Source: Bacteroidota bacterium
Lineage (GTDB): Bacteria; Bacteroidota; Bacteroidia; Cytophagales; Cyclobacteriaceae
Reading direction: 5' to 3'
Assembly (NCBI GenBank): GCA_018266055.1
Contig: JAFDYT010000016.1
Span: 60,710 to 122,911, forward strand
Length of the DNA stretch: 62,202 nucleotides
A program made the translations under genes and the position numbers. Below are positions 1 through 62,202 of the stretch, in pieces. Positions within the stretch are counted from its first letter, which is position 1. Every line of letters starts with the position of its first letter. The notes under the pieces are model-generated. The model was not told the DNA's origin, did not search any database, and saw nothing but the letters and a program-made list of their open reading frames with translations.

Positions 1-1
1 C

Positions 2-3000
2 TTGTTTGGTTTTGGAGGTATTCTTGTTCTGGTTGTAATTGCCGGGTCCATCTTACCCACTGTGTATGAAGAAAAAATACGCGTAGACCTGGAGAAAGAA
101 TTTGACCGCTCGCTAAATGCAGATGTTACTTTCTCCGCAGTTGACTTGAAGTTGTTCAGGCATTTCCCCAACCTTACTTGTTCGCTGAGCGATCTACTGG
201 TTGTAGGGAAGGATGAATTCAGAACAGACACACTTGCCTCGGTTAAAGAAGTGCAATTAGAGGTAAATCTAATAAGTGTACTCTTTAAGCGAGAGACCGA
301 GATTAAGAGCATTCATTTATACAGTCCGTCGATTAATGTGTATGTGTTAAAAAATGGAAAGGCCAACTATGATATTCTGATCCCTTCGGGAGATTCTACT
401 TCATCAAAAAAGAAACCCTCTGTTAATGTAGCCATTGATAATGTGAGTATGCATCACGGAAAAGTGTCTTACAGCGATTGGCAACAAAATATTTTTGTGG
501 AAGCGGAAGAAATCGACCACAACGGAAGCGGAGATTTTCTTCAGGACATTTTTGACTACAAGACAAACACCATTATTCAGCATTTTTCTCTCAACTATGA
601 TCATGTTCAATATCTTTTCAAAAAAACCATAGGCGTTGACATGACCATGGAAATGAATTTACCTGAAACCAAATTCACGTTCAAAGAGAATCGTATTCAA
701 ATCAATCATTTCATTTTTAGCGTACAGGGATTCTTTCAACAGGTGGTGAACGAGTATGCCATGAACTTAAAATTCCAGGCTCATGAGACTTCGTTTAAAA
801 CACTTTTGTCTCTTGTGCCCGGATTGTACCTTAAAAATTTTGATTACATGGAAACCCACGGCGACATTGCATTCAAAGGCACTCTGGATGGTGTTTATTC
901 AGATTCGACCAATGAAATGCCAGCTTTTCATTTCGACATGAACGTGAAAGACGCCATGGTTAAAATTGACAGTTTGCCGGAAGCGTTTAACAACATACAA
1001 TTTGATCTGTCGATCGATAATCGGGAACGGATTCTTGATAGCACGATAATTGATCTGAAAAATTTTCATGTGGAGTTAGGCAAACATCCTGTGCATGGAC
1101 GAATCAAAGTACAAGGCCTGCACAAACCTAAAGTGGATGCCGATGTTTTTGCCGATGTTGAGATTGCCTCGCTGGAGCGGATGTTCCCAATACAAAAGTT
1201 GATGCTGAAAGGGAAGGCTAATTTTGAACTTAAAGCCAAAGGAGTTTTTGACATGCAGAACACCATCATTCCGGCGTTTAGTCTGAATCTGAAATTAGCC
1301 GATGGCTTTGTTCGCTATGATAGTCTCCCTAAACCATTATCTAATATTCATTTTCATTTGAACGCCGAAAGCAAAGACGGCAGCTTGAAAAATACGCTCG
1401 TGGATTTCAGACAAATTCATGCGGAACTTGATGATAACATTCTCCACGGATTTTTGAAATTGAAGGGATATCCGGATACAGAAATTGATGCGGATCTCGA
1501 TGCGGATCTTGATCTGGAAGACATAGAAAAAATCTACCCGGTTGATGGCTACACGCTGAAAGGTAAATTCAATCTGGATGTAATGGCAAAAGGACTTTAC
1601 AGTAAAGCGTTGAAAAAATTTCCCTTTGTTGATACCAAGATGAGTCTCACTGACGGATCCGTAAAATACAAAAGCTACCCCCATCCAATCAAAGACATTC
1701 ACTTTTCGGCCGAAGCGGTTAGTAAAACAGGCAACCTTAGTGATGCGAAACTTACCATCAGTAGGCTTACATACTCACTCGAAGACGAGCCGTTTGAAAT
1801 TACGGGTAGCCTTGTCAACCTGAACAGCTACGAGTATAGCCTTTCGGTAAACGGCCGGGCTGACCTGTCAAAACTTGCCCAAGTTTATCCGCTGGACGGA
1901 ATTCAACTAAGTGGAATAATTGATGCACAAATAAAGACCAGTGGTTTGGTGAGTGATTTGGAAAAAGGAAATTATTCGAGAGTCTCTTCCACGGGTAAAG
2001 TGAGTCTCACTAATATCAGTGTTGCTGGCGCTGCACTTCAGGCTCCGGTTATGATTAACAATGGACTTTTCACCTTCACGCCGAATAAAATCGTGTTGGA
2101 AAACCTCGATGGAAAATTTGGGAGAACTAACATGAAACTCAACGGTGATATTACCAATTACATGGCCTTCGCTACGAAAAGCAATGACTTGATCAAGGCT
2201 GATCTTGTGCTGAGCTGCGACACCATCGACGTGAATGAGTGGATGCCTCCGGCTACCACTGCAACAGGTAAGCCAGTAGCTGCCTCCGACACCACACATT
2301 CCAAGCTTACCGTAATGGAGGTGCCTAGAAATATTGATTTTATTTTCGACTCGCACATCAAGGGTTTGAAATACGATGATCTTGTTTTGACGGATATGGA
2401 TGGCGAGATTGTGATGCGCGACGGTGTGATGAGCCTTCATGAAACGGGATTCAACTCGCTTAATGCCAAGTTTAATTTGAGCGGCGATTACAACACAAAA
2501 GACATTAGCCACCCCGTTTTTGATATGGCTATTGACGTGAAGGATCTTGACATCAACAAGGCTTACCGCGGAGTAAAACTGATGCGACAGTTGGCGCCGT
2601 CTGCGGCAAATGTCTATGGCAGGTTTTCGGTGAACTATAAATTAAAAGGCGAGTTGGCCAAAGACATGCAACCTAAACTGGAAACACTCTCGGGTGGTGG
2701 CATCATGCGTATCGCGGAAGCCAAAATCAATGGCATGAAACTTTTCGAAGAGATCAGCAAGAACGCCAAAAAAAATGAAATGAATGATCCGCACCTGAAA
2801 GACTTTACCATGGAGACTGAAATTCGCGATAGCAAAATTATTGTGAAGCCATTCTCCATCGTTGTCTCAGGATTTGATACGGACATTGAAGGTGTGAACA
2901 CCATGAGCGGTATGGTGAATTACCTTGTGAAAATAGAATTGATTCCATTCACCAAAATTAAAATCCCGTTTCACGTCACTGGCCATTACGACAACCCAAA

Positions 3001-3037
3001 AGTCGCATTAGGGAAGGGACACACGTTGCCATACTAG
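2..3037 (+). CDS. AsmA-like envelope protein, 5' end cut by window
   Basis: About 1011 residues are visible. The frame is open from the first bases and begins inside a hydrophobic segment (GGILVLVVIAGSIL) that is normally the N-terminal signal anchor of AsmA-type proteins, so the true start is probably a few codons upstream of the window. The rest is a long series of beta-rich repeats with recurring LxxGKANFELKAKG-like motifs and ends with an AsmA-like C-terminal region (residues about 830-1010). AsmA/TamB/YhdP-like proteins are anchored in the inner membrane, span the periplasm and are linked to lipid transport or outer-membrane assembly. The substrate cannot be read from sequence. A terminator follows directly. 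Confidence 0.8.
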   Translation: MFGFGGILVLVVIAGSILPTVYEEKIRVDLEKEFDRSLNADVTFSAVDLKLFRHFPNLTCSLSDLLVVGKDEFRTDTLASVKEVQLEVNLISVLFKRETEIKSIHLYSPSINVYVLKNGKANYDILIPSGDSTSSKKKPSVNVAIDNVSMHHGKVSYSDWQQNIFVEAEEIDHNGSGDFLQDIFDYKTNTIIQHFSLNYDHVQYLFKKTIGVDMTMEMNLPETKFTFKENRIQINHFIFSVQGFFQQVVNEYAMNLKFQAHETSFKTLLSLVPGLYLKNFDYMETHGDIAFKGTLDGVYSDSTNEMPAFHFDMNVKDAMVKIDSLPEAFNNIQFDLSIDNRERILDSTIIDLKNFHVELGKHPVHGRIKVQGLHKPKVDADVFADVEIASLERMFPIQKLMLKGKANFELKAKGVFDMQNTIIPAFSLNLKLADGFVRYDSLPKPLSNIHFHLNAESKDGSLKNTLVDFRQIHAELDDNILHGFLKLKGYPDTEIDADLDADLDLEDIEKIYPVDGYTLKGKFNLDVMAKGLYSKALKKFPFVDTKMSLTDGSVKYKSYPHPIKDIHFSAEAVSKTGNLSDAKLTISRLTYSLEDEPFEITGSLVNLNSYEYSLSVNGRADLSKLAQVYPLDGIQLSGIIDAQIKTSGLVSDLEKGNYSRVSSTGKVSLTNISVAGAALQAPVMINNGLFTFTPNKIVLENLDGKFGRTNMKLNGDITNYMAFATKSNDLIKADLVLSCDTIDVNEWMPPATTATGKPVAASDTTHSKLTVMEVPRNIDFIFDSHIKGLKYDDLVLTDMDGEIVMRDGVMSLHETGFNSLNAKFNLSGDYNTKDISHPVFDMAIDVKDLDINKAYRGVKLMRQLAPSAANVYGRFSVNYKLKGELAKDMQPKLETLSGGGIMRIAEAKINGMKLFEEISKNAKKNEMNDPHLKDFTMETEIRDSKIIVKPFSIVVSGFDTDIEGVNTMSGMVNYLVKIELIPFTKIKIPFHVTGHYDNPKVALGKGHTLPY

Positions 3038-3044
3038 AAAACAA

Positions 3045-3071
3045 AAAAGCCATCCTTTGGAGATGGCTTTT
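3045..3071. terminator. Bidirectional intrinsic terminator
   Basis: A 10-bp stem (AAAAGCCATC / GATGGCTTTT) with a 7-nt loop and A/T tracts on both sides lies between the convergent AsmA-like gene and the alanine dehydrogenase gene. It can serve both strands. Confidence 0.85.
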
Positions 3072-3089
3072 GATTAAATACAGGTTTAG

Positions 3090-4205
3090 TTAGTTCAAAA
3101 ACTCTTTCACGTCAGTGAAGGGGAGGTTGAAGGCTTCAGCTACGGCTTTGTACACTACCTTGCCTTGAATTACGTTCAATCCTTTTTTCAAGTCTGAATT
3201 TTCGTTGCATGCTTTCTTCCATCCTTGGCCTGCCAATTTCAACGCATAGGGGAGAGTGGCATTGGTAAGAGCCCAGGTAGAAGTATAAGGAACAGCACCA
3301 GGCATGTTAGCCACGCAATAGTGAACCACATCGTCGATGATGAACGTAGGGTTTTCGTGGGTGGTAGGCTTACAAGTTTCTATACATCCACCTTGATCCA
3401 CGGCCACATCCACTAGTACAGTGCCAGGGCGCATGGTCTTCAGCATGTCGCGCGTGATCAACTTAGGTGCTTTGGCACCTGGGATCAGCACACCACCAAT
3501 GATCAGGTCGTGAGTTTTCACAAGGTCTCTCAATATATAATCGTTGCTCACCATCGTGTGAACATTCTTAGGCATCACATCATCAAGGTAACGCAGGCGG
3601 TTGATGTTTACATCAGTGATAATCACATCAGCACCCATGCCAGCGGCCACTTTAGCGGCGTTAGTTCCCACAACTCCACCACCTAAAATCAATACTTTGG
3701 CAGGCATTACTCCCGGAACACCGCCTAGCAAAATCCCACGACCTTTCAACGGCTTCTCAAGATACTTGGCGCCTTCCTGAATGGCCATACGGCCTGCCAC
3801 TTCACTCATTGGCACTAACAAGGGGAGGCTACCGTCAATGCGTTCTACTGTTTCGTAGGCCAGACATACCGCGCCGGTCTTAATCATGGCGTGTGCCAGC
3901 GGCTCATACGAAGCAAAATGGAAATATGTGAAAACAAGTTGATCCTTTTTAATTAAGCCATATTCTTGTTCGATAGGCTCTTTTACTTTCATGATCATTT
4001 CGGCTATACCGAATACTTCTTCCGCGGTGGAAAGTATTTTGGCGCCTGCGCCTGCATATTCTTCGTCGGAAAAACCACTTCCTTCACCTGCTTTGGTTTG
4101 CATGTAAACAGTATGGCCACGACGGATAAATTCCTGAGCTCCTGCCGGAGTTAGTGCAACTCGATTTTCGTTGTTTTTTATTTCTTTAGGAACGCCAATG
4201 ATCAT
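3090..4205 (-). CDS. ald: Alanine dehydrogenase
   Basis: This 371-residue protein is the NAD-dependent enzyme that interconverts L-alanine with pyruvate and ammonia in the cytoplasm. It has the full family length and the expected residues at the family's usual numbers: Arg15, Lys75 (MKVKEP) and His96 (YFHFAS) of the substrate site, and a Rossmann motif (LGGGVVGTNAAKVAAG) near residue 175. The absence of a transhydrogenase beta partner and the complete C-terminus argue against PntA. The ATG at 4205 is followed by the typical MIIGVPKEIK start. The upstream spacer carries a -7-like element overlapped by a 9-nt direct repeat, which suggests regulated transcription. Confidence 0.96.
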   Translation of the reverse strand: MIIGVPKEIKNNENRVALTPAGAQEFIRRGHTVYMQTKAGEGSGFSDEEYAGAGAKILSTAEEVFGIAEMIMKVKEPIEQEYGLIKKDQLVFTYFHFASYEPLAHAMIKTGAVCLAYETVERIDGSLPLLVPMSEVAGRMAIQEGAKYLEKPLKGRGILLGGVPGVMPAKVLILGGGVVGTNAAKVAAGMGADVIITDVNINRLRYLDDVMPKNVHTMVSNDYILRDLVKTHDLIIGGVLIPGAKAPKLITRDMLKTMRPGTVLVDVAVDQGGCIETCKPTTHENPTFIIDDVVHYCVANMPGAVPYTSTWALTNATLPYALKLAGQGWKKACNENSDLKKGLNVIQGKVVYKAVAEAFNLPFTDVKEFLN

Positions 4206-4239
4206 CGGATTAAAGTTTAAGGATTAATAAGGAAAATTA

Positions 4240-4267
4240 CGATTGCAAAGATAACATTCGATTGCAA
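4240..4267 (-). promoter_or_regulatory. Candidate ald promoter with 9-nt direct repeat operator
   Basis: On the minus strand TATCTTTG (4253-4246) fits the Bacteroidota -7 consensus TAnnTTTG. The plus-strand word CGATTGCAA occurs at 4240-4248 and again at 4259-4267, 19 nt apart (close to two helical turns), and the first copy overlaps the -7 element. No clear -33 element is seen. The repeat is read directly; the operator role is inference. Confidence 0.4.
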
Positions 4268-4390
4268 TTGCTTTTACTTTAAAATTCAGCGCAATAGAAA
4301 TGGTTTTTTATTTCAAGCCCATCTCATTCAGCCGTTATTTATTTCGTAAAAGTAAATTTTCGCGCAATTATATTAGGGACAAATTTTGAT

Positions 4391-4422
4391 TTTGAACCCT
4401 CCTTTCTTTTTACCTACTTTTA
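4391..4422 (+). promoter_or_regulatory. Candidate promoter of the E1 fusion gene
   Basis: TTTG (4391-4394), a 20-nt spacer and TACTTTTA (4415-4422, seven of eight positions of TAnnTTTG) lie 19 nt before the GTG start at 4441. Both elements and their spacing fit the Bacteroidota housekeeping promoter. Confidence 0.6.
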
Positions 4423-4440
4423 CCAACAAACTTAAAGCCC

Positions 4441-6843
4441 GTGGCCCTTTCCAAAACACTAGAAAGCGATATCTCTGCCGCCAAAGCAGAAATGATTTTG
4501 GCGGACTATCGGCTTGCCTGTGAAAGCCGCGAGGCAAGCTTACTTGGCCGCAAAGAAGTCTTTATGGGTAAGGCCAAGTTCGGCATCTTCGGCGATGGTA
4601 AAGAAATCGCCCAAATTGCCATGGCTAAAGTTTTTCGCGCGGGCGATCACCGCGCCGGCTACTACCGCGATCAGACTTTCATGCTGGCAATTGGTGAAAT
4701 GGTTCTTTCTAACTATTTCGCCCAGTTGTATGCACACACTTCAGTAGAAGCCGATCCTGCCTCTGCCGGAAGGCAAATGACGGGGCACTTTGCCACGCGC
4801 ATGATTGACGAGCGCGGGCAATTGAAGGAACTCTCAAAGTTAAAAAACAGCAGCGCCGATATTTCTCCTACCGCAGCGCAAATGCCGCGGCTACTGGGCC
4901 TTGCGTATGCTTCAAAATTGTTCAGACAAAACAACGACCTTAAGAAATATGATAACCTCAGCAGTAACGGAAACGAAATTGCTTTCGGGACAATAGGAAA
5001 TGCCTCTACATCGGAAGGTATGTTCTTCGAAGCAATCAATGCGGCCGGCGTATTGCAAGTGCCCATGATGATTTCCGTGTGGGATGATGAATACGGTATT
5101 TCCGTACCCAAAGAATATCAGACGACCAAAGGAAGCATTTCAAAAATTCTGGCCGGTTTCCAGCGCAGCAAAACTGAAAAGGGATTTGAAATCCTTGTTG
5201 CGCGCGGATGGAACTACGAAGAGCTTTGCCAGGTCTATGAAAAGGCGGAGAAAATTTGCCGCGAAGAGCATGTGCCGGTGCTGGTGCACGTAACTGAGAT
5301 GACGCAGCCTCAAGGGCACAGCACGTCGGGTTCGCACGAGCGTTATAAACCAAAAGAAAGACTAGACTGGGAAAAAGACTTTGATTGCATAAAAAAAATG
5401 CGCGAGTGGGTGGTTGCTAAATCCATAGCTTCGCCTGACGAGTTGGACACGATTGAAAAGGAAGCGAAAGCCTCCGCTAAAGCGGCCAAGGATGCAGCCT
5501 GGAAAGCCTTCACGGCCGATAATCAGAAAAGCCAGAAGAAGCTGATGACGTTGCTTAGCAAAGCCCAACCGGAATTCCCTGAAATAGCAGACATTCAAAA
5601 ACACCTCGAACTGACAGTTAATCCCGAGCGCCTTGATGCAGTAAAGGCTGCAAAAAAAGCACTTCGGGTAATGGCAGGTAAGGACAATCCGATCAGAGAG
5701 CAATTGGTGCAATGGGTAAGGGATTCAGAGATTGATAATTATGATCGCTATTCGTCTCACCTGTATAGTCAATCCGAATGGTCGGCGCTCAAAGTAGAAA
5801 AAGTGTTGCCGGAGTATTCGGAAAATTCGCCTTTGCTGGATGGACGAGAAATATTACAAGCTTGTTTTCAGGCGGCGTTTGAACGCGACCCATTGGTGAA
5901 GGCTTTTGGGGAAGATGTGGGAAAGATTGGGGACGTAAATCAGGGCTTTGCCGGCCTTCAGGAAAAGTTCGGAGAACTTCGAATCACGGATACAGGAATT
6001 CGCGAATGCACAATTATCGGTCAGGGAATCGGACTGGCGTTGCGTGGCTTCAGGCCGATCGCTGAAATCCAGTACCTCGACTATCTTCTTTATGCGATAC
6101 AGATCTTGTCCGACGACCTGGCATGCTTGCAATACCGCACCAAGGGTGGCCAAAAGGCTCCGCTGATTGTACGCACGCGCGGCCATCGCCTGGAAGGAAT
6201 TTGGCACGCCGGCTCGCCTATCGGAATGATTTTGAATAGTCTTCGCGGAATGTACGTGCTGGTGCCACGTAACATGACGCAAGCCGCAGGGTTTTATAAT
6301 ACCATGCTTCAGTCGGATGATCCGTGCTTGATTATCGAATGCCTGAACGGTTACCGCTTGAAAGAAAAACTTCCTGATAACGTGGGTGAATTTAAAGTAC
6401 CGATTGGTATTCCGGAAATATTACGAGAAGGAACCGATGTGACTATCGTGACGTATGGATCGATGTGCCGTGTGGTGATGGAGGCTGCCGAGGATTTAGA
6501 AAGACACGGCATATCCTGCGAAGTGATTGATGTACAAACCATACTTCCGTTCGATATCCACCATGTAATCGCTGACTCAATTAAGAAAACCAACCGTGTT
6601 GTATTCACCGACGAAGACGTGCCGGGAGGAGCCACCGCATTCATGATGCAAAAAGTGCTGGAAGAGCAAAACGGATACACCTATCTGGATGCCGCGCCCG
6701 TTACTATTACAGCAAAAGAACACCGCCCGCCGTATGCCTCTGACGGTGATTATTTTTCAAAGCCGAACCCCGAGGAAATCTTTGATAAGGTATATGAACT
6801 TGTCAGAGAAGCTGACCCAAGGCGGTTTCCTCCGCTTTACTGA
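4441..6843 (+). CDS. 2-oxoacid dehydrogenase E1, fused alpha and beta subunits
   Basis: This 800-residue protein combines a thiamine-diphosphate E1-alpha domain (about 1-420, with GNASTSEG at 186-193 in the cofactor motif and WDDEYGISV just after it) and an E1-beta domain (about 470-800, starting near LLDGREILQACFQAAF). Fused E1 proteins of this kind are common in Bacteroidota and are usually annotated as branched-chain 2-oxoisovalerate dehydrogenase E1; they feed acyl groups to a lipoyl E2. No E2 or E3 gene is nearby, so the substrate (branched-chain 2-oxoacids or pyruvate) is inference. The start is GTG at 4441, supported by promoter placement. The gene ends 3 nt from the convergent lipoprotein gene. 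Confidence 0.88.
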   Translation: MALSKTLESDISAAKAEMILADYRLACESREASLLGRKEVFMGKAKFGIFGDGKEIAQIAMAKVFRAGDHRAGYYRDQTFMLAIGEMVLSNYFAQLYAHTSVEADPASAGRQMTGHFATRMIDERGQLKELSKLKNSSADISPTAAQMPRLLGLAYASKLFRQNNDLKKYDNLSSNGNEIAFGTIGNASTSEGMFFEAINAAGVLQVPMMISVWDDEYGISVPKEYQTTKGSISKILAGFQRSKTEKGFEILVARGWNYEELCQVYEKAEKICREEHVPVLVHVTEMTQPQGHSTSGSHERYKPKERLDWEKDFDCIKKMREWVVAKSIASPDELDTIEKEAKASAKAAKDAAWKAFTADNQKSQKKLMTLLSKAQPEFPEIADIQKHLELTVNPERLDAVKAAKKALRVMAGKDNPIREQLVQWVRDSEIDNYDRYSSHLYSQSEWSALKVEKVLPEYSENSPLLDGREILQACFQAAFERDPLVKAFGEDVGKIGDVNQGFAGLQEKFGELRITDTGIRECTIIGQGIGLALRGFRPIAEIQYLDYLLYAIQILSDDLACLQYRTKGGQKAPLIVRTRGHRLEGIWHAGSPIGMILNSLRGMYVLVPRNMTQAAGFYNTMLQSDDPCLIIECLNGYRLKEKLPDNVGEFKVPIGIPEILREGTDVTIVTYGSMCRVVMEAAEDLERHGISCEVIDVQTILPFDIHHVIADSIKKTNRVVFTDEDVPGGATAFMMQKVLEEQNGYTYLDAAPVTITAKEHRPPYASDGDYFSKPNPEEIFDKVYELVREADPRRFPPLY

Positions 6844-6846
6844 TTG

Positions 6847-7629
6847 CTATTTTGTGATTGAAGCGAGGGTAAATCCTTCCTTCTCTACCACGTTGCTTTT
6901 GTGAAAAGCACGATCGGTGATATACACTTGCATTTTCAGCACTTTGATGCTAAAGGTAGAATTGAGAGCAAAAGAATTAATGCTGTATTTGAGCGTGCCA
7001 TCCAGCGGTGATTTCTTGCCTTCGTCGGTAGAGAGGTTGGGAAAGGTGGCCTGCAGGAAGTTCGCGTTGCAATTAGGGAAGATATATTTCACGGGGTCGT
7101 TAGGATCATAAGGCGAATAACTACCGTCTGGATTTTTCTCAAAAATTGAAATGAAGATGTTAAATGCATGTGAATTTTGCACAATGTAAACAGTGTCTTT
7201 CACCTGAGATTGGCCATTAACTGTAGTGAATCGTTGCTCCCAGTTCTTACAGTTTATGGCTGGAAGTGTATCAAAGGCTGCTAATTTCCTGGTTCTATAC
7301 GTAATATATTTGACTTGTGGTGCAAGCGTAGCTGTTTTATAAACAGTATAATCTGTGTTTTTAGTGATCGTATCATAGATGACATACCATGGATTATAAA
7401 AATCACGATATGCCGAATCAGCAGAACCGACGCCAAGATCACCGTCACCGTCTCTGAAATTGAGAATTATTTTGAGCGTATCCTGGATTCCCTTGTTGAT
7501 ATTGCCAGGTTTGAAAATCAAATCCTGAAGGGTGATTTCCGGGATAACATTGTATTCAGGCTGCTTAAGGCACGAGTCTACCAAAAGAATCAAAACCATC
7601 ACCACCAGAAAAGTCCTAATCCACTGCAT
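6847..7629 (-). CDS. Exported lipoprotein of unknown function
   Basis: A 260-residue protein with a lipoprotein signal peptide: a charged start, a hydrophobic run and the lipobox LVDSC with the lipidated Cys at residue 20. The mature part is beta-rich and contains an acidic FRDGDGDLG stretch around residue 58-66 that resembles a Ca-binding or dystroglycan-type loop, a pattern common in surface lipoproteins of this phylum. I do not recognise a characterised family. Expected location is the periplasmic or outer face of the outer membrane. It is transcribed divergently from the LuxE-like gene, whose -7 element lies within 5-12 nt of its ATG. Confidence 0.75.
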   Translation of the reverse strand: MQWIRTFLVVMVLILLVDSCLKQPEYNVIPEITLQDLIFKPGNINKGIQDTLKIILNFRDGDGDLGVGSADSAYRDFYNPWYVIYDTITKNTDYTVYKTATLAPQVKYITYRTRKLAAFDTLPAINCKNWEQRFTTVNGQSQVKDTVYIVQNSHAFNIFISIFEKNPDGSYSPYDPNDPVKYIFPNCNANFLQATFPNLSTDEGKKSPLDGTLKYSINSFALNSTFSIKVLKMQVYITDRAFHKSNVVEKEGFTLASITK

Positions 7630-7633
7630 TTTT

Positions 7634-7641
7634 TACCTTTG
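7634..7641 (+). promoter_or_regulatory. Candidate -7 element of the LuxE-like gene
   Basis: TACCTTTG is a perfect TAnnTTTG match 19 nt before the TTG start at 7661. No convincing -33 element is seen. The transcript would have a leader of only about a dozen bases. Confidence 0.45.
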
Positions 7642-7660
7642 ATGATTAATTGTATAACCC

Positions 7661-8650
7661 TTGTCGGAACTAGCAAAATTCACTTCGCAACTCGACCTTA
7701 TCAACGATGGCAACTTCGATGATATTGCCCTTGAGCTATTCCGATACCAATACAAAAATAACCTTCTTTACCAAACTTACGCACGTTATCTCGGTAAAGA
7801 GCCGGATAAGGTTTTTTCCGTGAAGGAAATTCCTTTCCTGCCGATCCGTTTTTTTAAGACGCATGCCGTAATTAGTGGTAATTGGAACCCGGAGATACTA
7901 TTTACAAGCAGTGCTACCACAGGCTCGGTGGTAAGCCGGCATTCCGTGAAGGACGCAAAATTCTATATTCAAAATGCCAGAACTATTTTTCAGCGTTTCT
8001 ATGGGCCTCTTGAGCGGTATCATTTCTTAGCGCTCTTGCCTTCTTATCTTGAGCGGTCAGGATCGTCATTGATTTACATGATCGATCATTTTATAAAGTC
8101 AGATTCTTCCGGACACTCCGGGTTTTATCTTCACAACCAGGAAGAGCTTTTACAAAAAGTAGAAAGCCTCAAAAAATCCGATAAGAAAACTATTCTCTGG
8201 GGTGTATCCTTTGCCTTGCTCGACCTGGCAGAAAAATACGAAGTCGATTTGAGCCATTGTTTGGTGTTTGAAACCGGTGGGATGAAAGGAAGACGCAAAG
8301 AATGGATTCGCGAGGAACTTTATAAATTTCTAAAAGCGCGATTTAACGTACCAACAATCCATTCTGAATACGGTATGACCGAACTCCTCTCGCAGGCTTA
8401 TGCCAAAGCCGATGGTTACTTTCAAAGCCCCCCTTGGATGAAAATACTGGTTCGGGACATTAATGACCCATTTCAAATGATAAATGCTGGTAAAACGGGC
8501 GGAATAAATGTAATTGACCTTGCCAATGCTCATTCTTGTGCCTTTATCGAGACAGAAGATCTGGGCAGGGTAGTATATCCTGATTTTTTCGAAATTCTGG
8601 GTAGGATGGATAACAGTGATATCAGGGGTTGCAACCTGCTCGTGAGTTGA
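7661..8650 (+). CDS. LuxE/PaaK-like acyl-protein synthetase / acyltransferase
   Basis: This 329-residue protein resembles the LuxE acyl-protein synthetase family of ANL-type adenylating enzymes, in the short form common in Bacteroidota (NFDDIALELFRYQYKNN near the start, EIPFLPIRFFKTH, TSSATTGS phosphate-binding-like loop around residue 88, SEYGMTELLSQAY near residue 240). LuxE activates fatty acids in luminous bacteria; no lux genes are present here, and the role in this phylum is unknown, possibly acyl transfer in surface polysaccharide or lipid metabolism. The start is TTG at 7661: an in-frame TAA at 7655 leaves no earlier option and the N-terminus aligns with remembered family members. Confidence 0.8.
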   Translation: MSELAKFTSQLDLINDGNFDDIALELFRYQYKNNLLYQTYARYLGKEPDKVFSVKEIPFLPIRFFKTHAVISGNWNPEILFTSSATTGSVVSRHSVKDAKFYIQNARTIFQRFYGPLERYHFLALLPSYLERSGSSLIYMIDHFIKSDSSGHSGFYLHNQEELLQKVESLKKSDKKTILWGVSFALLDLAEKYEVDLSHCLVFETGGMKGRRKEWIREELYKFLKARFNVPTIHSEYGMTELLSQAYAKADGYFQSPPWMKILVRDINDPFQMINAGKTGGINVIDLANAHSCAFIETEDLGRVVYPDFFEILGRMDNSDIRGCNLLVS

Positions 8651-8688
8651 GGAAAAATTCGCCAAAATGCCTGAAAAAGAAGTTAAAA

Positions 8689-8719
8689 TTTGTTTGGAAA
8701 TAAAAGATTGATAATTTTG
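8689..8719 (+). promoter_or_regulatory. Promoter of the 38-residue lipoprotein
   Basis: TTTG (8689-8692), a 19-nt spacer and TAATTTTG (8712-8719) form a perfect Bacteroidota promoter 20 nt before the ATG at 8740. Confidence 0.7.
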
Positions 8720-8739
8720 TTCAGATCAAACCAACCACT

Positions 8740-8856
8740 ATGAAAAAAGTTTTAGCTTTTGTAGCCCTTATTGCCTTTATCTCGGCATGCAGCCAATACA
8801 CCTGCCCGACGTACAGCAAAAAGGAAGTGAAGAAAAATTCTTCAACTAGAATCTAA
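8740..8856 (+). CDS. Very small lipoprotein (38 residues)
   Basis: A short open frame encodes MKKVLAFVALIAFISAC followed by SQYTCPTYSKKEVKKNSSTRI. It has a clean signal peptide, the lipobox ISAC with the lipidated Cys at residue 17, a second Cys at residue 22 and a lysine-rich tail. It has its own strong promoter. I recall small Bacteroidota lipoproteins with a CPTY/CPAY motif after the lipid Cys, but no known function. Lpp-like tethering or coating of the outer membrane is one possibility only. It lies convergent to the response regulator gene, with its stop 3 nt from that gene's end. Confidence 0.75.
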   Translation: MKKVLAFVALIAFISACSQYTCPTYSKKEVKKNSSTRI

Positions 8857-8859
8857 TTT

Positions 8860-10020
8860 TTAGAGGTATTTGACCACATCCGAGGACCCGATAGGGCCCT
8901 CGCTCATTATTACTAACCTTTCGGTGACATTCTTAAGTTCTCGGATGTTGCCACTCCACTCATAGTCCATCAATAAAGTAAGCGCTTCCGGATCAATTTC
9001 CTTTTTTCTGGTGCCGTAGCTTACGGAAATATCCGTTAGAAATTTATCGATCAATAAGGGTATATCGTCTTTGCGCTCTTTTAGCGAGGGCACTTTGATC
9101 ACAATTACCGATAGCCGATGAAATAGGTCCTCTCTAAAATTCCCCTGGGCAATTTCTTTTTTCAGGTCTTTATTCGTGGCAGCAATAACCCTCACATTTA
9201 CCAGAATGTCTTTTTCGCCACCTACTCTCGTAATTTTGTTTTCCTGCAAAGCCCTCAGCACTTTGGCTTGCGCCGACAAGCTCATGTCGCCAATTTCATC
9301 AAGGAATAGCGTACCCGCCTCAGCTTGTTCAAATTTCCCGATTCGCTGCTTGATTGCCGAAGTAAATGCACCCTTTTCATGCCCAAATAATTCGCTTTCA
9401 ATCAACTCGGCCGGGATGGCGGCACAATTTACTTCCACAAAAGGGTTTTTGGCTTTTGGGCTTTTCTCGTGGATTTGGCGGGCCACCAATTCTTTTCCTG
9501 AGCCGTTTGGTCCGGTGATCAATACGCGCGCTTCAGTAGCGGCCACTTTATCGATCATCTGCAATATCTCTTTAATTGGGTCTGACTCTCCCAGAATCTG
9601 ATAGTTCAGACTTACCTTTTTCTTAAGCGATGTCGCTTCTTTGAGTAGATAGTTTTTGTCCAGGGCATTTCGCAGGGTGATCAGCAGCCGGTTCAGATCG
9701 GGTGGTTTTTGTAGAAAATCGTAGGCCCCCATTTTCACGGCGTCCACGGCGAGTTCAGTGGTTCCATGCGCCGAGATCATGATAAAAGTAGTTTCGAGAT
9801 CGTCTTGCTTTGCTTTTTGCAAGATTTCCATGCCATCCATCTTCGGCATTTTGATATCACAAATTGCCACATCAAAATGATCGGCTTTTAATTTGGCCAA
9901 CCCTTCTGCACCGTCTTTGGCTTCTTCAATTTCTAGTTTCAGCTCCTTTTGGTCTTTGAGAATATCCTTGAGAACAGCCCGGATACTGGCTTCGTCTTCT
10001 ATAATCAGAACTTTGGGCAT
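8860..10020 (-). CDS. Sigma-54 interaction response regulator lacking a DNA-binding domain
   Basis: This 386-residue NtrC-type protein has a receiver domain (1-118, phosphoacceptor Asp55 in VAICDIKMPKMDG) and a sigma-54 AAA+ domain with Walker A GPNGSGKE (170-177), the sigma-54-contacting GAFTSA loop (217-222), Walker B GTLFLDEIGD (236-245) and the arginine region near 295-302. The protein stops at the end of the AAA+ lid (NIRELKNVTERL... DVVKYL), with no C-terminal Fis-type helix-turn-helix, so it presumably activates sigma-54 polymerase without site-specific DNA binding or through a partner. No cognate kinase is adjacent. A terminator separates it from the upstream minus-strand operon. Confidence 0.9.
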   Translation of the reverse strand: MPKVLIIEDEASIRAVLKDILKDQKELKLEIEEAKDGAEGLAKLKADHFDVAICDIKMPKMDGMEILQKAKQDDLETTFIMISAHGTTELAVDAVKMGAYDFLQKPPDLNRLLITLRNALDKNYLLKEATSLKKKVSLNYQILGESDPIKEILQMIDKVAATEARVLITGPNGSGKELVARQIHEKSPKAKNPFVEVNCAAIPAELIESELFGHEKGAFTSAIKQRIGKFEQAEAGTLFLDEIGDMSLSAQAKVLRALQENKITRVGGEKDILVNVRVIAATNKDLKKEIAQGNFREDLFHRLSVIVIKVPSLKERKDDIPLLIDKFLTDISVSYGTRKKEIDPEALTLLMDYEWSGNIRELKNVTERLVIMSEGPIGSSDVVKYL

Positions 10021-10062
10021 CTGGTTGTGTTTTTGGAAATATATGGCTTGGCCAATTAAAAC

Positions 10063-10092
10063 AAAAGCCCCTCCCGAAAGGAAGGGGCTTTT
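10063..10092 (-). terminator. Terminator of the cheR-to-ABC operon
   Basis: A GC-rich stem (AAAAGCCCCT... / ...AGGGGCTTTT, one mismatch) with a GAAA tetraloop at 10076-10079 lies just downstream of the last gene of the minus-strand run. Confidence 0.85.
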
Positions 10093-10111
10093 CTATGTCA
10101 TTACCGATTTA

Positions 10112-10540
10112 TTATCGTTTGAAGCCTAGCGCGCTGCCGCCGCATTTTTCGGAAGAACCGTCAAATGTATATTGGATATAATAAATGCCTGTAGCATTGC
10201 AGGGATAGGCGATGGCGCTGATAAACTGCCCGTTGATTTTGCTGGTGGCCACCTTATTCCGACCTGAGTCAAACAGCGTCACGACAATGCCATCAGTGGC
10301 ACTTCCGTTGGCGCAAAGATTGATCATGTATTGTGTTCCTTTGGTGAACACATAGCTATATTCCACCTTGTCTTTGGCACCGCCTTCGCCATCTACTTTA
10401 TAGCTCTTAAGGAAATTGAAGCCCGAAGCTAATTTCGGTATGCAAGCGTTGGCAAAATTATCAGGATTGCATTGGCTTGCTAAGGGTAAACTGAACCCAA
10501 TCATAGAAACCAACAACAGTGAAGAAATTACTTTTTTCAT
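10112..10540 (-). CDS. Secreted protein of unknown function
   Basis: A 142-residue protein with a Sec signal peptide (MKKVISSLLLVSMIGFSLPLASQ, cleavage near residue 22). The mature part is a small beta-rich domain with four cysteines (CNPD, ACIP, LCANG, PCNATG, plus SEKCGGS near the end), suggesting disulfides. It resembles a compact beta-sandwich of the pre-peptidase C-terminal type (VTLFDSGRNKVATS, YYIQYTFDG), but this is a loose impression. It sits last in the operon, 19 nt after the helical lipoprotein gene, so it may be a periplasmic or surface partner of the upstream ABC transporter. Confidence 0.75.
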   Translation of the reverse strand: MKKVISSLLLVSMIGFSLPLASQCNPDNFANACIPKLASGFNFLKSYKVDGEGGAKDKVEYSYVFTKGTQYMINLCANGSATDGIVVTLFDSGRNKVATSKINGQFISAIAYPCNATGIYYIQYTFDGSSEKCGGSALGFKR

Positions 10541-10559
10541 AGGGTTTTATCGTTCGGTA

Positions 10560-11465
10560 TTAGCTGGCAATTTTTTTTCTGATGGTATTGGTAATGGTGG
10601 TGATGTTCTGCACGTCCTTTTCTGTAATATCAATGGTAGTGGTACTGTTATCTTTAATAACCGCCACACCGTTTACTACTTCCATGGTCGATTCTTTATA
10701 GGTATACGTAATGTTAATTTTATCAAAAGCGGCCTTCAATTCTTCCAAATCCTTCAATAACGATGCCATATTTTCATCGTCCTTGTAAAAGGAGAATAAA
10801 AGCACGATTTGCTCAAGAATAATCTTCTGTTCGCCTATTTTTTCGCGCAGCTCCTTATTTTTTGGGTCTTTCACTGCTACTTGACAAGTGATTTGCATGG
10901 CTTCCAGCCAGCCGCCGGTGAGCAAAAGTACGCTCAGGTTTGCACGGCCCTGGGTTTGGAGGTAATGGTTGATATCGTTGAAATTCTGCGTGGTAATCAA
11001 AAGCAACGAATCGAGGTTTTTGCTGTTGGTTGCCAGCCGGCCGATGGTCTCAATATCAAAAAACTGGCCGATATTGAGCTCATTGGCCAACGATTTGATG
11101 GAAGCCAAATATTTAATGCCATCCTGGTTTTGCTGATAGATGTTGGTGTATCCCAAATCAGTACCGTAAATCCCAAGATTAAGGGCTTTTTTGTAGTTGC
11201 TGTTGTACTTGGAAAGGTTATCCGGTGTGTTGAGTAAACCAAAATTGTACTTGGTACCCGATTCTTTTAAGAGTACGGAAATCTCCAGAGGACTGGGGAT
11301 TTGCTGGAGGATGCTGTTAATGACTTCCTCGTCAATAGAAGGGCCCTTCTTAGCCGAATCCAGACTTTTCAGAAAAGCTTGTTCATCGGGCTTTTTGCCC
11401 TTGCCGCAGGCTGCTAGAAGCACTACAGCCACTAAGACAATTAATACACTTCGGATAGCTTTCAT
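10560..11465 (-). CDS. Helical lipoprotein of unknown function
   Basis: A 301-residue lipoprotein with lipobox LLAAC and lipidated Cys20, followed by a charged linker (GKGKKPDEQ) and a long mostly helical domain. Sequence such as YNSNYKKALNLGIYGTDLGYTNIYQQNQDG and LKDLEELKAAFDKINITYTYK recalls uncharacterised periplasmic lipoproteins of Bacteroidota; I know no function. The gene follows the large ABC transporter by 43 nt and precedes a secreted protein, so an accessory or substrate-handling role in export is a reasonable inference from context only. Confidence 0.75.
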   Translation of the reverse strand: MKAIRSVLIVLVAVVLLAACGKGKKPDEQAFLKSLDSAKKGPSIDEEVINSILQQIPSPLEISVLLKESGTKYNFGLLNTPDNLSKYNSNYKKALNLGIYGTDLGYTNIYQQNQDGIKYLASIKSLANELNIGQFFDIETIGRLATNSKNLDSLLLITTQNFNDINHYLQTQGRANLSVLLLTGGWLEAMQITCQVAVKDPKNKELREKIGEQKIILEQIVLLFSFYKDDENMASLLKDLEELKAAFDKINITYTYKESTMEVVNGVAVIKDNSTTTIDITEKDVQNITTITNTIRKKIAS

Positions 11466-11508
11466 TGTAGTTACAAAATTAAAAATTCAACAATGCGAAC
11501 AAAAACAT

Positions 11509-14500
11509 TTATTTCCTGCGGAATGGAATTGTGACCTTGTCAGGGATGCTCACATTTCCGAAAAATTCTACCATTCTACGCAACCACTCCAGATACAATG
11601 CCAGATAAAAGAACAATGCCATGGCCCAAACCACAAGAATATTGAAGAGGAAGGTATCCACAGTTAAACCAAACAAGTTCTTTTCCGGAAGGAAAAATGC
11701 AGTTCTGTAATCCCAAAAACCTGCCGGGCGGATTTCCTGAAAAATTGGATTGATTTGTTGGATCAGTTTTCCATCGTATTCAAGCAATCGCTCTTTTACT
11801 GACACGTTTTTCACAAGGTCACTGAGGCTTTCATTGTGGTAGCGGTTTTTCTCATCGTTTACCTTGATTCCACTTTTTTCAAAGAAAGCCATCTTCTTTT
11901 CAATGGTATCCACATTAAGGTTGTAGATTTTCTGATAGTGTTTGCGGTAGTCTTCGAAATAACTTTCCAGCATCATGCCTCTCACTTTGGTGTATTTGGC
12001 ATTCGAGAAATCCTCGTCAATGTTTGATTTCTCAAAACCTGGACGGAATGGTTCGTTTTTCAGATTATCACGAAGAATAGCGAGATTCTTGGCCACCAGT
12101 TTCTTTACAGAATCGTTTTTGCTCTCAAAATTTTCCATCACAAAGCGATTCCGGTTGCGGAGTTCGTCTGCCATGTAAGCGGCTTTGAAATCAGCTTTAG
12201 CTTCTTCTTTTTCGTAGTGATAAAATGGAGCTTCGTAGTCGTTATTTTTAAATTGATATACAGCCATGGCTTCATACGCCCAGCGCGAAGCCATCAGGTC
12301 GGCCACTACAGGTACTTTTCCTTTGGTACTGATGAGGTTATTCAATTTATCAAAACTGAAGAGCAAACCACTCAAAATCATTTGAGGGATGAGTAGCAGC
12401 GGGATCATCACATACACGGTGACGGCAGAATTAAAGGCTGAGGATATGTTCAGGCCAAGTACGTTAGCAAAACAAGAGACACTAAAAAGCACCAGCCACA
12501 TGGCCAGCGTCATGCCGTGAATTTCAAGGATGAGGTTACCGACAACCACAAACGTGATGGTTTGTATGGCCGAAAGCAAGAACAAGATGTTTAGTTTGGA
12601 CAGCAGGTAACTATTCCAGCTTAGATTTAAAAATGATTCGCGTTTCAATATTTTACGGTCGCGGATGATTTCCTCGGCACTCACGGTAAGTCCCATAAAC
12701 AATGCCACGATGATAGCCATCAGCAGGTAAGCCGGGAAGTTGTCGTTAAAGCGGAATATATATTCCTTTCCTCCAGGTGCGCTTTTGTATTTAATAATGA
12801 AGGCGAGAATAATGGCGAGTAGGGGAGCCTCCAGAAGATTGATGAGCAAATATTGCTTGTTGCTGAGCTTGGCCAGAAAATCCCGCGTGGTGAAAATCAC
12901 GGTTTGCTTCAGTTTGCTTGGGATGCGCAACGAACTTGGTGGCGTTTCCTTAATGTCTTCTACTTTGTGAATCTTGAAGCGCTCCTGGTACATTTCGTGC
13001 CATTGCGGTGGCGTTACTTTACGCTTCGAAGTAGGCTGGCCGTATTCGTCAACCACTTTAGATTCTATGATATTAAAGATTTGCTCCGGGTTTACGTTAC
13101 CGCAGGTTTCGCATTGGCCACGATTGCTGTCTACCTGATGGGTAGCTTTCTTGAAATAGGTGACGGCTTCTACCGGAGAGCCATAATAGGCCGGATATCC
13201 TCCGGTATCCATGATGATCATCTTATCAAACATTTTATAGATGTCTGACGAAGGCTGATGGATCACCACAAAGATCAACTTACCCTTTAATGAAAGTTCT
13301 TTGAGCAAGTCGATTACATTTTCTGAATCGCGCGAGGAGAGCCCTGAGGTTGGCTCGTCCAAAAACAAAATCGCGGGTTCGCGTATTAATTCCAGAGCAA
13401 TGTTAAGGCGTTTGCGCTGACCACCGCTGATCTTTTTATCAAGCACGCTTCCCACAGTAAGATCCTTACGTTGATCAAGCCCCAGGTTTTCCAAGGTGCT
13501 CATTACCCGTTCATGAAGCTGCTCTTCAGTAAAGTTGGAAAAGCAAAGCTTAGCGTTGTAATACAGGTTTTGATAAACGGTTAATTCTTCGATCAGCAAA
13601 TCATCTTGTGACACAAAGCCGATTACGCCTTCAATTTTATCTTTTTCAGTATGGATGTTAAAGCCATTGATCTTGATGTCGCCTTTCGATGGCTTCTCTA
13701 AGCCAGCCAGTGTAAGCAACAGTGTGGTTTTGCCCGCACCGCTGGCACCCATGATGCCGATGAGCTTACCCGGTCCTTCGGAGATCATTACATCGCGTAA
13801 GCCGATGGCCCCGTTGGGGAATTTGAATTCCTCAATGTTGGCATTGAACGACAACTTGGTGGTCTTGATCTCTTCGTTGAAGTGAGCTACGAGATCACTG
13901 TAGTAAAGCGCGTCGCCGGCTTGGGTTTTGATGGTGCTGCCATGCGAAAACAGATAGACCTTGTTGGGCTGCATGATGAACCCGTTGAGCACGTTGGATT
14001 GCTCACCAAGATATTTGGTGAAATACATGTCCACGCTTTTCACCCGCATGAAAATCAACTGACCTTCAATGTGGGCATGGGCATGTTTTTGATCTTCTGC
14101 CGATTTCGCTTGCGCTGAATTGACCAACAGAATATCCTTAAAATTCAGGCCTTCTACTTGCTGTGCAATGATAAATGTCTCTACCAGTTTGTACTCTTCC
14201 TGACCGATGTTGAATACGGTAGAAACGGTATTGATAATTTCAATACGCTGCGGCGTGAAGTTTTTGTCAGAGCCGATTAGCTCCAGCAATTTGGTGAGTA
14301 CTACTACTTTTTGTTTCTGAGTAAGTGTCTTGTTGATTTTTTTACAAATCCCCAACGTCTTTACCGAGTCTTTTACTGAAGTGAGTTTATTTTTTTCTTC
14401 TTCACCGGTTCCTTGCTTGCTGTATCCTGAAAAATCATCATACAGCTTCAGGTACTCCTTTACGGTGTCCTGGTCTAGTTCTTGTTGAAAAAAATTGATT

Positions 14501-14592
14501 ACAAATTGACGCTCGTTTTCTGTTACGCCACCATCTTGTTTGGTGATAATGGCAAACAGTTGCGTGAGCGCCTTTAGTATTTCCTCACTCAT
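11509..14592 (-). CDS. Large ABC-2 exporter half-transporter with TerB-like N-terminus
   Basis: This 1027-residue protein has an acidic helical N-terminal domain (1-145) that resembles TerB/DjlA-type domains, a short beta region (about 175-225), an ABCG-type ATPase (about 245-480; Walker A GASGAGKTT at 282-290, signature SGGQ at 389-392, Walker B ILFLDEP at 408-414, H-loop VVIHQPSSD) and an ABC-2 membrane domain. Membrane segments lie near 585-600, 620-640, 665-690, 697-715, 723-745 and 985-1012. Between the last two is an unusually long soluble region of about 230 residues, probably extracytoplasmic. Cytoplasmic CETCGNVNPEQIF near 494 could bind metal. ABCG-like proteins usually export lipids or polysaccharide-like substrates as dimers; the substrate here is unknown. 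The gene follows siaC by 79 nt. Confidence 0.88.
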   Translation of the reverse strand: MSEEILKALTQLFAIITKQDGGVTENERQFVINFFQQELDQDTVKEYLKLYDDFSGYSKQGTGEEEKNKLTSVKDSVKTLGICKKINKTLTQKQKVVVLTKLLELIGSDKNFTPQRIEIINTVSTVFNIGQEEYKLVETFIIAQQVEGLNFKDILLVNSAQAKSAEDQKHAHAHIEGQLIFMRVKSVDMYFTKYLGEQSNVLNGFIMQPNKVYLFSHGSTIKTQAGDALYYSDLVAHFNEEIKTTKLSFNANIEEFKFPNGAIGLRDVMISEGPGKLIGIMGASGAGKTTLLLTLAGLEKPSKGDIKINGFNIHTEKDKIEGVIGFVSQDDLLIEELTVYQNLYYNAKLCFSNFTEEQLHERVMSTLENLGLDQRKDLTVGSVLDKKISGGQRKRLNIALELIREPAILFLDEPTSGLSSRDSENVIDLLKELSLKGKLIFVVIHQPSSDIYKMFDKMIIMDTGGYPAYYGSPVEAVTYFKKATHQVDSNRGQCETCGNVNPEQIFNIIESKVVDEYGQPTSKRKVTPPQWHEMYQERFKIHKVEDIKETPPSSLRIPSKLKQTVIFTTRDFLAKLSNKQYLLINLLEAPLLAIILAFIIKYKSAPGGKEYIFRFNDNFPAYLLMAIIVALFMGLTVSAEEIIRDRKILKRESFLNLSWNSYLLSKLNILFLLSAIQTITFVVVGNLILEIHGMTLAMWLVLFSVSCFANVLGLNISSAFNSAVTVYVMIPLLLIPQMILSGLLFSFDKLNNLISTKGKVPVVADLMASRWAYEAMAVYQFKNNDYEAPFYHYEKEEAKADFKAAYMADELRNRNRFVMENFESKNDSVKKLVAKNLAILRDNLKNEPFRPGFEKSNIDEDFSNAKYTKVRGMMLESYFEDYRKHYQKIYNLNVDTIEKKMAFFEKSGIKVNDEKNRYHNESLSDLVKNVSVKERLLEYDGKLIQQINPIFQEIRPAGFWDYRTAFFLPEKNLFGLTVDTFLFNILVVWAMALFFYLALYLEWLRRMVEFFGNVSIPDKVTIPFRRK

Positions 14593-14671
14593 TCTTCTTG
14601 GATCGTAAAAATGTTATGTAAATCGTTATTTGCCTTTCGCAACTAACAATTCACGGATAACCAATAACCGC

Positions 14672-15034
14672 TTAATAAGTTTTGAATTCGAAGGGGATTT
14701 CTACCAGTTCAGAAAACTCCTGACCTGCTTCTTCCATGTCTTCATCGTCATCGTGAAAGTACCACAGCACTTTGATTCCTTTGATGTCTTCAAGAGCCGA
14801 CAAAACATCGAGGATCAGTTTTGAAGAGGCAGTATTGAAATATTCAAGTTTAAAGACAAAATCAGTTGAAGGGTTGGCGTCGCTGGCGTAAGCGCCTATC
14901 CACTCAAGTACAGGGCGGTAAAATTCGGCAGAGTCTTCGGGTAAGGAGCGGCCGCTGATTTCAAATATTCCGTTTTTCTTATCAAGCAAAATGGTGGGTG
15001 TATCTTCGGTCCCTTTGAGATTTAGGATTTCCAT
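14672..15034 (-). CDS. siaC: SiaC-like regulatory phosphoprotein (DUF1987)
   Basis: A 120-residue single-domain protein of the SiaC/DUF1987 family. In Pseudomonas aeruginosa SiaC is phosphorylated on Thr68 by SiaB, dephosphorylated by SiaA, and in the unphosphorylated form activates the diguanylate cyclase SiaD. Here the motif FKLEYFNTASSK places a threonine at exactly residue 68. The C-terminal part (YFHDDDEDMEEAGQEFSELVEIPFEF) is also family-typical. It lies 26 nt after the SiaB-like kinase. No siaD or any GGDEF gene is in the window, so its effector here must be something else; the next gene, the ABC transporter, is the obvious candidate by position. Confidence 0.87.
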   Translation of the reverse strand: MEILNLKGTEDTPTILLDKKNGIFEISGRSLPEDSAEFYRPVLEWIGAYASDANPSTDFVFKLEYFNTASSKLILDVLSALEDIKGIKVLWYFHDDDEDMEEAGQEFSELVEIPFEFKTY

Positions 15035-15060
15035 GATTAATTCAGTTTAAAATTTTTTAA

Positions 15061-15615
15061 TTATTCTTTTTCACGAGAGATGTTCACTTTCAGGCAGAAG
15101 AAGTCGAAATCTGCATCCAGGTTGGCAAAGGTGAATTCCAACTTTTCGCCCGACTTGCGCGCCATGTCCACAAACCCAAGGCCGGCGCCACCTTTATCTG
15201 ATATCTGCGTGTTTTTGATAATCTCTTTATACATTTCCTTCAACCCGTCTTTGTCTTTGCTGTTCAGGTCATTTAGGTTGGCTGTAAGTTTGGCCACATT
15301 GCCTTTGGCGATCGGGTTTCCCGTCATGACGCAATAGCGGCTGTCGTCTTTGCTGATCATGAAAATGGCACTTTTGCTGATCAGTGAGCCTACTTGCAGG
15401 CCTTGCTCGCTGCTGTGTTTTACAATGTTCTGGAGGGCCTCCACCATTACGTTAAAAACCTTGCGCTTGGTACCTGAGTCTTCGCCCGAGGAGTCCAGGT
15501 TTCGTTCCGCCATCGAAAGAATCGATTTGGTTGTTTCCTGAGTGAAGTCACCTTCGTACACCAGGATGAGTTTCTGCGCCATCATCGTGCGGTGCAGGTC
15601 GTAGATATAATTCAT
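15061..15615 (-). CDS. siaB: SiaB-like kinase
   Basis: A 184-residue GHKL-fold kinase of the SiaB family, which phosphorylates SiaC on threonine. The N-box-like helix NVMVEALQNIVKHS (55-68, with Glu60 and Asn63 in the Mg-ATP positions) and a glycine-rich lid KGGAGLGFVDMARKS (about 141-155) are present. There is no sensor domain and no His-kinase dimerisation helix, so this is a soluble partner-switch kinase. It sits between the SiaA-like phosphatase (33 nt upstream) and siaC, the same order as the Pseudomonas siaABC genes. Confidence 0.86.
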   Translation of the reverse strand: MNYIYDLHRTMMAQKLILVYEGDFTQETTKSILSMAERNLDSSGEDSGTKRKVFNVMVEALQNIVKHSSEQGLQVGSLISKSAIFMISKDDSRYCVMTGNPIAKGNVAKLTANLNDLNSKDKDGLKEMYKEIIKNTQISDKGGAGLGFVDMARKSGEKLEFTFANLDADFDFFCLKVNISREKE

Positions 15616-15648
15616 TTGCAGTGGGGTTTGAAGTTCCGAATTTATGGT

Positions 15649-18600
15649 TTAAAATTTGATTCCTATCAATAATACGTCATCTGTTTGTTTGTGCTCACCT
15701 TTCCAGGCCTCCCATTCGGTCTCAAAAACCTGGGCCGCCTCGGCCATTGATCCTTTATAAATGCGTTCAATGGTTTCGCGGGTCTTTTTAGGGCCGAATT
15801 TCCGCACCTCCGGACCACCAAACTGGTCGGGGAATCCATCCGAACTGAAGTAGAATGAATCTCCTTTGCCGAGTTCGAGACGGGTGGTGGTGAAATTGGT
15901 CTGGTTCTTATAAATACCTCCTCCGATCGGGAATTTGTTTCCTTTTACTTCGTCCATCACGCCGTTTTTCATGTAATACAGCGGGCGATGCGCGCCGGCG
16001 TACTCAACTGTGCGGGCTTCAGCATTGATGCGACAAAGGGCAATGTCCATACCGTCTTTGGTGGCCGAGTCGTCCTGATCCTGGCGCAGGGTTTGGGTAA
16101 CGCCTTCGTCGAGCAAATCAAGGATTTTTCCGGGCTCGGTAATCTTGCGGCTTCGCACGATGTCGTTGAGCAGGAAGTATCCGATCAACGAGAGCAACGC
16201 TCCGGGTACACCGTGACCCGTGCAATCCACAGCAGCAATGAAGATGTCGTTTTTGATTTGCACAAACCATGGGAAGTCACCGCTCACTACGTCTCTCGGT
16301 TTGTAAAGGATGAATGAATCAGGGAGTACTTTGTTGATCAACCTTGAGTTGGGGAGAATGGCATTTTGAATGCGCTTGGCGTAATTGATTGAATCGTTGA
16401 TCTTCTTGTTCTTATTTTGAATTTCAAGTTCAATCTCTTTGCGTTCGGTAATGTCGTGCGAAACCACCAGTACTGACTCAATGTTTTCGTTGTCGTCGTA
16501 TTCAGGAATAGCGTTTACCTGCATGATGCGCTTGCCCATTTCGGCAGGGAAATCCATTTCTGCTGACACCGTGGTTTGCGAGGCATTCACCTGCTCCACA
16601 ATCGAAAGCCACTGATCGAGGATGGCTGTATCGAGTTCTGTTTCTTTTACTTTTTTGTTTAAGAAATGGCTTGGCGACTTTCCGGTATAGGTTTCGATCG
16701 TCGGGTTGATGTACGAAATCGAATCGTGCTCCAGACGGGTGATCAAATCCGGAGAGTTTTCTGAAAGCGCCTGCATCTTGCTTCGCATGCGTTGCTCTTG
16801 TTCTGCACGGCGGCGCTCTGTGATGTCGCGTGAGTTGAGGATGTATCCGCGAATAGCGCGGTTGCTCATGAAGTTGGTACCGGTAGCTTCCAGCCAAATG
16901 AAGTTTCCGTCTTTGGTCTGGTATTCAAACTGCACGGTAAGCTTCTCGTCCGGATTTTCGCGGAGGCTTTTGAAAAGATTCTTGGCCACTTCGCGGCTTT
17001 CGGTATGGATCTTATCCATATCGCTATTGCCCTGCAGTTCTTTTTGGCTGTAGCCAAGAATAGATTCTACCGAAGGAGACACGTAGCGGATGGTTCCGTC
17101 TTCTTCGTAGATAGTAATTACCTCCGAGGCGTTTTCCAGCAGCAGCTGCATCCGCTTCTGGGTCTGATTCACTTCTTCTACCTGCTCTTCCAGCAATGCA
17201 TTGCTTCGCTTGAGTTCTTCTTGCGTAGCCTGCATCTCTTCGGCATTCTGACGAAGCACTTCCTGCTTTTCCTGCAGCTCATTACTCAGCTCTTGCGATT
17301 CTGAAAGCAGGCGGCGCGTACGTTCGTTTACTTTGATGTTGAAGATGGTGCGGGCGAGAATCAAACTAAGCTCTTGTACAAATTTCACTTGCGATGAATC
17401 GAATTTTTTCATCGACGCAAACTCCAGCAGTCCGTATACTTCTTCGTTGGTGATCAACGGCACGATCAAAATGCAATTCGGCTTTTGTTCACCCAACAAC
17501 CCAGACGTGATCGACAGATAGTCGTCTGGAATTTCCGTTCGGAGAATGATATCTTGTTCGGCAGCAGCCTGACCAACCAGGCCTTCAGCAAAGCGGAAGG
17601 TTTTCTTCAAATATTTTTTACGACTATAAGCGAAACTTGCCCTGATCTCAATGAGCATGTTGTTTCTGTCCTCTCCGTTGACATCGTAAAACACAGCCTG
17701 AACGGCGCCAATTTTTTCAGCGATGAACTTGATCACGTCGTCGCCCAACGCGTCGAGTGTGTCGTGGGCACGGAGGATTTCGGCTGCCTCGGCTACGCCT
17801 CGCACAATCCAGTTACGCTCCTTGTCTTTTCTTTCATTTTCGATAAGGTCGTCGCGCATGTGGATGAGCGCCTGACCCAACGTATCGTTTTCACTCACCG
17901 GTTGAAACGGCGCATCGAGCTTTCCTTCTCCCACGCTTTTTGCAAACTCGGCGCTGCTCTTCAGAGTCTGCACCAACGAGTTGACTTTGTCGGACATCAG
18001 TCCAAATTCATCGCGCGAGCCGGTTGAAATATTTTCTGGTAAAATACCCTGCGACACAAGGTCAAGAGTTTGACTCATCGAGTTGAGCGGTTGTGTGAGT
18101 GAGCGAGCCAAGAGCAATGCTGCAGCCCAGGCAATGAGTATTAGCGCCAGCCCGCCACCTACATAAATTTTGATGAGATCGCCGCCCTGACCGTTGATTT
18201 CTGCAGTATCAATTTTTGCGACTAAGCCCCACCCGGGTTGATTGATTTTGCGAAAAACCTTCATGGTTTCTTTTTCGCGATAATCAACTCCGATGTTGAT
18301 GCCATTCTTGCCCTCAATCGCCTGACGAATCTCTGAGCTTGCTCTATTTTTAGCGTCAAGCGGCTTGAGAAATGCACCCGGATCGTTGCGCAGCGGACTT
18401 ACAATGATCACTTTTTGCGACACAGGATCAACTTGTCCGAGATACGATTCGGCTGTTTCACCAATATGAATTTCGTTTAGTTTTTGGTAGAGAGGATTTA
18501 AGTTGACTTTGAAGGCGATAATTTTCGAATCCAAAGCAGCGGCAGCAAAAACGAAGTAGTTTTCGCCTACTTTACGCACTGCGCTTAGTTGCAATGAACC

Positions 18601-19014
18601 GGCGGCTCGGTCGAAGAAATTTTTGTCCAGGTCAGACAGATTCTGCCCTTTTTTTATTTCGCTGTCGGTAGAAACCTGTACAGTTCCGTTTTTGTCGGTA
18701 ATGTACGTTTCGCTGAAAGCGTACGTGTCTTTGATATTTTTTAATGTGTTGGCCAAGGTATCCGGCGAATTGATCACGGCTTTTACCTGATCAGAATTCT
18801 GAAGGAATTTTACCGTGGTTGATAAGTGATCAAAAAAGTAATTGACCATCACCGCTTGTTGGTCTGCCAGCGCGGTGATGCTGGCATTGAGCTTATCCTT
18901 TTCCGCTTTGACGTTTACGTTGTAGGTAAACAGTGCAAACGCTATGGCGACTACAGCTACTAGGGCAACGATCAACCCGGTAATCTTAGCGCTTAATTTT
19001 AGATTTTTGAACAT
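15649..19014 (-). CDS. SiaA-like sensor phosphatase: Cache, HAMP, GAF, PAS, PAS, SpoIIE/PP2C
   Basis: A 1121-residue membrane receptor. In order: transmembrane helix 12-31, double-Cache-like extracytoplasmic domain about 35-278 (WGLVAKIDTAE at its end), transmembrane helix 282-303, HAMP about 303-355, GAF about 410-560, coiled coil 565-620, PAS 620-735, PAS 740-858, and a SpoIIE-type PP2C phosphatase 895-1121. Metal-binding acidic residues are visible in SGDFPWF (Asp913), AAVDCTGHGVPG (Asp930), SSDGFPDQ (Asp1059) and QTDDVLLIG (Asp1112/1113). By family it would dephosphorylate the SiaC-like protein in response to an external ligand. It is much longer than Pseudomonas SiaA, having gained GAF and two PAS domains. 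Confidence 0.88.
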   Translation of the reverse strand: MFKNLKLSAKITGLIVALVAVVAIAFALFTYNVNVKAEKDKLNASITALADQQAVMVNYFFDHLSTTVKFLQNSDQVKAVINSPDTLANTLKNIKDTYAFSETYITDKNGTVQVSTDSEIKKGQNLSDLDKNFFDRAAGSLQLSAVRKVGENYFVFAAAALDSKIIAFKVNLNPLYQKLNEIHIGETAESYLGQVDPVSQKVIIVSPLRNDPGAFLKPLDAKNRASSEIRQAIEGKNGINIGVDYREKETMKVFRKINQPGWGLVAKIDTAEINGQGGDLIKIYVGGGLALILIAWAAALLLARSLTQPLNSMSQTLDLVSQGILPENISTGSRDEFGLMSDKVNSLVQTLKSSAEFAKSVGEGKLDAPFQPVSENDTLGQALIHMRDDLIENERKDKERNWIVRGVAEAAEILRAHDTLDALGDDVIKFIAEKIGAVQAVFYDVNGEDRNNMLIEIRASFAYSRKKYLKKTFRFAEGLVGQAAAEQDIILRTEIPDDYLSITSGLLGEQKPNCILIVPLITNEEVYGLLEFASMKKFDSSQVKFVQELSLILARTIFNIKVNERTRRLLSESQELSNELQEKQEVLRQNAEEMQATQEELKRSNALLEEQVEEVNQTQKRMQLLLENASEVITIYEEDGTIRYVSPSVESILGYSQKELQGNSDMDKIHTESREVAKNLFKSLRENPDEKLTVQFEYQTKDGNFIWLEATGTNFMSNRAIRGYILNSRDITERRRAEQEQRMRSKMQALSENSPDLITRLEHDSISYINPTIETYTGKSPSHFLNKKVKETELDTAILDQWLSIVEQVNASQTTVSAEMDFPAEMGKRIMQVNAIPEYDDNENIESVLVVSHDITERKEIELEIQNKNKKINDSINYAKRIQNAILPNSRLINKVLPDSFILYKPRDVVSGDFPWFVQIKNDIFIAAVDCTGHGVPGALLSLIGYFLLNDIVRSRKITEPGKILDLLDEGVTQTLRQDQDDSATKDGMDIALCRINAEARTVEYAGAHRPLYYMKNGVMDEVKGNKFPIGGGIYKNQTNFTTTRLELGKGDSFYFSSDGFPDQFGGPEVRKFGPKKTRETIERIYKGSMAEAAQVFETEWEAWKGEHKQTDDVLLIGIKF

Positions 19015-19025
19015 ACCTGTTTTCT

Positions 19026-19820
19026 TCAGCTTATCTCTGCTATTACAATGCCTGCTTCGGTGGCCTGCTTCTTTATCGACTCGTTCAGCGGTGTGAAAGT
19101 GGCCAACTCTACTACACCGACTACCTCATTTTCTTTTTTCAAAGGCAGGATGAACAAAAATTTGGGGAGTGCGCTGCCAAGTCCGCTTTCAATGCGGCGT
19201 GCATAGCCTTCCGGCAACTCGTCGAGGTAAAGGCTCTTGCCCGATGCTGCCGCCTGACCAATGAGTCCTTCGCCCCAGAGGAAAGACGGGTTTGATTCGC
19301 CTTCGCCCAACACCAGCGCGTAACTGCTTTGAAGTTCTATTGATTTCTGATTGCCTTTGCTTTGTGCAATGTATAAGGCGCCTTGGCCTGCATTTAGGCT
19401 GTTGCAGAGGTGATTAAGCGCTTCCTGCCATTTCTCTTCACGGACTTTGGCTTTCGAGATTTTTTCTTTCAACGCCTTCACGTCCACTCCACCAGTTGTG
19501 CTGCTATCTGCGCTACCCACTGATTGCTGATTTTTCTCTTCCGCTTTTTTGTCGAGGTACACGATGATTTCTTTCTTCGATTTGCGTGTGTAGTGTACCG
19601 CGGCGTAGCAGAGTGCGAAAGCAAGCGCGATGACTACATAAAGTTTAGTGAATACCAGGGTGGCGCCGCCCGTGTTCATTACACCGCCCTGATACACCAA
19701 ATCGTTGGGCAGACGGAACAAGTAAATGGTAGCAATCACCACGGCCACAAAAAAACCAACTATGGCCAACTGGTTTACTTTGGCCGGATCCTTAAAAAAC
19801 AACTGTAGCTTCTCGATCAT
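19026..19820 (-). CDS. Two-helix membrane protein with cytoplasmic GAF domain
   Basis: A 264-residue protein with transmembrane helices at about 18-36 and 56-77, a charged coiled linker (about 78-128) and a C-terminal GAF domain (about 130-262). The GAF contains GEGLIGQAAASGKSLYL and PKFLFILPLKKENEVVGVVELA, closely matching the GAF of the neighbouring SiaA-like protein (AEGLVGQAAAEQD... NCILIVPLITNEEVYGLLEFA). It has no catalytic output domain and so may act as a co-sensor or adaptor. It overlaps the end of cheB by 4 nt (ATGA), which indicates translational coupling. Confidence 0.8.
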   Translation of the reverse strand: MIEKLQLFFKDPAKVNQLAIVGFFVAVVIATIYLFRLPNDLVYQGGVMNTGGATLVFTKLYVVIALAFALCYAAVHYTRKSKKEIIVYLDKKAEEKNQQSVGSADSSTTGGVDVKALKEKISKAKVREEKWQEALNHLCNSLNAGQGALYIAQSKGNQKSIELQSSYALVLGEGESNPSFLWGEGLIGQAAASGKSLYLDELPEGYARRIESGLGSALPKFLFILPLKKENEVVGVVELATFTPLNESIKKQATEAGIVIAEIS

Positions 19821-20410
19821 CGGTAATATTTGTCTAATTCGTTTATCAATGTGACAATTTCATCGACTTTAAGCACATGGTCGATTTTAGTGAGTGCCAT
19901 GGCCGCTTTTGGCATTGTGTCAATCATGCATTCCGACGGTTCCTGTACAATCGTCAGCCCGCCTCTGTCTTTAATGTGTTTCATGCCCATGCCACCATCG
20001 CGATTGGCTCCTGACAGAAGGATTCCAATCAGCTTGTCGCGGTACACGTAGGCGGCAGTGCCCAGCGTGATGTCTATGGCAGGCCGCGAATTGTTCATCA
20101 TTTCCTCGGTACTCATGGCAAAATAGTTTCCTAACTCCACCGACATGTGGTAGTTGGAAGGAGCGAGGTAAACCCCACCTTTCTTTATTTGCTCTTTGTC
20201 GTACGGTTCTACCACAGGAAACACACTTTTTATAGACAGCGCTTCAACAAATCCATTGCGTACATGCTTTAACCGGTGCAGGCACATGATTATGGGCAGA
20301 GGAAAAGTCTTAGGTAACTGAGATAAAATCTTTGTAATACCCTGAAAACTTCCGGCCGACCCACCAATGACGATGGCCTTGTAGCTATTATTTAGGTTGA
20401 ACCTTCCCAT
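19817..20410 (-). CDS. cheB: Stand-alone CheB methylesterase domain
   Basis: A 197-residue CheB catalytic domain with no receiver domain. The catalytic triad is visible: Ser18 in IGGSAGS, His45 in MCLHRLKH and Asp138 in SGANRDGGMG. CheB removes methyl esters from (or deamidates) glutamate side chains of chemoreceptors. No chemoreceptor, CheA or CheW is in the window, so the target is unknown; coiled-coil glutamates of the adjacent SiaA-like receptor are a possible target by context only. Loss of the receiver domain means it is not controlled by the usual phosphorelay. It follows cheR by 11 nt and overlaps the GAF gene by 4 nt. Confidence 0.92.
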   Translation of the reverse strand: MGRFNLNNSYKAIVIGGSAGSFQGITKILSQLPKTFPLPIIMCLHRLKHVRNGFVEALSIKSVFPVVEPYDKEQIKKGGVYLAPSNYHMSVELGNYFAMSTEEMMNNSRPAIDITLGTAAYVYRDKLIGILLSGANRDGGMGMKHIKDRGGLTIVQEPSECMIDTMPKAAMALTKIDHVLKVDEIVTLINELDKYYR

Positions 20411-20421
20411 GGGTCCTCTGC

Positions 20422-21246
20422 CTAATCTTTTATTTTTTTATAAACCTTTTCCTCATTGTTCACCACCAAAAACCGGTTGGCCACATCACACCAGATCAGC
20501 GACTCTTTCGAGCCAATGGCCAGGTATCCATATTTAAATAAGCTCTCGTGAAATTTCTTGAGCACTTCGTTTTGCAGGTTTTGGTTGAAGTAGATCATCA
20601 CGTTACGACATAAAATCAGATCGAATTTGTTGAAGATATCGCCGGTGACGAGATCGTGCTTCCGGAAGGTAACATTGGCCAAAAGCCCTTTATCGAAGGT
20701 GACTTTCCCGTTTTCCTCCTTACAATAGTCCTTCAAAGTCCATTTGCCTTCAAATCGAATGTAGTTCTTCTCATTCAGCTCCATGTTTTTGGCCGGATAG
20801 GTGGCCATCTTAGCTTTTTCAAGAATGGTGGTATCCAGGTCTGTGGCATAAAGCGACACATCGTTGTGAATACCCATTTCTCTGAGCAAAATGGCCATGC
20901 TTAGCACTTCTTCGCCGGAAGAGCAGCCGGCGTGCCATATATTAAAAGTCTTGTGGTTTAATAAAATACCGGGGATGATCTCATCGCGCATGACGCGCCA
21001 GAAACTTGGGTCGCGAAACATCTCGGTGACGTTCACGGTAAGTTCGTCCAGAAACTCATTAATAAAGGTGGGCGAATCGTTCAGTTTTCTAATCAGCGAC
21101 TCAACGGTGAGGTTTTTAAGTTCAAGGATCCTAAGCATCCTTCTTTTAAAGGACGACATGGCATAATTCCTGAAGTCGTACCCATATTTTGCCTGGATCA
21201 GCTCAGTGATTCGTTTAAGATCCGCAATATCGATGTCCTGTATCAC
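20422..21246 (-). CDS. cheR: CheR-type protein-glutamate methyltransferase
   Basis: A 274-residue CheR with the helical N-terminal domain (about 1-70), the VTEMFRDPSFW motif (73-83) that links the domains and the SAM-binding loop GCSSGEE (107-113). CheR methylates receptor glutamates with SAM. The start is GTG at 21246 (MIQDIDIADLKRIT). It is first in a tightly spaced nine-gene minus-strand run with cheB, GAF, siaA-like, siaB, siaC and the ABC transporter. No PAS or coiled-coil extension is fused, in contrast to many multidomain Bacteroidota CheBR hybrids. Confidence 0.92.
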   Translation of the reverse strand: MIQDIDIADLKRITELIQAKYGYDFRNYAMSSFKRRMLRILELKNLTVESLIRKLNDSPTFINEFLDELTVNVTEMFRDPSFWRVMRDEIIPGILLNHKTFNIWHAGCSSGEEVLSMAILLREMGIHNDVSLYATDLDTTILEKAKMATYPAKNMELNEKNYIRFEGKWTLKDYCKEENGKVTFDKGLLANVTFRKHDLVTGDIFNKFDLILCRNVMIYFNQNLQNEVLKKFHESLFKYGYLAIGSKESLIWCDVANRFLVVNNEEKVYKKIKD

Positions 21247-21278
21247 AAATTAGGGTTTATAGAGACTTCCGTGGAAAG

Positions 21279-21286
21279 CAAAAGTA
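21279..21286 (-). promoter_or_regulatory. Candidate -7 element of the cheR operon
   Basis: On the minus strand the sequence reads TACTTTTG, a perfect TAnnTTTG match, 32 nt before the cheR start codon. I do not find a matching -33 element at the usual distance. Confidence 0.4.
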
Positions 21287-21456
21287 GGCTTACCCCAGAA
21301 GTCTGGTGGTTACAATATGGTTGAAATATTACATGAGTTAATAATGGTTGGAAAAACCAGGGATAAAGGCATTTACATAAAGGGGTTGAAGTTTTTTTTA
21401 GCAACACGGACTCGAATTTAAACCGTTTTGCTATTTAATCAATGATTTTGATCAAT

Positions 21457-21918
21457 TCAAACTTCTAGCGAGTCCTTCGAAAAACCGTGCGGCAGCAAGT
21501 CGGCGGCTGAAGGAGCTTTAATCCACTGTTTATCAGGGCCAAGCATAATTACCTGCATAGGGGCGCCTTGGCGGGATTCAAATTCAGCCATCACCTGACG
21601 GCAGGCACCACAGCTGGTGGCCGGAGTCAACTCTTTATGGTTTTTCTTGTGGGCCGTAACGGCCAGCTTCAGAATTTTTGCATTGGGATGAAGGGAAGTG
21701 ACGGCGTAAAGCGCTACGCGCTCGGCGCACATGCACAGTGGGTATGCCGCATTTTCCTGGTTGGTGCCTGTTATTATAGTGCCGTCTTCGAGGATCAGCG
21801 CCGCGCCAACACAAAATTTTGAATAGGGCGCGTAGGCGTGCGCCGCGGCTTCTTTCGACTTATGAACCAAGTACTTGGACTCTGCATCAAGGTCTTCCAG
21901 GTGGTTGAAATATTCCAT
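21457..21918 (-). CDS. cdd: Cytidine deaminase
   Basis: A 153-residue zinc enzyme that deaminates cytidine and deoxycytidine to uridine forms in pyrimidine salvage. The zinc and catalytic signature is complete: Cys64-Ala-Glu66 in CMCAERVALYAV and Cys103/Cys106 in TSCGACRQVMAEF, with the substrate motif TNQENAAYP at 52-60. A Ser replaces the usual Pro before CGxC, a minor variation. It is transcribed alone and divergently from the saccharopine dehydrogenase-like gene. ATG at 21918. Confidence 0.95.
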   Translation of the reverse strand: MEYFNHLEDLDAESKYLVHKSKEAAAHAYAPYSKFCVGAALILEDGTIITGTNQENAAYPLCMCAERVALYAVTSLHPNAKILKLAVTAHKKNHKELTPATSCGACRQVMAEFESRQGAPMQVIMLGPDKQWIKAPSAADLLPHGFSKDSLEV

Positions 21919-22000
21919 GGTATTGCTTCTTCACAGCTACTAAAATTAAAAATATTATGCACACTTTCCATACTGGCACTCAATTGAATTACTTTGCCCC

Positions 22001-23338
22001 ATGAATCAGATTCTTGTGTTAGGTGCGGGCCGGTCTTCGTCGGCTCTTATTTCTTACCTGATAAAAAATGCACCGTCTGGTCAATGGCAAGTTACCGTTG
22101 GCGATGTTTCAGAGGCGGCTGCCCGTGCTCGCATTGGCACGTCGCCGCATGCCCGTGCCATCGCTTTTTCGATCGAAAATACTGAGGCAAGTCGCGCGGA
22201 GATCCGCAAAGCCGACGTGGTCATTTCGATGATCCCGGCAAGTCTCCATCCTTTAGTAGCTCAGCTTTGTCTTTCTGAAAAGAAACACCTGCTCACCGCG
22301 AGCTACGTATCCGAAGCCATGAAATCGTTTGCCAAGGAAGCAGAACAAAAGGGGCTTCTTTTTTTAAATGAATGTGGTCTCGACCCAGGTATTGATCACA
22401 TGAGCGCCATGCAGGTGATTCATAAAATTAAGGCCGAAGGCGGACAAATGATTTCGTTTGAGTCGTTCACCGGCGGGCTTATAGCTCCGGAAACCGATCC
22501 GGAAAATCCATGGCGCTATAAGTTTACCTGGAACCCACGGAATGTGGTGCTGGCCGGACAAGGCACGGCTAAGTTTTTGCAAGACGGAAAATATAAATAC
22601 ATCCCGTACCAGCAACTCTTTAAGCGAACCACCTCGATCACTGTGCCCGGCTTCGGCGACTACGAAGGCTACGCCAATCGCGATTCACTTGGGTATGTAG
22701 GTGTATATGGCTTGCAGGAATGCCAGACTGTATTGCGTGGAACACTAAGAAACAAAGGCTATTGCGGCGCCTGGAATATTCTGGTGCAGTTGGGCTGTTG
22801 CGACGACACGTACACTATGGAGCATGTAGCTACGATGTCGCATCGCGAGTATATGTCCGCTTTTTTGGATTCGGCGTCATCGCCAAAAGGAAAAGAAGAA
22901 GATAGTGTTTGCTCTATGTTTGGCCTTTCGCCGAATGGTGAGGAAATGAAAAGGCTTAGCTGGAGCGGATTATTTTCGGACGAGAAGATCGGGCTTGATA
23001 AAGGAACACCGGCTCAGATTCTCGAACATATCTTAACGAAGAAATGGAAACTTAGCCCAGGCGATAAAGACTTTATTGTGATGTGGCACAGGTTTACCTA
23101 CCGGCTCGGCGGAAAGCAAAAGGAAATTCAAGCCTGGCTGACCTCTACCGGAGATGATGAAATACAAACGGCCATGGCCAAAACAGTAGGACTTCCACTG
23201 GCCATTGCCTACAAGCTGCTGTTGCAAGGCAAAATAAAAAGTCGCGGCGTGGTGATTCCGATTATGGAAGAGATTTACGCGCCGATCTTGCGAGAGTTGA
23301 ATGAATTGGGAATTGGATTGATCGAACGGGAGCTTTAA
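22001..23338 (+). CDS. Saccharopine dehydrogenase-like oxidoreductase
   Basis: A 445-residue protein with an N-terminal Rossmann motif (VLGAGRSSSALISYL) and the saccharopine dehydrogenase C-terminal domain (FNECGLDPGIDHMSAM-like stretch, FTGGLIAPE near residue 160). It matches the Lys9-type, glutamate-forming enzyme, which interconverts saccharopine with aminoadipate semialdehyde and glutamate in lysine metabolism. No other lysine-degradation gene is near, so the pathway is inferred. The next gene, an M16 peptidase, begins 5 nt after its stop, which suggests co-transcription. Confidence 0.85.
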   Translation: MNQILVLGAGRSSSALISYLIKNAPSGQWQVTVGDVSEAAARARIGTSPHARAIAFSIENTEASRAEIRKADVVISMIPASLHPLVAQLCLSEKKHLLTASYVSEAMKSFAKEAEQKGLLFLNECGLDPGIDHMSAMQVIHKIKAEGGQMISFESFTGGLIAPETDPENPWRYKFTWNPRNVVLAGQGTAKFLQDGKYKYIPYQQLFKRTTSITVPGFGDYEGYANRDSLGYVGVYGLQECQTVLRGTLRNKGYCGAWNILVQLGCCDDTYTMEHVATMSHREYMSAFLDSASSPKGKEEDSVCSMFGLSPNGEEMKRLSWSGLFSDEKIGLDKGTPAQILEHILTKKWKLSPGDKDFIVMWHRFTYRLGGKQKEIQAWLTSTGDDEIQTAMAKTVGLPLAIAYKLLLQGKIKSRGVVIPIMEEIYAPILRELNELGIGLIEREL

Positions 23339-23343
23339 GAAAC

Positions 23344-24573
23344 ATGCGCGACTACGAAATTTATACTTTGAAAAACGGCATCCGCGTGGTGCACAACCGG
23401 ATTACGTCCACAAAAATTGTGCATTGCGGCATCATGCTAGACATTGGCAGCCGCGACGAAAGCCCCACCAATCAAGGGATTGCACACTTTTGGGAACACA
23501 TGGCTTTTAAGGGAACGCGAAAACGCAACTCCTTTCAGATCAACAACCGACTTGAATCTTTGGGTGGCGAACTCAATGCCTTTACCGATAAGGAAAAGAT
23601 CTTGTTTTATGCGTCCATCCGCGACGAATACTTTGAACGCTCGGTGGAGTTGCTGACGGATATTACCTTTCACTCCGTCTTTCCGGAAAGTCAGATTGGC
23701 AAAGAGCGCAAAGTGATTCTCGAAGAGATGTCGATGTATCACGATGATCCGGAAGATTCGCTGCAGGATGAATTTGATGCGATTGTATTTTCAGGTCATG
23801 CTTTGGGTATGAATATACTCGGCACACAGAAAACAGTAAAGAATTTCAAGCGAAAGGATTTTCTTCACTTTGTAAAAGAACACATGGATACGTCTAAAAT
23901 TGTATTCTCGTGTGTGGGCAATCTTCCGATGGAAAAAGTGATCCATTATGCCGAAAAATATCTGGGTGGAATTCCCAAGATGAAATCCAAAGTAGCGCGA
24001 AAGAAGTTCAGCGGATACAAGCCCCGCGAAACATCGATCCAACGCAACGTGAAGCAGGCGCGTGTAGCTATCGGCCGCACCACTTACCATTTGTCGCACG
24101 CCAAACGGAGTCCTTTTTTTATGCTTACCAATATTCTTGGTGGTGGAGGCATGAATTCACGCCTTAATCTGGCGCTGCGAGAGAAGCACGGGTTTGTTTA
24201 TAATATCGGCGCACAGTTTGTGCCGTTTACCGATACTGGATTGTTCGTTATCTCCTTTGGCACCGAGCCAACGCAGATGAAGAAAAGCCTTGAGTTGGTA
24301 AGGATGGAATTAAAAAAACTCCGCGACGATAAACTGGGCGTAAAGCAATTGGCATCTTCTAAAGAACAGATTTTGGGGCAAATTGCCATGGCCGAGGAAA
24401 ACAATATCGGCTTTATGATAATGATGGCCCGGACACTATTGGACGTTGGCCGGATTACATCTTTGGAAGAAATTTTTGAGCGGGTGAAAAACACCAGTGC
24501 ACTTGATTTGCAATCGATCGCCAACGAAATGTTTGAAGACGACATGATGAGCAAGCTTGTCATGCATCCATAA
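23344..24573 (+). CDS. M16-family zinc peptidase
   Basis: A 409-residue insulinase/processing-protease-type peptidase. The inverted zinc motif HFWEH (48-52, with catalytic Glu51) and the distal ligand Glu127/128 in ERKVILEEMSMY are present, so it should be active rather than a catalytically dead subunit. The C-terminal half contains the second M16 domain with GGGMNSRL and the REKHGFVYNIGA motif. It has no signal peptide. Single-length M16 enzymes like this act as dimers on short peptides. It is tightly linked to the preceding dehydrogenase gene. Confidence 0.93.
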   Translation: MRDYEIYTLKNGIRVVHNRITSTKIVHCGIMLDIGSRDESPTNQGIAHFWEHMAFKGTRKRNSFQINNRLESLGGELNAFTDKEKILFYASIRDEYFERSVELLTDITFHSVFPESQIGKERKVILEEMSMYHDDPEDSLQDEFDAIVFSGHALGMNILGTQKTVKNFKRKDFLHFVKEHMDTSKIVFSCVGNLPMEKVIHYAEKYLGGIPKMKSKVARKKFSGYKPRETSIQRNVKQARVAIGRTTYHLSHAKRSPFFMLTNILGGGGMNSRLNLALREKHGFVYNIGAQFVPFTDTGLFVISFGTEPTQMKKSLELVRMELKKLRDDKLGVKQLASSKEQILGQIAMAEENNIGFMIMMARTLLDVGRITSLEEIFERVKNTSALDLQSIANEMFEDDMMSKLVMHP

Positions 24574-24614
24574 TTGATAAGACAAAGGGGTTTCTTCACT
24601 AACTTGTAAGCACT

Positions 24615-25250
24615 ATGGATTTTCTACCCGATGCACTTGAAAGCTATGTGGAAGCCCACACCAGCGTGGAGAGCGACTTGCTGAAAAAAATAAACAGGGA
24701 AACGCATGCTCAGGTATTGAAGCCGCGCATGCTCTCCGGACATATACAGGGCAGGTTCCTTTCTATGGTTAGCAAAATGCTTCGTCCTGCACGGATCCTT
24801 GAAATCGGCACCTATACTGGCTATTCGGCAATTTGCCTTGCTGAGGGCCTTGCACTGCAAGGAAAGCTTGTGACGATTGACATTAATGAAGAATTGGAAA
24901 ATCGGGTGCGGGCCTACTTTGCAAGCGCTGGTATCACTGATCGTGTGGATTACCGGATTGGCGATGCGCGCAAAATAATTCCTTCGCTCGAAGACCGATT
25001 CGATCTTGTGTTTATAGACGCTGACAAAGAAAATTATTCCGCATATTTTGATCTGGTGATTGATAAGGTTGTATCCGGTGGGATTATCCTTGCTGACAAT
25101 GTGCTGTGGAGCGGTAAAGTAATCGACGCCAAACCGGACAAAGACACGAAGGCAATCGTTGATTTCAATCACAAAATTCAGAATGATTCGCGTGTAGAAA
25201 ACCTTTTGCTACCGCTCCGCGATGGAATAATGATGATGCGTGTCATATAA
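24615..25250 (+). CDS. SAM-dependent O-methyltransferase (COMT/family 3 type)
   Basis: A 211-residue protein with the class I SAM motif LEIGTYTGYSAICLAEGL (about 59-76), the second acidic motif VTIDINEE and the metal-binding LVFIDADKENY (about 134-144) typical of cation-dependent catechol or caffeoyl-CoA O-methyltransferases. The natural substrate in Bacteroidota is not known. The C-terminus (NLLLPLRDGIMMMRVI) is the standard family ending. It begins 41 nt after the M16 gene and may be the last gene of that transcript. Confidence 0.9.
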   Translation: MDFLPDALESYVEAHTSVESDLLKKINRETHAQVLKPRMLSGHIQGRFLSMVSKMLRPARILEIGTYTGYSAICLAEGLALQGKLVTIDINEELENRVRAYFASAGITDRVDYRIGDARKIIPSLEDRFDLVFIDADKENYSAYFDLVIDKVVSGGIILADNVLWSGKVIDAKPDKDTKAIVDFNHKIQNDSRVENLLLPLRDGIMMMRVI

Positions 25251-25280
25251 TTCAAATAATCGCCCAGATTTGCCTTTACT

Positions 25281-25296
25281 CAAGCCTGCAGGCTTG
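25281..25296. repeat. 16-nt perfect palindrome CAAGCCTGCAGGCTTG
   Basis: The sequence is its own reverse complement. Its last three bases (TTG, 25294-25296) are also the candidate -33 element of the lytic transglycosylase promoter, and it lies 31 nt after the methyltransferase stop. It could be a dyad operator or a copy of an iterated genomic palindrome. Confidence 0.6.
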
Positions 25297-25325
25297 TAAT
25301 CTCCGGCAATCTTTATATACCTTTG
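25294..25325 (+). promoter_or_regulatory. Candidate promoter of the lytic transglycosylase
   Basis: TTG (25294-25296), a 21-nt spacer and TACCTTTG (25318-25325, perfect -7 match). The -7 element ends 6 nt before the ATG at 25332, which implies a nearly leaderless transcript and rules out the in-frame TTG at 25323, which lies inside the promoter. Confidence 0.6.
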
Positions 25326-25331
25326 TTACCA

Positions 25332-27074
25332 ATGAGATTTTTTGCAGCCGCGCTCATTTTTTTTGGAGTTGCTGCCTCATACGCACAGACTCCTGAAGTG
25401 CCCCACAAAATTCATTTTGCCGGCATGTCGCTGACTATCCGCGACGACGCCCGACGCGAAATTCAAAAAGACGTGGATGCACTCACACACCATTCGCGCT
25501 ACTTTGACATGAAAGTAGAGCGTGCGCGAACTTATTTCCCCATCATCGAAAAGATATTTGCTGAAGAAAACCTACCCGACGATTTTAAATACCTGTGTCT
25601 TCAGGAAAGCGCACTCGTACCGGATGCGGTGTCGGTTTCCAATGCAGTAGGTTTTTGGCAGTTCAAGGATTTTACCGCGCAAGAGATGGGCTTACGAGTA
25701 GATAGCGAGGTGGACGAGCGGATGAATATCGTATCGGCTACGCGCGGAGCAGCCCGCTATCTAAAACAAAGCAATGCGTATTTTAATAATTGGATCCTTG
25801 CCCTTCAATCGTATCAGATGGGCGCAGGCGGCGTAAAGCGCGCCGTAGGTGACAAATACAATGGCGATAGTCACATGGAAATCTCGGCCGAAACATATTG
25901 GTATGTAAAGAAATATTTGGCCCATAAAATTGCGTTTGAAAATGCAGTGGCTGGTCAGGCTTCCTTTCGCGTAGCGCTTTATGAGGCGTCTGAACGAAAG
26001 TTGAGCGATATAGCGGGTGAAGTTTCGGTGGATGAAAACCTTTTGAAGGAATACAATAAGTGGGTGAAGCGAGGCAGTATTCCTGGTGACAAAAAATATG
26101 CGGTGGTTGTGCCAACAGGAAATACCATCTACGACTTTAACAATCTTGTTCTTAATTCCGGAAAGGCTTCGAAAGCCACTCCAATAGCTAAAGATAAGCC
26201 AGTGGAGGCGAGGGCAACGATTAATGGTATTGAGGCTATCAAAGCTTTACCCGGGGAAACTGCAGCGGCCTTGGCAACCAGGGCCGGAGTAGATGTGTCA
26301 CGGTTTGTGAAGTACAACGACATTTCCATCGATCATGAATTGGTAGCCGGTACTTTTTATTTTCTTAAGCGAAAAAAGAAACGGAGTTCTACCTCTTCCT
26401 ATAAAGCGAAATTGGGTGACGATGCGTGGAGAATTAGCCAACAATTCGGTATTCGCTTAAAGAATTTGAAAAAACTCAATCCTGAATTGGGTGAAAACCT
26501 TATCGCTGCCGGAACTATTGTAAGGCTAAACTCAGAAGCTGCTCCGGTGCTTTCAAAACAAGCCATAGAAGTTGAGCCTTCAGAAGTTGCCGAATTGAGT
26601 CACGACGCTTTTGCCTGGGCAGCAAAGCCTGAAAGTAATAAAGAAGTAGTGGTTGCCCCCACGATAGTGATGACCAGCGATACAGTTGGCGTATCCAAAA
26701 AGCAGGAATTGATCGAAGCGAATAATACAGAAGCTATTCGCCACGAAGTTGTTGCAGGTGAAACCTTGTATGCAATAGCTCAAAAATATTCGGTGGGAGT
26801 GACCGATATTGTACAGAACAATAATCTAAAGCTTACTGATCCGCTTCGCGCGGGACAAATACTAGTGATTAAGCCTTCGACTTCTTCACCCGCCGATTTG
26901 CAAGCGAATATCACCAAAGAACCTGAAACCATGATCTATGTCGTAAAAAGTAGCGATACGCTCTACGGAATAGCCCGTCAATTTGGCGCCACAATAAAAG
27001 AAATCATGGATTGGAATAACAAGACAGTTTTGACTGTAACAACTGGAGAGAAATTAAAAATTTTGAAAAAGTAA
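25332..27074 (+). CDS. Membrane-bound lytic transglycosylase with LysM repeats (MltD-like)
   Basis: From the ATG at 25332 the protein is 580 residues with a Sec signal peptide (MRFFAAALIFFGVAASYAQ). The SLT domain (about 60-225) contains the catalytic Glu92 in CLQESALVPDAVS, then SNAVGFWQF and the LQSYQMGAGGVKRA motif. LysM peptidoglycan-binding domains follow at about 350-395, 472-517 and 533-580, and a more divergent one near 290-340. It would cleave glycan strands between MurNAc and GlcNAc in the periplasm, forming anhydro-MurNAc ends. Four-domain LysM architecture suggests firm attachment to peptidoglycan. Confidence 0.9.
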   Translation: MRFFAAALIFFGVAASYAQTPEVPHKIHFAGMSLTIRDDARREIQKDVDALTHHSRYFDMKVERARTYFPIIEKIFAEENLPDDFKYLCLQESALVPDAVSVSNAVGFWQFKDFTAQEMGLRVDSEVDERMNIVSATRGAARYLKQSNAYFNNWILALQSYQMGAGGVKRAVGDKYNGDSHMEISAETYWYVKKYLAHKIAFENAVAGQASFRVALYEASERKLSDIAGEVSVDENLLKEYNKWVKRGSIPGDKKYAVVVPTGNTIYDFNNLVLNSGKASKATPIAKDKPVEARATINGIEAIKALPGETAAALATRAGVDVSRFVKYNDISIDHELVAGTFYFLKRKKKRSSTSSYKAKLGDDAWRISQQFGIRLKNLKKLNPELGENLIAAGTIVRLNSEAAPVLSKQAIEVEPSEVAELSHDAFAWAAKPESNKEVVVAPTIVMTSDTVGVSKKQELIEANNTEAIRHEVVAGETLYAIAQKYSVGVTDIVQNNNLKLTDPLRAGQILVIKPSTSSPADLQANITKEPETMIYVVKSSDTLYGIARQFGATIKEIMDWNNKTVLTVTTGEKLKILKK

Positions 27075-27160
27075 CCGGGTTTTTAGTGACATTTTAAGTA
27101 AATTACTTACTTCAATGGCGTTAAATTAGAGGCAAATGAACACCTTTAGGCAAAAAAGAA

Positions 27161-27168
27161 TAATTTTG
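27161..27168 (+). promoter_or_regulatory. Candidate -7 element of the response regulator gene
   Basis: TAATTTTG is a perfect -7 match 39 nt before the ATG at 27208. No good -33 element is seen. Confidence 0.35.
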
Positions 27169-27207
27169 TTGTTATCGGGATTGGAATATAATAATCTATA
27201 AGAAGCG

Positions 27208-27627
27208 ATGTTGATGGATTCAGAAGTTAAAACATTAGATATTGTTATGCTGGTGGACGATAACGACACCGATAATTTTATCAGCAAACGGATTATTGAG
27301 ATTACAAAGTTTTCTCACAGAGTTGAAGTAAAGAGTTCAGGAAAAGGGGCGTTGGATTACCTCAAGGAGCACGAGAATGAGGCCGAGAATTTACCAAGCA
27401 TTATCTTTCTTGACATCAATATGCCAATCGTAGACGGGTTCGTTTTTCTCTATGAATTTGAGAAATTCAACGAATTGGTCCGTAACAAATGCAAAGTAAT
27501 TATCCTGTCCAGTTCCGATAATAAGCGCGACATCGATAAAATCGTCAATAACAATCACGTTATCAAGTTCATCACCAAACCTCTTACCGAGGTAGCCTTA
27601 GACGAGATTAAGCTTAGCAACATTTAA
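27208..27627 (+). CDS. Single-domain response regulator (CheY-like)
   Basis: A 139-residue stand-alone receiver domain. The acidic pair is in MLVDDNDTDNF (Asp17/Asp18) and the phosphoacceptor is Asp69 in IIFLDINMPIVDGF, followed by ILSSSDN and the conserved lysine in FITKPLTE. There is no output domain. Single receiver domains of this subtype are numerous in Bacteroidota and usually pass phosphate between hybrid kinases; its partner is not in the window. The ATG at 27208 is used; a second ATG at 27214 is possible. Confidence 0.88.
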   Translation: MLMDSEVKTLDIVMLVDDNDTDNFISKRIIEITKFSHRVEVKSSGKGALDYLKEHENEAENLPSIIFLDINMPIVDGFVFLYEFEKFNELVRNKCKVIILSSSDNKRDIDKIVNNNHVIKFITKPLTEVALDEIKLSNI

Positions 27628-27653
27628 AGGTGTTTTGTTTTAGGTTATTTTTG
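27623..27653 (+). promoter_or_regulatory. Candidate promoter of the DUF3078 gene
   Basis: TTTA (27623-27626), a 19-nt spacer and TATTTTTG (27646-27653, perfect -7 match) lie 26 nt before the ATG at 27680. The upstream element overlaps the end of the response regulator gene. Confidence 0.5.
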
Positions 27654-27679
27654 CGGAAATAATCTAACACCACCTAAAC

Positions 27680-28600
27680 ATGTCAAATCGAATTCTATTG
27701 CTATGCGCCAGTCTTGCATTTTCTTTGGCTTTCAGCCCGTCAAATGCACAGATTGTAAAAAACGACACTCTTACTAAATGGAAGAAGGCATTTAAGACCG
27801 GCCTCAACCTCAATCAATCGTCGGTGACTTCCAACTGGAAAGGAGGAGGTATCAATTCATTAGGTTTTGTTGTGTTTCTCAACTACAAGGCCAATTACAA
27901 AGGCGAACACAGTTCGTGGGACAATGAAATTGATTTTCAATACGGATCAATCAATAACCAGGGAGTCGGATTGCGTAAAACACTAGATCGGATTTTCCTG
28001 GATACCAAATATGGACAATCCTTAGGTGCCAAATGGGACATGGCCATTTCGGCCAACTTCCTTTCGCAGTTCGCGCCAGGCTATAAATACCTCAAGTCAA
28101 AGTCTAACAACGACTCACTGGTAGCACTTTCTGATTTTGTTGCTCCAGCGTTCTTAACCGGAGCCATTGGTTTTGAATATCATCCTGTAAAATACTTTAA
28201 GCTGCGTATCTCTCCTTTTGCACCGCGTGTAACGTTCGTAAACGACGTGCGCCGTTTGATCAATGTCGACAATCCTAATCCTTACGGTCTGTCTCCTGAT
28301 CGCTCAGCTCGCGTGCAATGGCTGGCGTTTCAGATGCTGGCTGAATTTGATAAAGACATTGCCAAGAATGTAAACCTGAAATGGCGTTACATCTTGTTTG
28401 CCGATTACGAAAAACTGTCGATGGATCAATTGTATCATCGGCTTGACCTTAACCTGACCGCCAAGTTGGGGCGTTTTGTGAATTTAAATTTAGGTACGAT
28501 ACTCTTGTACGATCATAATCAGGATAACAACGTGCAGTTTAGTCAGGCTCTTTCACTAGGAATGATGTACACCTTCCAGAATTTTGTAGAGAAGAAGTAA
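27680..28600 (+). CDS. DUF3078 outer-membrane-type protein
   Basis: A 306-residue protein with a signal peptide (MSNRILLLCASLAFSLAFSPSNAQ) and the DUF3078 signature at the mature N-terminus (WKKAFKTGLNLNQSSVTSNWKGGGINSLG). The body is made of alternating amphipathic strands with aromatic ends and finishes with an aromatic-rich last strand (LSLGMMYTFQNFVEKK), consistent with an outer-membrane beta-barrel. DUF3078 proteins are conserved in Bacteroidota and have no established function. It has its own promoter and terminator. Confidence 0.87.
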   Translation: MSNRILLLCASLAFSLAFSPSNAQIVKNDTLTKWKKAFKTGLNLNQSSVTSNWKGGGINSLGFVVFLNYKANYKGEHSSWDNEIDFQYGSINNQGVGLRKTLDRIFLDTKYGQSLGAKWDMAISANFLSQFAPGYKYLKSKSNNDSLVALSDFVAPAFLTGAIGFEYHPVKYFKLRISPFAPRVTFVNDVRRLINVDNPNPYGLSPDRSARVQWLAFQMLAEFDKDIAKNVNLKWRYILFADYEKLSMDQLYHRLDLNLTAKLGRFVNLNLGTILLYDHNQDNNVQFSQALSLGMMYTFQNFVEKK

Positions 28601-28620
28601 AAAAAGAATAATTGCTATAA

Positions 28621-28650
28621 AAAAAGGCTTCGATTGTTAGAAGCCTTTTT
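28621..28650 (+). terminator. Terminator of the DUF3078 gene
   Basis: An 11-bp perfect stem (AAAAAGGCTTC / GAAGCCTTTTT) with an 8-nt loop begins 21 nt after the stop codon and ends in a T run. Confidence 0.85.
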
Positions 28651-28745
28651 CATTTTATGATCACTTGTGTTGCTTTGATTGGCTTAACATTACATGTAGT
28701 TGCTGTTTTTTGTAAGTGTGACGTGCAGAAAAACTTACCAAAGAA

Positions 28746-28776
28746 AAAGGGAAGCGATCCTAGATTGCTTCCCTTT
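28746..28776 (-). terminator. Terminator of the Lys/Ala peptide gene
   Basis: A 14-bp stem (AAAGGGAAGCGATC / GATTGCTTCCCTTT, one G-T wobble) with a 3-nt loop lies 23 nt downstream of the peptide stop, with a U-rich tail on the minus strand (CCCTTTTTCTTT). Confidence 0.8.
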
Positions 28777-28798
28777 CTAAAAGTATCAGCGTTGCTGA

Positions 28799-28864
28799 TT
28801 ACTTCTTCTTCTTAGCAGCTTTCTTAGCCTTCTTAGCTGCTTTCTTAGCGGGTTTTTTTGCCAT
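28799..28864 (-). CDS. 21-residue Lys/Ala-rich basic peptide
   Basis: A minus-strand frame from ATG (28864) to TAA (28799) encodes MAKKPAKKAAKKAKKAAKKK plus one further Lys: 12 Lys, 7 Ala, 1 Pro and the initiator Met. The composition and spacing match the C-terminal tails of histone H1 and of bacterial H1-like proteins (Hc1, AlgP type), without any folded domain. The frame is flanked by a promoter-like pair upstream and a strong stem-loop terminator downstream, so it is a complete transcription unit and not a remnant of a larger gene. A DNA- or RNA-compacting or ribosome-associated role is inference. The chance that it is non-coding remains. Confidence 0.6.
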   Translation of the reverse strand: MAKKPAKKAAKKAKKAAKKKK

Positions 28865-28894
28865 AGCGTTTTAAAATTTTTGTTAAAACTGTTC

Positions 28895-28924
28895 GAAAGG
28901 TATAATAAAAAATTAATCCGCAAA
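28895..28924 (-). promoter_or_regulatory. Candidate promoter of the Lys/Ala peptide
   Basis: On the minus strand TTTG (28924-28921), an 18-nt spacer and TACCTTTC (28902-28895, seven of eight -7 positions) lie 30 nt before the ATG. Confidence 0.45.
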
Positions 28925-29010
28925 AATTTTTCGCAATTAATTTTCAAATGACGAAAAAAAATCAGAGTGAGATTTTTTCATTGTGGATAAAATTTTGATT
29001 CATCATCGCA

Positions 29011-30033
29011 TCAAAAAATATTTACTTCAGGCGTGAGTGTGATTGAAAATTTTTCTTGAACGGAAGCGATAATTTTTGTCGCAAGCGATAAAATTTCTTC
29101 TCCTTTTCCTTCACCAAAATTTACTAACACTAATGCTTGTGATGCATGAACACCGACGTGATTTATTTTTTTTCCTTTCCATCCGCACTGCTCAATGAGC
29201 CACGCGGAAGGTATCTTAACTTGCTGATTTGCAGCAGGATAATGAGGCATGGCAGGATGCCTCATCTGGAGCTGGTGAAACTGTTGCGCAGTGATTTCTG
29301 TATTCTTGAAGAAGCTTCCAGCGTTGCCAACCAAAGTATAGTCAGGTAGTTTTTCCTGTCGGATTTTTATCACGGCATCACTTACTGATTGGATTGTTGG
29401 TTGAGTGATGTTCATCTTCATCAACGTGTCGTTGATTGCACCATAATGGATGTTGAGTTGATGATTTTTTTTGGTCAACCTTAAAGTAACACTTGAAATA
29501 AAAAATTTTTCTTTCAACTCACTTTTAAAAACACTTTCGCGATATCCGAAGCGACATTCATCCTTACTAAAGGTCTTCATCATGCCATCACTCAGACGTA
29601 TTGCATTTACATTTTCGATCACTTCACCTACTTCAACACCGTATGCTCCGATGTTTTGTATCGGTGCAGCACCTACTGTACCAGGTATGAGCGATAAATT
29701 TTCAATCCCGCCCCAATTATTTTTTACGCAATGCATGACCAACGCATGCCAAACTTCACCGGAACACACACGAAGGTGGATGTGTTCGTCGCTTTCACTT
29801 ACTTTTTCTATTCCTTTGACGGTATTTCGTATCACAAGCCCGTCAAAATCTTTGGTGAGAAGAATATTGCTGCCTCCGCCAAGTAATAATCGCTTTTCGT
29901 TTTTGAATAAATCGGTGTTGATCAACTCATGAAGCTGATCTTCGGTCTCAATCGTGCAGAAATATTTTGCTTTGGCGTCAATGCCAAAGGTATTGAAGGC
30001 TTTAAGGCTTGAATTTTCTTTCAGTGCAATCAT
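29011..30033 (-). CDS. murB: UDP-N-acetylenolpyruvoylglucosamine reductase
   Basis: A 340-residue type I MurB, the FAD enzyme that reduces UDP-GlcNAc-enolpyruvate to UDP-MurNAc with NADPH in peptidoglycan synthesis. The FAD-binding motif LLGGGSNILL, the GTVGAAPIQNIGAYGVEVG stretch, the active-site FGYRESVFK and the catalytic-serine region AGSFFKNTEI are present, with the terminal glutamate motif LTPEVNIF. It is isolated from other mur genes. The ATG at 30033 gives the usual length. Confidence 0.96.
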   Translation of the reverse strand: MIALKENSSLKAFNTFGIDAKAKYFCTIETEDQLHELINTDLFKNEKRLLLGGGSNILLTKDFDGLVIRNTVKGIEKVSESDEHIHLRVCSGEVWHALVMHCVKNNWGGIENLSLIPGTVGAAPIQNIGAYGVEVGEVIENVNAIRLSDGMMKTFSKDECRFGYRESVFKSELKEKFFISSVTLRLTKKNHQLNIHYGAINDTLMKMNITQPTIQSVSDAVIKIRQEKLPDYTLVGNAGSFFKNTEITAQQFHQLQMRHPAMPHYPAANQQVKIPSAWLIEQCGWKGKKINHVGVHASQALVLVNFGEGKGEEILSLATKIIASVQEKFSITLTPEVNIF

Positions 30034-30127
30034 AAATTGGTGAGCAAGGAATGAAAAAGGATGAAATAAATGAAATTTTTAAAAGCAATGCGGTGAGCGT
30101 GTGTGATGAACTCGCTAATTTTATTCA

Positions 30128-30979
30128 ATGAAGCTGATTGAATGCCCTCGCGACGCAATGCAAGGCCTTGACGAATTCATCGCCACCCCAAAAAAGGCAA
30201 AGTACATCAACCAACTTTTGAAAGTAGGCTTTGATACAATCGATTTTGGCAGTTTTGTTTCTCCGAAAGCAATTCCTCAGCTGCGAGACACCGCCGAAGT
30301 ACTGAACCAACTCGACTTGTCGGCAACAAAAACCAAATTATTGGCGATTGTAGCCAACACACGCGGGGCAGAAGATGCTTCAAAACATGAGGCTATCGCT
30401 TATTTGGGTTTTCCGCTGTCCATCTCAGAGACGTTTCAGCAGCGCAATACCAACAAATCGATAGCGGAGGCTTTGAAAACGGTGCAGGAAATTCAAACTA
30501 TATGTAAAAGAAGCAACAAAGTGCTGGTGGTGTACATCAGCATGGGCTTTGGCAACCCGTACAACGATGCTTATGATGTGGGCATCGTAGAGCAATTTGT
30601 AACGTTGCTTGCCGCGATGGAGATAGAAATCATATCGTTTGCTGATACGATCGGCGTTTCAAAGCCCGATCAGATCCAATACATGTTTCAAACTCTGGTG
30701 CCGCGATTTCCCAAAATTGAATTTGGGGCTCACCTTCATTCCAATCCGATCAAGTCAATTGAAAAAATTGAAGCGGCTTTTCTTTCCGGTTGCCAGCGCT
30801 TTGACGGTGCATTGAAAGGATTTGGCGGTTGCCCGATGGCAGAAGACGAATTGGTTGGAAATTTGGCTACCGAAACAATCATCAGCTATCTTTCTTCTCA
30901 ACATGCTGCTCCACCGCTTGATCATACCGCTTTAGCGGAAGCCATGACGATGGCCGATTCAATATTTCCCACCCACTAG
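30128..30979 (+). CDS. Hydroxymethylglutaryl-CoA lyase-like enzyme
   Basis: A 283-residue TIM-barrel protein of the HMGL/DRE-metallolyase family. The N-terminal ECPRDAMQG carries the catalytic Arg-Asp pair, GAHLHS holds the two metal-binding histidines, and the loop GGCPMAEDELVGNLATE contains the expected catalytic Cys. HMG-CoA lyase splits HMG-CoA into acetyl-CoA and acetoacetate in leucine degradation. The PRDxxQ and Cys loop fit lyase rather than isopropylmalate synthase. No other leucine pathway gene is adjacent, although the E1 fusion enzyme elsewhere in the window could feed the same pathway. Its stop directly abuts the convergent dprA gene. Confidence 0.87.
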   Translation: MKLIECPRDAMQGLDEFIATPKKAKYINQLLKVGFDTIDFGSFVSPKAIPQLRDTAEVLNQLDLSATKTKLLAIVANTRGAEDASKHEAIAYLGFPLSISETFQQRNTNKSIAEALKTVQEIQTICKRSNKVLVVYISMGFGNPYNDAYDVGIVEQFVTLLAAMEIEIISFADTIGVSKPDQIQYMFQTLVPRFPKIEFGAHLHSNPIKSIEKIEAAFLSGCQRFDGALKGFGGCPMAEDELVGNLATETIISYLSSQHAAPPLDHTALAEAMTMADSIFPTH

Positions 30980-32089
30980 TTACTTCTTCGTGAGAGTAAA
31001 CATTTTCCCAGGGAGCGACTTTACCATGTTTCCAAACTCCAGCGTCAGAAGGAGGGAAGCCAGAAGGCTGGGCGACAGCGACGATTTAATGGTTAAATCA
31101 TCAATCATCATCGGGCCATTCTTTTCTTTTAAGAGTGTAAGCACTTTTTGTTCGTCGCTGCTAAAGGCGCTATAGTCGATGTCAGCCTTTGCCTTTATTG
31201 TTGGTTTATCGACCGACCAGTTGAGATGATATTCAAGGTCGCGGATAGACGTATAAATTACTGCCTTGTTGTTGCGGATAAGTTTGTTGCATCCTTCCGA
31301 GTAGGTCAGGCCAATAGAACCTGGAACGGCAAAAACATCTTTGTTGTAAGTGTTCGCGATTTCGGCGGTGATCAAAGCGCCACCTTTTTCAGCGGCTTCC
31401 ACTACCACCAGAGCATCGCACAGACCAGCGATAATCCGGTTGCGTGCCGGAAAATGGTGTGGGTCAGGCTTCACTCCAAAATGATTCTCAGTAAGCAAAG
31501 CCCCGTGCTCCACTATCTTTCGGGCAGTGTCCTTGTGCGGCGCAGGGTAAATCACATCCATGCCACTACCCATTACGGCAACCGTCGGCAAATCATTTTT
31601 CAGCGATTGTTTGTGCGCTTGTATATCGATGCCGTAGGCAAGTCCGCTTACAATAAGGGCCCCGTGTGGCTTTAAATCCTCAATAATCTTTGAAACAATC
31701 TCTTTACCATATTCGGTAGCCTGGCGCGTGCCTACAATCGCTACGGTTTTCGGGTTGTTGAGGTCGGCGTTTCCTTTATAATAGAGTAGGGAAGGCGCAT
31801 CGTCAATGGCTCTGAGCCTGGCAGGGTATTTTTTATCTGTGAAGAGGAGAATCTCCGTGCCGTCTTTTTCGGCTTTTTCAATTTCTTTTTCGGCGTTTTG
31901 AAAGGTACTCCTGGTTTTTATTGACTCTGCGGTAACTTCACCGATTCCTGGAATTTTTAACAGTTTGCCTTTCGGCGTTTTGAAAACCTGCTCAGCCGAG
32001 CCGCAATAGCTCACCAGTTGTTTCACTAAATAGTCACCAACCCCTGGAATAAAATGAAGAGCAAGGAAAGAAAGGCGATCCTGGCTCAT
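30980..32089 (-). CDS. dprA: DNA processing protein DprA
   Basis: A 369-residue DprA (ATG at 32089; an in-frame TTG 12 nt earlier is less likely). It has a helix-hairpin-helix N-terminal part (IPGIGEVTAESIK), the Rossmann-like core (VAIVGTRQATEYGKEI, VSGLAYGIDIQAHK, VMGSGMDVIYPAPHK, FPARNRIIAGL) and a C-terminal winged-helix-like domain. DprA loads RecA on incoming single-stranded DNA during natural transformation. It sits 88 nt downstream of a MerR-type regulator on the same strand. Confidence 0.95.
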   Translation of the reverse strand: MSQDRLSFLALHFIPGVGDYLVKQLVSYCGSAEQVFKTPKGKLLKIPGIGEVTAESIKTRSTFQNAEKEIEKAEKDGTEILLFTDKKYPARLRAIDDAPSLLYYKGNADLNNPKTVAIVGTRQATEYGKEIVSKIIEDLKPHGALIVSGLAYGIDIQAHKQSLKNDLPTVAVMGSGMDVIYPAPHKDTARKIVEHGALLTENHFGVKPDPHHFPARNRIIAGLCDALVVVEAAEKGGALITAEIANTYNKDVFAVPGSIGLTYSEGCNKLIRNNKAVIYTSIRDLEYHLNWSVDKPTIKAKADIDYSAFSSDEQKVLTLLKEKNGPMMIDDLTIKSSLSPSLLASLLLTLEFGNMVKSLPGKMFTLTKK

Positions 32090-32177
32090 AGCAATCAGCA
32101 AGTAGGGATTAGTTGGCCACGCTTTGGTAAAATACCAAAATCAATTTTGTGAAGGACAATCACGACGGATAAACGGC

Positions 32178-32516
32178 CTATTGGAGTTTGTCTCTCACTT
32201 CCACGAGAAACTGGCGGATTTTTTTGAGCGACTCATAGACCTCCATTTTATCTCGGACGGCCTGAGTGTCGTTTTTCAACATCTCTTTGGCACCCTGCAG
32301 GGTAAATCCTTTTTGTTTTACCAGATGATAGATGGTGCGGACATTCTCAATGTCTTCCTTGGTAAACTGCCGGTTGCCTTTTCTGTTTTTCTTAGGTTGG
32401 ATGATTTCAAATTCTGATTCCCAGAAGCGAATCAAAGAGGGAGCTACATTAAACTGCTCGGCTACTTCACCGATCGAGTAATATATTTTTTCTATCTCTT
32501 TTTCTTTGTAGGCCAT
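32178..32516 (-). CDS. MerR-family transcriptional regulator
   Basis: A 112-residue protein with an N-terminal MerR winged helix-turn-helix (IYYSIGEVAEQFNVAPSLIRFWESEFEII, about residues 10-38, followed by the wing RKGNRQFTKEDIENV) and a C-terminal coiled coil (about 75-112). It has no cysteine effector site, so it is not a metal-sensing MerR of the classical kind. This short form is conserved upstream of dprA-like or peptidase genes in my memory of Bacteroidota, but its targets are unknown. Confidence 0.88.
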   Translation of the reverse strand: MAYKEKEIEKIYYSIGEVAEQFNVAPSLIRFWESEFEIIQPKKNRKGNRQFTKEDIENVRTIYHLVKQKGFTLQGAKEMLKNDTQAVRDKMEVYESLKKIRQFLVEVRDKLQ

Positions 32517-32719
32517 GTACAGTTAGAAATACACTATTCTGGAAAGAACTTATGCAAAGTAATAATTCTTTTAAGTCTGTGCAATGATCGTATTTTTTTA
32601 AATCGATGAGATTTGAATTGGAGCAATAACCTGTTTCTTTGCAGGATGAAAGGCTCAATAAAATCAGCATATTCGAAGCTTTTGCAATTCATTCGCCTCT
32701 TCTAAATTCAAATCAAGTC

Positions 32720-34291
32720 ATGACCAAAGGTTTTTTACCCAAATTGATATTTGTTTTCTCTATCGGCGTTTCGTTTGCATTCAACTTTGCCCCAAGGCAT
32801 TCAACGCATCGCCGCATCGATCATTTTTCCCTTGATACCATCAAACCAATTCATTTTGAGGATTCCATCAGCGACACCACGTCTCTCCACGACTTTGACT
32901 TTGGCGAAAATGCCTTCCTTACCGATTCATCTTATACCTTACTTAAGGGAATCACGACCTTTCGTGGTGGCCCATGGAGAAATTCAGCCTCTTTTGGCAC
33001 GATCGATAAGCGTCCTGACTCTTTAAGAATAGCCTGGACGTTTAACACTACTTCTAAAGGCGAATGGGGTGGAGGTGCCGGATGGACTGGCCAGCCGAGC
33101 GTGGTGCAATGGCCCGACAGCATGCGGGCGCTCATGAACCTGAATGAAAACGTCAAAACTAAACCTGATTTTACAGAAGTAGTTTTTGGTTCGCTTGACG
33201 GCAATATCTATTTCCTTGACCTGGAAACAGGCAAAGCTTCGCGCAAAGCCATCAATATCAAAAACCCAATCAAAGGGAGTGTATCGATCGACCCGCGTGG
33301 CTATCCGCTGCTGTATTGCGGGCAGGGTATTCCGGAAACTAAGGTGATAGGCTTCCGGATTTTCAGTTTGATCGACCAGAAGGTTCTTCATTTTATTAAT
33401 GGTATAGATCGTTTCGCTTTACGCGGATGGGGAGCTTTCGATGGAGCTTGCCTTATCAACCGGAAAACGGATATGCTTCACCTTGGCGGTGAAAACGGAA
33501 TTTTATACACCATGAAATTGAACACGAAATTTGATTCTACCAGAACACAAATCTCGGTTTCGCCTAAAACAATAAAGTATCGCTACAACAGCGGCTATAA
33601 AAACCAAAAAGGAATTGAAAATAGCGTGGTGCTTTATCAGGACAAGATTTATTACGCCGATAACAGCGGCTTTATCCAGTGCTTCAGCCTGAAAACATTT
33701 CAGTCGCTGTGGATCATCCATAACGAAGATGATACGGACGCCAGCCTTGTATTGAAACCAGAAGATGGAATTCCATTCTTATACACAGGCTCAGAAGTGG
33801 ATAAGCAAGGCGACAAAGGATTTTCGTTCATTAAAAAGATCAACGGCCTTACCGGCGAAACGGTGTGGCTACGAAAATTTGAATGCCGCAGTGTGCTGGG
33901 TGCACATCCGGTAAACGGTGGAATGCTGGCAACGCCCCTTGTTGGGAAGCTAAAAGCGGAAGGGAAATTGATCATCACGCTTTCGCGATACAAAACGATG
34001 CAGAAAGGACTAATGGTGGCGCTGGATATGAAAACCGGCGAAACACTTTATGAAGTAGCGCTCGACAACTATTCATGGTCAAGCCCGGTAGATATTTATG
34101 ATAAAGAAGGCAACATGTATATTTTTCAAGCCGACAGCAAAGGCTATGTGATGTTGCTGGACGGTGCGAACGGAAAATTAATCTATAAGAAGAAAGTGGC
34201 AGACCTCTTTGAGGCATCGCCGATCGTGTTTAACAATAAAATTATTATTCCGTCGAGGCCCTTGAAGATTTTCTGCTTCGAGATTATTTGA
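32720..34291 (+). CDS. Secreted PQQ-like beta-propeller protein
   Basis: From the ATG at 32720 the protein has 523 residues with a signal peptide (MTKGFLPKLIFVFSIGVSFAF). The body shows repeated propeller-blade motifs (VVFGSLDGNIYFLDLETGKA, GENGILYTMKL, YYADNSGFIQCFSLKT, MLLDGANGKLIYKKK) typical of PQQ/BamB/Kelch-like repeats without an enzyme signature. It is probably periplasmic or surface exposed. An upstream in-frame TTG at 32639 would place an implausible hydrophilic stretch before the signal peptide. The last 8 nt overlap the convergent M23 gene. Confidence 0.83.
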   Translation: MTKGFLPKLIFVFSIGVSFAFNFAPRHSTHRRIDHFSLDTIKPIHFEDSISDTTSLHDFDFGENAFLTDSSYTLLKGITTFRGGPWRNSASFGTIDKRPDSLRIAWTFNTTSKGEWGGGAGWTGQPSVVQWPDSMRALMNLNENVKTKPDFTEVVFGSLDGNIYFLDLETGKASRKAINIKNPIKGSVSIDPRGYPLLYCGQGIPETKVIGFRIFSLIDQKVLHFINGIDRFALRGWGAFDGACLINRKTDMLHLGGENGILYTMKLNTKFDSTRTQISVSPKTIKYRYNSGYKNQKGIENSVVLYQDKIYYADNSGFIQCFSLKTFQSLWIIHNEDDTDASLVLKPEDGIPFLYTGSEVDKQGDKGFSFIKKINGLTGETVWLRKFECRSVLGAHPVNGGMLATPLVGKLKAEGKLIITLSRYKTMQKGLMVALDMKTGETLYEVALDNYSWSSPVDIYDKEGNMYIFQADSKGYVMLLDGANGKLIYKKKVADLFEASPIVFNNKIIIPSRPLKIFCFEII

Positions 34292-35252
34292 TCTCCAGAT
34301 TCAGGCGCACCGGATTCACTTCCGGATTTACGGTTTTCAATAGCTTGTCGTATTCTTCCTGAGGCAAATCGCGGTACAGGAAACTGATCGGATTGATAAA
34401 TTGGTTGTGATAAAGCACTTCGTAATGAAGGTGAGCATTGGTAGAAGTTCCGGTGCTGCCCACATAACCGATCAACTCGCCTCGCTTAATAAACTGGCCC
34501 ACGGTACAGTTGTATCTCGATAAGTGCGCGTAGCGAGTTTCAAAGCCATAGCCATGGTTGAGGAAAATTACATTGCCGTATCCGCCGCCAAAGCGGGCTA
34601 AGGTAACATAGCCATCGGCGGACGCATACACGGGCGTTCCGTAAGGCGCCGTTAAATCAAGACCGTTGTGATTTCTCCAGTCGTTGTAAATAGGATGCAA
34701 ACGCAAACCGAAAATCGGATTGAATCGTGTAAGGTCGCGGTTGTCGATAGGCTGCATCGCCGGGCGCGCCGCCCACTCTTTGGATTTTGATTCTAGTTTT
34801 TTAGTCAGCTCTTCCATCGACTGCTGCTCAACGGTAAGTCGGTTGAGGATTTTCTCTGAAAGTTTCAGCGACTTGCTGATCAGCGGCTGATTAATTTTTG
34901 TGCTTTCTTTTTCTCTACCTCCCGTACCGGCTTCGCGCATGCTTTGCGGCAGCGGCTCCATTTCAAGGATCGTACGGAAATTATGGTCGTCCGTATCTTC
35001 TATTTTGGCAAGCTCTGTCGAGGTTTTGTTGAGCTGGTTATTCAGCGCCAGCCACTCGGTTTTCAATGCCGTGTTTTCTTCTTTAAGAATACGCTCATCC
35101 ACGAAATCGAAACGCGTGTTGTAGTAGATTAAAAAGCCAACACCAATGAGCAGTGAACTGCCAAAAAACTTCATCGCCTGCCCAAAGAATTTCTTTGGTG
35201 AAACTACGATGGGTTCGTACCGACAAGACTCTTCGTTATAAGTAAATCTCAT
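34284..35252 (-). CDS. Membrane-anchored M23 peptidase, copy 1
   Basis: A 322-residue peptidoglycan endopeptidase of the LytM/M23 family. A short cytoplasmic start (MRFTYNEESCRYEP), one transmembrane helix (about 32-47), a coiled-coil periplasmic stalk (about 60-165) and the M23 domain (about 185-290) are seen. The zinc motifs are complete: HNGLDL (first His and Asp) and HLHYEV. The start and fold closely parallel the next gene upstream, so the two are tandem paralogues. Such RodA-like envelope hydrolases cut cross-bridges or act as activators of amidases during growth and division. Confidence 0.9.
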   Translation of the reverse strand: MRFTYNEESCRYEPIVVSPKKFFGQAMKFFGSSLLIGVGFLIYYNTRFDFVDERILKEENTALKTEWLALNNQLNKTSTELAKIEDTDDHNFRTILEMEPLPQSMREAGTGGREKESTKINQPLISKSLKLSEKILNRLTVEQQSMEELTKKLESKSKEWAARPAMQPIDNRDLTRFNPIFGLRLHPIYNDWRNHNGLDLTAPYGTPVYASADGYVTLARFGGGYGNVIFLNHGYGFETRYAHLSRYNCTVGQFIKRGELIGYVGSTGTSTNAHLHYEVLYHNQFINPISFLYRDLPQEEYDKLLKTVNPEVNPVRLNLEIK

Positions 35253-35257
35253 GCGTA

Positions 35258-36223
35258 TCAGTCAAGGGATTGGTTAAGTCGCTTGGATTTTTTCATTAGC
35301 GCATCATGGTCTTTGGCATTCACATTTTCAACCATATAAAACATAGGGTTGATGTTTTTGCCATTTTTTAAGATCTCATAATGCAAGTGTGGCGCTGCCG
35401 ATCCCCCCGACGATCCGATCGTACCAATGGTTTGCCCTTTGGTAACTCTTTGGCCTGCGTAAACTTTTACTGCTTCTAAATGGGCATAGCGGCTCACAAG
35501 GCCGTTGCCATGATTGATTTCAATGTAGTTGCCGAAACCTCCTTTGGTATCGCTTTGGCTGGCTACGGCGATCACGCCATTGCCAGTAGCCAACACTTCA
35601 GTATTCACCGGCGAGGCGATATCCACCCCGTCATGGTGATAATTGCTTTTATGAAACGGATTGATTCGAATGCCAAAACCCGAAACCAGATTTTCTTCTT
35701 TTATCGATTTTAAAGGCATGAGCGAAGGTACATTGGCCAGCAGGGAAACATCCGATTTTTTTACCTTAGTTTCACCGGCAAAAAAGTAGCGGGCGTTTAA
35801 AGCGTTAAGCTTGGTTGCGCTTAATTGGGCGTCAATGGATTCGTATGCATCGTCAAAGCTATCGGTAGTGCTGGCAATCGAGGCAGTGGCTACTACTGTC
35901 GTCGATTCAGGTTCCTGAGGCGCTTCAAACAGCTTTTCGTAAAGCTTTTTTTCTTCCTCTTTCAGACCTTTAATTGAGCCGTTGGCGTCCTTAAGTTGTG
36001 AAGTCAGCACCGTTTTGTATTCTTTCAGTGATTTGTTTTCTACTGCGAGCGATTTTTCAACCGGCGTTTCAATGAAGAAATTCTGCAGAAAATTAAGCCC
36101 GGCGAAGAAGAGAAATCCGAATAGGAGGTACGCCATCATGGCGATACCTGCACGCCAAAACGAAAACCCAACCCGCTCGTAACGGAGTGTTTTTTTGTTA
36201 TAGCGAAACTCGGTTTTGCCCAT
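35258..36223 (-). CDS. Membrane-anchored M23 peptidase, copy 2
   Basis: A 321-residue paralogue of the neighbouring M23 protein, with the same layout: a basic cytoplasmic N-terminus that repeats the RYNKKTLRYE motif, a membrane helix (about 26-48), a coiled-coil stalk (about 55-165) and an M23 domain with HHDGVDIASP and HLHYEI. Both zinc motifs are intact, so both copies should be active. The two genes are separated by 5 nt and are clearly co-transcribed. The stalks differ most, suggesting different partners. Confidence 0.9.
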   Translation of the reverse strand: MGKTEFRYNKKTLRYERVGFSFWRAGIAMMAYLLFGFLFFAGLNFLQNFFIETPVEKSLAVENKSLKEYKTVLTSQLKDANGSIKGLKEEEKKLYEKLFEAPQEPESTTVVATASIASTTDSFDDAYESIDAQLSATKLNALNARYFFAGETKVKKSDVSLLANVPSLMPLKSIKEENLVSGFGIRINPFHKSNYHHDGVDIASPVNTEVLATGNGVIAVASQSDTKGGFGNYIEINHGNGLVSRYAHLEAVKVYAGQRVTKGQTIGTIGSSGGSAAPHLHYEILKNGKNINPMFYMVENVNAKDHDALMKKSKRLNQSLD

Positions 36224-36261
36224 TTTATTTCCTTTTCCTTTTATTATGCCTCCGGGAAGGC

Positions 36262-36269
36262 TAATTTTG
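36262..36269 (+). promoter_or_regulatory. Candidate -7 element of alaS
   Basis: TAATTTTG is a perfect -7 match in the divergent spacer between the M23 pair and alaS; it leaves a leader of about 60 nt before the ATG at 36334. A clear -33 element is not seen. Confidence 0.4.
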
Positions 36270-36333
36270 GCCTTTTATATCGGTTCAACCCTGCAAGATA
36301 GAAATTTTTTAAAAGTATAAAAGCCCTAAATCG

Positions 36334-38934
36334 ATGGACTCCGCTACGATCCGAAAGAAGTTCTTAGAATTCTTTGAAAGTAAAGGCCACAAAATCGTGC
36401 CTTCTGCCCCTTTGGTACTAAAAAACGACCCTACACTGCTTTTTACCAACTCGGGAATGGTACAGTTTAAGGACAATTTCCTTGGAAATGCGGTACCTCA
36501 GCACAACCGGATCGCCGATACCCAAAAGTGCCTTCGCGTAAGCGGAAAGCACAATGACCTGGAGGACGTAGGCCTTGATACCTACCACCACACGATGTTT
36601 GAAATGCTGGGCAACTGGAGTTTTGGAGACTATTTTAAGAAAGATGCCATTGCCTGGGCGTGGGAATTGCTCACCGAAGTATATCAGCTTCCTAAAGACC
36701 GGCTTTATGTCACCGTTTTTGGCGGCGATAAGGGCGACAACATGCCTGTAGATACCGATGCCGAGAGTCTTTGGAAACAGCACATCAGCGCCGACCGGAT
36801 TCTTTATGGGAATAAAAAAGACAATTTCTGGGAGATGGGCGAACAAGGTCCATGCGGTCCGTGCTCAGAAATTCACATCGACCTGAGGTCAGAAGACGAA
36901 GTGAAAAAGAAGCCGGGAAAGGAATTGGTCAACAACGATCATCCACAGGTGGTGGAGATATGGAACCTCGTGTTTATGGAGTTCAACCGCAAAGCCGATG
37001 GTTCTCTCGAAAAACTTCCCGCCCAGCATGTGGACACCGGCATGGGCTTCGAGCGTCTGTGCATGGCTATTCAGAAGAAGACTTCCAACTACGATACCGA
37101 TGTTTTCCGCCCGCTGATGGATTTCATCGCGCTGCATGCGGATAATTATAAGTATGGGTCGGACAACAAAAAAGACATCGCTGTGCGCGTAATGGCCGAC
37201 CATATCCGTGCTGTGAGTTTTGCTATCGCCGACGGCCAGCTGCCCAGCAATACCGGTGCGGGCTATGTGATCCGCCGGATCTTGCGTCGCGCCGTACGCT
37301 ACGGATTTTCTTATCTGAATTTCAAAGAGCCTTTCATGTATCGCCTGGTAAACCTACTGGCCCTTCAATTGAAAGACGTATTCCCCGAGCTGCACAAGCA
37401 AGAGGATTATGTGACTCGCGTGATTCACGAAGAGGAGATTTCGTTTTTGAGGACGCTGGAGAAGGGATTGAAGCGAATGGAGGTTTTTGATAAATCAATT
37501 TCCGGGGAACAAGCATTTGAATTATTCGACACGTTCGGATTTCCTTTTGATTTAACTTCTTTGATTGCCAGAGAGCGTGGACTTACCGTAGATGAAAAAG
37601 GTTTTCAGGAAGAAATGCAAAAGCAAAAATCCCGCTCCAAGGCTGATGCTGCCAAGGAAACCGGCGATTGGGTTTTGATCGGCGAAGACAAGAAGACGGA
37701 GTTCATCGGCTACGAACATCTTGAAAGCGAAATTCGCATTGTGAAGTACCGCAAAATCAAACAGAAGAATAAAGAACTCTTCCAACTCGTATTTGATAAA
37801 ACGCCATTCTATGCCGAAAGCGGCGGTCAGGTAGGCGATACTGGCGTGATTGAAAGTGTAAACGAAAAGGTTTTCATCACCGACACCAAAAAAGAAAACG
37901 AGTTGATCGTGCACCTTTCGGAGCGCCTTCCGGAAAGTTTTGGTTCCGCGTTCTTCGCGCGTGTGGATGCACGCAAACGCGAACTCACCAAAGACAACCA
38001 CTCGGCCACGCACTTGCTGCACGCGGCCTTGCGTCAGGTGCTGGGCAAGCACGTAGAACAGAAGGGTTCGCTCGTCAATGAAAAAATATTGCGCTTCGAC
38101 TTCTCTCACTTCGCTGCGATGACGCCTGAGGAAATTGAAAAGGTAGAAGCGATCGTCAACGAAAAAATCCGCGCGAACATTCCGTTGAACGAACAACGCA
38201 ACGTGCCGATTGAAAAAGCCAAATCGCTTGGCGCGATGGCGCTCTTCGGCGAAAAATATGGTGAGTTTGTCCGCGTCATTACATTTGATCCACAATTTTC
38301 TGTGGAGCTTTGCGGAGGTACTCATGTGTCGGCAACAGGAAACATTGGGTTGTTTAAGATTGTATCAGAAAGTTCGGTAGCTGCCGGTGTTCGTCGTATT
38401 GAAGCAGTCACGGCTCAGGGCGCACAAGATTTTGTGAATGGATCCATGGCCTTGCTCGACGAATTGAAAACGTTGATGAAGAATCCGAAAGACATTTCGG
38501 CATCGCTTCAAAATCTGATCGAAGAAAAACATTCGCTCGAGAAGAAACTCGAAGCGATGTATCAGCAGCAGGCCAACCTGATGAAGGATGAATTGGCAAG
38601 AAAAGTATCGAAGCAAAATGGCGCTTCGGTGATTGTGGAGAAGGTGAGTGTGCCCAATGCGGATACGCTGAAAAATATCGCGTATGCGCTACGTAATCAA
38701 TTTGCTGACTTGCTGTTGATTTTGGCCGCTGATATTGATGGCAAGCCACAAGTAGCGGTGATGATTGGCGAACAATTGGCTGCGACAAACAAATACCACG
38801 CGGGCAATATGGTGAAGGAACTGGCGAAAGAAATTGATGGTGGCGGAGGCGGACAGCCTTTCTTCGCGACTGCGGGTGGAAAAAATATCAACGGACTGGA
38901 TGCTGTATTGGTGAAAGGAAAGAGTCTGATCTAA
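36334..38934 (+). CDS. alaS: Alanyl-tRNA synthetase
   Basis: An 866-residue class II synthetase that charges tRNA-Ala and edits mischarged Ser/Gly. In order: catalytic domain (about 1-250, TNSGMVQFKDNF and EMLGNWSFGDYF), tRNA recognition helices, editing domain with the zinc motif HSATHLLHAAL (about 553-563) and CGGTHVSATG (about 658-667), then the C-terminal coiled coil and C-Ala domain with DGGGGGQPFFATAGG. Length and order are standard. It is followed by gatB after 4 nt, an uncommon pairing that links two steps of aminoacyl-tRNA supply. Confidence 0.98.
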   Translation: MDSATIRKKFLEFFESKGHKIVPSAPLVLKNDPTLLFTNSGMVQFKDNFLGNAVPQHNRIADTQKCLRVSGKHNDLEDVGLDTYHHTMFEMLGNWSFGDYFKKDAIAWAWELLTEVYQLPKDRLYVTVFGGDKGDNMPVDTDAESLWKQHISADRILYGNKKDNFWEMGEQGPCGPCSEIHIDLRSEDEVKKKPGKELVNNDHPQVVEIWNLVFMEFNRKADGSLEKLPAQHVDTGMGFERLCMAIQKKTSNYDTDVFRPLMDFIALHADNYKYGSDNKKDIAVRVMADHIRAVSFAIADGQLPSNTGAGYVIRRILRRAVRYGFSYLNFKEPFMYRLVNLLALQLKDVFPELHKQEDYVTRVIHEEEISFLRTLEKGLKRMEVFDKSISGEQAFELFDTFGFPFDLTSLIARERGLTVDEKGFQEEMQKQKSRSKADAAKETGDWVLIGEDKKTEFIGYEHLESEIRIVKYRKIKQKNKELFQLVFDKTPFYAESGGQVGDTGVIESVNEKVFITDTKKENELIVHLSERLPESFGSAFFARVDARKRELTKDNHSATHLLHAALRQVLGKHVEQKGSLVNEKILRFDFSHFAAMTPEEIEKVEAIVNEKIRANIPLNEQRNVPIEKAKSLGAMALFGEKYGEFVRVITFDPQFSVELCGGTHVSATGNIGLFKIVSESSVAAGVRRIEAVTAQGAQDFVNGSMALLDELKTLMKNPKDISASLQNLIEEKHSLEKKLEAMYQQQANLMKDELARKVSKQNGASVIVEKVSVPNADTLKNIAYALRNQFADLLLILAADIDGKPQVAVMIGEQLAATNKYHAGNMVKELAKEIDGGGGGQPFFATAGGKNINGLDAVLVKGKSLI

Positions 38935-38938
38935 TTGC

Positions 38939-40408
38939 ATGGAAAAATCGGTGCGCGACAAATATGTGCTTGTGGTTGGTCTGGAAGTTCATGCTCAGCT
39001 TCTAACCAAAAGCAAGATCTTTAACTCCGACGAGTCGGTGTATGGTGGCGCTCCCAATACTCATGCCGGCGTGATCACGCTGGCACATCCGGGCACGCTT
39101 CCGAAACTAAATAAAGAAGCCGTAGAATGTGCTACGAAGATGGGCCTTGCCTGTCACTCTGAGATTTCTCGCTTTCAGATTTTCGATCGTAAAAACTATT
39201 TCTACCCTGACCTTCCTAAAGGATATCAGCTTACGCAGGATCGCACGCCGATTTGCAAAGGCGGCTATATTTCGATCAAATCAAAAGAGGGGCATCCGAT
39301 CAATATTGAATTGAACCGTATTCACCTTGAGGAGGACGCGGGCAAATCGATTCATCATGAAAATGAGTCGGATACGCTCGTTGATTTTAATAGGGCAGGA
39401 GTGGCGCTGATTGAGATTGTGACTAATCCTGTGATTAAAACTTCGGAAGACGCAGCCAACCTGCTTTTCGAAATCAGGAAACTCGTGCGCTACCTCGACA
39501 TCTGCGATGGCAATATGGAAGAAGGATCTCTTCGCTGCGATGCCAACGTGTCGGTAATGCTGAAAGGCGCCAAAGAACTGGGTAAGAAAGTGGAGGTGAA
39601 GAACATGAACTCGTTCCGCCACGTGCAGCGCGCCATTGATTACGAAACAGAGCGTCAGATCGAATTGCTTGAACGAGGCGAGCCCGTCATCTCCGAGACA
39701 CGCACCTACAACGTGAATGATGGGAAAACCTATGGCATGCGCACCAAAGAAGAACTGAACGACTACCGCTATTTTCCTGATCCTGATTTGAGCCCGTTGC
39801 AAATCTCCGACGAGTGGTTTGAGAAAATAAAAGCATCCATGCCGGCACTACCGCACGAGCTGCATGAAAAATTTGTGACGCATTATCACCTGCCCGAGTA
39901 CGATGCGCACTTGCTTACGGAAACCAAAGAGATGGCTGCATATTTTGAAGTGTTGTCTTCTTTCAGCGATCAATACAAGGAAAACTCCAACTGGCTGATG
40001 GGCCCGGTAAAGTCGTATCTCAATGAAGGCAACATTGAAATACAAGATTTTCTGGTGACTCCGGCGAAACTTGCTGAGTTGATTTCACTGGTGAGCACCA
40101 AACAAATCAGTCATAAAGTGGCAGTGTCAGAAATGTTTCCGCGATTAGCAAAAACGCCTCAGATGGATATTCTTGCAGTGGCACAAGAACTGAATCTGAT
40201 TCAGGTGAGCGACGATAGCTTCCTCACCGAAATTATCGACAAGGTGATTCAGGAATTTCCCGCCAAGGTGGAGGAATTTAAAAAAGGTAAAAAGGGCATC
40301 AGCGCTATGTTCATGGGCGAAATCATGAAGCGTAGCAAGGGAAAAGCCGACCCCAAGGCAGCCAATGAACTTCTCCTCAGGAAACTAAATGAAATAGGCC
40401 ATCGTTAA
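38939..40408 (+). CDS. gatB: Asp-tRNA(Asn)/Glu-tRNA(Gln) amidotransferase subunit B
   Basis: A 489-residue GatB. The kinase-like domain holds GLEVHAQL near the start, the IHLEEDAGKS motif and the DFNRAGVALIEIVT stretch; the YqeY-like tail domain lies at about 340-489 (KGKADPKAANELL near the end). GatB activates the misacylated Asp or Glu on the tRNA with ATP so that GatA-derived ammonia can form Asn or Gln. GatA and GatC are not in the window. The gene is translationally close to alaS. Confidence 0.97.
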   Translation: MEKSVRDKYVLVVGLEVHAQLLTKSKIFNSDESVYGGAPNTHAGVITLAHPGTLPKLNKEAVECATKMGLACHSEISRFQIFDRKNYFYPDLPKGYQLTQDRTPICKGGYISIKSKEGHPINIELNRIHLEEDAGKSIHHENESDTLVDFNRAGVALIEIVTNPVIKTSEDAANLLFEIRKLVRYLDICDGNMEEGSLRCDANVSVMLKGAKELGKKVEVKNMNSFRHVQRAIDYETERQIELLERGEPVISETRTYNVNDGKTYGMRTKEELNDYRYFPDPDLSPLQISDEWFEKIKASMPALPHELHEKFVTHYHLPEYDAHLLTETKEMAAYFEVLSSFSDQYKENSNWLMGPVKSYLNEGNIEIQDFLVTPAKLAELISLVSTKQISHKVAVSEMFPRLAKTPQMDILAVAQELNLIQVSDDSFLTEIIDKVIQEFPAKVEEFKKGKKGISAMFMGEIMKRSKGKADPKAANELLLRKLNEIGHR

Positions 40409-40459
40409 GTTGTTTTCCGCATGATAATTCGTAATTCAATAACTACAAACCAATACACC

Positions 40460-41593
40460 ATGAGATTCTTAACTCTTATTGTTTTATTATTTGCATCCCT
40501 TGGCTGCAGTTCAGAAAAGAAAGCCGACGATGCAGGTTGGGATGTGGTGATTAAAGGCAAAGTCAATTTCCCGCAGCAAGGAACCATTCAGATTCAGGAA
40601 TTGAAAATGAATGGTCAAGGCGCCCAGCCGGAAGTAATTGAATTGAAAAAAGACAATACGTTTTCAAAGACACTTCATTTGACAGAGCCCGGCATTTTTG
40701 GAATAAACTTTTTCGGAAAGCAGGTAGTTAACCTCATGGTGTATCAGAGTACTATTGAGCTAACTGTAGCAGGCAACGAGCCTCAGGGTTTTGTAGAAAT
40801 AAAAGGGTCGCCCGATCATGAACTCTACCAGAAGGTACAGACCATGTACCAGGAAGCACAAAATGCTCCTGAGCTGAAAAAGATTGAGATGGAGTTTCAA
40901 ACTGCAGCAAATGCAAAGGATGAAAAGAAAATGGACGACCTGCGTGCTGCGTATATGGCGCAACTCGAAGTTGGGCAAAACAAAATTGTGGATTTGCTGA
41001 AGCAACAACCTGCTTCTCTCGCCCTTTATAATTTGTTGCAAGATCCCAACCTCATCGACAAAGACAAGCATATTGATTTGTTCGTAGAGGCTGCCGAGAA
41101 ATTTAAAAAGAGCTGGCCGAATTATCACTACACTCAGGAATTTGCTGATGTGGTGAATAAACTAAAGGTCACGGCCATTGGTCAGGTGGCGCCTGAAATT
41201 GCGTTGGCTAATCCGGAAGGCCAGATCGTGAAGCTTTCTTCGTTGCGCGGAAAATATGTGCTCATCGATTTTTGGGCGAAGTGGTGTGGTCCTTGCCGTA
41301 AGGAGAATCCCAACGTGGTGAAGGCTTACCACCGCTTTAAAGAAAAAGGATTTGAAGTGTATTCCGTGTCGCTCGATAAGAATAAAGCAGATTGGCTTCA
41401 GGCGATCCAGGAAGACGGCCTGGTGTGGACACACGTTTCTGATTTGAAATATTTCGACTGTCAGGCGGCACGTGATTACAATATCAATGCCATCCCTTTT
41501 TCAATTTTACTTGATAAAAACGGGGTGATCCTGGCGAAGAATCTTCGTGGGCCAGCGCTGGAGCAAAAGTTGGAGCAAGTGCTCGGCAAATGA
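40460..41593 (+). CDS. TlpA-like thiol-disulfide oxidoreductase lipoprotein (DUF4369)
   Basis: From the ATG at 40460 the protein has 377 residues. It starts with a lipoprotein signal peptide ending in the lipobox SLGC (Cys16), then a DUF4369-like beta domain (about 25-120), a helical linker (about 125-235) and a thioredoxin-fold AhpC/TlpA domain (about 240-377) with the redox site WCGPC (275-279). It probably reduces or carries disulfides of periplasmic proteins or in heme-protein maturation. The upstream in-frame ATG at 40421 would put 13 extra residues before the signal peptide and is rejected. Confidence 0.9.
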   Translation: MRFLTLIVLLFASLGCSSEKKADDAGWDVVIKGKVNFPQQGTIQIQELKMNGQGAQPEVIELKKDNTFSKTLHLTEPGIFGINFFGKQVVNLMVYQSTIELTVAGNEPQGFVEIKGSPDHELYQKVQTMYQEAQNAPELKKIEMEFQTAANAKDEKKMDDLRAAYMAQLEVGQNKIVDLLKQQPASLALYNLLQDPNLIDKDKHIDLFVEAAEKFKKSWPNYHYTQEFADVVNKLKVTAIGQVAPEIALANPEGQIVKLSSLRGKYVLIDFWAKWCGPCRKENPNVVKAYHRFKEKGFEVYSVSLDKNKADWLQAIQEDGLVWTHVSDLKYFDCQAARDYNINAIPFSILLDKNGVILAKNLRGPALEQKLEQVLGK

Positions 41594-41594
41594 T

Positions 41595-42290
41595 TTAGTG
41601 CGAAGTAAAACAGAACGAGATTAGGTTAGCGCCCATTTTCAAAGCTTCGAGCCGCTTGGCTTCGGGGTCGTTGTAAATGCGCTGGTCTTCCCATCCGTTG
41701 CCAAGGTCACACTCGTACGAATAAAAAAGTACGAGGCGGCCCTCATAAAAAATACCGAATCCCTGGGCTGGCTTTCCGTCGTGTTCATGCACCTTCGGAA
41801 GCCCTTTCGGGAAATCAAATTTTTGATGATACACCGGATGCGTAAATGGAATCTCGACAAGTTCCTTGTCGGGAAAAATCTTTTTCAATTCAAGCCTGAA
41901 AAATTTATCAAGCCCATAGTTGTCATCCACGTGTAGAAAACCTCCGCCGATCAGGTAGTTTCGGAGGTTTGCGGCTTCTTCAGGTGAAAAAACCACATTT
42001 CCATGGCCTGTCATATAAACGTACGGATATTGAAAGAGGGCTGGGCTTCCCACTTCCACCACATCTTCCTCTTCCCGTAAGGAAGTTCCCAATTCTTTAT
42101 TGCAGAATTGAATCAGGTTTGGAAGAGCGGTTTTATTCGCATACCAATCGCCGCCACCGTTATATTTAAGCTTAGCAATTTTCAATTGAGCGACTGCTTT
42201 GGTTACCATGACAGGCGCCAAGGCGATAAAACAAAACAATACGACTTTGGAAAAAGGCGTTTGTTTTAGATGATTAAGCCCTATTTTCAT
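41595..42290 (-). CDS. DUF4159 protein
   Basis: A 231-residue protein with a signal anchor (about 15-35) and a DUF4159 domain (about 37-230): KLKYNGGGDWYANKTALPNLIQF, YPYVYMTGHGNVVFSPEEAANLRNYLIGGGFLHVDDNYGLD and the final DPEAKRLEALKMGANLISF. The fold resembles a glutamine-amidotransferase-like flavodoxin fold without the catalytic triad. In Bacteroidota it is usually found beside MoxR/BatA-type genes; those are not present here. Function unknown. Confidence 0.88.
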   Translation of the reverse strand: MKIGLNHLKQTPFSKVVLFCFIALAPVMVTKAVAQLKIAKLKYNGGGDWYANKTALPNLIQFCNKELGTSLREEEDVVEVGSPALFQYPYVYMTGHGNVVFSPEEAANLRNYLIGGGFLHVDDNYGLDKFFRLELKKIFPDKELVEIPFTHPVYHQKFDFPKGLPKVHEHDGKPAQGFGIFYEGRLVLFYSYECDLGNGWEDQRIYNDPEAKRLEALKMGANLISFCFTSH

Positions 42291-42360
42291 TTTTTTTGCA
42301 ACTCGAATTAAACTTCCGGCTTTACGCTGGCTCCAAGCAACAAAAAACTAAAAACCTACT

Positions 42361-43293
42361 ATGAAAACCAAGAAAAGATTTCTGAGTGTGAAAGGAGCAT
42401 CAGCCTTGGTAGCAATTTTGTTTGGTTTTCTGGCTTCCTGCCAGAATAATGGGGATATTCTTAGCGCCAACGATACACAAAATGTAAATGCCGAATCAGC
42501 TTCCGGGGCCTATGCCAATGAGTCGTCGGACATTGCGAGCAGCGCAGTGGGCGGGATGCCTGCATCACAGTATAGCGGTGCCCGGGTTGAAAGCGAAACA
42601 GTTACGGGTTTGGGCAGCAAAGACGATCGGTTGCAATGTGCTACCGTTACGATCACCCGCACAGGCACAAAGGATGCACCAGCCGGAACGATCATCATTG
42701 ATTATGGAACTGCTGGCACTTGCGCAGATAGCCACGGTGTAATCCGGAAAGGAAAAATTACAATCACCTATTCCGGCAAGCGTTGGATGCTGGGCTCAAC
42801 AGTAAGTATTACCCTCGACGGATATTACAGAAATGACACCCATATCGAAGGAACCCTTACCTTGACAACTCAGCTCAGTGCCGATTCACTGCACTTGCAG
42901 TTTCAATCACAGCTGGTTGATGGCAAAATTACTTTCGGCGATGGAAAATTCATTACACGCACACACAACCTGACCCGCGAATGGATTCGGTCGAGTTTAC
43001 CTTTCAATGACGAATGGGTTACGCTAGCCAACACGGGCTCTGGCACCAATGGCGAGGCTTCTGGCACAACCAAAGACGGCGGGACCTATAGCATGCAGAT
43101 CACCAAAAGCCTGATTGAAAAAATAGCCTGCCGTGCGAAGAAGGTATTCATTCCGGTGAGCGGCACTAAGGTGATGATGGTAGGAAATGCCCAGTACACG
43201 GTTGACTACGGCGATGGAACTTGCGATAATATTATCACAGTGACGCTCAATGGTAAAACAAAGCAAATAACCGTTACCGCCGAAGGCAATTAA
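42361..43293 (+). CDS. Surface-type lipoprotein, paralogue 1
   Basis: A 310-residue lipoprotein (signal peptide to the lipobox LASC, lipidated Cys27). The mature N-terminus is Ser/Asn/Ala rich (NDTQNVNAESASGAYANESSD) and is followed by beta-rich sequence with ATVTITRTGTKDAPAGTIIID, GYYRNDTHIEG and a C-terminal TVDYGDGTCDNIITVTLNG. The next gene encodes a clear paralogue with the same order of motifs. I do not recognise a named family. It has six or more cysteines in the mature protein (CATV, TCAD, ACRAK, TCDN), more than its paralogue, so disulfides are likely. Confidence 0.8.
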   Translation: MKTKKRFLSVKGASALVAILFGFLASCQNNGDILSANDTQNVNAESASGAYANESSDIASSAVGGMPASQYSGARVESETVTGLGSKDDRLQCATVTITRTGTKDAPAGTIIIDYGTAGTCADSHGVIRKGKITITYSGKRWMLGSTVSITLDGYYRNDTHIEGTLTLTTQLSADSLHLQFQSQLVDGKITFGDGKFITRTHNLTREWIRSSLPFNDEWVTLANTGSGTNGEASGTTKDGGTYSMQITKSLIEKIACRAKKVFIPVSGTKVMMVGNAQYTVDYGDGTCDNIITVTLNGKTKQITVTAEGN

Positions 43294-43358
43294 TTTTTTC
43301 TCAATTAAACCTTTTACATTCTCTTTTCTCTAAAAACAAAAAACAAACTAAAACCTCT

Positions 43359-44255
43359 ATGAAAATTCAGAACGTTGTATTTAAAAGCCTGTCAGGATTA
43401 GCCTTTGCCGGACTAGTTACGCTTGCTTCGTGTAACAAATCAACAGACAGCCCGCTCAGTTCAACTGATTCTCAAAATGTCAATTCAGAATCAGTTTCTG
43501 ATTCATACGCTAGTGAATCATCTGATCTTGGTAACTCGGTGGTAAGTAATGTAACCAGCACTCAATTAGCAACGGGTAGAACCGAAGGAAAAATTACCGG
43601 ACTCGAAGCAAAAGATCCTCGCTTGGCCGGTGCGACGATTACCATTACTCCTACAGGAACTAAAGATGCCCCTGCCGGAACAATTACCATTGATTTTGGA
43701 ACTGGTGTGACTACCAACGGCGTGACGCGTGTCGGCCAAATTATCCTTACTTACAGCGGTAAAAAAGGCGTAGCCGGCTCCACCAGAACCGTTGGCTACA
43801 ATGGTTATTCACGCAACGATGTGAAGTTTGACAATAACATGAAATTCACGATCACCAATGTCACTGACTCTACAGTATTTCATCACGTACTTACCGGTGG
43901 CGCGCTTACTTTCCCGGATAATACGACCATTCTGAGAATTTCAGATTATTATGTGACTCTCGATTATTCTGCGAAAACATTAACCTTGAGCGCCACACCA
44001 AACTATACTGGTCATAGCGCCAGCGGAACTACCCGCGCCGGAAAATCATATACCATGGATATCACCAAGCCGCTTGTGTATAAATCTGAGTGTGCTGCGG
44101 CTAAAGTATTTATCGCGGCAAGCGGTACGAAATCAATCACAGCCGGATTGCTGACGTACACAATCGATTATGGCGACGGCGTTTGCGATAACACAGTAAC
44201 CATCACTGTGGGCGGAAAAACAGTAACCATCACGGCCAGTTCGAATGGAAATTAA
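43359..44255 (+). CDS. Surface-type lipoprotein, paralogue 2
   Basis: A 298-residue lipoprotein (lipobox LASC, lipidated Cys25) that repeats the layout of the gene before it: STDSQNVNSESVSDSYASESSD, ATITITPTGTKDAPAGTITID, YNGYSRNDVKFD, SGTTRAGKSYTMDITK and TIDYGDGVCDNTVTITVGG. Only two Cys near the C-terminus are kept. The pair arose by tandem duplication and has since diverged strongly in the middle. It ends in a strong terminator. Function unknown; surface display is likely from the lipid anchor and Ser/Thr-rich linker. Confidence 0.8.
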   Translation: MKIQNVVFKSLSGLAFAGLVTLASCNKSTDSPLSSTDSQNVNSESVSDSYASESSDLGNSVVSNVTSTQLATGRTEGKITGLEAKDPRLAGATITITPTGTKDAPAGTITIDFGTGVTTNGVTRVGQIILTYSGKKGVAGSTRTVGYNGYSRNDVKFDNNMKFTITNVTDSTVFHHVLTGGALTFPDNTTILRISDYYVTLDYSAKTLTLSATPNYTGHSASGTTRAGKSYTMDITKPLVYKSECAAAKVFIAASGTKSITAGLLTYTIDYGDGVCDNTVTITVGGKTVTITASSNGN

Positions 44256-44280
44256 GATTTGATTTGAGGGGTTGGGTATA

Positions 44281-44310
44281 AAGGCCTCCGCGAAAAGCGG
44301 GGGCTTTTTT
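44281..44310 (+). terminator. Terminator of the paired lipoprotein genes
   Basis: An 8-bp GC-rich stem (GCCTCCGC / GCGGGGGC, one wobble) with a GAAAA loop and six following T residues, 26 nt after the stop codon. Confidence 0.9.
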
Positions 44311-44349
44311 GTTTGCCCGCGGTTGGCTTATTTGCATAAAATTTAAGCC

Positions 44350-45144
44350 ATGCGCCAGTACCTCGATTTGATGAAAGATATTTTGGAAAACGGCTCGGTT
44401 AAGACAGACCGCACCGGAACAGGAACCAAATCGGTATTTGGGCGACAGCTTAGGTTTGATCTCGCCAAAGGATTTCCGCTCGTGACAACCAAAAAACTAC
44501 ACCTTCGCTCGATTATTCATGAGCTACTTTGGTTTTTGAAAGGTGAAACGAACATTAAATACCTGAAAGAAAACGGCGTTACGATCTGGGACGAATGGGC
44601 GGACGAAAACGGCGACCTTGGCCCGGTGTATGGAAGCCAATGGCGCAGTTGGCCTGCTCCCAATGGCCAGAAAATAGATCAGATCGCCAATGTAATTCAT
44701 CAGATAAAAACTAAACCTGACTCTCGCCGTCATATCGTTACGGCCTGGAATCCTGCCGAAGTTGACAACATGGCTTTACCACCTTGCCATGCGCTGTTTC
44801 AGTTTTATGTGGCCGATGGAAAACTCTCGTGTCAACTTTATCAACGCAGTGCAGATTACTTTCTTGGCGTTCCTTTCAATATTGCCAGCTATGCGTTGTT
44901 GCTGGAAATGGTAGCGCAGCAGTGTGATTTAATTCCGGGTGAATTTGTGTGGACGGGCGGAGACGTGCATTTGTATTCCAATCACTTTGAGCAGGCTAAA
45001 CTGCAACTCGCGCGCGAACCGTTTCCGCTGCCTCAGTTGGTGATCAAGCGAAAACCCGCATCCATTTTTGATTATGTGTTTGAGGATTTTGAAATCGTGA
45101 ATTATCAAGCGCATCCCGGAATCAAAGCTCCAATTGCTGTTTAA
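44350..45144 (+). CDS. thyA: Thymidylate synthase
   Basis: A 264-residue ThyA that makes dTMP from dUMP with methylene-tetrahydrofolate. The catalytic Cys146 lies in [12 protein letters not shown], the dUMP-binding [19 protein letters not shown] and the final [10 protein letters not shown] are intact. Length and residue numbers equal those of the E. coli enzyme. No dihydrofolate reductase gene follows; a bestrophin gene begins 30 nt downstream. Confidence 0.98.
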
Positions 45145-45174
45145 TTTTCTACCGTTAAATTTCAATATCCAGTT

Positions 45175-46047
45175 ATGGTGAACTACAATCCCAAGGTTTG
45201 GTTTGATTTAATTTTTCATTCCTACAGTAAGCAAGTGTTGAAGACACTTTTGCCGGCACTTCTCTTCATGGGCATTTTTACTGCGGGCGTCTGCTACATT
45301 TTCCTGGAGCATATCGAACCTAATCATTTTCCGTCGTCCACCACAGTGCACTCCTTGCTTGGTATTGTGCTCGGTTTGTTTTTAGTTTTTCGTACCAACT
45401 CAGCCTACGATCGCTGGTGGGAGGGACGCCGGATGTGGGGTGGCATGGTCAACAGTTCGCGCAACTTTGCCATGAAGCTTAGTGCGGCCTTGCCGAAAGA
45501 AAGCAAGGAAGACCGCCTGTGGTTTGCACAGATGATCGGCAACTTTGCATTCGCCACCAAAGAGCAATTGCGTAAAGGAGTTCAATCCACTGAATTGCAA
45601 ATGGATGAAACGTTGCTTCGGCAGATGGAAGGGGTGAAGCACAAACCCAATTTTATTGCCAGTGCGCTGTATGAAAAGGTGGATCTTTTATTTCGCCAGA
45701 ACGTACTTACCGGGTATCACCTTATTAATCTCGATAAGGAAATGAAAGACTTTACGGATTTACTCGGGGCGTGTGAGCGCATAAAGAAAACACCGATTCC
45801 GTATTCCTATACGATGTACATTAAGAAGTTTATTTTCATTTACATCATCACGCTGCCGTTTGGCTTTATTACCACCTTCGGCTACTTCACAATTCCAACT
45901 GTCTTGCTGGTGTCTTTTATTCTATTGAGCGTGGAGTTAATTGCGGAAGAAATTGAGGATCCATTTGGCAAAGACATCAACGATCTTCCCACCGATGACT
46001 TGGCAGGGACGATCCGCGCTAATGCGCACGAAATTCTGATCCGCTAA
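45175..46047 (+). CDS. Bestrophin-family anion channel protein
   Basis: A 290-residue membrane protein of the bestrophin/UPF0187 family with helices at about 20-40, 46-62, 218-238 and 240-258. The signature FRTNSAYDRWWEGRRMWGGMVNSSRN (about 71-96) and the C-terminal EEIEDPFGKDINDLPTDD acidic motif are clear. Bacterial members form pentameric anion-selective (occasionally cation-selective) channels in the inner membrane. Regulation and physiological ion are unknown here. It is convergent with the hydroxylase gene, 5 nt apart. Confidence 0.92.
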   Translation: MVNYNPKVWFDLIFHSYSKQVLKTLLPALLFMGIFTAGVCYIFLEHIEPNHFPSSTTVHSLLGIVLGLFLVFRTNSAYDRWWEGRRMWGGMVNSSRNFAMKLSAALPKESKEDRLWFAQMIGNFAFATKEQLRKGVQSTELQMDETLLRQMEGVKHKPNFIASALYEKVDLLFRQNVLTGYHLINLDKEMKDFTDLLGACERIKKTPIPYSYTMYIKKFIFIYIITLPFGFITTFGYFTIPTVLLVSFILLSVELIAEEIEDPFGKDINDLPTDDLAGTIRANAHEILIR

Positions 46048-46052
46048 AGAGT

Positions 46053-46670
46053 CTATTTTTTAAAATCCGAATCCAGGATTTTGTCCCAAAGCACGGAACT
46101 TACACCATAGCCTTTGTCGGGCTCGTTGTAGTGGTGCCGCATGTGGTGTTGCTTCATCTTCTTGAGCCATGGATTTTTAATCGAGCTGTGATGAAAGGCG
46201 TAGTGAAACATGTCATAAATAAGGTAGCCAATCATAAATGCAGCAAAAAACGATGGCAGCCAATCTGTGGGTAGTACTAATTTGAAAAGAAAGTAGAACC
46301 CGATGGCCAGCGGAATACTCACCGAAGGAGGCATCACCAGCCGAAGCCGGTCGTTGGGGTAGTCGTGATGCACGCCGTGAAAGATGAAATGCAGTCGTTG
46401 ACCCCACTTTGCCTTGGGCACATAATGGAAAACGTAACGATGCAGTGAATATTCAGTGGCTGTCCAAAACAGCAGGCCGCTTCCGAAACTTAAACTAAAA
46501 TTAAGGATGGAAAATCCGGATGTTGAAACGGCGTTCCATAAAAAATAACCGATCACCGGAATGTAGATGATCAGAGGAACACTGAAATGAACTTTAGAAA
46601 CCGATTCGAGTAAACCACTTTTAAACATGCGGGTCGATTCTTTGGAATCTGAGACAAAATTTTTATTCAT
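46053..46670 (-). CDS. Fatty acid hydroxylase family protein
   Basis: A 205-residue integral membrane di-iron enzyme of the fatty acid hydroxylase/sterol desaturase superfamily. The eight-histidine pattern is visible: EYSLHRYVFH, FIFHGVHHDYPNDRLR, FHYAFHH and MKQHHMRHHYNEPDKGYGVS. It closely resembles the C-terminal half of FA2H/Scs7 without the cytochrome b5 domain, so 2-hydroxylation of acyl chains (for example in sphingolipids, which many Bacteroidota make) is a fair inference. The start at 46670 is used; an internal ATG about 45 nt downstream is possible. Confidence 0.88.
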   Translation of the reverse strand: MNKNFVSDSKESTRMFKSGLLESVSKVHFSVPLIIYIPVIGYFLWNAVSTSGFSILNFSLSFGSGLLFWTATEYSLHRYVFHYVPKAKWGQRLHFIFHGVHHDYPNDRLRLVMPPSVSIPLAIGFYFLFKLVLPTDWLPSFFAAFMIGYLIYDMFHYAFHHSSIKNPWLKKMKQHHMRHHYNEPDKGYGVSSVLWDKILDSDFKK

Positions 46671-46743
46671 ACCTGCAAATGTAATTTGATTCTGCCAAAA
46701 ACGTTACTTTTTGTATATTCGCGATACCTTAAATTCCAAAAAT

Positions 46744-47238
46744 ATGAAGGCTCTTGGGTTGATTGCGCTGGTAGTTTTGGTCTCCTGTCAAAAGACTGAG
46801 GTAGCTTCACCTTACACAGGAAATCAGGCTTCGTATGGATTAATCCAGATTTCACAGTATCCCGTGAGTGGAACGGTGACCTTCAAAGAACGTAAAGACG
46901 GGGCTACTACAATCTTGTTGAAACTACAAGGTACGGATGGCACCAATCAACTCCCCGTTCACCTTCATTTAGGAGATTTGTCCTCCAATGCACCTGACAT
47001 TGCGGCTTTGTTAAATCCGGCCGACGCCAAAACCGGTGTGAGCGAAACCATCATCACCCAACTGGCCAACGAAACTAAAGTTACTTACCGTGATTTATTA
47101 AAGCTTTCGGCCTATATCAATGTGCACGCCTCTATTTCTGGTCCTGAGAGTGCTGTAATTCTCGCCGCCGGCAACATCGGTAGCAATGGAACCAAAACAC
47201 TTTCAAACGGCAGGATTGGCGTCTGCACCAGCAAATAA
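46744..47238 (+). CDS. CHRD-like lipoprotein
   Basis: From the ATG at 46744 the protein has 164 residues with lipobox LVSC (lipidated Cys near residue 14). The mature domain is beta-rich with VSGTVTFKERKDGATTILLKLQGTDG, LPVHLHLGDLSSNAPDIAALLNP and INVHASISGPESAVILAAGNIG, which resembles CHRD and Cu/Zn superoxide dismutase-like sandwiches; the VHLHLG and NVHAS histidines are where metals bind in those folds. It starts a four-gene plus-strand run with a small Cys protein, an outer-membrane channel and a PepSY protein, which suggests metal handling. Confidence 0.7.
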   Translation: MKALGLIALVVLVSCQKTEVASPYTGNQASYGLIQISQYPVSGTVTFKERKDGATTILLKLQGTDGTNQLPVHLHLGDLSSNAPDIAALLNPADAKTGVSETIITQLANETKVTYRDLLKLSAYINVHASISGPESAVILAAGNIGSNGTKTLSNGRIGVCTSK

Positions 47239-47242
47239 AATC

Positions 47243-47611
47243 GTGAAGAGGTTAGTCGCTGTTTCTTTTCTTCTCATACTTCTTTTGCCCGCCTTTTATA
47301 AAGTGGGGTTCTTCACGTATTTTCAATTGAACCGGGATTTTATTGCCGAGAATTATTGTGTGAACAAAGACCGGCCAATAACGATGTGCTACGGTCAGTG
47401 TTTCCTCAACAAAGGAATTCAGTTGGTTGACGACGTGCCTAATCCCGATCGGTTAACGTCGACAGTAAGATTAGAAATGCCATCCATTACACCTGATAAT
47501 TTTAGAATTGAATTTTCTGTTTCATCAGTCACACTAGAGTACCCTTCTATATTAGTGCCCAATCCTTCCGAAGGTGTAGCTTCCGCCGTTTTCCGTCCGC
47601 CGCTGAGTTAG
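47243..47611 (+). CDS. Small exported protein with conserved Cys motif
   Basis: From the GTG at 47243, 5 nt after the previous stop, the protein has 122 residues. One N-terminal membrane helix or signal peptide (about 3-22) is followed by FQLNRDFIAENYCVNKDRPITMCYGQCFLNKGIQ, a pattern I recall from small Bacteroidota proteins encoded beside metal or heme transport genes (C-x(9)-C-x(3)-C). The C-terminal half is unremarkable. An earlier start at 47186 would overlap the previous gene by 53 nt and lacks a signal. The three cysteines and the gene order suggest metal binding; this is inference. Confidence 0.68.
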   Translation: MKRLVAVSFLLILLLPAFYKVGFFTYFQLNRDFIAENYCVNKDRPITMCYGQCFLNKGIQLVDDVPNPDRLTSTVRLEMPSITPDNFRIEFSVSSVTLEYPSILVPNPSEGVASAVFRPPLS

Positions 47612-47633
47612 TTTGAATTTCTTTTTCTTTTGA

Positions 47634-47651
47634 CAACTCAAGCCTGAGTTG
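47634..47651. other. Small hairpin in the spacer before the channel gene
   Basis: A perfect 7-bp stem (CAACTCA / TGAGTTG) with the loop AGCC. There is no T run after it, so it is not a clear terminator; it could be a processing or attenuation site within the metal-handling cluster. Confidence 0.35.
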
Positions 47652-47689
47652 CCTCTTCATTTATTTCAAACCAACTAAAATTTCTTTCG

Positions 47690-48583
47690 ATGAAAAGAGT
47701 ATCATTGACTTTTCTATTTGTACTATTTACAGTTTTCTCAATGCTTGCCTGTCCGTATTGCGGGTGCGGCAACAGTAATTTTCAGATCGGCGTGCTGCCC
47801 ACATTCTCAAATGCTTTCGTGGGAGTTAGATACAGTTATGCTCACTTTAAAACAGATAGCTCATCACAATTTAGCCGCGATTATTTTCACACCACCGAAA
47901 TCTGGGGCGGATATAAAGTCGGCAAATTTCAGGTGATGGCTTTTGTACCCTACTTGTCGATTCACAAGTGGAGTGATGATGGTGATGTGAATTCCAGCGG
48001 TTTGGGCGACGTCACTTTGTTGGGAAATTATCAATTGCTTTATAAATCGAATTCAGCGTCTTCACGAAGCCAGGCGCTGTGGGTAGGTGGCGGAATAAAA
48101 TTGCCAACCGGCCAAAGCAAAGTAGATACTGAGGATCCCGGCTTCACCGTGGGTGACTTTTCTTCAACGCCGGGCACCGGCAGTACCGACTATTTGCTCA
48201 ATGCCAATCACAATTGGTTGTCGGGCAAGAATGGGTTAGTCACCAACCTTACCTACCGCATCAACACTAAAAACAATGCCGACTTTCAATACGGTAACCG
48301 GATTTATTTGAGCACAGCTTTCTTTCATTCGATCAATGCGGGCCCGCTTGTGATTCGCCCAACGGCAGGATTGAACCTGGTAAAAAATGCGGTGAATAAA
48401 TTCCAAGGTCAGGAAGTATCCGGGAGTGATGGGTATATCCTCAACGGCATGGCAGGGTTTAATTTGCAAAAAGGAAACATGGGAATTTTGGTGAACGGCT
48501 TCTTGCCGCTTTCACAAGACATATATCATGGCCTTACGCAATCTATGGGTCGCGCGTCTGTAGCATTGACGTATTCATTCTGA
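47690..48583 (+). CDS. Outer-membrane channel-like protein with CxxCxC N-terminus
   Basis: A 297-residue protein. The signal peptide ends in SMLAC, so it may be lipid-modified, and the mature start is CPYCGCGNSN, a compact metal-binding type motif. The rest shows alternating strands ending in aromatic residues and a final strand (VALTYSF), as in the phenol-degradation MetA/transporter-like beta-barrels. Together with the neighbouring CHRD-like, small Cys and PepSY proteins this suggests uptake or sensing of copper or iron at the cell surface. The substrate is not readable from sequence. Confidence 0.75.
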   Translation: MKRVSLTFLFVLFTVFSMLACPYCGCGNSNFQIGVLPTFSNAFVGVRYSYAHFKTDSSSQFSRDYFHTTEIWGGYKVGKFQVMAFVPYLSIHKWSDDGDVNSSGLGDVTLLGNYQLLYKSNSASSRSQALWVGGGIKLPTGQSKVDTEDPGFTVGDFSSTPGTGSTDYLLNANHNWLSGKNGLVTNLTYRINTKNNADFQYGNRIYLSTAFFHSINAGPLVIRPTAGLNLVKNAVNKFQGQEVSGSDGYILNGMAGFNLQKGNMGILVNGFLPLSQDIYHGLTQSMGRASVALTYSF

Positions 48584-48588
48584 TAATT

Positions 48589-49671
48589 GTGAAATCGACC
48601 TATCGGAAATTATTCAGCCTGCATTCTTGGTTAGGATTGATCACGGGTATTTTTCTGCTCGTGCTTGGCATTACAGGTTCAATCCTGGTCTATCGCATCG
48701 AACTTAATCAATGGCTATATGACCCGTTGATAGAATCCAACGTCGCCTCGCATAAGGTGACGTTGGATTCGATTTATCACACACTGGCCTACCGTTACAA
48801 TCACCTTCGCGGAATGGCCCTGTTGAGTAACCCCGACGACAAAAACCATGTGTATGAATTCAGGGTGTACACCAGCGACGATAAACTTCACACGATTGAT
48901 TTGATGGGCGTGATGGTTGATCCGCATACCGGAAAAATAGTACGCGAAGGATACTATCGGGACATAGAGAAATTTCCAATCAACTGGATATTTTCATTTC
49001 ACTACAGTTTTATGCTGGGCAATCCTGGCATGTTTGTGACAGCGCTGTTTGGACTCACTATGTTGCTGTCGCTAATCACTGGCGGAGTGGTTTATCGAAA
49101 GTTCCTTTGGAAAGCGCTCACTTTTCGTGTAGCGATTAAACGGAAGAACTGGCGGGTTTTTTCATCCGACCTTCATCGCGTGGTGGGCGTGTGGGCATTA
49201 GCCTTAAATGCGCTCATTTTCTTCACCGGATTTTGGCTGAACCGATTTATGTTTGAGCCGGCAGGGTGGAAGATTAAACCTCCTGTAGAAGAAAAAGTTT
49301 TGTTTCAGGGCTCCGTTGAAAGAAGTATCCAGTCGGCAAAAGAAGTGCTTCGTGGTTTTCGCCCGGATTATATTCATTTACCTGTGAAGCAAGGCGATCA
49401 GTTAACGATTTATGGGCAGAAGACTGGCGACTCTGGGTTTGGCACAAACACCATTCACTTTGAGAGCAACGGAGTGCTTAGTGCTGTGCACACACCAGCT
49501 TCGATAGTCGAGTTTGGAAGATGGTTTGACGGCGCGCACTATGCTCTTCATGTGGGCAATTTTGGTGGAACTCCGGTGCGCATCATATACATCATGGTCG
49601 GCCTGACACCCGGGTTACTTAGTGTGACGGGTTTTATGCTGTGGTGGCGAAGGCGTAAGAAAAGATTGTGA
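48589..49671 (+). CDS. PepSY-associated membrane protein
   Basis: A 360-residue inner-membrane protein (GTG start at 48589, 5 nt after the previous stop) with four membrane helices at about 12-32, 134-158, 198-220 and 332-352. The first (FSLHSWLGLITGIFLLVLGITGSILVYR) and the last (TPGLLSVTGFMLWWRRRKKR) match the PepSY-associated TM family, whose members include ferric-siderophore or copper-chelate reductases and pick up heme through histidines such as those in SLHSWLG and DLHRVVGVW. It is the last gene of the four-gene cluster. Confidence 0.88.
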   Translation: MKSTYRKLFSLHSWLGLITGIFLLVLGITGSILVYRIELNQWLYDPLIESNVASHKVTLDSIYHTLAYRYNHLRGMALLSNPDDKNHVYEFRVYTSDDKLHTIDLMGVMVDPHTGKIVREGYYRDIEKFPINWIFSFHYSFMLGNPGMFVTALFGLTMLLSLITGGVVYRKFLWKALTFRVAIKRKNWRVFSSDLHRVVGVWALALNALIFFTGFWLNRFMFEPAGWKIKPPVEEKVLFQGSVERSIQSAKEVLRGFRPDYIHLPVKQGDQLTIYGQKTGDSGFGTNTIHFESNGVLSAVHTPASIVEFGRWFDGAHYALHVGNFGGTPVRIIYIMVGLTPGLLSVTGFMLWWRRRKKRL

Positions 49672-49730
49672 CTTGCGATCGCAATTTTTAGTTAAAGGCA
49701 TGAGTTACTAAAATGTTTGCATCGTATCCG

Positions 49731-49738
49731 TACCTTTG
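49731..49738 (+). promoter_or_regulatory. Candidate -7 element of the T9SS cargo gene
   Basis: TACCTTTG, a perfect -7 match ending 4 nt before the ATG, which implies a nearly leaderless transcript. No clear -33 element at the usual distance. Confidence 0.4.
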
Positions 49739-49742
49739 AAAA

Positions 49743-51926
49743 ATGCGGTTGACTCTTACCTCGAGAATGTGGACTGGACTGAATGGGCTGATTGCCTTCC
49801 TCTTTTCTTATTCCGTAGCTTTTTCTCAGGTAAACTATAGTCTTGACCAATCGATTGATGTAAAAGTACAGGGTAAGTCACTCGCTATGCCGTGGGCCGG
49901 CGGACTAAATTCCCCGCAGGTCAACACGATGGATCTCAATGCTGACGGCAAAGAGGACCTGGTGATTTTCGACCGCATGGCGAATAAGATTTTCACGTAC
50001 CTGAACTCCGGCAATCAGTACCGTTACGCTCCCGATTACGAATTGTATTTCCCACCGTCGATCAGCGATTGGGTGTTGCTTCGCGACTTCAACTGCGATG
50101 GCAAAAAAGATTTGTTCACCACCAATCCGGCTGGTATTTCAGTGTTTGTCAATACCACTAAAACCGGAGGGACTCCCACGTGGCGAGCATTTTATCCGGG
50201 GCATCCACTGCTGACGATCGGCTTCAGCGGATCGATCAACCTTCAAATGAATGCTACCGATATCCCGGCGATTGACGATGTAGATGAAGACGGAGACCTG
50301 GATGTGATTGTAGCTCGTTTTGTCGGCTTTGGCTCGCTGGAGTTTCACAAAAACATGAGTATAGAAAACACAGGCCGGTGTGACTCCATGCAATTGGTGC
50401 GCGTGACAACGGAGTGGGGAAATTTTGAAGAATGCAATTGTGCGCGATTTGCTTTTGGTGGGATAAACTGTAGCCAGTTGCCAGGAGGCAAAGTCTTGCA
50501 CGATGCCGGGAAATCGCTGCTCACACTAGATCTAAACAACGATGGCTTGCATGACCTGCTATTCTCCGAACAAAACTGCAATTCCTTGTACTTGCTTCCC
50601 AACGAAGGCACGCCTGCGACGGCGCAGATGAATACTTTTTCTGTGTATCCGGCAACTTCCCCAACTACATTGCTTTTTCCTGCAGCCTATTATGAAGATG
50701 TTGATTTTGATGGCGTGAAGGACCTTACGGTTGCTACTAACATTAGCGCACGAGTCACCACCGATATGGACATGTCCAACTCCGTTTGGTTTTATAAGAA
50801 TACGGGCTCCAATTTGTTGCCTCAATTCTCGTTTCAAAAAACCAATTTCTTGCAAGACCAGATGATTGATGTAGGAAGTTATTCCTCGCCGGCATTTGCC
50901 GACTTTGATCGCGATGGCGACCTTGACCTTTTTATAAGTTATTGGTCTGCTCCTGATTCGGTGGCTTCCATTTATCAATATGAGAATACTGGTAATTTTT
51001 ACTCCCCTTCCTTTCAACTTGTCACCAACGATTACCTGCAATTTCTTAATCGCGGATTTTACAACCTCAAGATTCAGTTTGTTGATACCAACGGCGACGG
51101 CAAAACTGATCTGGCGTTTACTGCCACCGACAAGAAGACTTCAGTGACGCAGCTTTATACCCTTACCAACACCAGCAGTGGAGTTTTTGATTTTTCAGGC
51201 CAAAGCCCTCAGCCAACGGGGTTTATAATTAATCAGCTTGAGAATGTTTTGCTTTACGATGTGACGAATGATGGATTGCCTGATATTCTGTGGGGAAAAA
51301 ATGATGGTTCGCTCCAACACTACAGGAATACTGGTTCTTTTGTCTTTGTGCCAAACAATACCGCTTATCTCGGACTTAAAACTTCAACCTCCAGGTATTG
51401 TGTTTCACCTGCAGTTGCCGATCTGAAGCATGACGGCAAAGCCGATTTGTTAGTAGGCAATCAAGGCTCCATCGTCGTCTTCAATGATTTTCAGTCAGCC
51501 AATCCTTCTCTAGACAGCCTCAAAGTTACCAATACCATCCAAGGGAGTGCGGTGAATTCTGACCTAAGTAGCTATCTGTCAGTGACAACCGCCGATTTGT
51601 TCAACAGCTCGAATCCGATTGTATTTGCCGGTACTATTACGGGCGGAGTACTTGCCCTCAAGCCTGATGAAACGCAGAGTGACCCCAATGAAAACTCGAT
51701 TTCGTTTTGGCCCAACCCATCGGGGCAAAATGAAAAAATCAATGTTCGCACTTCCCAAAACTCGGTGATTCAATTCTTCACTATTCTAGGCCAAAAAATC
51801 AACGATCCCATACCGGTAAATGCAGACACTACCCAAGTGATAGAACAGGCGTTAAGTGCCGGGCTCTATTTTGCCAAAGTGAGTTGGAACGGCAAGTCGA
51901 AGACCGTAAAGTTGGTAGTGAAGTAA
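49743..51926 (+). CDS. FG-GAP/VCBS repeat protein with type IX secretion signal
   Basis: A 727-residue secreted protein: Sec signal peptide (to about residue 29, FLFSYSVAFSQ), then a series of FG-GAP/VCBS blades with Ca-binding loops (DLNADGKEDLV, DFNCDGKKDLF, DVDEDGDLDVIV, DLNNDGLHDLLF, DFDRDGDLDLF, DTNGDGKTDLAF, DVTNDGLPDIL, DLKHDGKADLL), and a C-terminal T9SS type A sorting domain (about 655-727: FWPNPSGQNEKINV, FFTILGQKI, LSAGLYFAKVSWNGKSKTVKLVVK). It is expected to cross the outer membrane by the gliding-associated T9SS and to be anchored or released. No enzyme domain is seen. Confidence 0.92.
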   Translation: MRLTLTSRMWTGLNGLIAFLFSYSVAFSQVNYSLDQSIDVKVQGKSLAMPWAGGLNSPQVNTMDLNADGKEDLVIFDRMANKIFTYLNSGNQYRYAPDYELYFPPSISDWVLLRDFNCDGKKDLFTTNPAGISVFVNTTKTGGTPTWRAFYPGHPLLTIGFSGSINLQMNATDIPAIDDVDEDGDLDVIVARFVGFGSLEFHKNMSIENTGRCDSMQLVRVTTEWGNFEECNCARFAFGGINCSQLPGGKVLHDAGKSLLTLDLNNDGLHDLLFSEQNCNSLYLLPNEGTPATAQMNTFSVYPATSPTTLLFPAAYYEDVDFDGVKDLTVATNISARVTTDMDMSNSVWFYKNTGSNLLPQFSFQKTNFLQDQMIDVGSYSSPAFADFDRDGDLDLFISYWSAPDSVASIYQYENTGNFYSPSFQLVTNDYLQFLNRGFYNLKIQFVDTNGDGKTDLAFTATDKKTSVTQLYTLTNTSSGVFDFSGQSPQPTGFIINQLENVLLYDVTNDGLPDILWGKNDGSLQHYRNTGSFVFVPNNTAYLGLKTSTSRYCVSPAVADLKHDGKADLLVGNQGSIVVFNDFQSANPSLDSLKVTNTIQGSAVNSDLSSYLSVTTADLFNSSNPIVFAGTITGGVLALKPDETQSDPNENSISFWPNPSGQNEKINVRTSQNSVIQFFTILGQKINDPIPVNADTTQVIEQALSAGLYFAKVSWNGKSKTVKLVVK

Positions 51927-52023
51927 GTAGTTGGAGTTAAAAACCCAGCCGTTAGTCAGAAAAATTCAATAAGCGTATATCCTTTTGGGCTAATATTGCG
52001 TTTGCAAGAACTATTAGAACCAA

Positions 52024-52698
52024 ATGGCCGAAAAAAGCAGCATTTTTGACATGATTGGACCCGTTATGATTGGTCCGTCGAGCTCACATACGGCTGGGGT
52101 AGTGCGTATTGCACGCGCTGCGGTAAAGATCCTGGGGGGCATCCCCGATGAAGCTGAAATCGTATTTTACAACTCTTTTGCCCGTACCTACGAAGGCCAT
52201 GGAAGTGATCGGGCTATTCTGGCGGGTTTAATGGATTTTGAAACCGACGACACCCGGATAAAAGAAGCAATAGAAATTGCCACTCAACGTGGTTTAAAAT
52301 TCCATTTCAAGTCGATTGGAAATGCGTCTACGCTCCATCCGAATTCCATTCGCTTAAAGCTGAAAAAAGGAGCACACGAGGTTGAAGTATTGGGCGAAAG
52401 TAAAGGCGGTGGCATTATCAACATCGCGGAGGTAGATGGCTTCAAAGCCGACTTTTCAGCCAATCTTCATACCATTATTATTTTTGCCGACGACGTGAAG
52501 GGGAGTGTGGCATTCATTGCCAACGTGCTGGCACACGACGATGCCAATATCGCGACCATGTCAGTATCCCGTAAGGGGAAAAATGACCTGGCCTGCTTGG
52601 TGATCGAAATGGATTCGGGCATTAAGCCTGTAACATTTGATTATCTGAAGAGTCTAAGATGGATTAAAGAAGTAATTTATATTCCCCAAATTCAATAG
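52024..52698 (+). CDS. sdaAB: L-serine dehydratase, beta subunit
   Basis: A 224-residue protein matching the beta chain of the iron-sulfur serine dehydratase that converts L-serine to pyruvate and ammonia. IGPVMIGPSSSHTAGVVRIARAA (about 12-34) is the family signature and an ACT-like domain lies at about 150-220 (LHTIIIFADDVKGSVAFIANVLAHDDANIATM). The alpha (4Fe-4S) subunit is not in the window, so it must be encoded elsewhere, as happens in several Bacteroidota. The gene is followed 8 nt later by a TolC-type gene. Confidence 0.92.
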   Translation: MAEKSSIFDMIGPVMIGPSSSHTAGVVRIARAAVKILGGIPDEAEIVFYNSFARTYEGHGSDRAILAGLMDFETDDTRIKEAIEIATQRGLKFHFKSIGNASTLHPNSIRLKLKKGAHEVEVLGESKGGGIINIAEVDGFKADFSANLHTIIIFADDVKGSVAFIANVLAHDDANIATMSVSRKGKNDLACLVIEMDSGIKPVTFDYLKSLRWIKEVIYIPQIQ

Positions 52699-52705
52699 GT
52701 TAATT

Positions 52706-54142
52706 ATGAAGAGAATTATACTCGTTTCACTTTTTACTTTCCTTACTTATCTCACCTACGCCCAAGTTCAGCAAATGACATTGCAGGAATGCGTTAAGGT
52801 GGCTCTTGACAATAACCTCACCGTGAAGCGTAGTGTCTATAATGTGGAGACCAATTCCATAAACCTGTTGGGTGCGAAAGGTAATTTCCTTCCTACGCTC
52901 AACTTGAATGGATCGGGAAGTCAAAACTACGGACGTAACCTCAACCCGGTAACGTACCAGTATTTTCAGGGCGTTACCCGAACGGTCAACCCATCACTTA
53001 CCGGTCAGGTTTTGTTGTTCAATGGATTGAGAAATCAATACACGTATCGTCAAAACAAAAAATATTTTGATGCGGCCGACCTTGATCTTCAAAAGGCAAA
53101 AAATGATGTGATCATCGCCGTAGTTACAAATTATACGACCGTAATTCTTAATAAAGAGTTGCTTGAAAATGCCAAGTTTCAACTTAACTCCAGCGAGCAG
53201 CAACTGGACAGGATCAGAAAGCAAGTAGCGGCTGGAGCATTGCCCAAGAGTAATGAATTAAACCAGGAAGCAACGGTAGCCACCAACGAGACTAACCTTA
53301 TCAATCAGGAGAACAGTTATAACCTTTCGCTGCTCACCCTAAAACAATCCATGCAAGTACCGGCTTCGAACAAATTTGAGGTCGTTGTTCCGGATATTCC
53401 GATGGAAGATTTAACCATTACACAGTCACCGGAAGAGATTTATGAAATATCTACCAAGAATCTTCCCCAAGTGAAAAGTGCATTGCTAAAAGTAGACGCT
53501 GCACAATATGCACTGAAAGCAGCCCGCGCAGGTTATTATCCAAGATTATCCTTTAGCTATGCCGCAATATCAAATTACAATAGTGCTTCTGATAAGGCAC
53601 GCTATACAATTGATCCAAGTGGAGCAATAACTCAGCAGACTATTGGATATGTTGGTGGCGATTTGTCACAGCCGGTTACAACGCCTGTTCCTCAGCAGGT
53701 TTTTGTTTCCGATGCCTATCATGTGAAAGACCAGTTGCAGGACAATCTATATAAAAATGTGGGTGTAAGTTTGTCGATTCCAATTCTGAATGGATTACAG
53801 ACTCGCACCAGCGTTCAGCAAGCGATTATCAACCGGGAATTGGCAGCGATTACGGTTAAAGAAACAGAAAACACGTTACGTCAATCCATTGAAACTGCTT
53901 ATAACAATGCAGTCGCTGCTTCTAAGACGTATGCCGCAGCATTGAAACAAGTTCGCGCCAGCGAAGAAGCGTATCGCATGACCAAGCAACGTTTTGATAA
54001 CGGTGCCGCAAACTTTGTGGAATACCAGATTTCAGCCAACGATTTGTTCTCAGCAAAGTCAACCTTATCCAGAAGCAAATACAATTTCATTCTGACGAAG
54101 AAAGTGCTGGAGTTCTATCAGGGCAAGACCATCGAATATTAA
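52706..54142 (+). CDS. TolC-family outer-membrane efflux protein
   Basis: A 478-residue TolC homologue with a signal peptide (to about residue 20, LTYLTYAQ) and two repeats of the outer-membrane factor fold: long alpha-helical hairpins (about 50-230 and 300-470) with the strand-forming segments near 75-110 and 290-370. SIPILNGLQTRTSVQQA and NYTTVILNKELL are typical. It would be the outer-membrane channel of a type I or tripartite efflux machine. The adaptor is the next gene. Confidence 0.93.
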   Translation: MKRIILVSLFTFLTYLTYAQVQQMTLQECVKVALDNNLTVKRSVYNVETNSINLLGAKGNFLPTLNLNGSGSQNYGRNLNPVTYQYFQGVTRTVNPSLTGQVLLFNGLRNQYTYRQNKKYFDAADLDLQKAKNDVIIAVVTNYTTVILNKELLENAKFQLNSSEQQLDRIRKQVAAGALPKSNELNQEATVATNETNLINQENSYNLSLLTLKQSMQVPASNKFEVVVPDIPMEDLTITQSPEEIYEISTKNLPQVKSALLKVDAAQYALKAARAGYYPRLSFSYAAISNYNSASDKARYTIDPSGAITQQTIGYVGGDLSQPVTTPVPQQVFVSDAYHVKDQLQDNLYKNVGVSLSIPILNGLQTRTSVQQAIINRELAAITVKETENTLRQSIETAYNNAVAASKTYAAALKQVRASEEAYRMTKQRFDNGAANFVEYQISANDLFSAKSTLSRSKYNFILTKKVLEFYQGKTIEY

Positions 54143-54192
54143 TTTACCCAACTACCTATAATTAAATTTTACACCCTCACTCATCTCTCTCT

Positions 54193-55602
54193 ATGGCTAA
54201 ACAAAAGAAAAAATCCAATCGGTTAATGTATTGGGGTATCGGTGCCATTGTCGCACTGATACTAATACTTGTCATCGGAAAATCACAAGGCTGGATTGGC
54301 AAGGCTCGTGAACTCGAAGTAGAGTTGGCTAAGGCCAAGAAAGTGTCCATCACAGAAAAGGTGAGTGCTTCCGGAACTGTTCAGCCTGTGACTGAAGTGA
54401 AAATTGCACCCGAAGTTTCTGGCGAGTTGATTGAATTGAATGTAGAAGATGGAGATTCGGTGAAGTTGGGTCAGCAGTTAGTGAAAATCCGTCCTGATGT
54501 TCTTCGCAGCCAGTTGGAGAGAAATGAGGCCGGCCTTAGCCAGCAACGCGCGAATGTAGAATCGAGCAAATCAGCACTCATGGTAGCCGAGGCTAACTTC
54601 ACCAAAGCAGAACTTGATTATAAAAGGCAAGAAAAATTATATGGTGAAAAAGTGATCGCTGATGCCGACTGGCAAGCTGCCGTGCAAGCCTATAACGTGG
54701 CTAAGAATAACCTCGCTTCTTCCAAGCAAAACCTGGAAGCAGCCAAGTTTGTGGTAAGCAGCACCGAAGCTTCAGTAAACGAGGCACGGGAAAATCTCAG
54801 AAAGACTACAGTGGTTGCTCCGATGAAAGGAATTGTATCCAAGCTCAGCGTGAAAAAGGGAGAGCGCGTGTTGGGAACAGCGACGATGGCAGGAACTGAA
54901 ATGCTTCGCATTGCCGATCTGAACAAAATGGAAGTGCGCGTGAACGTAAATGAAAATGACATTGTACGCGTGCATTATTACGATACCGTTTTGATTGATG
55001 TTGATGCGTACTCAAACATCAATAAACAGTTTAAGGGAATTGTGACTAACATTGCCAATACTGCCAAAGACAAAACATCTACCGATGCGATCACTGAGTT
55101 TGAAGTGCGCATTTTGATTCTGCGTTCTTCGTATGAAGATCTTATTAAAAAAGGAAATAAATTTCCTTTCCGTCCTGGTATGACGGCCAGTGTAGAGATT
55201 ATCACTAGTCGTAAGAACAACGTGTTGTCTGTTCCATTGGCTGCAGTAACTACACGCAATCCTGATGAACTTAATAAGAATGGAAAAAAAGGTGGAGGTC
55301 CGGATGGCGATGGTCCGCCAAGGGACGAGGAAGAACGTAAAGTGACGACCGCGAAAGACAAAGCCCCTGAAAAGAAAGAAGATAAGGTAGTGGTATTCGT
55401 GAACGACAAGGGTATAGCGAAGATGATGGAGGTAAAAACGGGGATCAGCGATTACGATAACATCGAAATTGTATCAGGCCTGAAAGACAGTGTGGAAGTG
55501 ATCACCGGGCCTTTCCTGGTGGTTTCGAAACGACTGAAAGAAGGTGATAAAATCATGGCTGCTAAGAAAGAAGACAAGAAAGACAAGGCCGAGAATAAGT
55601 AG
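54193..55602 (+). CDS. HlyD/MacA-type periplasmic adaptor
   Basis: A 469-residue membrane-fusion protein: N-terminal membrane anchor (about 12-30), lipoyl halves flanking a helical hairpin (about 55-225), the beta-barrel domain (about 245-345) and a C-terminal membrane-proximal domain. A disordered acidic/basic, glycine-rich insert (about 355-400, GGGPDGDGPPRDEEERK) separates the last two domains. The protein ends in a Lys/Asp-rich tail. It resembles MacA, which normally pairs with an ABC transporter (MacB) encoded next to it; here a hairpin and an unrelated gene follow, so the transporter must lie elsewhere. Confidence 0.92.
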   Translation: MAKQKKKSNRLMYWGIGAIVALILILVIGKSQGWIGKARELEVELAKAKKVSITEKVSASGTVQPVTEVKIAPEVSGELIELNVEDGDSVKLGQQLVKIRPDVLRSQLERNEAGLSQQRANVESSKSALMVAEANFTKAELDYKRQEKLYGEKVIADADWQAAVQAYNVAKNNLASSKQNLEAAKFVVSSTEASVNEARENLRKTTVVAPMKGIVSKLSVKKGERVLGTATMAGTEMLRIADLNKMEVRVNVNENDIVRVHYYDTVLIDVDAYSNINKQFKGIVTNIANTAKDKTSTDAITEFEVRILILRSSYEDLIKKGNKFPFRPGMTASVEIITSRKNNVLSVPLAAVTTRNPDELNKNGKKGGGPDGDGPPRDEEERKVTTAKDKAPEKKEDKVVVFVNDKGIAKMMEVKTGISDYDNIEIVSGLKDSVEVITGPFLVVSKRLKEGDKIMAAKKEDKKDKAENK

Positions 55603-55603
55603 T

Positions 55604-55638
55604 AAAGCATAAAGCGCAAAGCGTAAAGTTTAAAGCAG
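55604..55638 (+). repeat. Tandem heptanucleotide array (5 units)
   Basis: Five contiguous 7-nt units, AAAGCAT, AAAGCGC, AAAGCGT, AAAGTTT, AAAGCAG, begin one base after the adaptor stop codon. All share AAAG at the start, and four share AAAGC. The same word family occurs at 59329-59398. The last two units form the left arm of the hairpin that follows. Confidence 0.75.
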
Positions 55639-55682
55639 AAGGTGTGTGGGGAAAACCCAATATGCTTTCTGCTTTAAACTTT
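55625..55682 (+). terminator. Long hairpin after the adaptor gene
   Basis: A perfect 16-bp stem (AAAGTTTAAAGCAGAA at 55625-55640 with its complement at 55667-55682) followed by a T-rich tail. Inside the loop a second small stem (TGGG / CCCA around GAAAA) continues the structure. It is placed as the terminator of the sdaAB-tolC-adaptor run and lies just before ppa. An alternative 8-bp pairing (55604-55611 with 55661-55668) is mutually exclusive with the main one. Confidence 0.7.
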
Positions 55683-55695
55683 TTATTTTTACAGC

Positions 55696-56232
55696 ATGAC
55701 AAAACATCCCTGGCACGAAGCACCGATTGGAGATAATCCTCCTGAGTTTATCAATGGCATCATTGAGATTTCTACCGGCATGCGCACCAAGTATGAGGTG
55801 GACAAAGAAACAGGGTTACTACGCCTTGATCGTGTGTTGTATTCAGCAGTGTTTTATCCCGCCAACTATGGATTTATTCCCCAGACGCTGGGCGATGATC
55901 ATGACCCTCTCGATATTATGATTTTGTGTCGTGAGCCGATTCAGCCGCTTTGCCTGGTGCCTGCACGCGTAGTGGGTGTAATGCGAATGATTGACCAGGG
56001 CCTCGGCGACGAGAAAATTCTGGCCGTAGCCGAAAACGATGCGAACTCCAAACACCTTAGTGACATCAGCGAATTAGCCACTCATTTCAAACTTGAGTTG
56101 AAGGAATTCTTTGAGAGTTATAAAAAACTGGAGAACAAGGTAGTCACTGTTCCTGATTTTCAGGGAAAAGCTGTGGCGATGGAGATCATTCAAAAATCAA
56201 TTGCTACGTACAAAGAGAAGTACGGTAAGTAA
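55696..56232 (+). CDS. ppa: Inorganic pyrophosphatase
   Basis: A 178-residue family I soluble pyrophosphatase. The metal-binding cluster DHDPLDIMIL (around residues 74-83) and the ARVVGVMRMIDQGLGDEKILAV stretch (Asp in MIDQGLGDEK) are intact, as is NYGFIPQTLGDD. It hydrolyses PPi from biosynthetic reactions. The stop codon shares one base with the ATG of the heptosyltransferase gene (TAATG), so the two are translationally coupled. Confidence 0.96.
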   Translation: MTKHPWHEAPIGDNPPEFINGIIEISTGMRTKYEVDKETGLLRLDRVLYSAVFYPANYGFIPQTLGDDHDPLDIMILCREPIQPLCLVPARVVGVMRMIDQGLGDEKILAVAENDANSKHLSDISELATHFKLELKEFFESYKKLENKVVTVPDFQGKAVAMEIIQKSIATYKEKYGK

Positions 56233-57230
56233 TGCCCGGCCGCTTCCATTCTTTTTTGATTATTCAAACCGCCTTTATTGGCGACGTAATTCTAGCCACC
56301 GGACTGGTTGAAAAAATTCATCAGCATTACCCCGAGGCTCAAATTGATTTCCTGCTTAGAAAAGGAAACGAAGGCCTCTTGACAAACCATCCTCTGCTTA
56401 GAAAGGTGTTGGTGTGGGACAAGAAGCAATCGAAGATAAAGAACTTGATCAACCTTATTGGTAACGTACGACACTCACGGTATGATGTGGTGGTAAATGC
56501 ACATCGGTTTGCCAGTTCAGGTTTCATAACAGCCTTCTCGGGAAGCCCTTTGAAGATTGGTTTCAATAAAAATCCGCTCTCCCCATTCTTTACGAAGAGC
56601 ATAGCGCATGAGTTTGGCAATAAACACGAAGTAGAACGAAATCACCATCTCGTCGAATCAATCACAGACGCTCAGTTTGCCAAACCGAAGTTATATCCAT
56701 CGGTCGGCGATTTTGAAAAAGTAAAATCTTTTCAATCCCAGAAATACATCTGTGTTTCGCCGACGTCGGTCTGGTTTACGAAACAATTTCCCGCTGCGAA
56801 ATGGATTGAGTTCTTACAATCAGTGAAAAGTACAGGAATCAAAGCGTATTTGTTAGGAGCTCCTTCAGACAAAGCGGTGTGCGAGTCAATCAAACAAGAA
56901 GCCGGCGAGTTTGTGGTAAACCTGGCTGGCGAGTTATCCTTTCTTGAATCAGCGGCGCTGATGAAGAATGCTTTGATGAACTACGTCAATGACTCAGCCC
57001 CCATGCACATTGCTTCGTCTATGAATGCACCTGTTACGGCAGTGTTTTGCTCTACTGTGCCTTCGTTTGGCTTCGGACCATTATCGAATCAATCGACTGT
57101 TGTTGAGACTAAAGAAAAACTGGAATGTCGCCCTTGTGGACTGCATGGTTATCGTGCTTGTCCGAAAGGACATTTCAAATGCGCGTATAGTATTGAGAAT
57201 GATGCGTTGGTGAATGCGCTGAAACTTTGA
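56232..57230 (+). CDS. Heptosyltransferase-like glycosyltransferase (family 9)
   Basis: A 332-residue GT9 protein of the ADP-heptose:LPS heptosyltransferase family. N-terminal LIIQTAFIGDVILATGLVEKI carries the conserved acidic residue, and the C-terminal NDSAPMHIASSMNAPVTAVFCST motif is the nucleotide-sugar binding site. It probably adds a heptose or related sugar to lipopolysaccharide or another surface glycan. The acceptor is unknown. The C-terminus has a Cys-rich tail (CRPCGLHGYRACPKGHFKC) seen in several GT9 proteins and likely to bind a metal. Confidence 0.92.
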   Translation: MPGRFHSFLIIQTAFIGDVILATGLVEKIHQHYPEAQIDFLLRKGNEGLLTNHPLLRKVLVWDKKQSKIKNLINLIGNVRHSRYDVVVNAHRFASSGFITAFSGSPLKIGFNKNPLSPFFTKSIAHEFGNKHEVERNHHLVESITDAQFAKPKLYPSVGDFEKVKSFQSQKYICVSPTSVWFTKQFPAAKWIEFLQSVKSTGIKAYLLGAPSDKAVCESIKQEAGEFVVNLAGELSFLESAALMKNALMNYVNDSAPMHIASSMNAPVTAVFCSTVPSFGFGPLSNQSTVVETKEKLECRPCGLHGYRACPKGHFKCAYSIENDALVNALKL

Positions 57231-57797
57231 TCAGAAAACGTTGAGCCGTTCATACACTTTATGAATCGGCAGCCCCATCACGGTAAAATAGGAGCCGACA
57301 ATCCTTTCAATAGCCACCATCCCGATCCAATCTTGTGCACCGTAAGCTCCGGCTTTGTCACAGGGTTTGTAATGGTCTACATAAAACTCGATCTCTTCTC
57401 TGGTCAGTGTTTTGAAGGTGACATCGGTACGATCTTCAAAGCAATCGGTTTTGGTTTTGCTTTTAAGACACACGGCCGTTATCACGGTGTGTGTCTTTCC
57501 GCTTAAGTCGCTCAGCATCTGAATGGCTTCGGCGCGGTCGGCAGGTTTGTTGAGAATCTGGTCTCCGAGAATTACCACCGTGTCTGAGGCTAACACTACT
57601 TCATTGGTAATCTTATCAATCAGCGCGGCGGCTTTCTTTTCTGCGAGGTAGGAGGGAACCTTTTCAATAGGCATATCTGCAGGAAACGACTCATCAATGT
57701 GCGGCGGATCAATGGTAAAGGTTAGCCCGATTTCTTTTAACAGGAATTGCCGACGCGGTGAAGCTGAAGCGAGGATTAATTTCCTAGAGAAATGCAT
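57231..57797 (-). CDS. maf: Maf-type nucleotide pyrophosphatase
   Basis: A 188-residue Maf protein. LILASASPRRQFLLKEIGL (about 7-25) is the nucleotide-binding signature, ASDTVVILGDQILNKP contains the metal-binding Asp, and the middle KPCDKAGAYGAQDW matches the YhdE subgroup that cleaves dTTP and UTP (and modified pyrimidine nucleotides). It prevents incorporation of non-canonical nucleotides and can influence septum formation. Its stop codon directly adjoins the stop of the heptosyltransferase gene. Confidence 0.95.
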   Translation of the reverse strand: MHFSRKLILASASPRRQFLLKEIGLTFTIDPPHIDESFPADMPIEKVPSYLAEKKAAALIDKITNEVVLASDTVVILGDQILNKPADRAEAIQMLSDLSGKTHTVITAVCLKSKTKTDCFEDRTDVTFKTLTREEIEFYVDHYKPCDKAGAYGAQDWIGMVAIERIVGSYFTVMGLPIHKVYERLNVF

Positions 57798-57809
57798 TGA
57801 GTGAAATAA

Positions 57810-57841
57810 TGATTGAATGACTGAATGAACGAATTACTGAT
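57810..57841. repeat. Octamer array TGAnTGAA in the maf-GH16 spacer
   Basis: The units TGATTGAA, TGACTGAA, TGAACGAA and a degenerate TTACTGAT follow one another without gaps; a further TGAGTGAA lies at 57798-57805 after a 4-nt gap. The array fills the spacer and reaches into the stop codon of the glucanase gene. Confidence 0.5.
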
Positions 57842-58643
57842 AAATGCGAACGTAGTCCACGATCATTTGCTGAGGCCAGATGGTTGGGTCAACGCCTTGC
57901 ATGCCGCCCCAGTTGCCACCCACAGCAATATTCAAGATCAAATGAAAACGCTGATCGAAGGGCCAGCCTTTATAATCATCGGCGGGGTTTTTCTTTACGG
58001 AGTGATAGACTTTACCGTCGATTGAAAAATCAATCTGCGCTTCCTTCCAGTCGATGGCGTACACATGAAATGCATCTTGACAATCAGCTATGGTGACTTT
58101 ACCTTCCTGTTGCGTGCCTTTGATATGATTGTATTTTTCGGAGTGCAGGGTGCCGTGAATCACACCGGGATCAAAGCCTACATGCTCCATAATGTCGATT
58201 TCCCCACTTGTGGGCCAGCCACCGTATTTCCAATCTGTGGAGAGCATCCATATCGCGGGCCAGGTTCCTTTGCCGCGCGGTAGTTTGGCGCGAACTTCCA
58301 CTTTTCCGTACGTCCAATCACCCTTGTATTTGGTGACTAACCGCGCTGAGGTGAAGGCCTTCTTTCCCGCTGAATCTTTGCGCGCTTCGATGACAAGGTT
58401 TCCTTTTTCTACGCGGGCATTCTTAGGGTCGCGGGTATAGTATTGTGCTTCGTTGTTTCCCCATCCGCATACATTGGGGCAGCCGTCGCCAAGATCATAG
58501 CCCCATTTGGTAGAGTCAGGAAGTCCGCTGTAGTTAAACTCATCACTCCAAACTAATTTTTGTTTGGGTCGGGGGCTATAATGAATGCTTACCAGGGCTG
58601 TCATGCCAATGAGCAGCAATTCGGAGATACGGGCTTTTTTCAT
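57834..58643 (-). CDS. Glycoside hydrolase family 16, beta-glucanase-like
   Basis: From the ATG at 58643 the protein has 269 residues with a signal peptide (MKKARISELLLIGMTALVSI). The GH16 active site is complete: Glu148, Asp150 and Glu153 in GEIDIMEHVG. The sandwich fold is indicated by VWSDEFNYSGLPDSTKWGYD at the start and NIAVGGNWGG near the end. Laminarinase-type beta-1,3(4)-glucanase activity is likely, but GH16 also includes agarases and carrageenases, so the substrate is open. No SusC/SusD pair is nearby. Confidence 0.92.
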   Translation of the reverse strand: MKKARISELLLIGMTALVSIHYSPRPKQKLVWSDEFNYSGLPDSTKWGYDLGDGCPNVCGWGNNEAQYYTRDPKNARVEKGNLVIEARKDSAGKKAFTSARLVTKYKGDWTYGKVEVRAKLPRGKGTWPAIWMLSTDWKYGGWPTSGEIDIMEHVGFDPGVIHGTLHSEKYNHIKGTQQEGKVTIADCQDAFHVYAIDWKEAQIDFSIDGKVYHSVKKNPADDYKGWPFDQRFHLILNIAVGGNWGGMQGVDPTIWPQQMIVDYVRIYQ

Positions 58644-58774
58644 GCGTAATCTGATTTTCAATGAAGTGAAAAATACAAATGGCTTAGCTAAAACCGCAAT
58701 GCCCTGCGAAATTATTTATGTTTTGTCGGTAACCTTTCGGAAATTCAATAGTTTCCCTACCAGAACCCCAACAT

Positions 58775-59326
58775 TTGGAAGCGCTTTCAGATAACTACTT
58801 GATGGCTAAGGTGCGGGACGGTGACCCCGAACGGCTTGGCTTGCTGTATGAACGGTATAAACGGCCATTGCTTGGTTTTTTTGTCGGCATGGTCCGCGAC
58901 AAAGAACTCAGCGAGGACCTGGTGCAGAATACCTTCGTGCGCATCCTAAAGTACAAACACCTTTTTCGTGGCGACGGCGATTTCCGCACGTGGATGTATC
59001 ACATTGCCCGTAATGTGAAGAACGACCATTTCAGGAAAAACAAAGTGGCTCACGATAAGGTAGAGTTTTGGGAAGACAAACTCGGCGGTGAAGCCAGCCA
59101 CGCGGTAGATCTGCAAAGCGAAGAAGAAGCCCGCATGATCGCTGTGGCACTGGATAAACTGCCCGACGACAAAAAGGAGATCTTGTTGCTCAGCAAATAC
59201 CAGGAAAAGAAATACAAAGAGATCGGTGAGATCCTGGGGTGCTCTGAAGGAACAGTAAAAGTGAAAGTGTTCAGAGCGTTGCAGGAACTAAAGGTGATTT
59301 ATAAGCTTGTGGAGAAGGCGATGTGA
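58775..59326 (+). CDS. ECF-type RNA polymerase sigma factor
   Basis: A 183-residue sigma-70 family ECF factor. Region 2 (about 20-90) contains SEDLVQNTFVRILKYKHLF and DFRTWMYHIARNVKNDHFRKNK; region 4 (about 122-178) has LPDDKKEILLLSKYQEKKYKEIGEILGCSEGTVKVKVFRALQEL, a clean helix-turn-helix. The start is TTG at 58775, because ALSDNYLMAKVRDGD matches the usual N-terminus of this group; the internal ATG at 58802 would remove it. It is followed, after a spacer of tandem repeats, by a membrane HEAT-repeat protein that is probably its anti-sigma factor. Confidence 0.93.
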   Translation: MEALSDNYLMAKVRDGDPERLGLLYERYKRPLLGFFVGMVRDKELSEDLVQNTFVRILKYKHLFRGDGDFRTWMYHIARNVKNDHFRKNKVAHDKVEFWEDKLGGEASHAVDLQSEEEARMIAVALDKLPDDKKEILLLSKYQEKKYKEIGEILGCSEGTVKVKVFRALQELKVIYKLVEKAM

Positions 59327-59328
59327 GA

Positions 59329-59398
59329 GAAGTGGAAAGTAAAAAGTGTAAAGCTAAAAGTAGAAAGTATAGAGTTAGAAGTAGAAAGTGTAAAGCAA
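59329..59398 (+). repeat. Tandem heptanucleotide array (10 units)
   Basis: Ten contiguous 7-nt units fill the 78-nt spacer between the sigma factor and the next gene: GAAGTGG, AAAGTAA, AAAGTGT, AAAGCTA, AAAGTAG, AAAGTAT, AGAGTTA, GAAGTAG, AAAGTGT, AAAGCAA. A higher-order period of 21 nt (three units) is visible: AAGTAGAAAGT recurs at 59358 and 59379, and AAAGTGTAAAGC at 59343 and 59385. The array ends a few bases before the next ATG, so it is transcribed as leader or intercistronic RNA. Confidence 0.8.
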
Positions 59399-59404
59399 GC
59401 AAGT

Positions 59405-60193
59405 ATGGAAATGGACAAAGCGAAAATCGATGAGTTGGTGGCCAAGTACAACGAAGGGTTGTGCGACCCCGAAGAACTTGGACAGGTAGAGCGGCTTGTG
59501 GAAGAAGGCAAAATTCAACTGACCGACTTAAAGGAGTTGACGAAGCTGGAAGAACATCTTCACCGCTTGATTGAACCTACTCCGAGCAAACAACTTGACT
59601 CGCGTTTCTATGAAATGCTCGCAGGTCAAACTCAACGCGTGGCGCCTGAACAGTTTATGTGGAGTTGGTTTTCATCGAAAGCATGGTTCCCTAAGTTTTC
59701 CATCGGCGTCTCGTTGCTTGTGGCAGGCTTTGCCGGCGGTATGTTGATTCAGAAAAATGCCGGCGGCCATGAGGTAGTCAAGCTATCGGGCGAAGTCGCT
59801 GAACTGAAGGAAGTAGTCATGCTTTCCATGCTTGAAAAAGAATCAGCTACTGACCGGCTGAAAGCCGTAAGTCTGAGTAGTGAGATTGAAGGCAAGAGCA
59901 ACCGCGTCACCGAAGCGTTGATCAAAACCCTCAACTCCGATCCCAGCGTCAATGTACGGCTTGCGGCGCTTGATGCACTTCAGCCGTATGCCAAGGCATC
60001 GTCGGTGCGCGAGGCGTTGGTGCGATCCATCTCACAACAGGATTCCCCGCTGGTACAGGTAGCCCTGGCCGACCTGATGGCTACGTTGCAAGAGAAGTCT
60101 TCCGTCACCGAGTTGAAGAAACTCCTCAAACAACGCTCTACGCCTAAAGAAGTAAAGAAACGAATTGAAGAAAACATTAAAGTCTTAATCTGA
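59405..60193 (+). CDS. Membrane HEAT-repeat protein, probable anti-sigma factor
   Basis: A 262-residue protein: an acidic helical N-terminal cytoplasmic domain (1-90, KIDELVAKYNEGLCDPEELGQVERLVEEG), one membrane helix (about 95-115) and a C-terminal HEAT-repeat domain (about 150-262, NSDPSVNVRLAALDALQPYAKASSVREALVRSIS, QVALADLMATLQEK) that would lie in the periplasm. The position directly after an ECF sigma gene and the single-pass layout fit an anti-sigma factor; a HEAT-repeat sensor domain is unusual for that role. It lacks the zinc-binding ZAS motif. Function is inferred from context. Confidence 0.72.
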   Translation: MEMDKAKIDELVAKYNEGLCDPEELGQVERLVEEGKIQLTDLKELTKLEEHLHRLIEPTPSKQLDSRFYEMLAGQTQRVAPEQFMWSWFSSKAWFPKFSIGVSLLVAGFAGGMLIQKNAGGHEVVKLSGEVAELKEVVMLSMLEKESATDRLKAVSLSSEIEGKSNRVTEALIKTLNSDPSVNVRLAALDALQPYAKASSVREALVRSISQQDSPLVQVALADLMATLQEKSSVTELKKLLKQRSTPKEVKKRIEENIKVLI

Positions 60194-60197
60194 CATC

Positions 60198-61067
60198 ATG
60201 AAAAAATTAATACTACTCTGGATGGCACTGCCTTCGGTAGTGATGGCACAGACCTTTACCGACAAGGTGACCAAAGAACTGAAGTTTGAAAAACCAGGAA
60301 ATGCCAACACCCTCGTTCTGGCCAACATCAACGGCTCGATGAAAGTGGTAGGCTACGACGGCGATAAAGTGGTGATCGAAGCGGAGCGCACCATCAAAGC
60401 AAAGACCGACGCACGCCTGGAACAAGGAAAAAAGGAAATGCAGTTGCAAGAGATTGATCGCTATGATACGCTGATTGTGTATGTGGGCGGAGGGTGTAAT
60501 CACTTTGGCTACAACGACAGGAACCGAAAACACTGGGCGTACCAATGGGATTGCGAAGGCAGCAATTGCAACCCGCCGTACGATTACGTGTTCAACTTTA
60601 CCGTGAAAGTTCCGTCGGGAATTAATGTAGAAGTATCGACGGTGAACGACGGCAACGTGTCAGTAGAGAATGTGAAAGGAAACGTAAAGGCCGATAATGT
60701 GAATGGCGCCATCCGCCTGGTGGCGCTGGCCGGACGTACCTATGCCAGCACCATCAACGGCGACGTGGATGTGGACTACACGAAGAACCCCAGTCAGGAT
60801 AGCCGCTATTATTCCCTTAACGGAGACATCAACGCCAACTTCGTCAAAGGACTGGGCGCCACCTTAGCCTTCAAGAGTTTTAACGGCGCACTGTACACTA
60901 ATGTGCCACAGATGGAAGGCATGCCAGCCACCATCGAAAAAGAAGCGTCGGACAAAGGCGTGAATTTAAAAATCGGTCGCAACCGATTCAAGATTGGCAA
61001 CGGCGGCGCCTTGCTGGACTTTGAAACCTTCAACGGCGATGTGATTGTAAAAGAAAAAATGAATTAG
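60198..61067 (+). CDS. Secreted DUF4097 beta-repeat protein, copy 1
   Basis: A 289-residue protein with a signal peptide (MKKLILLWMALPSVVMAQ) and a right-handed beta-solenoid type domain of the DUF4097 family: repeated short strands with NG/DG turns (ANINGSMKVVGYDGDK, STVNDGNVSVENVKGNVKADNVNGAIRLVALAG, YSLNGDINANF, LDFETFNGDVIVKE). Three to four Cys lie in an insert (GGGCNHFGYND, WDCEGSNCNPP). It starts 4 nt after the HEAT protein gene and belongs to the same operon. DUF4097 proteins are common partners of ECF sigma operons in Bacteroidota; the function is unknown. Confidence 0.87.
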   Translation: MKKLILLWMALPSVVMAQTFTDKVTKELKFEKPGNANTLVLANINGSMKVVGYDGDKVVIEAERTIKAKTDARLEQGKKEMQLQEIDRYDTLIVYVGGGCNHFGYNDRNRKHWAYQWDCEGSNCNPPYDYVFNFTVKVPSGINVEVSTVNDGNVSVENVKGNVKADNVNGAIRLVALAGRTYASTINGDVDVDYTKNPSQDSRYYSLNGDINANFVKGLGATLAFKSFNGALYTNVPQMEGMPATIEKEASDKGVNLKIGRNRFKIGNGGALLDFETFNGDVIVKEKMN

Positions 61068-61088
61068 AATTTATAAACAGTAAGAACC

Positions 61089-61925
61089 ATGAAACATGTA
61101 TTGATTGTCATTTTAGTAGTAGCAGGATTTGCTGCTGGCGCCCAGGATTCAGGAGAGTTTACCGTTCCTTTTTCAAACCCTTCGGGTGCATTTAAACTCA
61201 CCGTCGATATCAAAACCGGCACCGTAAAAGTAAAAGGCACGGCCCGTAAGGACGTGTATGTAAAATACAGCAGCTTCAAAGAAAAATCAGACGAAAACAA
61301 TGAGAACGAAAACGACAACGATGACGAAAAAGGGAAACGCCCCAGCAAAGCCGGCTTGAAGAAGATCAGCGGTGGCGCCATGAACATTGAAGCGTCGGAG
61401 TACCAGAACGCCGTGAAAGTAGTGTCTGACAACTGGAGCGAACGCATCGAGATGATTGTGGAAGTACCTTCTACCATCAACCTCAAAGTGAAAACCTACA
61501 ACGACGGAGATCTTGAGGTAAGCAACATTACCGGCATGGTAGAGCTGGTGAATTATAACGGAGCCATTACTGCTACCGGCATATCGGGCACCGTAGTGGC
61601 CGAGACGTATAACGGCGACATTAAAATTGCGTACGATAAGCTTACTCCTGACACGCCGCTTTCGTATGCCAACTACAACGGCGACATCGACATTACCTTA
61701 CCGGCGGCGCTGAAAGCCAGCTTTAAGATGAAGACCAAACAAGGCGAAGTATATTCAGGCTTTGACACACAGGTACAAAAAGCAAGTCCGGTCACCAAGA
61801 CTGAATCGAAGACGGGTGTGTATAAAGTTACCATCGACGACTGGGTAAAAGCCGACGTGAATGGGGGAGGGCCAGAGATCAGCATCCAAACCTACAACGG
61901 CGATATTTACATCCGCAAGAAGTAA
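61089..61925 (+). CDS. Secreted DUF4097 beta-repeat protein, copy 2
   Basis: A 278-residue paralogue of the preceding protein: signal peptide (MKHVLIVILVVAGFAAGAQ), strand-turn repeats (VKTYNDGDLEVSNITGMVELVNYNGAITATGISGTVVAETYNGDI, YNGDIDITL, IQTYNGDIYIRKK) and a charged acidic insert (about 56-80, EKSDENNENENDNDDEKGKR) in place of the Cys-containing loop of copy 1. It is the last gene of the sigma-HEAT-DUF4097 operon, which ends in a strong terminator 20 nt downstream. Confidence 0.87.
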   Translation: MKHVLIVILVVAGFAAGAQDSGEFTVPFSNPSGAFKLTVDIKTGTVKVKGTARKDVYVKYSSFKEKSDENNENENDNDDEKGKRPSKAGLKKISGGAMNIEASEYQNAVKVVSDNWSERIEMIVEVPSTINLKVKTYNDGDLEVSNITGMVELVNYNGAITATGISGTVVAETYNGDIKIAYDKLTPDTPLSYANYNGDIDITLPAALKASFKMKTKQGEVYSGFDTQVQKASPVTKTESKTGVYKVTIDDWVKADVNGGGPEISIQTYNGDIYIRKK

Positions 61926-61945
61926 CATACTTCACCTGGATGAAG

Positions 61946-61971
61946 AAGGTCTGCTGCGGCAGACCTTTTTT
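61946..61971 (+). terminator. Terminator of the ECF sigma operon
   Basis: A 9-bp stem (AAGGTCTGC / GCAGACCTT) with a TGCG tetraloop and a run of T residues. Confidence 0.92.
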
Positions 61972-61972
61972 G

Positions 61973-62003
61973 TTTAAAAGTAGAAGAGAGTTTTATACCT
62001 TAG
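61973..62003 (+). promoter_or_regulatory. Candidate promoter of tRNA-Gly
   Basis: TTTA (61973-61976), a 19-nt spacer and TACCTTAG (61996-62003, seven of eight -7 positions) lie 12 nt before the tRNA 5' end. Confidence 0.4.
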
Positions 62004-62015
62004 CAGAATAGAAAA

Positions 62016-62088
62016 GCGGGAGTAGCTCAGTTGGTAGAGCACTAGCTTCCCAAGCTGGGGGTCGCGAGTTCGAGCCTCGTTTCCCGCT
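62016..62088 (+). tRNA. tRNA-Gly (anticodon CCC)
   Basis: A complete 73-nt cloverleaf: acceptor GCGGGAG / TTCCCGC (one G-T wobble), D-stem GCTC / GAGC, anticodon stem CTAGC / GCTGG with loop TTCCCAA (anticodon CCC at 62049-62051, Gly codon GGG), T-arm GCGAG-TTCGAGC-CTCGT and discriminator T. The CCA is not encoded. The anticodon stem has a mismatch-free inner part and a C-G/T-G/A-T outer pattern typical of a functional tRNA. Confidence 0.9.
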
Positions 62089-62143
62089 CTTTTTAGAAGC
62101 AAATCATTATCTGGTATTTGTTAATCGTAGAATGCCTTAAATA

Positions 62144-62202
62144 AAAAGCGTAGCTCATCCCGATAGCTATCGGGAGGTAGAGCATCAGCTTCCCAAGCTG
62201 AG
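62144..62202 (+). pseudogene. tRNA-Gly(CCC)-like sequence with palindrome in D-loop, cut by window
   Basis: TAGCTC at 62151-62156 and GGTAGAGC at 62176-62183 match the D-arm of the upstream tRNA, and the anticodon arm TCAGC-TTCCCAA-GCTGA (62185-62201) is perfectly paired with anticodon CCC. Between them the D-loop holds an 18-nt perfect palindrome (62158-62175) in place of GTT. The bases where the 5' acceptor strand should be read AAAAGCG rather than GCGGGAG, so four bases of the normal acceptor are missing. The T-arm and 3' acceptor lie outside the window, so it is called a probable pseudogene, not a proven one. Confidence 0.55.
62158..62175. repeat. 18-nt perfect palindrome TCCCGATAGCTATCGGGA
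   Basis: The sequence equals its own reverse complement and interrupts the D-loop of the tRNA-Gly-like sequence. I found no second copy in the window. It resembles the class of highly iterated palindromes seen in some bacterial genomes. Confidence 0.75.

Follow-up and report, generated by a model that had tools for sequence, protein, structure and literature searches.

The locus described here lies within a window of 62,202 nt of contig JAFDYT010000016.1, the whole stretch that was analysed; all positions are counted within this window and all features are on the minus strand. The nine open reading frames that the first-pass annotation had placed at 10112–21246 are all present at the coordinates given. 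Read 5′ to 3′, they encode CheR, CheB, a GAF protein, SiaA, SiaB, SiaC, an ABC transporter, a lipoprotein and a secreted protein, and are separated by gaps of −4 to 79 bp. A strong terminator-like hairpin of the intrinsic type with 13 pairs (10063..10092) lies directly 3′ of the last gene, and none of the 17 hairpins listed falls in the gap between siaC and the transporter gene; shuffled sequence is expected to yield 15.6 hairpins, so the shorter ones carry little meaning. RR54 (8860–10020) was considered as a tenth gene and set aside, as it is 3′ of the hairpin and occupies this position only here and in L102, L103 and L155.

The middle of the block encodes a putative partner switch. SiaA (15649..19014; 1121 aa) is a SiaA-like phosphatase with the architecture dCache-HAMP-GAF-coil-PAS-PAS-SpoIIE/PP2C, assigned from Pfam and NCBIfam matches and PP2C motifs; its dCache match (29.5 bits) is under its cut-off of 45. 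The motifs SGDF, DCTGHG, SDG and TDD are all present here, and among 73 SiaA sequences the first three patterns are matched in 71, 73 and 67, respectively, and a strict version of the last in 36. SiaB (15061..15615; 184 aa), a SiaB-family kinase (DUF6272; NF038262, 179.8 bits, cut-off 85) that is homologous to 6kko_A (E = 7.5e-12), carries E59 within an ExxQN motif found in 77 of 77 SiaB sequences. SiaC (14672..15034; 120 aa; PF09345, 130.4 bits, cut-off 24.5) is homologous to 6kko_C (E = 1.2e-14) and is the single SiaC of its genome. Its Thr68 (codon 14831..14833), reported as conserved in the first-pass annotation, does align with T68 of Pseudomonas aeruginosa SiaC and is the predicted phosphosite; the surrounding YxNT motif occurs in 81 of 83 transporter-linked SiaC sequences. 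On the basis of a SiaC with Thr68, a SiaB with the glutamate of ExxQN and a SpoIIE phosphatase with metal-binding Asp, we assign these genes to a predicted SiaABC partner switch.

The same three components—a PP2C phosphatase SiaA, a SiaB kinase and a SiaC with Thr68—are described for P. aeruginosa SiaABCD in two reports (PMC7647112, PMC8457831). The system here differs in the dCache-GAF-PAS-PAS arrangement of SiaA, in the scores of SiaA, SiaB and SiaC, which are under the NCBIfam equivalog cut-offs (214 of 700, 84 of 225 and 84 of 150 bits), in the addition of cheRB, the GAF protein, the transporter, the lipoprotein and the secreted protein, and in that no SiaD cyclase was found in the operon or in the genome. 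That no cyclase sits beside the circuit had been recognized from the start; the own genome has no GGDEF match in a search that was positive in 8 of 14 control genomes, and on this ground a SiaD-type cyclase elsewhere was rejected as the partner. Fifty-seven of 60 genomes of the family also have no GGDEF match, and one of the three positive genomes (G016) carries the operon. With no GGDEF match in the genome, the output is unlikely to be c-di-GMP.

The seventh gene (11509..14592; 1027 aa; TerB, ABC_tran and ABC2_membrane matches) encodes a TerB-(FHA-like)-NBD-TMD transporter of the ABCG type, with the NBD ahead of the TMD in one chain and an ABCG fold. The TerB domain (aa 1–145; 14158..14592; PF05099, 31.6 bits, cut-off 24.4) is matched in 54 of 54 transporter N termini, with E values up to 0.5, and its best structural matches listed are PG1108 and a COG3793 protein. 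It is followed by a beta sandwich (aa 150–245; 13858..14145; model pLDDT 89.5) that appears FHA-like from Foldseek/VIA matches of moderate strength and a weak sequence match to the FHA domain of MEK1. The usual phosphothreonine-binding motifs of FHA domains are GR, SxxH and NG; with one LNG excepted, these cannot be made out in the consensus of 54 sequences of the region, and its motifs do not support a canonical phosphothreonine reader. The N-terminal domains, which are also present in transporter paralogues, and a large insertion of predicted helices before the last TM helix (aa 786–945; 11758..12237), presumably periplasmic, distinguish the protein from ABCG half-transporters such as ABCG2, ABCG5/8 and ABCG25, a group that Mycobacterium tuberculosis Rv1747 resembles.

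Downstream lie the lipoprotein gene (10560..11465; 301 aa), in which Cys20 is invariant in 29 aligned homologues and is read as a lipobox, and the gene for the secreted protein (10112..10540; 142 aa), whose signal peptide was read by eye. Neither protein has a Pfam family above cut-off among the matches listed, and the lipoprotein profile has no credible match in the PDB (the best, a kinetochore subunit at E = 0.003, is taken as chance).

At the 5′ end, cheR (20422..21246; 274 aa, GTG start) is matched by PF01739 (155 bits) and PF03705 and contains the SAM motif AGCSSGEE, and cheB (19817..20410; 197 aa) is matched by PF01339 (165 bits over residues 13–188). Pfam finds only the methylesterase domain in CheB, in line with the earlier reading that a receiver is missing; S18, H45 and D138 sit in the usual motifs and presumably form the catalytic triad. 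The GAF protein (19026..19820; 264 aa; membrane helices read by eye) has a C-terminal GAF domain (PF13185) that is homologous to that of SiaA (27 of 83 residues identical, E = 1e-10, BLASTP). Of the two GAF-bearing membrane sensors previously proposed, one is in fact the SiaA phosphatase itself.

The pairing of methyltransferase and methylesterase, both with their motifs, resembles chemotactic adaptation, yet MCP, CheA and CheW are not detected by Pfam in the operon, CheB is without a receiver, and chemotaxis genes, including another cheR, form a separate cluster elsewhere in the genome. The operon cheRB is thus a second pair and not the sole chemotaxis pair of the genome, whose only MCP match and both CheW-domain matches are on contig C10. 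A candidate substrate, picked out by conservation, is the coiled coil of SiaA (aa 561–625, LRQNAEEMQATQEEL; 17140..17334). Its first Glu/Gln pair is present in 53 of 62 sequences with cheB versus 4 of 7 without it, a weaker contrast than at the second. The second pair correlates with cheRB (Fisher p = 0.0007), but only two independent pairs exist on the tree, so the correlation is not significant and was dropped. A strict MCP-type methylation consensus is found in 2 of 73 SiaA and 1 of 63 GAF proteins, at scattered sites with no consistent place. The suggestion that methylation tunes the sensor is consistent with the position of cheRB apart from the chemotaxis cluster but stays weak.

Across genomes, siaC lies directly upstream of a close transporter orthologue (at least 59% identity) in 26 of 29 genomes of the family, and upstream of 0 of 54 weaker transporter matches. 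All nine genes occur in 58 of 110 loci, from both Cytophagales and Bacteroidales; 106 loci with transporters of >900 aa were kept in the tree, which includes three pairs of identical rows (L075/L108, L077/L111 and L079/L118). The transporter and cheRB are conserved with siaABC in an order far beyond chance. The block, which stays together in widely different Bacteroidota, joins the predicted switch and the methylation enzymes to the transporter. This suggests that a switch known from Pseudomonas biofilm control here works on a transporter, which is the likely output of the predicted SiaABC system.

SiaABC could instead control an unlinked target, with the transporter merely co-transcribed and both needed in the same condition. 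Cassettes of transporter, lipoprotein and secreted protein persist without siaABC (L085, L088, L090, L113 and L146), so the transporter can work alone. This alternative does not readily account for siaBC (L135) or siaC (G104) staying beside the transporter despite a rearranged order, nor for L105 and L112, in which siaA, siaB, cheRB and the GAF gene have gone from the locus and SiaC is retained beside the transporter. No SiaB-family kinase was found in these two genomes, and their SiaC (dN 0.12, dS 1.78) is under purifying selection; orphan SiaC evolves faster than SiaC of intact operons.

Transporters without siaC upstream also count against an unlinked target. Conservation was compared between 82 siaC-linked rows and ten loci without siaC upstream, excluding 12 paralogue rows and the contig-edge loci L134 and L138. 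In the ten loci, the lowest mean conservation along the whole transporter falls at aa 81–120 (14233..14352), in a comparison whose draws of ten were confined to the more diverged half of linked rows, without regard to relatedness. This is the lowest 40-aa window in six of them, from three lineages. The same six have a mean z of ≤−2.5 within aa 76–140, whereas 0 of 82 linked rows fall below −2.1; with 60-aa windows, L085 (−1.6) overlaps with the linked rows, which reach −2.7. L113, L135, L167 and L179 show no such decay at 40-aa windows. These exceptions are not explained by SiaC encoded elsewhere in the genome, as L167 and L179 have some but so do the decayed L123, L140 and L088. Weighing these observations, we regard an unlinked target as improbable, although the best placed of the alternatives.

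The segment also differs in charge, being basic where siaC is linked and acidic in the paralogues. All 82 linked rows have R or K at residue 116 and all 12 paralogues have E or D; R or K is also kept in six of the ten loci without siaC upstream. The mean net charge of aa 81–120 is +5.0 in siaC-linked transporters versus −3.0 in unlinked paralogues, and the SiaC encoded here has a net charge of −16. Pseudomonas SiaC has the acidic contacts D79, E110 and D114, but only E110 corresponds to an acidic residue here, which leaves the charge argument as an analogy. Transporter-linked SiaC are marked at columns such as 31, 69 and 106, whose equivalents in P. aeruginosa are named in PMC8457831 as touching SiaD (p = 0.02 with the six top columns, 0.09 with ten). 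The linked set for columns and charge excludes the diverged SiaC of L105, L106, L112 and L160, and the 29 other SiaC include L194, the one inverted beside the L135 transporter. Retention of a kinase-less SiaC, purifying selection and the decay of aa 81–120 without siaC together point to action of SiaC on the transporter. For the first-pass proposal that SiaC acts through the TerB-like N terminus, decay and charge provide evolutionary support, with four of ten loci as exceptions; conservation and charge make aa 81–120, including R116, the predicted docking site. Against the model stand transporter paralogues that share the TerB and FHA-like regions, one of which, L178, has a convergent SiaC-like ORF just downstream; at L168, siaABC-like genes cluster within the locus.

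We therefore propose, with a probability of roughly one half for the model as a whole, that the nine genes are a single operon linking signalling to transport, in which a SiaABC switch acts through SiaC docking on TerB to set transporter activity, and in which CheR and CheB adjust the sensors. SiaA would sense periplasmic and cytoplasmic cues through its Cache, GAF and PAS domains and dephosphorylate SiaC~P, and SiaB would rephosphorylate Thr68. Unphosphorylated SiaC would dock on the basic segment at aa 81–120 and switch transporter activity, by analogy with SiaC binding to the SiaD stalk, and phosphorylation would free it. In the weakest step, reversible glutamate methylation by CheR and CheB probably determines how sensitive the SiaA/GAF sensor pair is. 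Transporter, lipoprotein and secreted protein may act together on an envelope substrate. A stricter version, in which a Ser/Thr partner switch has the transporter as its direct output, is tentative and appreciably less probable than the general model. In it, the TerB domain of a TerB-FHA-ABCG exporter would be clamped by unphosphorylated SiaC, and a CheR/CheB pair released from chemoreceptors would give the PP2C phosphatase sensor a methylation memory.

Phosphorylation could also be read directly, with the FHA-like domain binding SiaC~P and thereby turning the transporter on or off. The fold at aa 150–245 and its MEK1 match favour this, and work on M. tuberculosis (PMC3908365, PMC5549992) describes Rv1747, an ABC transporter that carries FHA domain(s) at its N terminus and is functionally modulated through threonine phosphorylation, with pThr237 of Rv2623 read by FHA I (PMC5549992). 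Here, however, TerB is combined with one FHA-like domain in which phosphothreonine motifs are not evident, the switch is SiaABC and not PknF, and the second half of TerB decays rather than the FHA-like part; we rate direct reading as distinctly improbable. Flux sensing by ABC transporters is a feature of some two-component systems. Reverse flow, with the transporter sensing flux or substrate occupancy, sequestering SiaC and reporting to the switch, predicts the same contacts and genetics, but is about as improbable given that SiaA already has sensor domains, that the operon has no other recognizable output gene and that transporter cassettes exist without siaABC.

In the literature covered, a diguanylate cyclase is the one target worked out for a SiaC-family protein, and an eLife paper (PMC8457831) suggests modulation of “adjacent proteins” as a general role of DUF1987 proteins. 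Among the matches listed from the open-licence PMC literature, judged by titles and the starts of abstracts, none concerns this operon, and DUF6272 has no match listed. The adjacent protein here is the transporter, and comparison across loci indicates a defined segment of 40 residues as the candidate docking site, which makes the question of what other SiaC proteins do directly testable. The operon is likewise a testable case of CheR and CheB acting outside a chemoreceptor array; if the stricter version of the model is correct, adaptation machinery has been reused outside chemotaxis, setting the gain of an export pump.

All nine minus-strand genes that the first-pass annotation placed at window positions 10112–21246 were found, separated by gaps of −4 to 79 bp. 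From 21246 down to 10112, with families assigned by Pfam and NCBIfam, they encode CheR, CheB and a 264-aa GAF protein, then a 1121-aa SiaA-like phosphatase, a SiaB-like kinase and SiaC, and finally a 1027-aa ABC transporter (its fold a computed result), a 301-aa lipoprotein and a 142-aa secreted protein. A terminator-like hairpin of 13 pairs (10092–10063) follows the last gene and, behind it, 91 bp past that gene, starts a sigma-54-type response regulator of 386 aa with a sigma-54 AAA+ domain (8860–10020). Because of the hairpin, and because no annotated loci other than the window and its near relatives L102, L103 and L155 have the regulator at this position, the operon probably ends after the 142-aa gene, as previously drawn. 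No DNA-binding helix-turn-helix is among the Pfam matches listed for the regulator.

The pairing of siaC with the transporter, part of the earlier proposal, is conserved across genomes. We sampled 60 genomes of the family, counting the own genome. The transporter is present at ≥59% identity in 29, and 26 of those have siaC immediately before it in the same orientation. The matched stretches are 37–186 bp apart in 25 cases and 733 bp apart in the other, in which the transporter match begins only at residue 162. One of the three exceptions starts at a contig end; genomes G006 and G014 lack siaC there. Weaker transporter matches, 54 paralogues and fragments in all, never have a same-strand siaC within 2 kb. 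We also annotated 110 loci using the window proteins as queries (30 extracted around the closest matches, the other 80 being named loci of the genome collection; some are truncated by contig ends, 12 rows are paralogues, and six rows form three identical pairs). SiaC directly precedes the transporter in 83, with SiaB as well in 77, SiaA in 73, CheB in 62 and CheR in 61; the complete nine-gene set occurs in 58. The operon is present in named loci such as Fulvivirga, Marivirga, Nafulsella, Cesiribacter, Splendidivirga, Persicobacter and Flexithrix, and it extends to Bacteroidales (for example, Marinilabiliaceae and Salinivirgaceae). The operon is rare in a broad sample of 296 genomes from the phylum: 18 have SiaC and 6 match the transporter profile, the latter in a search that scored only two candidates per genome.

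Several variants accompany this pattern. Two TerB–ABC paralogues in the own genome have no siaC nearby (L092, contig C4, 7920–10967, with a lipoprotein homologue directly upstream; L093, contig C20, 515233–518289). A second SiaA/SiaC/SiaB-like cluster adjoins the operon downstream in L075, L083, L108, L110 and L116, its SiaB-like protein being 366–367 aa long in the last three. SiaC paralogues can be abundant (15 matches in G364, the genome of L138, and 10 in G007, some in tandem). The transporter is present as two ORFs in L114 (10001–13081) and L125 (1–2842), through either a genuine split or sequencing error.

By the NCBIfam test, the operon proteins are homologues rather than equivalogs of Pseudomonas SiaA, SiaB and SiaC: all three fall below the equivalog cut-offs, and the kinase exceeds the cut-off of the SiaB-family model. 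Computed comparisons find the key residues in place. Thr68 of SiaC, noted earlier as conserved, aligns with the P. aeruginosa phosphosite, and YxNT is kept in 81 of 83 transporter-linked SiaC; ExxQN is kept in all 77 SiaB, and SiaA has the SpoIIE/PP2C Asp motifs. Like P. aeruginosa SiaABCD, the operon has SiaA, SiaB and SiaC homologues; unlike that system, its own genome (completeness given as 100), which encodes one SiaC, has no GGDEF match, extending the cyclase absence first seen in the window to the genome. Searches of the family sample found no GGDEF in 57 of 60 genomes. The operon is a variant SiaABC-type system whose output is likely to be the transporter.

We scanned all 1027 transporter residues for conservation, corrected for overall divergence, at ten loci without siaC upstream. 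The lowest window is residues 81–120, within the N-terminal TerB domain (mean z −2.45; 0.1% quantile −1.28 in 2000 samples of linked rows, taken from their more diverged half and ignoring relatedness among loci). In leave-one-out fits with 40-aa windows, 81–120 is lowest at six of the ten (L085, L088, L090, L123, L140 and L146), which the tree groups into three lineages; among the 82 linked loci, 7 have their minimum anywhere in 66–150. With 30-aa windows the minimum lies in TerB for L135 and for all of the six except L090. With 60-aa windows the minimum of L090 is again elsewhere and those of the others vary in position from 61 to 165; the L085 value is within the range seen in linked rows. 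At 40 aa, decay of 81–120 is absent from L113, L167, L179 and L135; L113 lost siaC recently, and L135 has siaBC adjoining in inverted order. SiaC is encoded elsewhere in the genomes of L167 and L179, but likewise in those of L123, L140 and L088, in which the region has decayed.

The segment is basic in linked transporters and acidic in the paralogues. Residue 116 is Arg in 81 and Lys in 1 of 82 linked rows, Glu or Asp in all 12 paralogues, and Glu (four), Lys (two) or Arg (four) at the ten loci without siaC upstream. The mean net charge of 81–120 is +5.0 in linked rows (n = 82), −3.0 in paralogues, +2.0 at the six decayed loci and +4.2 at the other four; linked SiaC carries a net charge of −16 in the window and averages −20 overall. 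Two paralogues blur this picture: L178 (3665–7161) has a convergent SiaC-like ORF just downstream, and in L168 a siaABC-like cluster is located some kilobases from the transporter, within the same locus. In P. aeruginosa, SiaC D79, E110 and D114 are among the residues described as bonded to SiaD side chains, mostly Arg or Lys (PMC8457831). As only E110 has an acidic counterpart here (E106; the equivalents of D79 and D114 are S79 and L110), the apparent charge match is an analogy and does not represent a conserved interface. Linked SiaC is best told apart from 29 other SiaC by columns 31, 11, 69, 34, 106 and 111, of which 31, 69 and 106 correspond to the described contacts Y31, S69 and E110; the enrichment is modest (uncorrected p of 0.02, 0.09, 0.06 and 0.04 for the top six, ten, fourteen and eighteen).

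These sequence patterns support, with exceptions, docking of SiaC on TerB 81–120. In our best reading, unphosphorylated SiaC would dock there and switch the transporter, phosphorylation by SiaB would release it, and SiaA, tuned by its own sensors and perhaps by methylation, would undo the SiaB step. The direction of gating, the role of CheR/CheB methylation and the transporter substrate are points that we infer. Reduced loci also point to SiaC acting on the transporter. Loci L105 (6037–10972) and L112 (9606–14461) lack cheRB, the GAF gene, siaA and siaB, and a diverged SiaC persists between a deaminase gene and the transporter; L106 and L160 likewise have a diverged SiaC next to the transporter. 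SiaB-family searches found no match in the genomes of L105, L112, L106, L113 and L160, and matches in those of L102 and L157. Between L105 and L112, SiaC has dN 0.12 and dS 1.78, a ratio that is rough because dS is near saturation but that points to purifying selection without the kinase. Thr68 is lost in L106, whose SiaC is at a contig edge, and replaced in L160, a locus that looks decayed; the sister locus L113 has lost SiaC. Orphan SiaC evolves faster than SiaC of intact operons, which counts against the SiaC–transporter reading.

The own genome has two CheR matches, one in the operon and one on contig C10, in a chemotaxis-type cluster that also includes the only MCP match, two CheW-domain proteins and ORFs resembling CheA, CheY and full CheB (named by eye); the operon cheRB is thus a second pair. 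The operon can be longer in Bacteroidales: L157 starts with a full CheB with receiver, a GAF/PAS protein and two CheRs, and continues with CheB, GAF, SiaA, SiaB, SiaC, transporter, lipoprotein and secreted protein. The SAM motif is kept in 41 of 61 CheR taken next to CheB, and is intact in the single operon CheR of the window. In a comparison of five Bacteroidales loci (L124, L128, L157, L161 and L176), the CheB-adjacent CheR, possibly a pseudo-enzyme, has an altered motif, and a CheR further upstream keeps it. We found no consistent chemoreceptor-type methylation consensus in the SiaA and GAF proteins of the loci. The SiaA coiled coil between GAF and PAS (LRQNAEEMQATQEEL) is among the most strongly conserved parts of SiaA other than the phosphatase domain. 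Its second Glu/Gln pair is kept at 56 of the 62 loci that have cheB and at 2 of the 7 that lack it. This possible tie to cheB is a lead only, because the seven cheB-less loci reduce to two independent events on the tree. GAF/PAS sensors from other operons (L064, L157 and L161) have similar coils.
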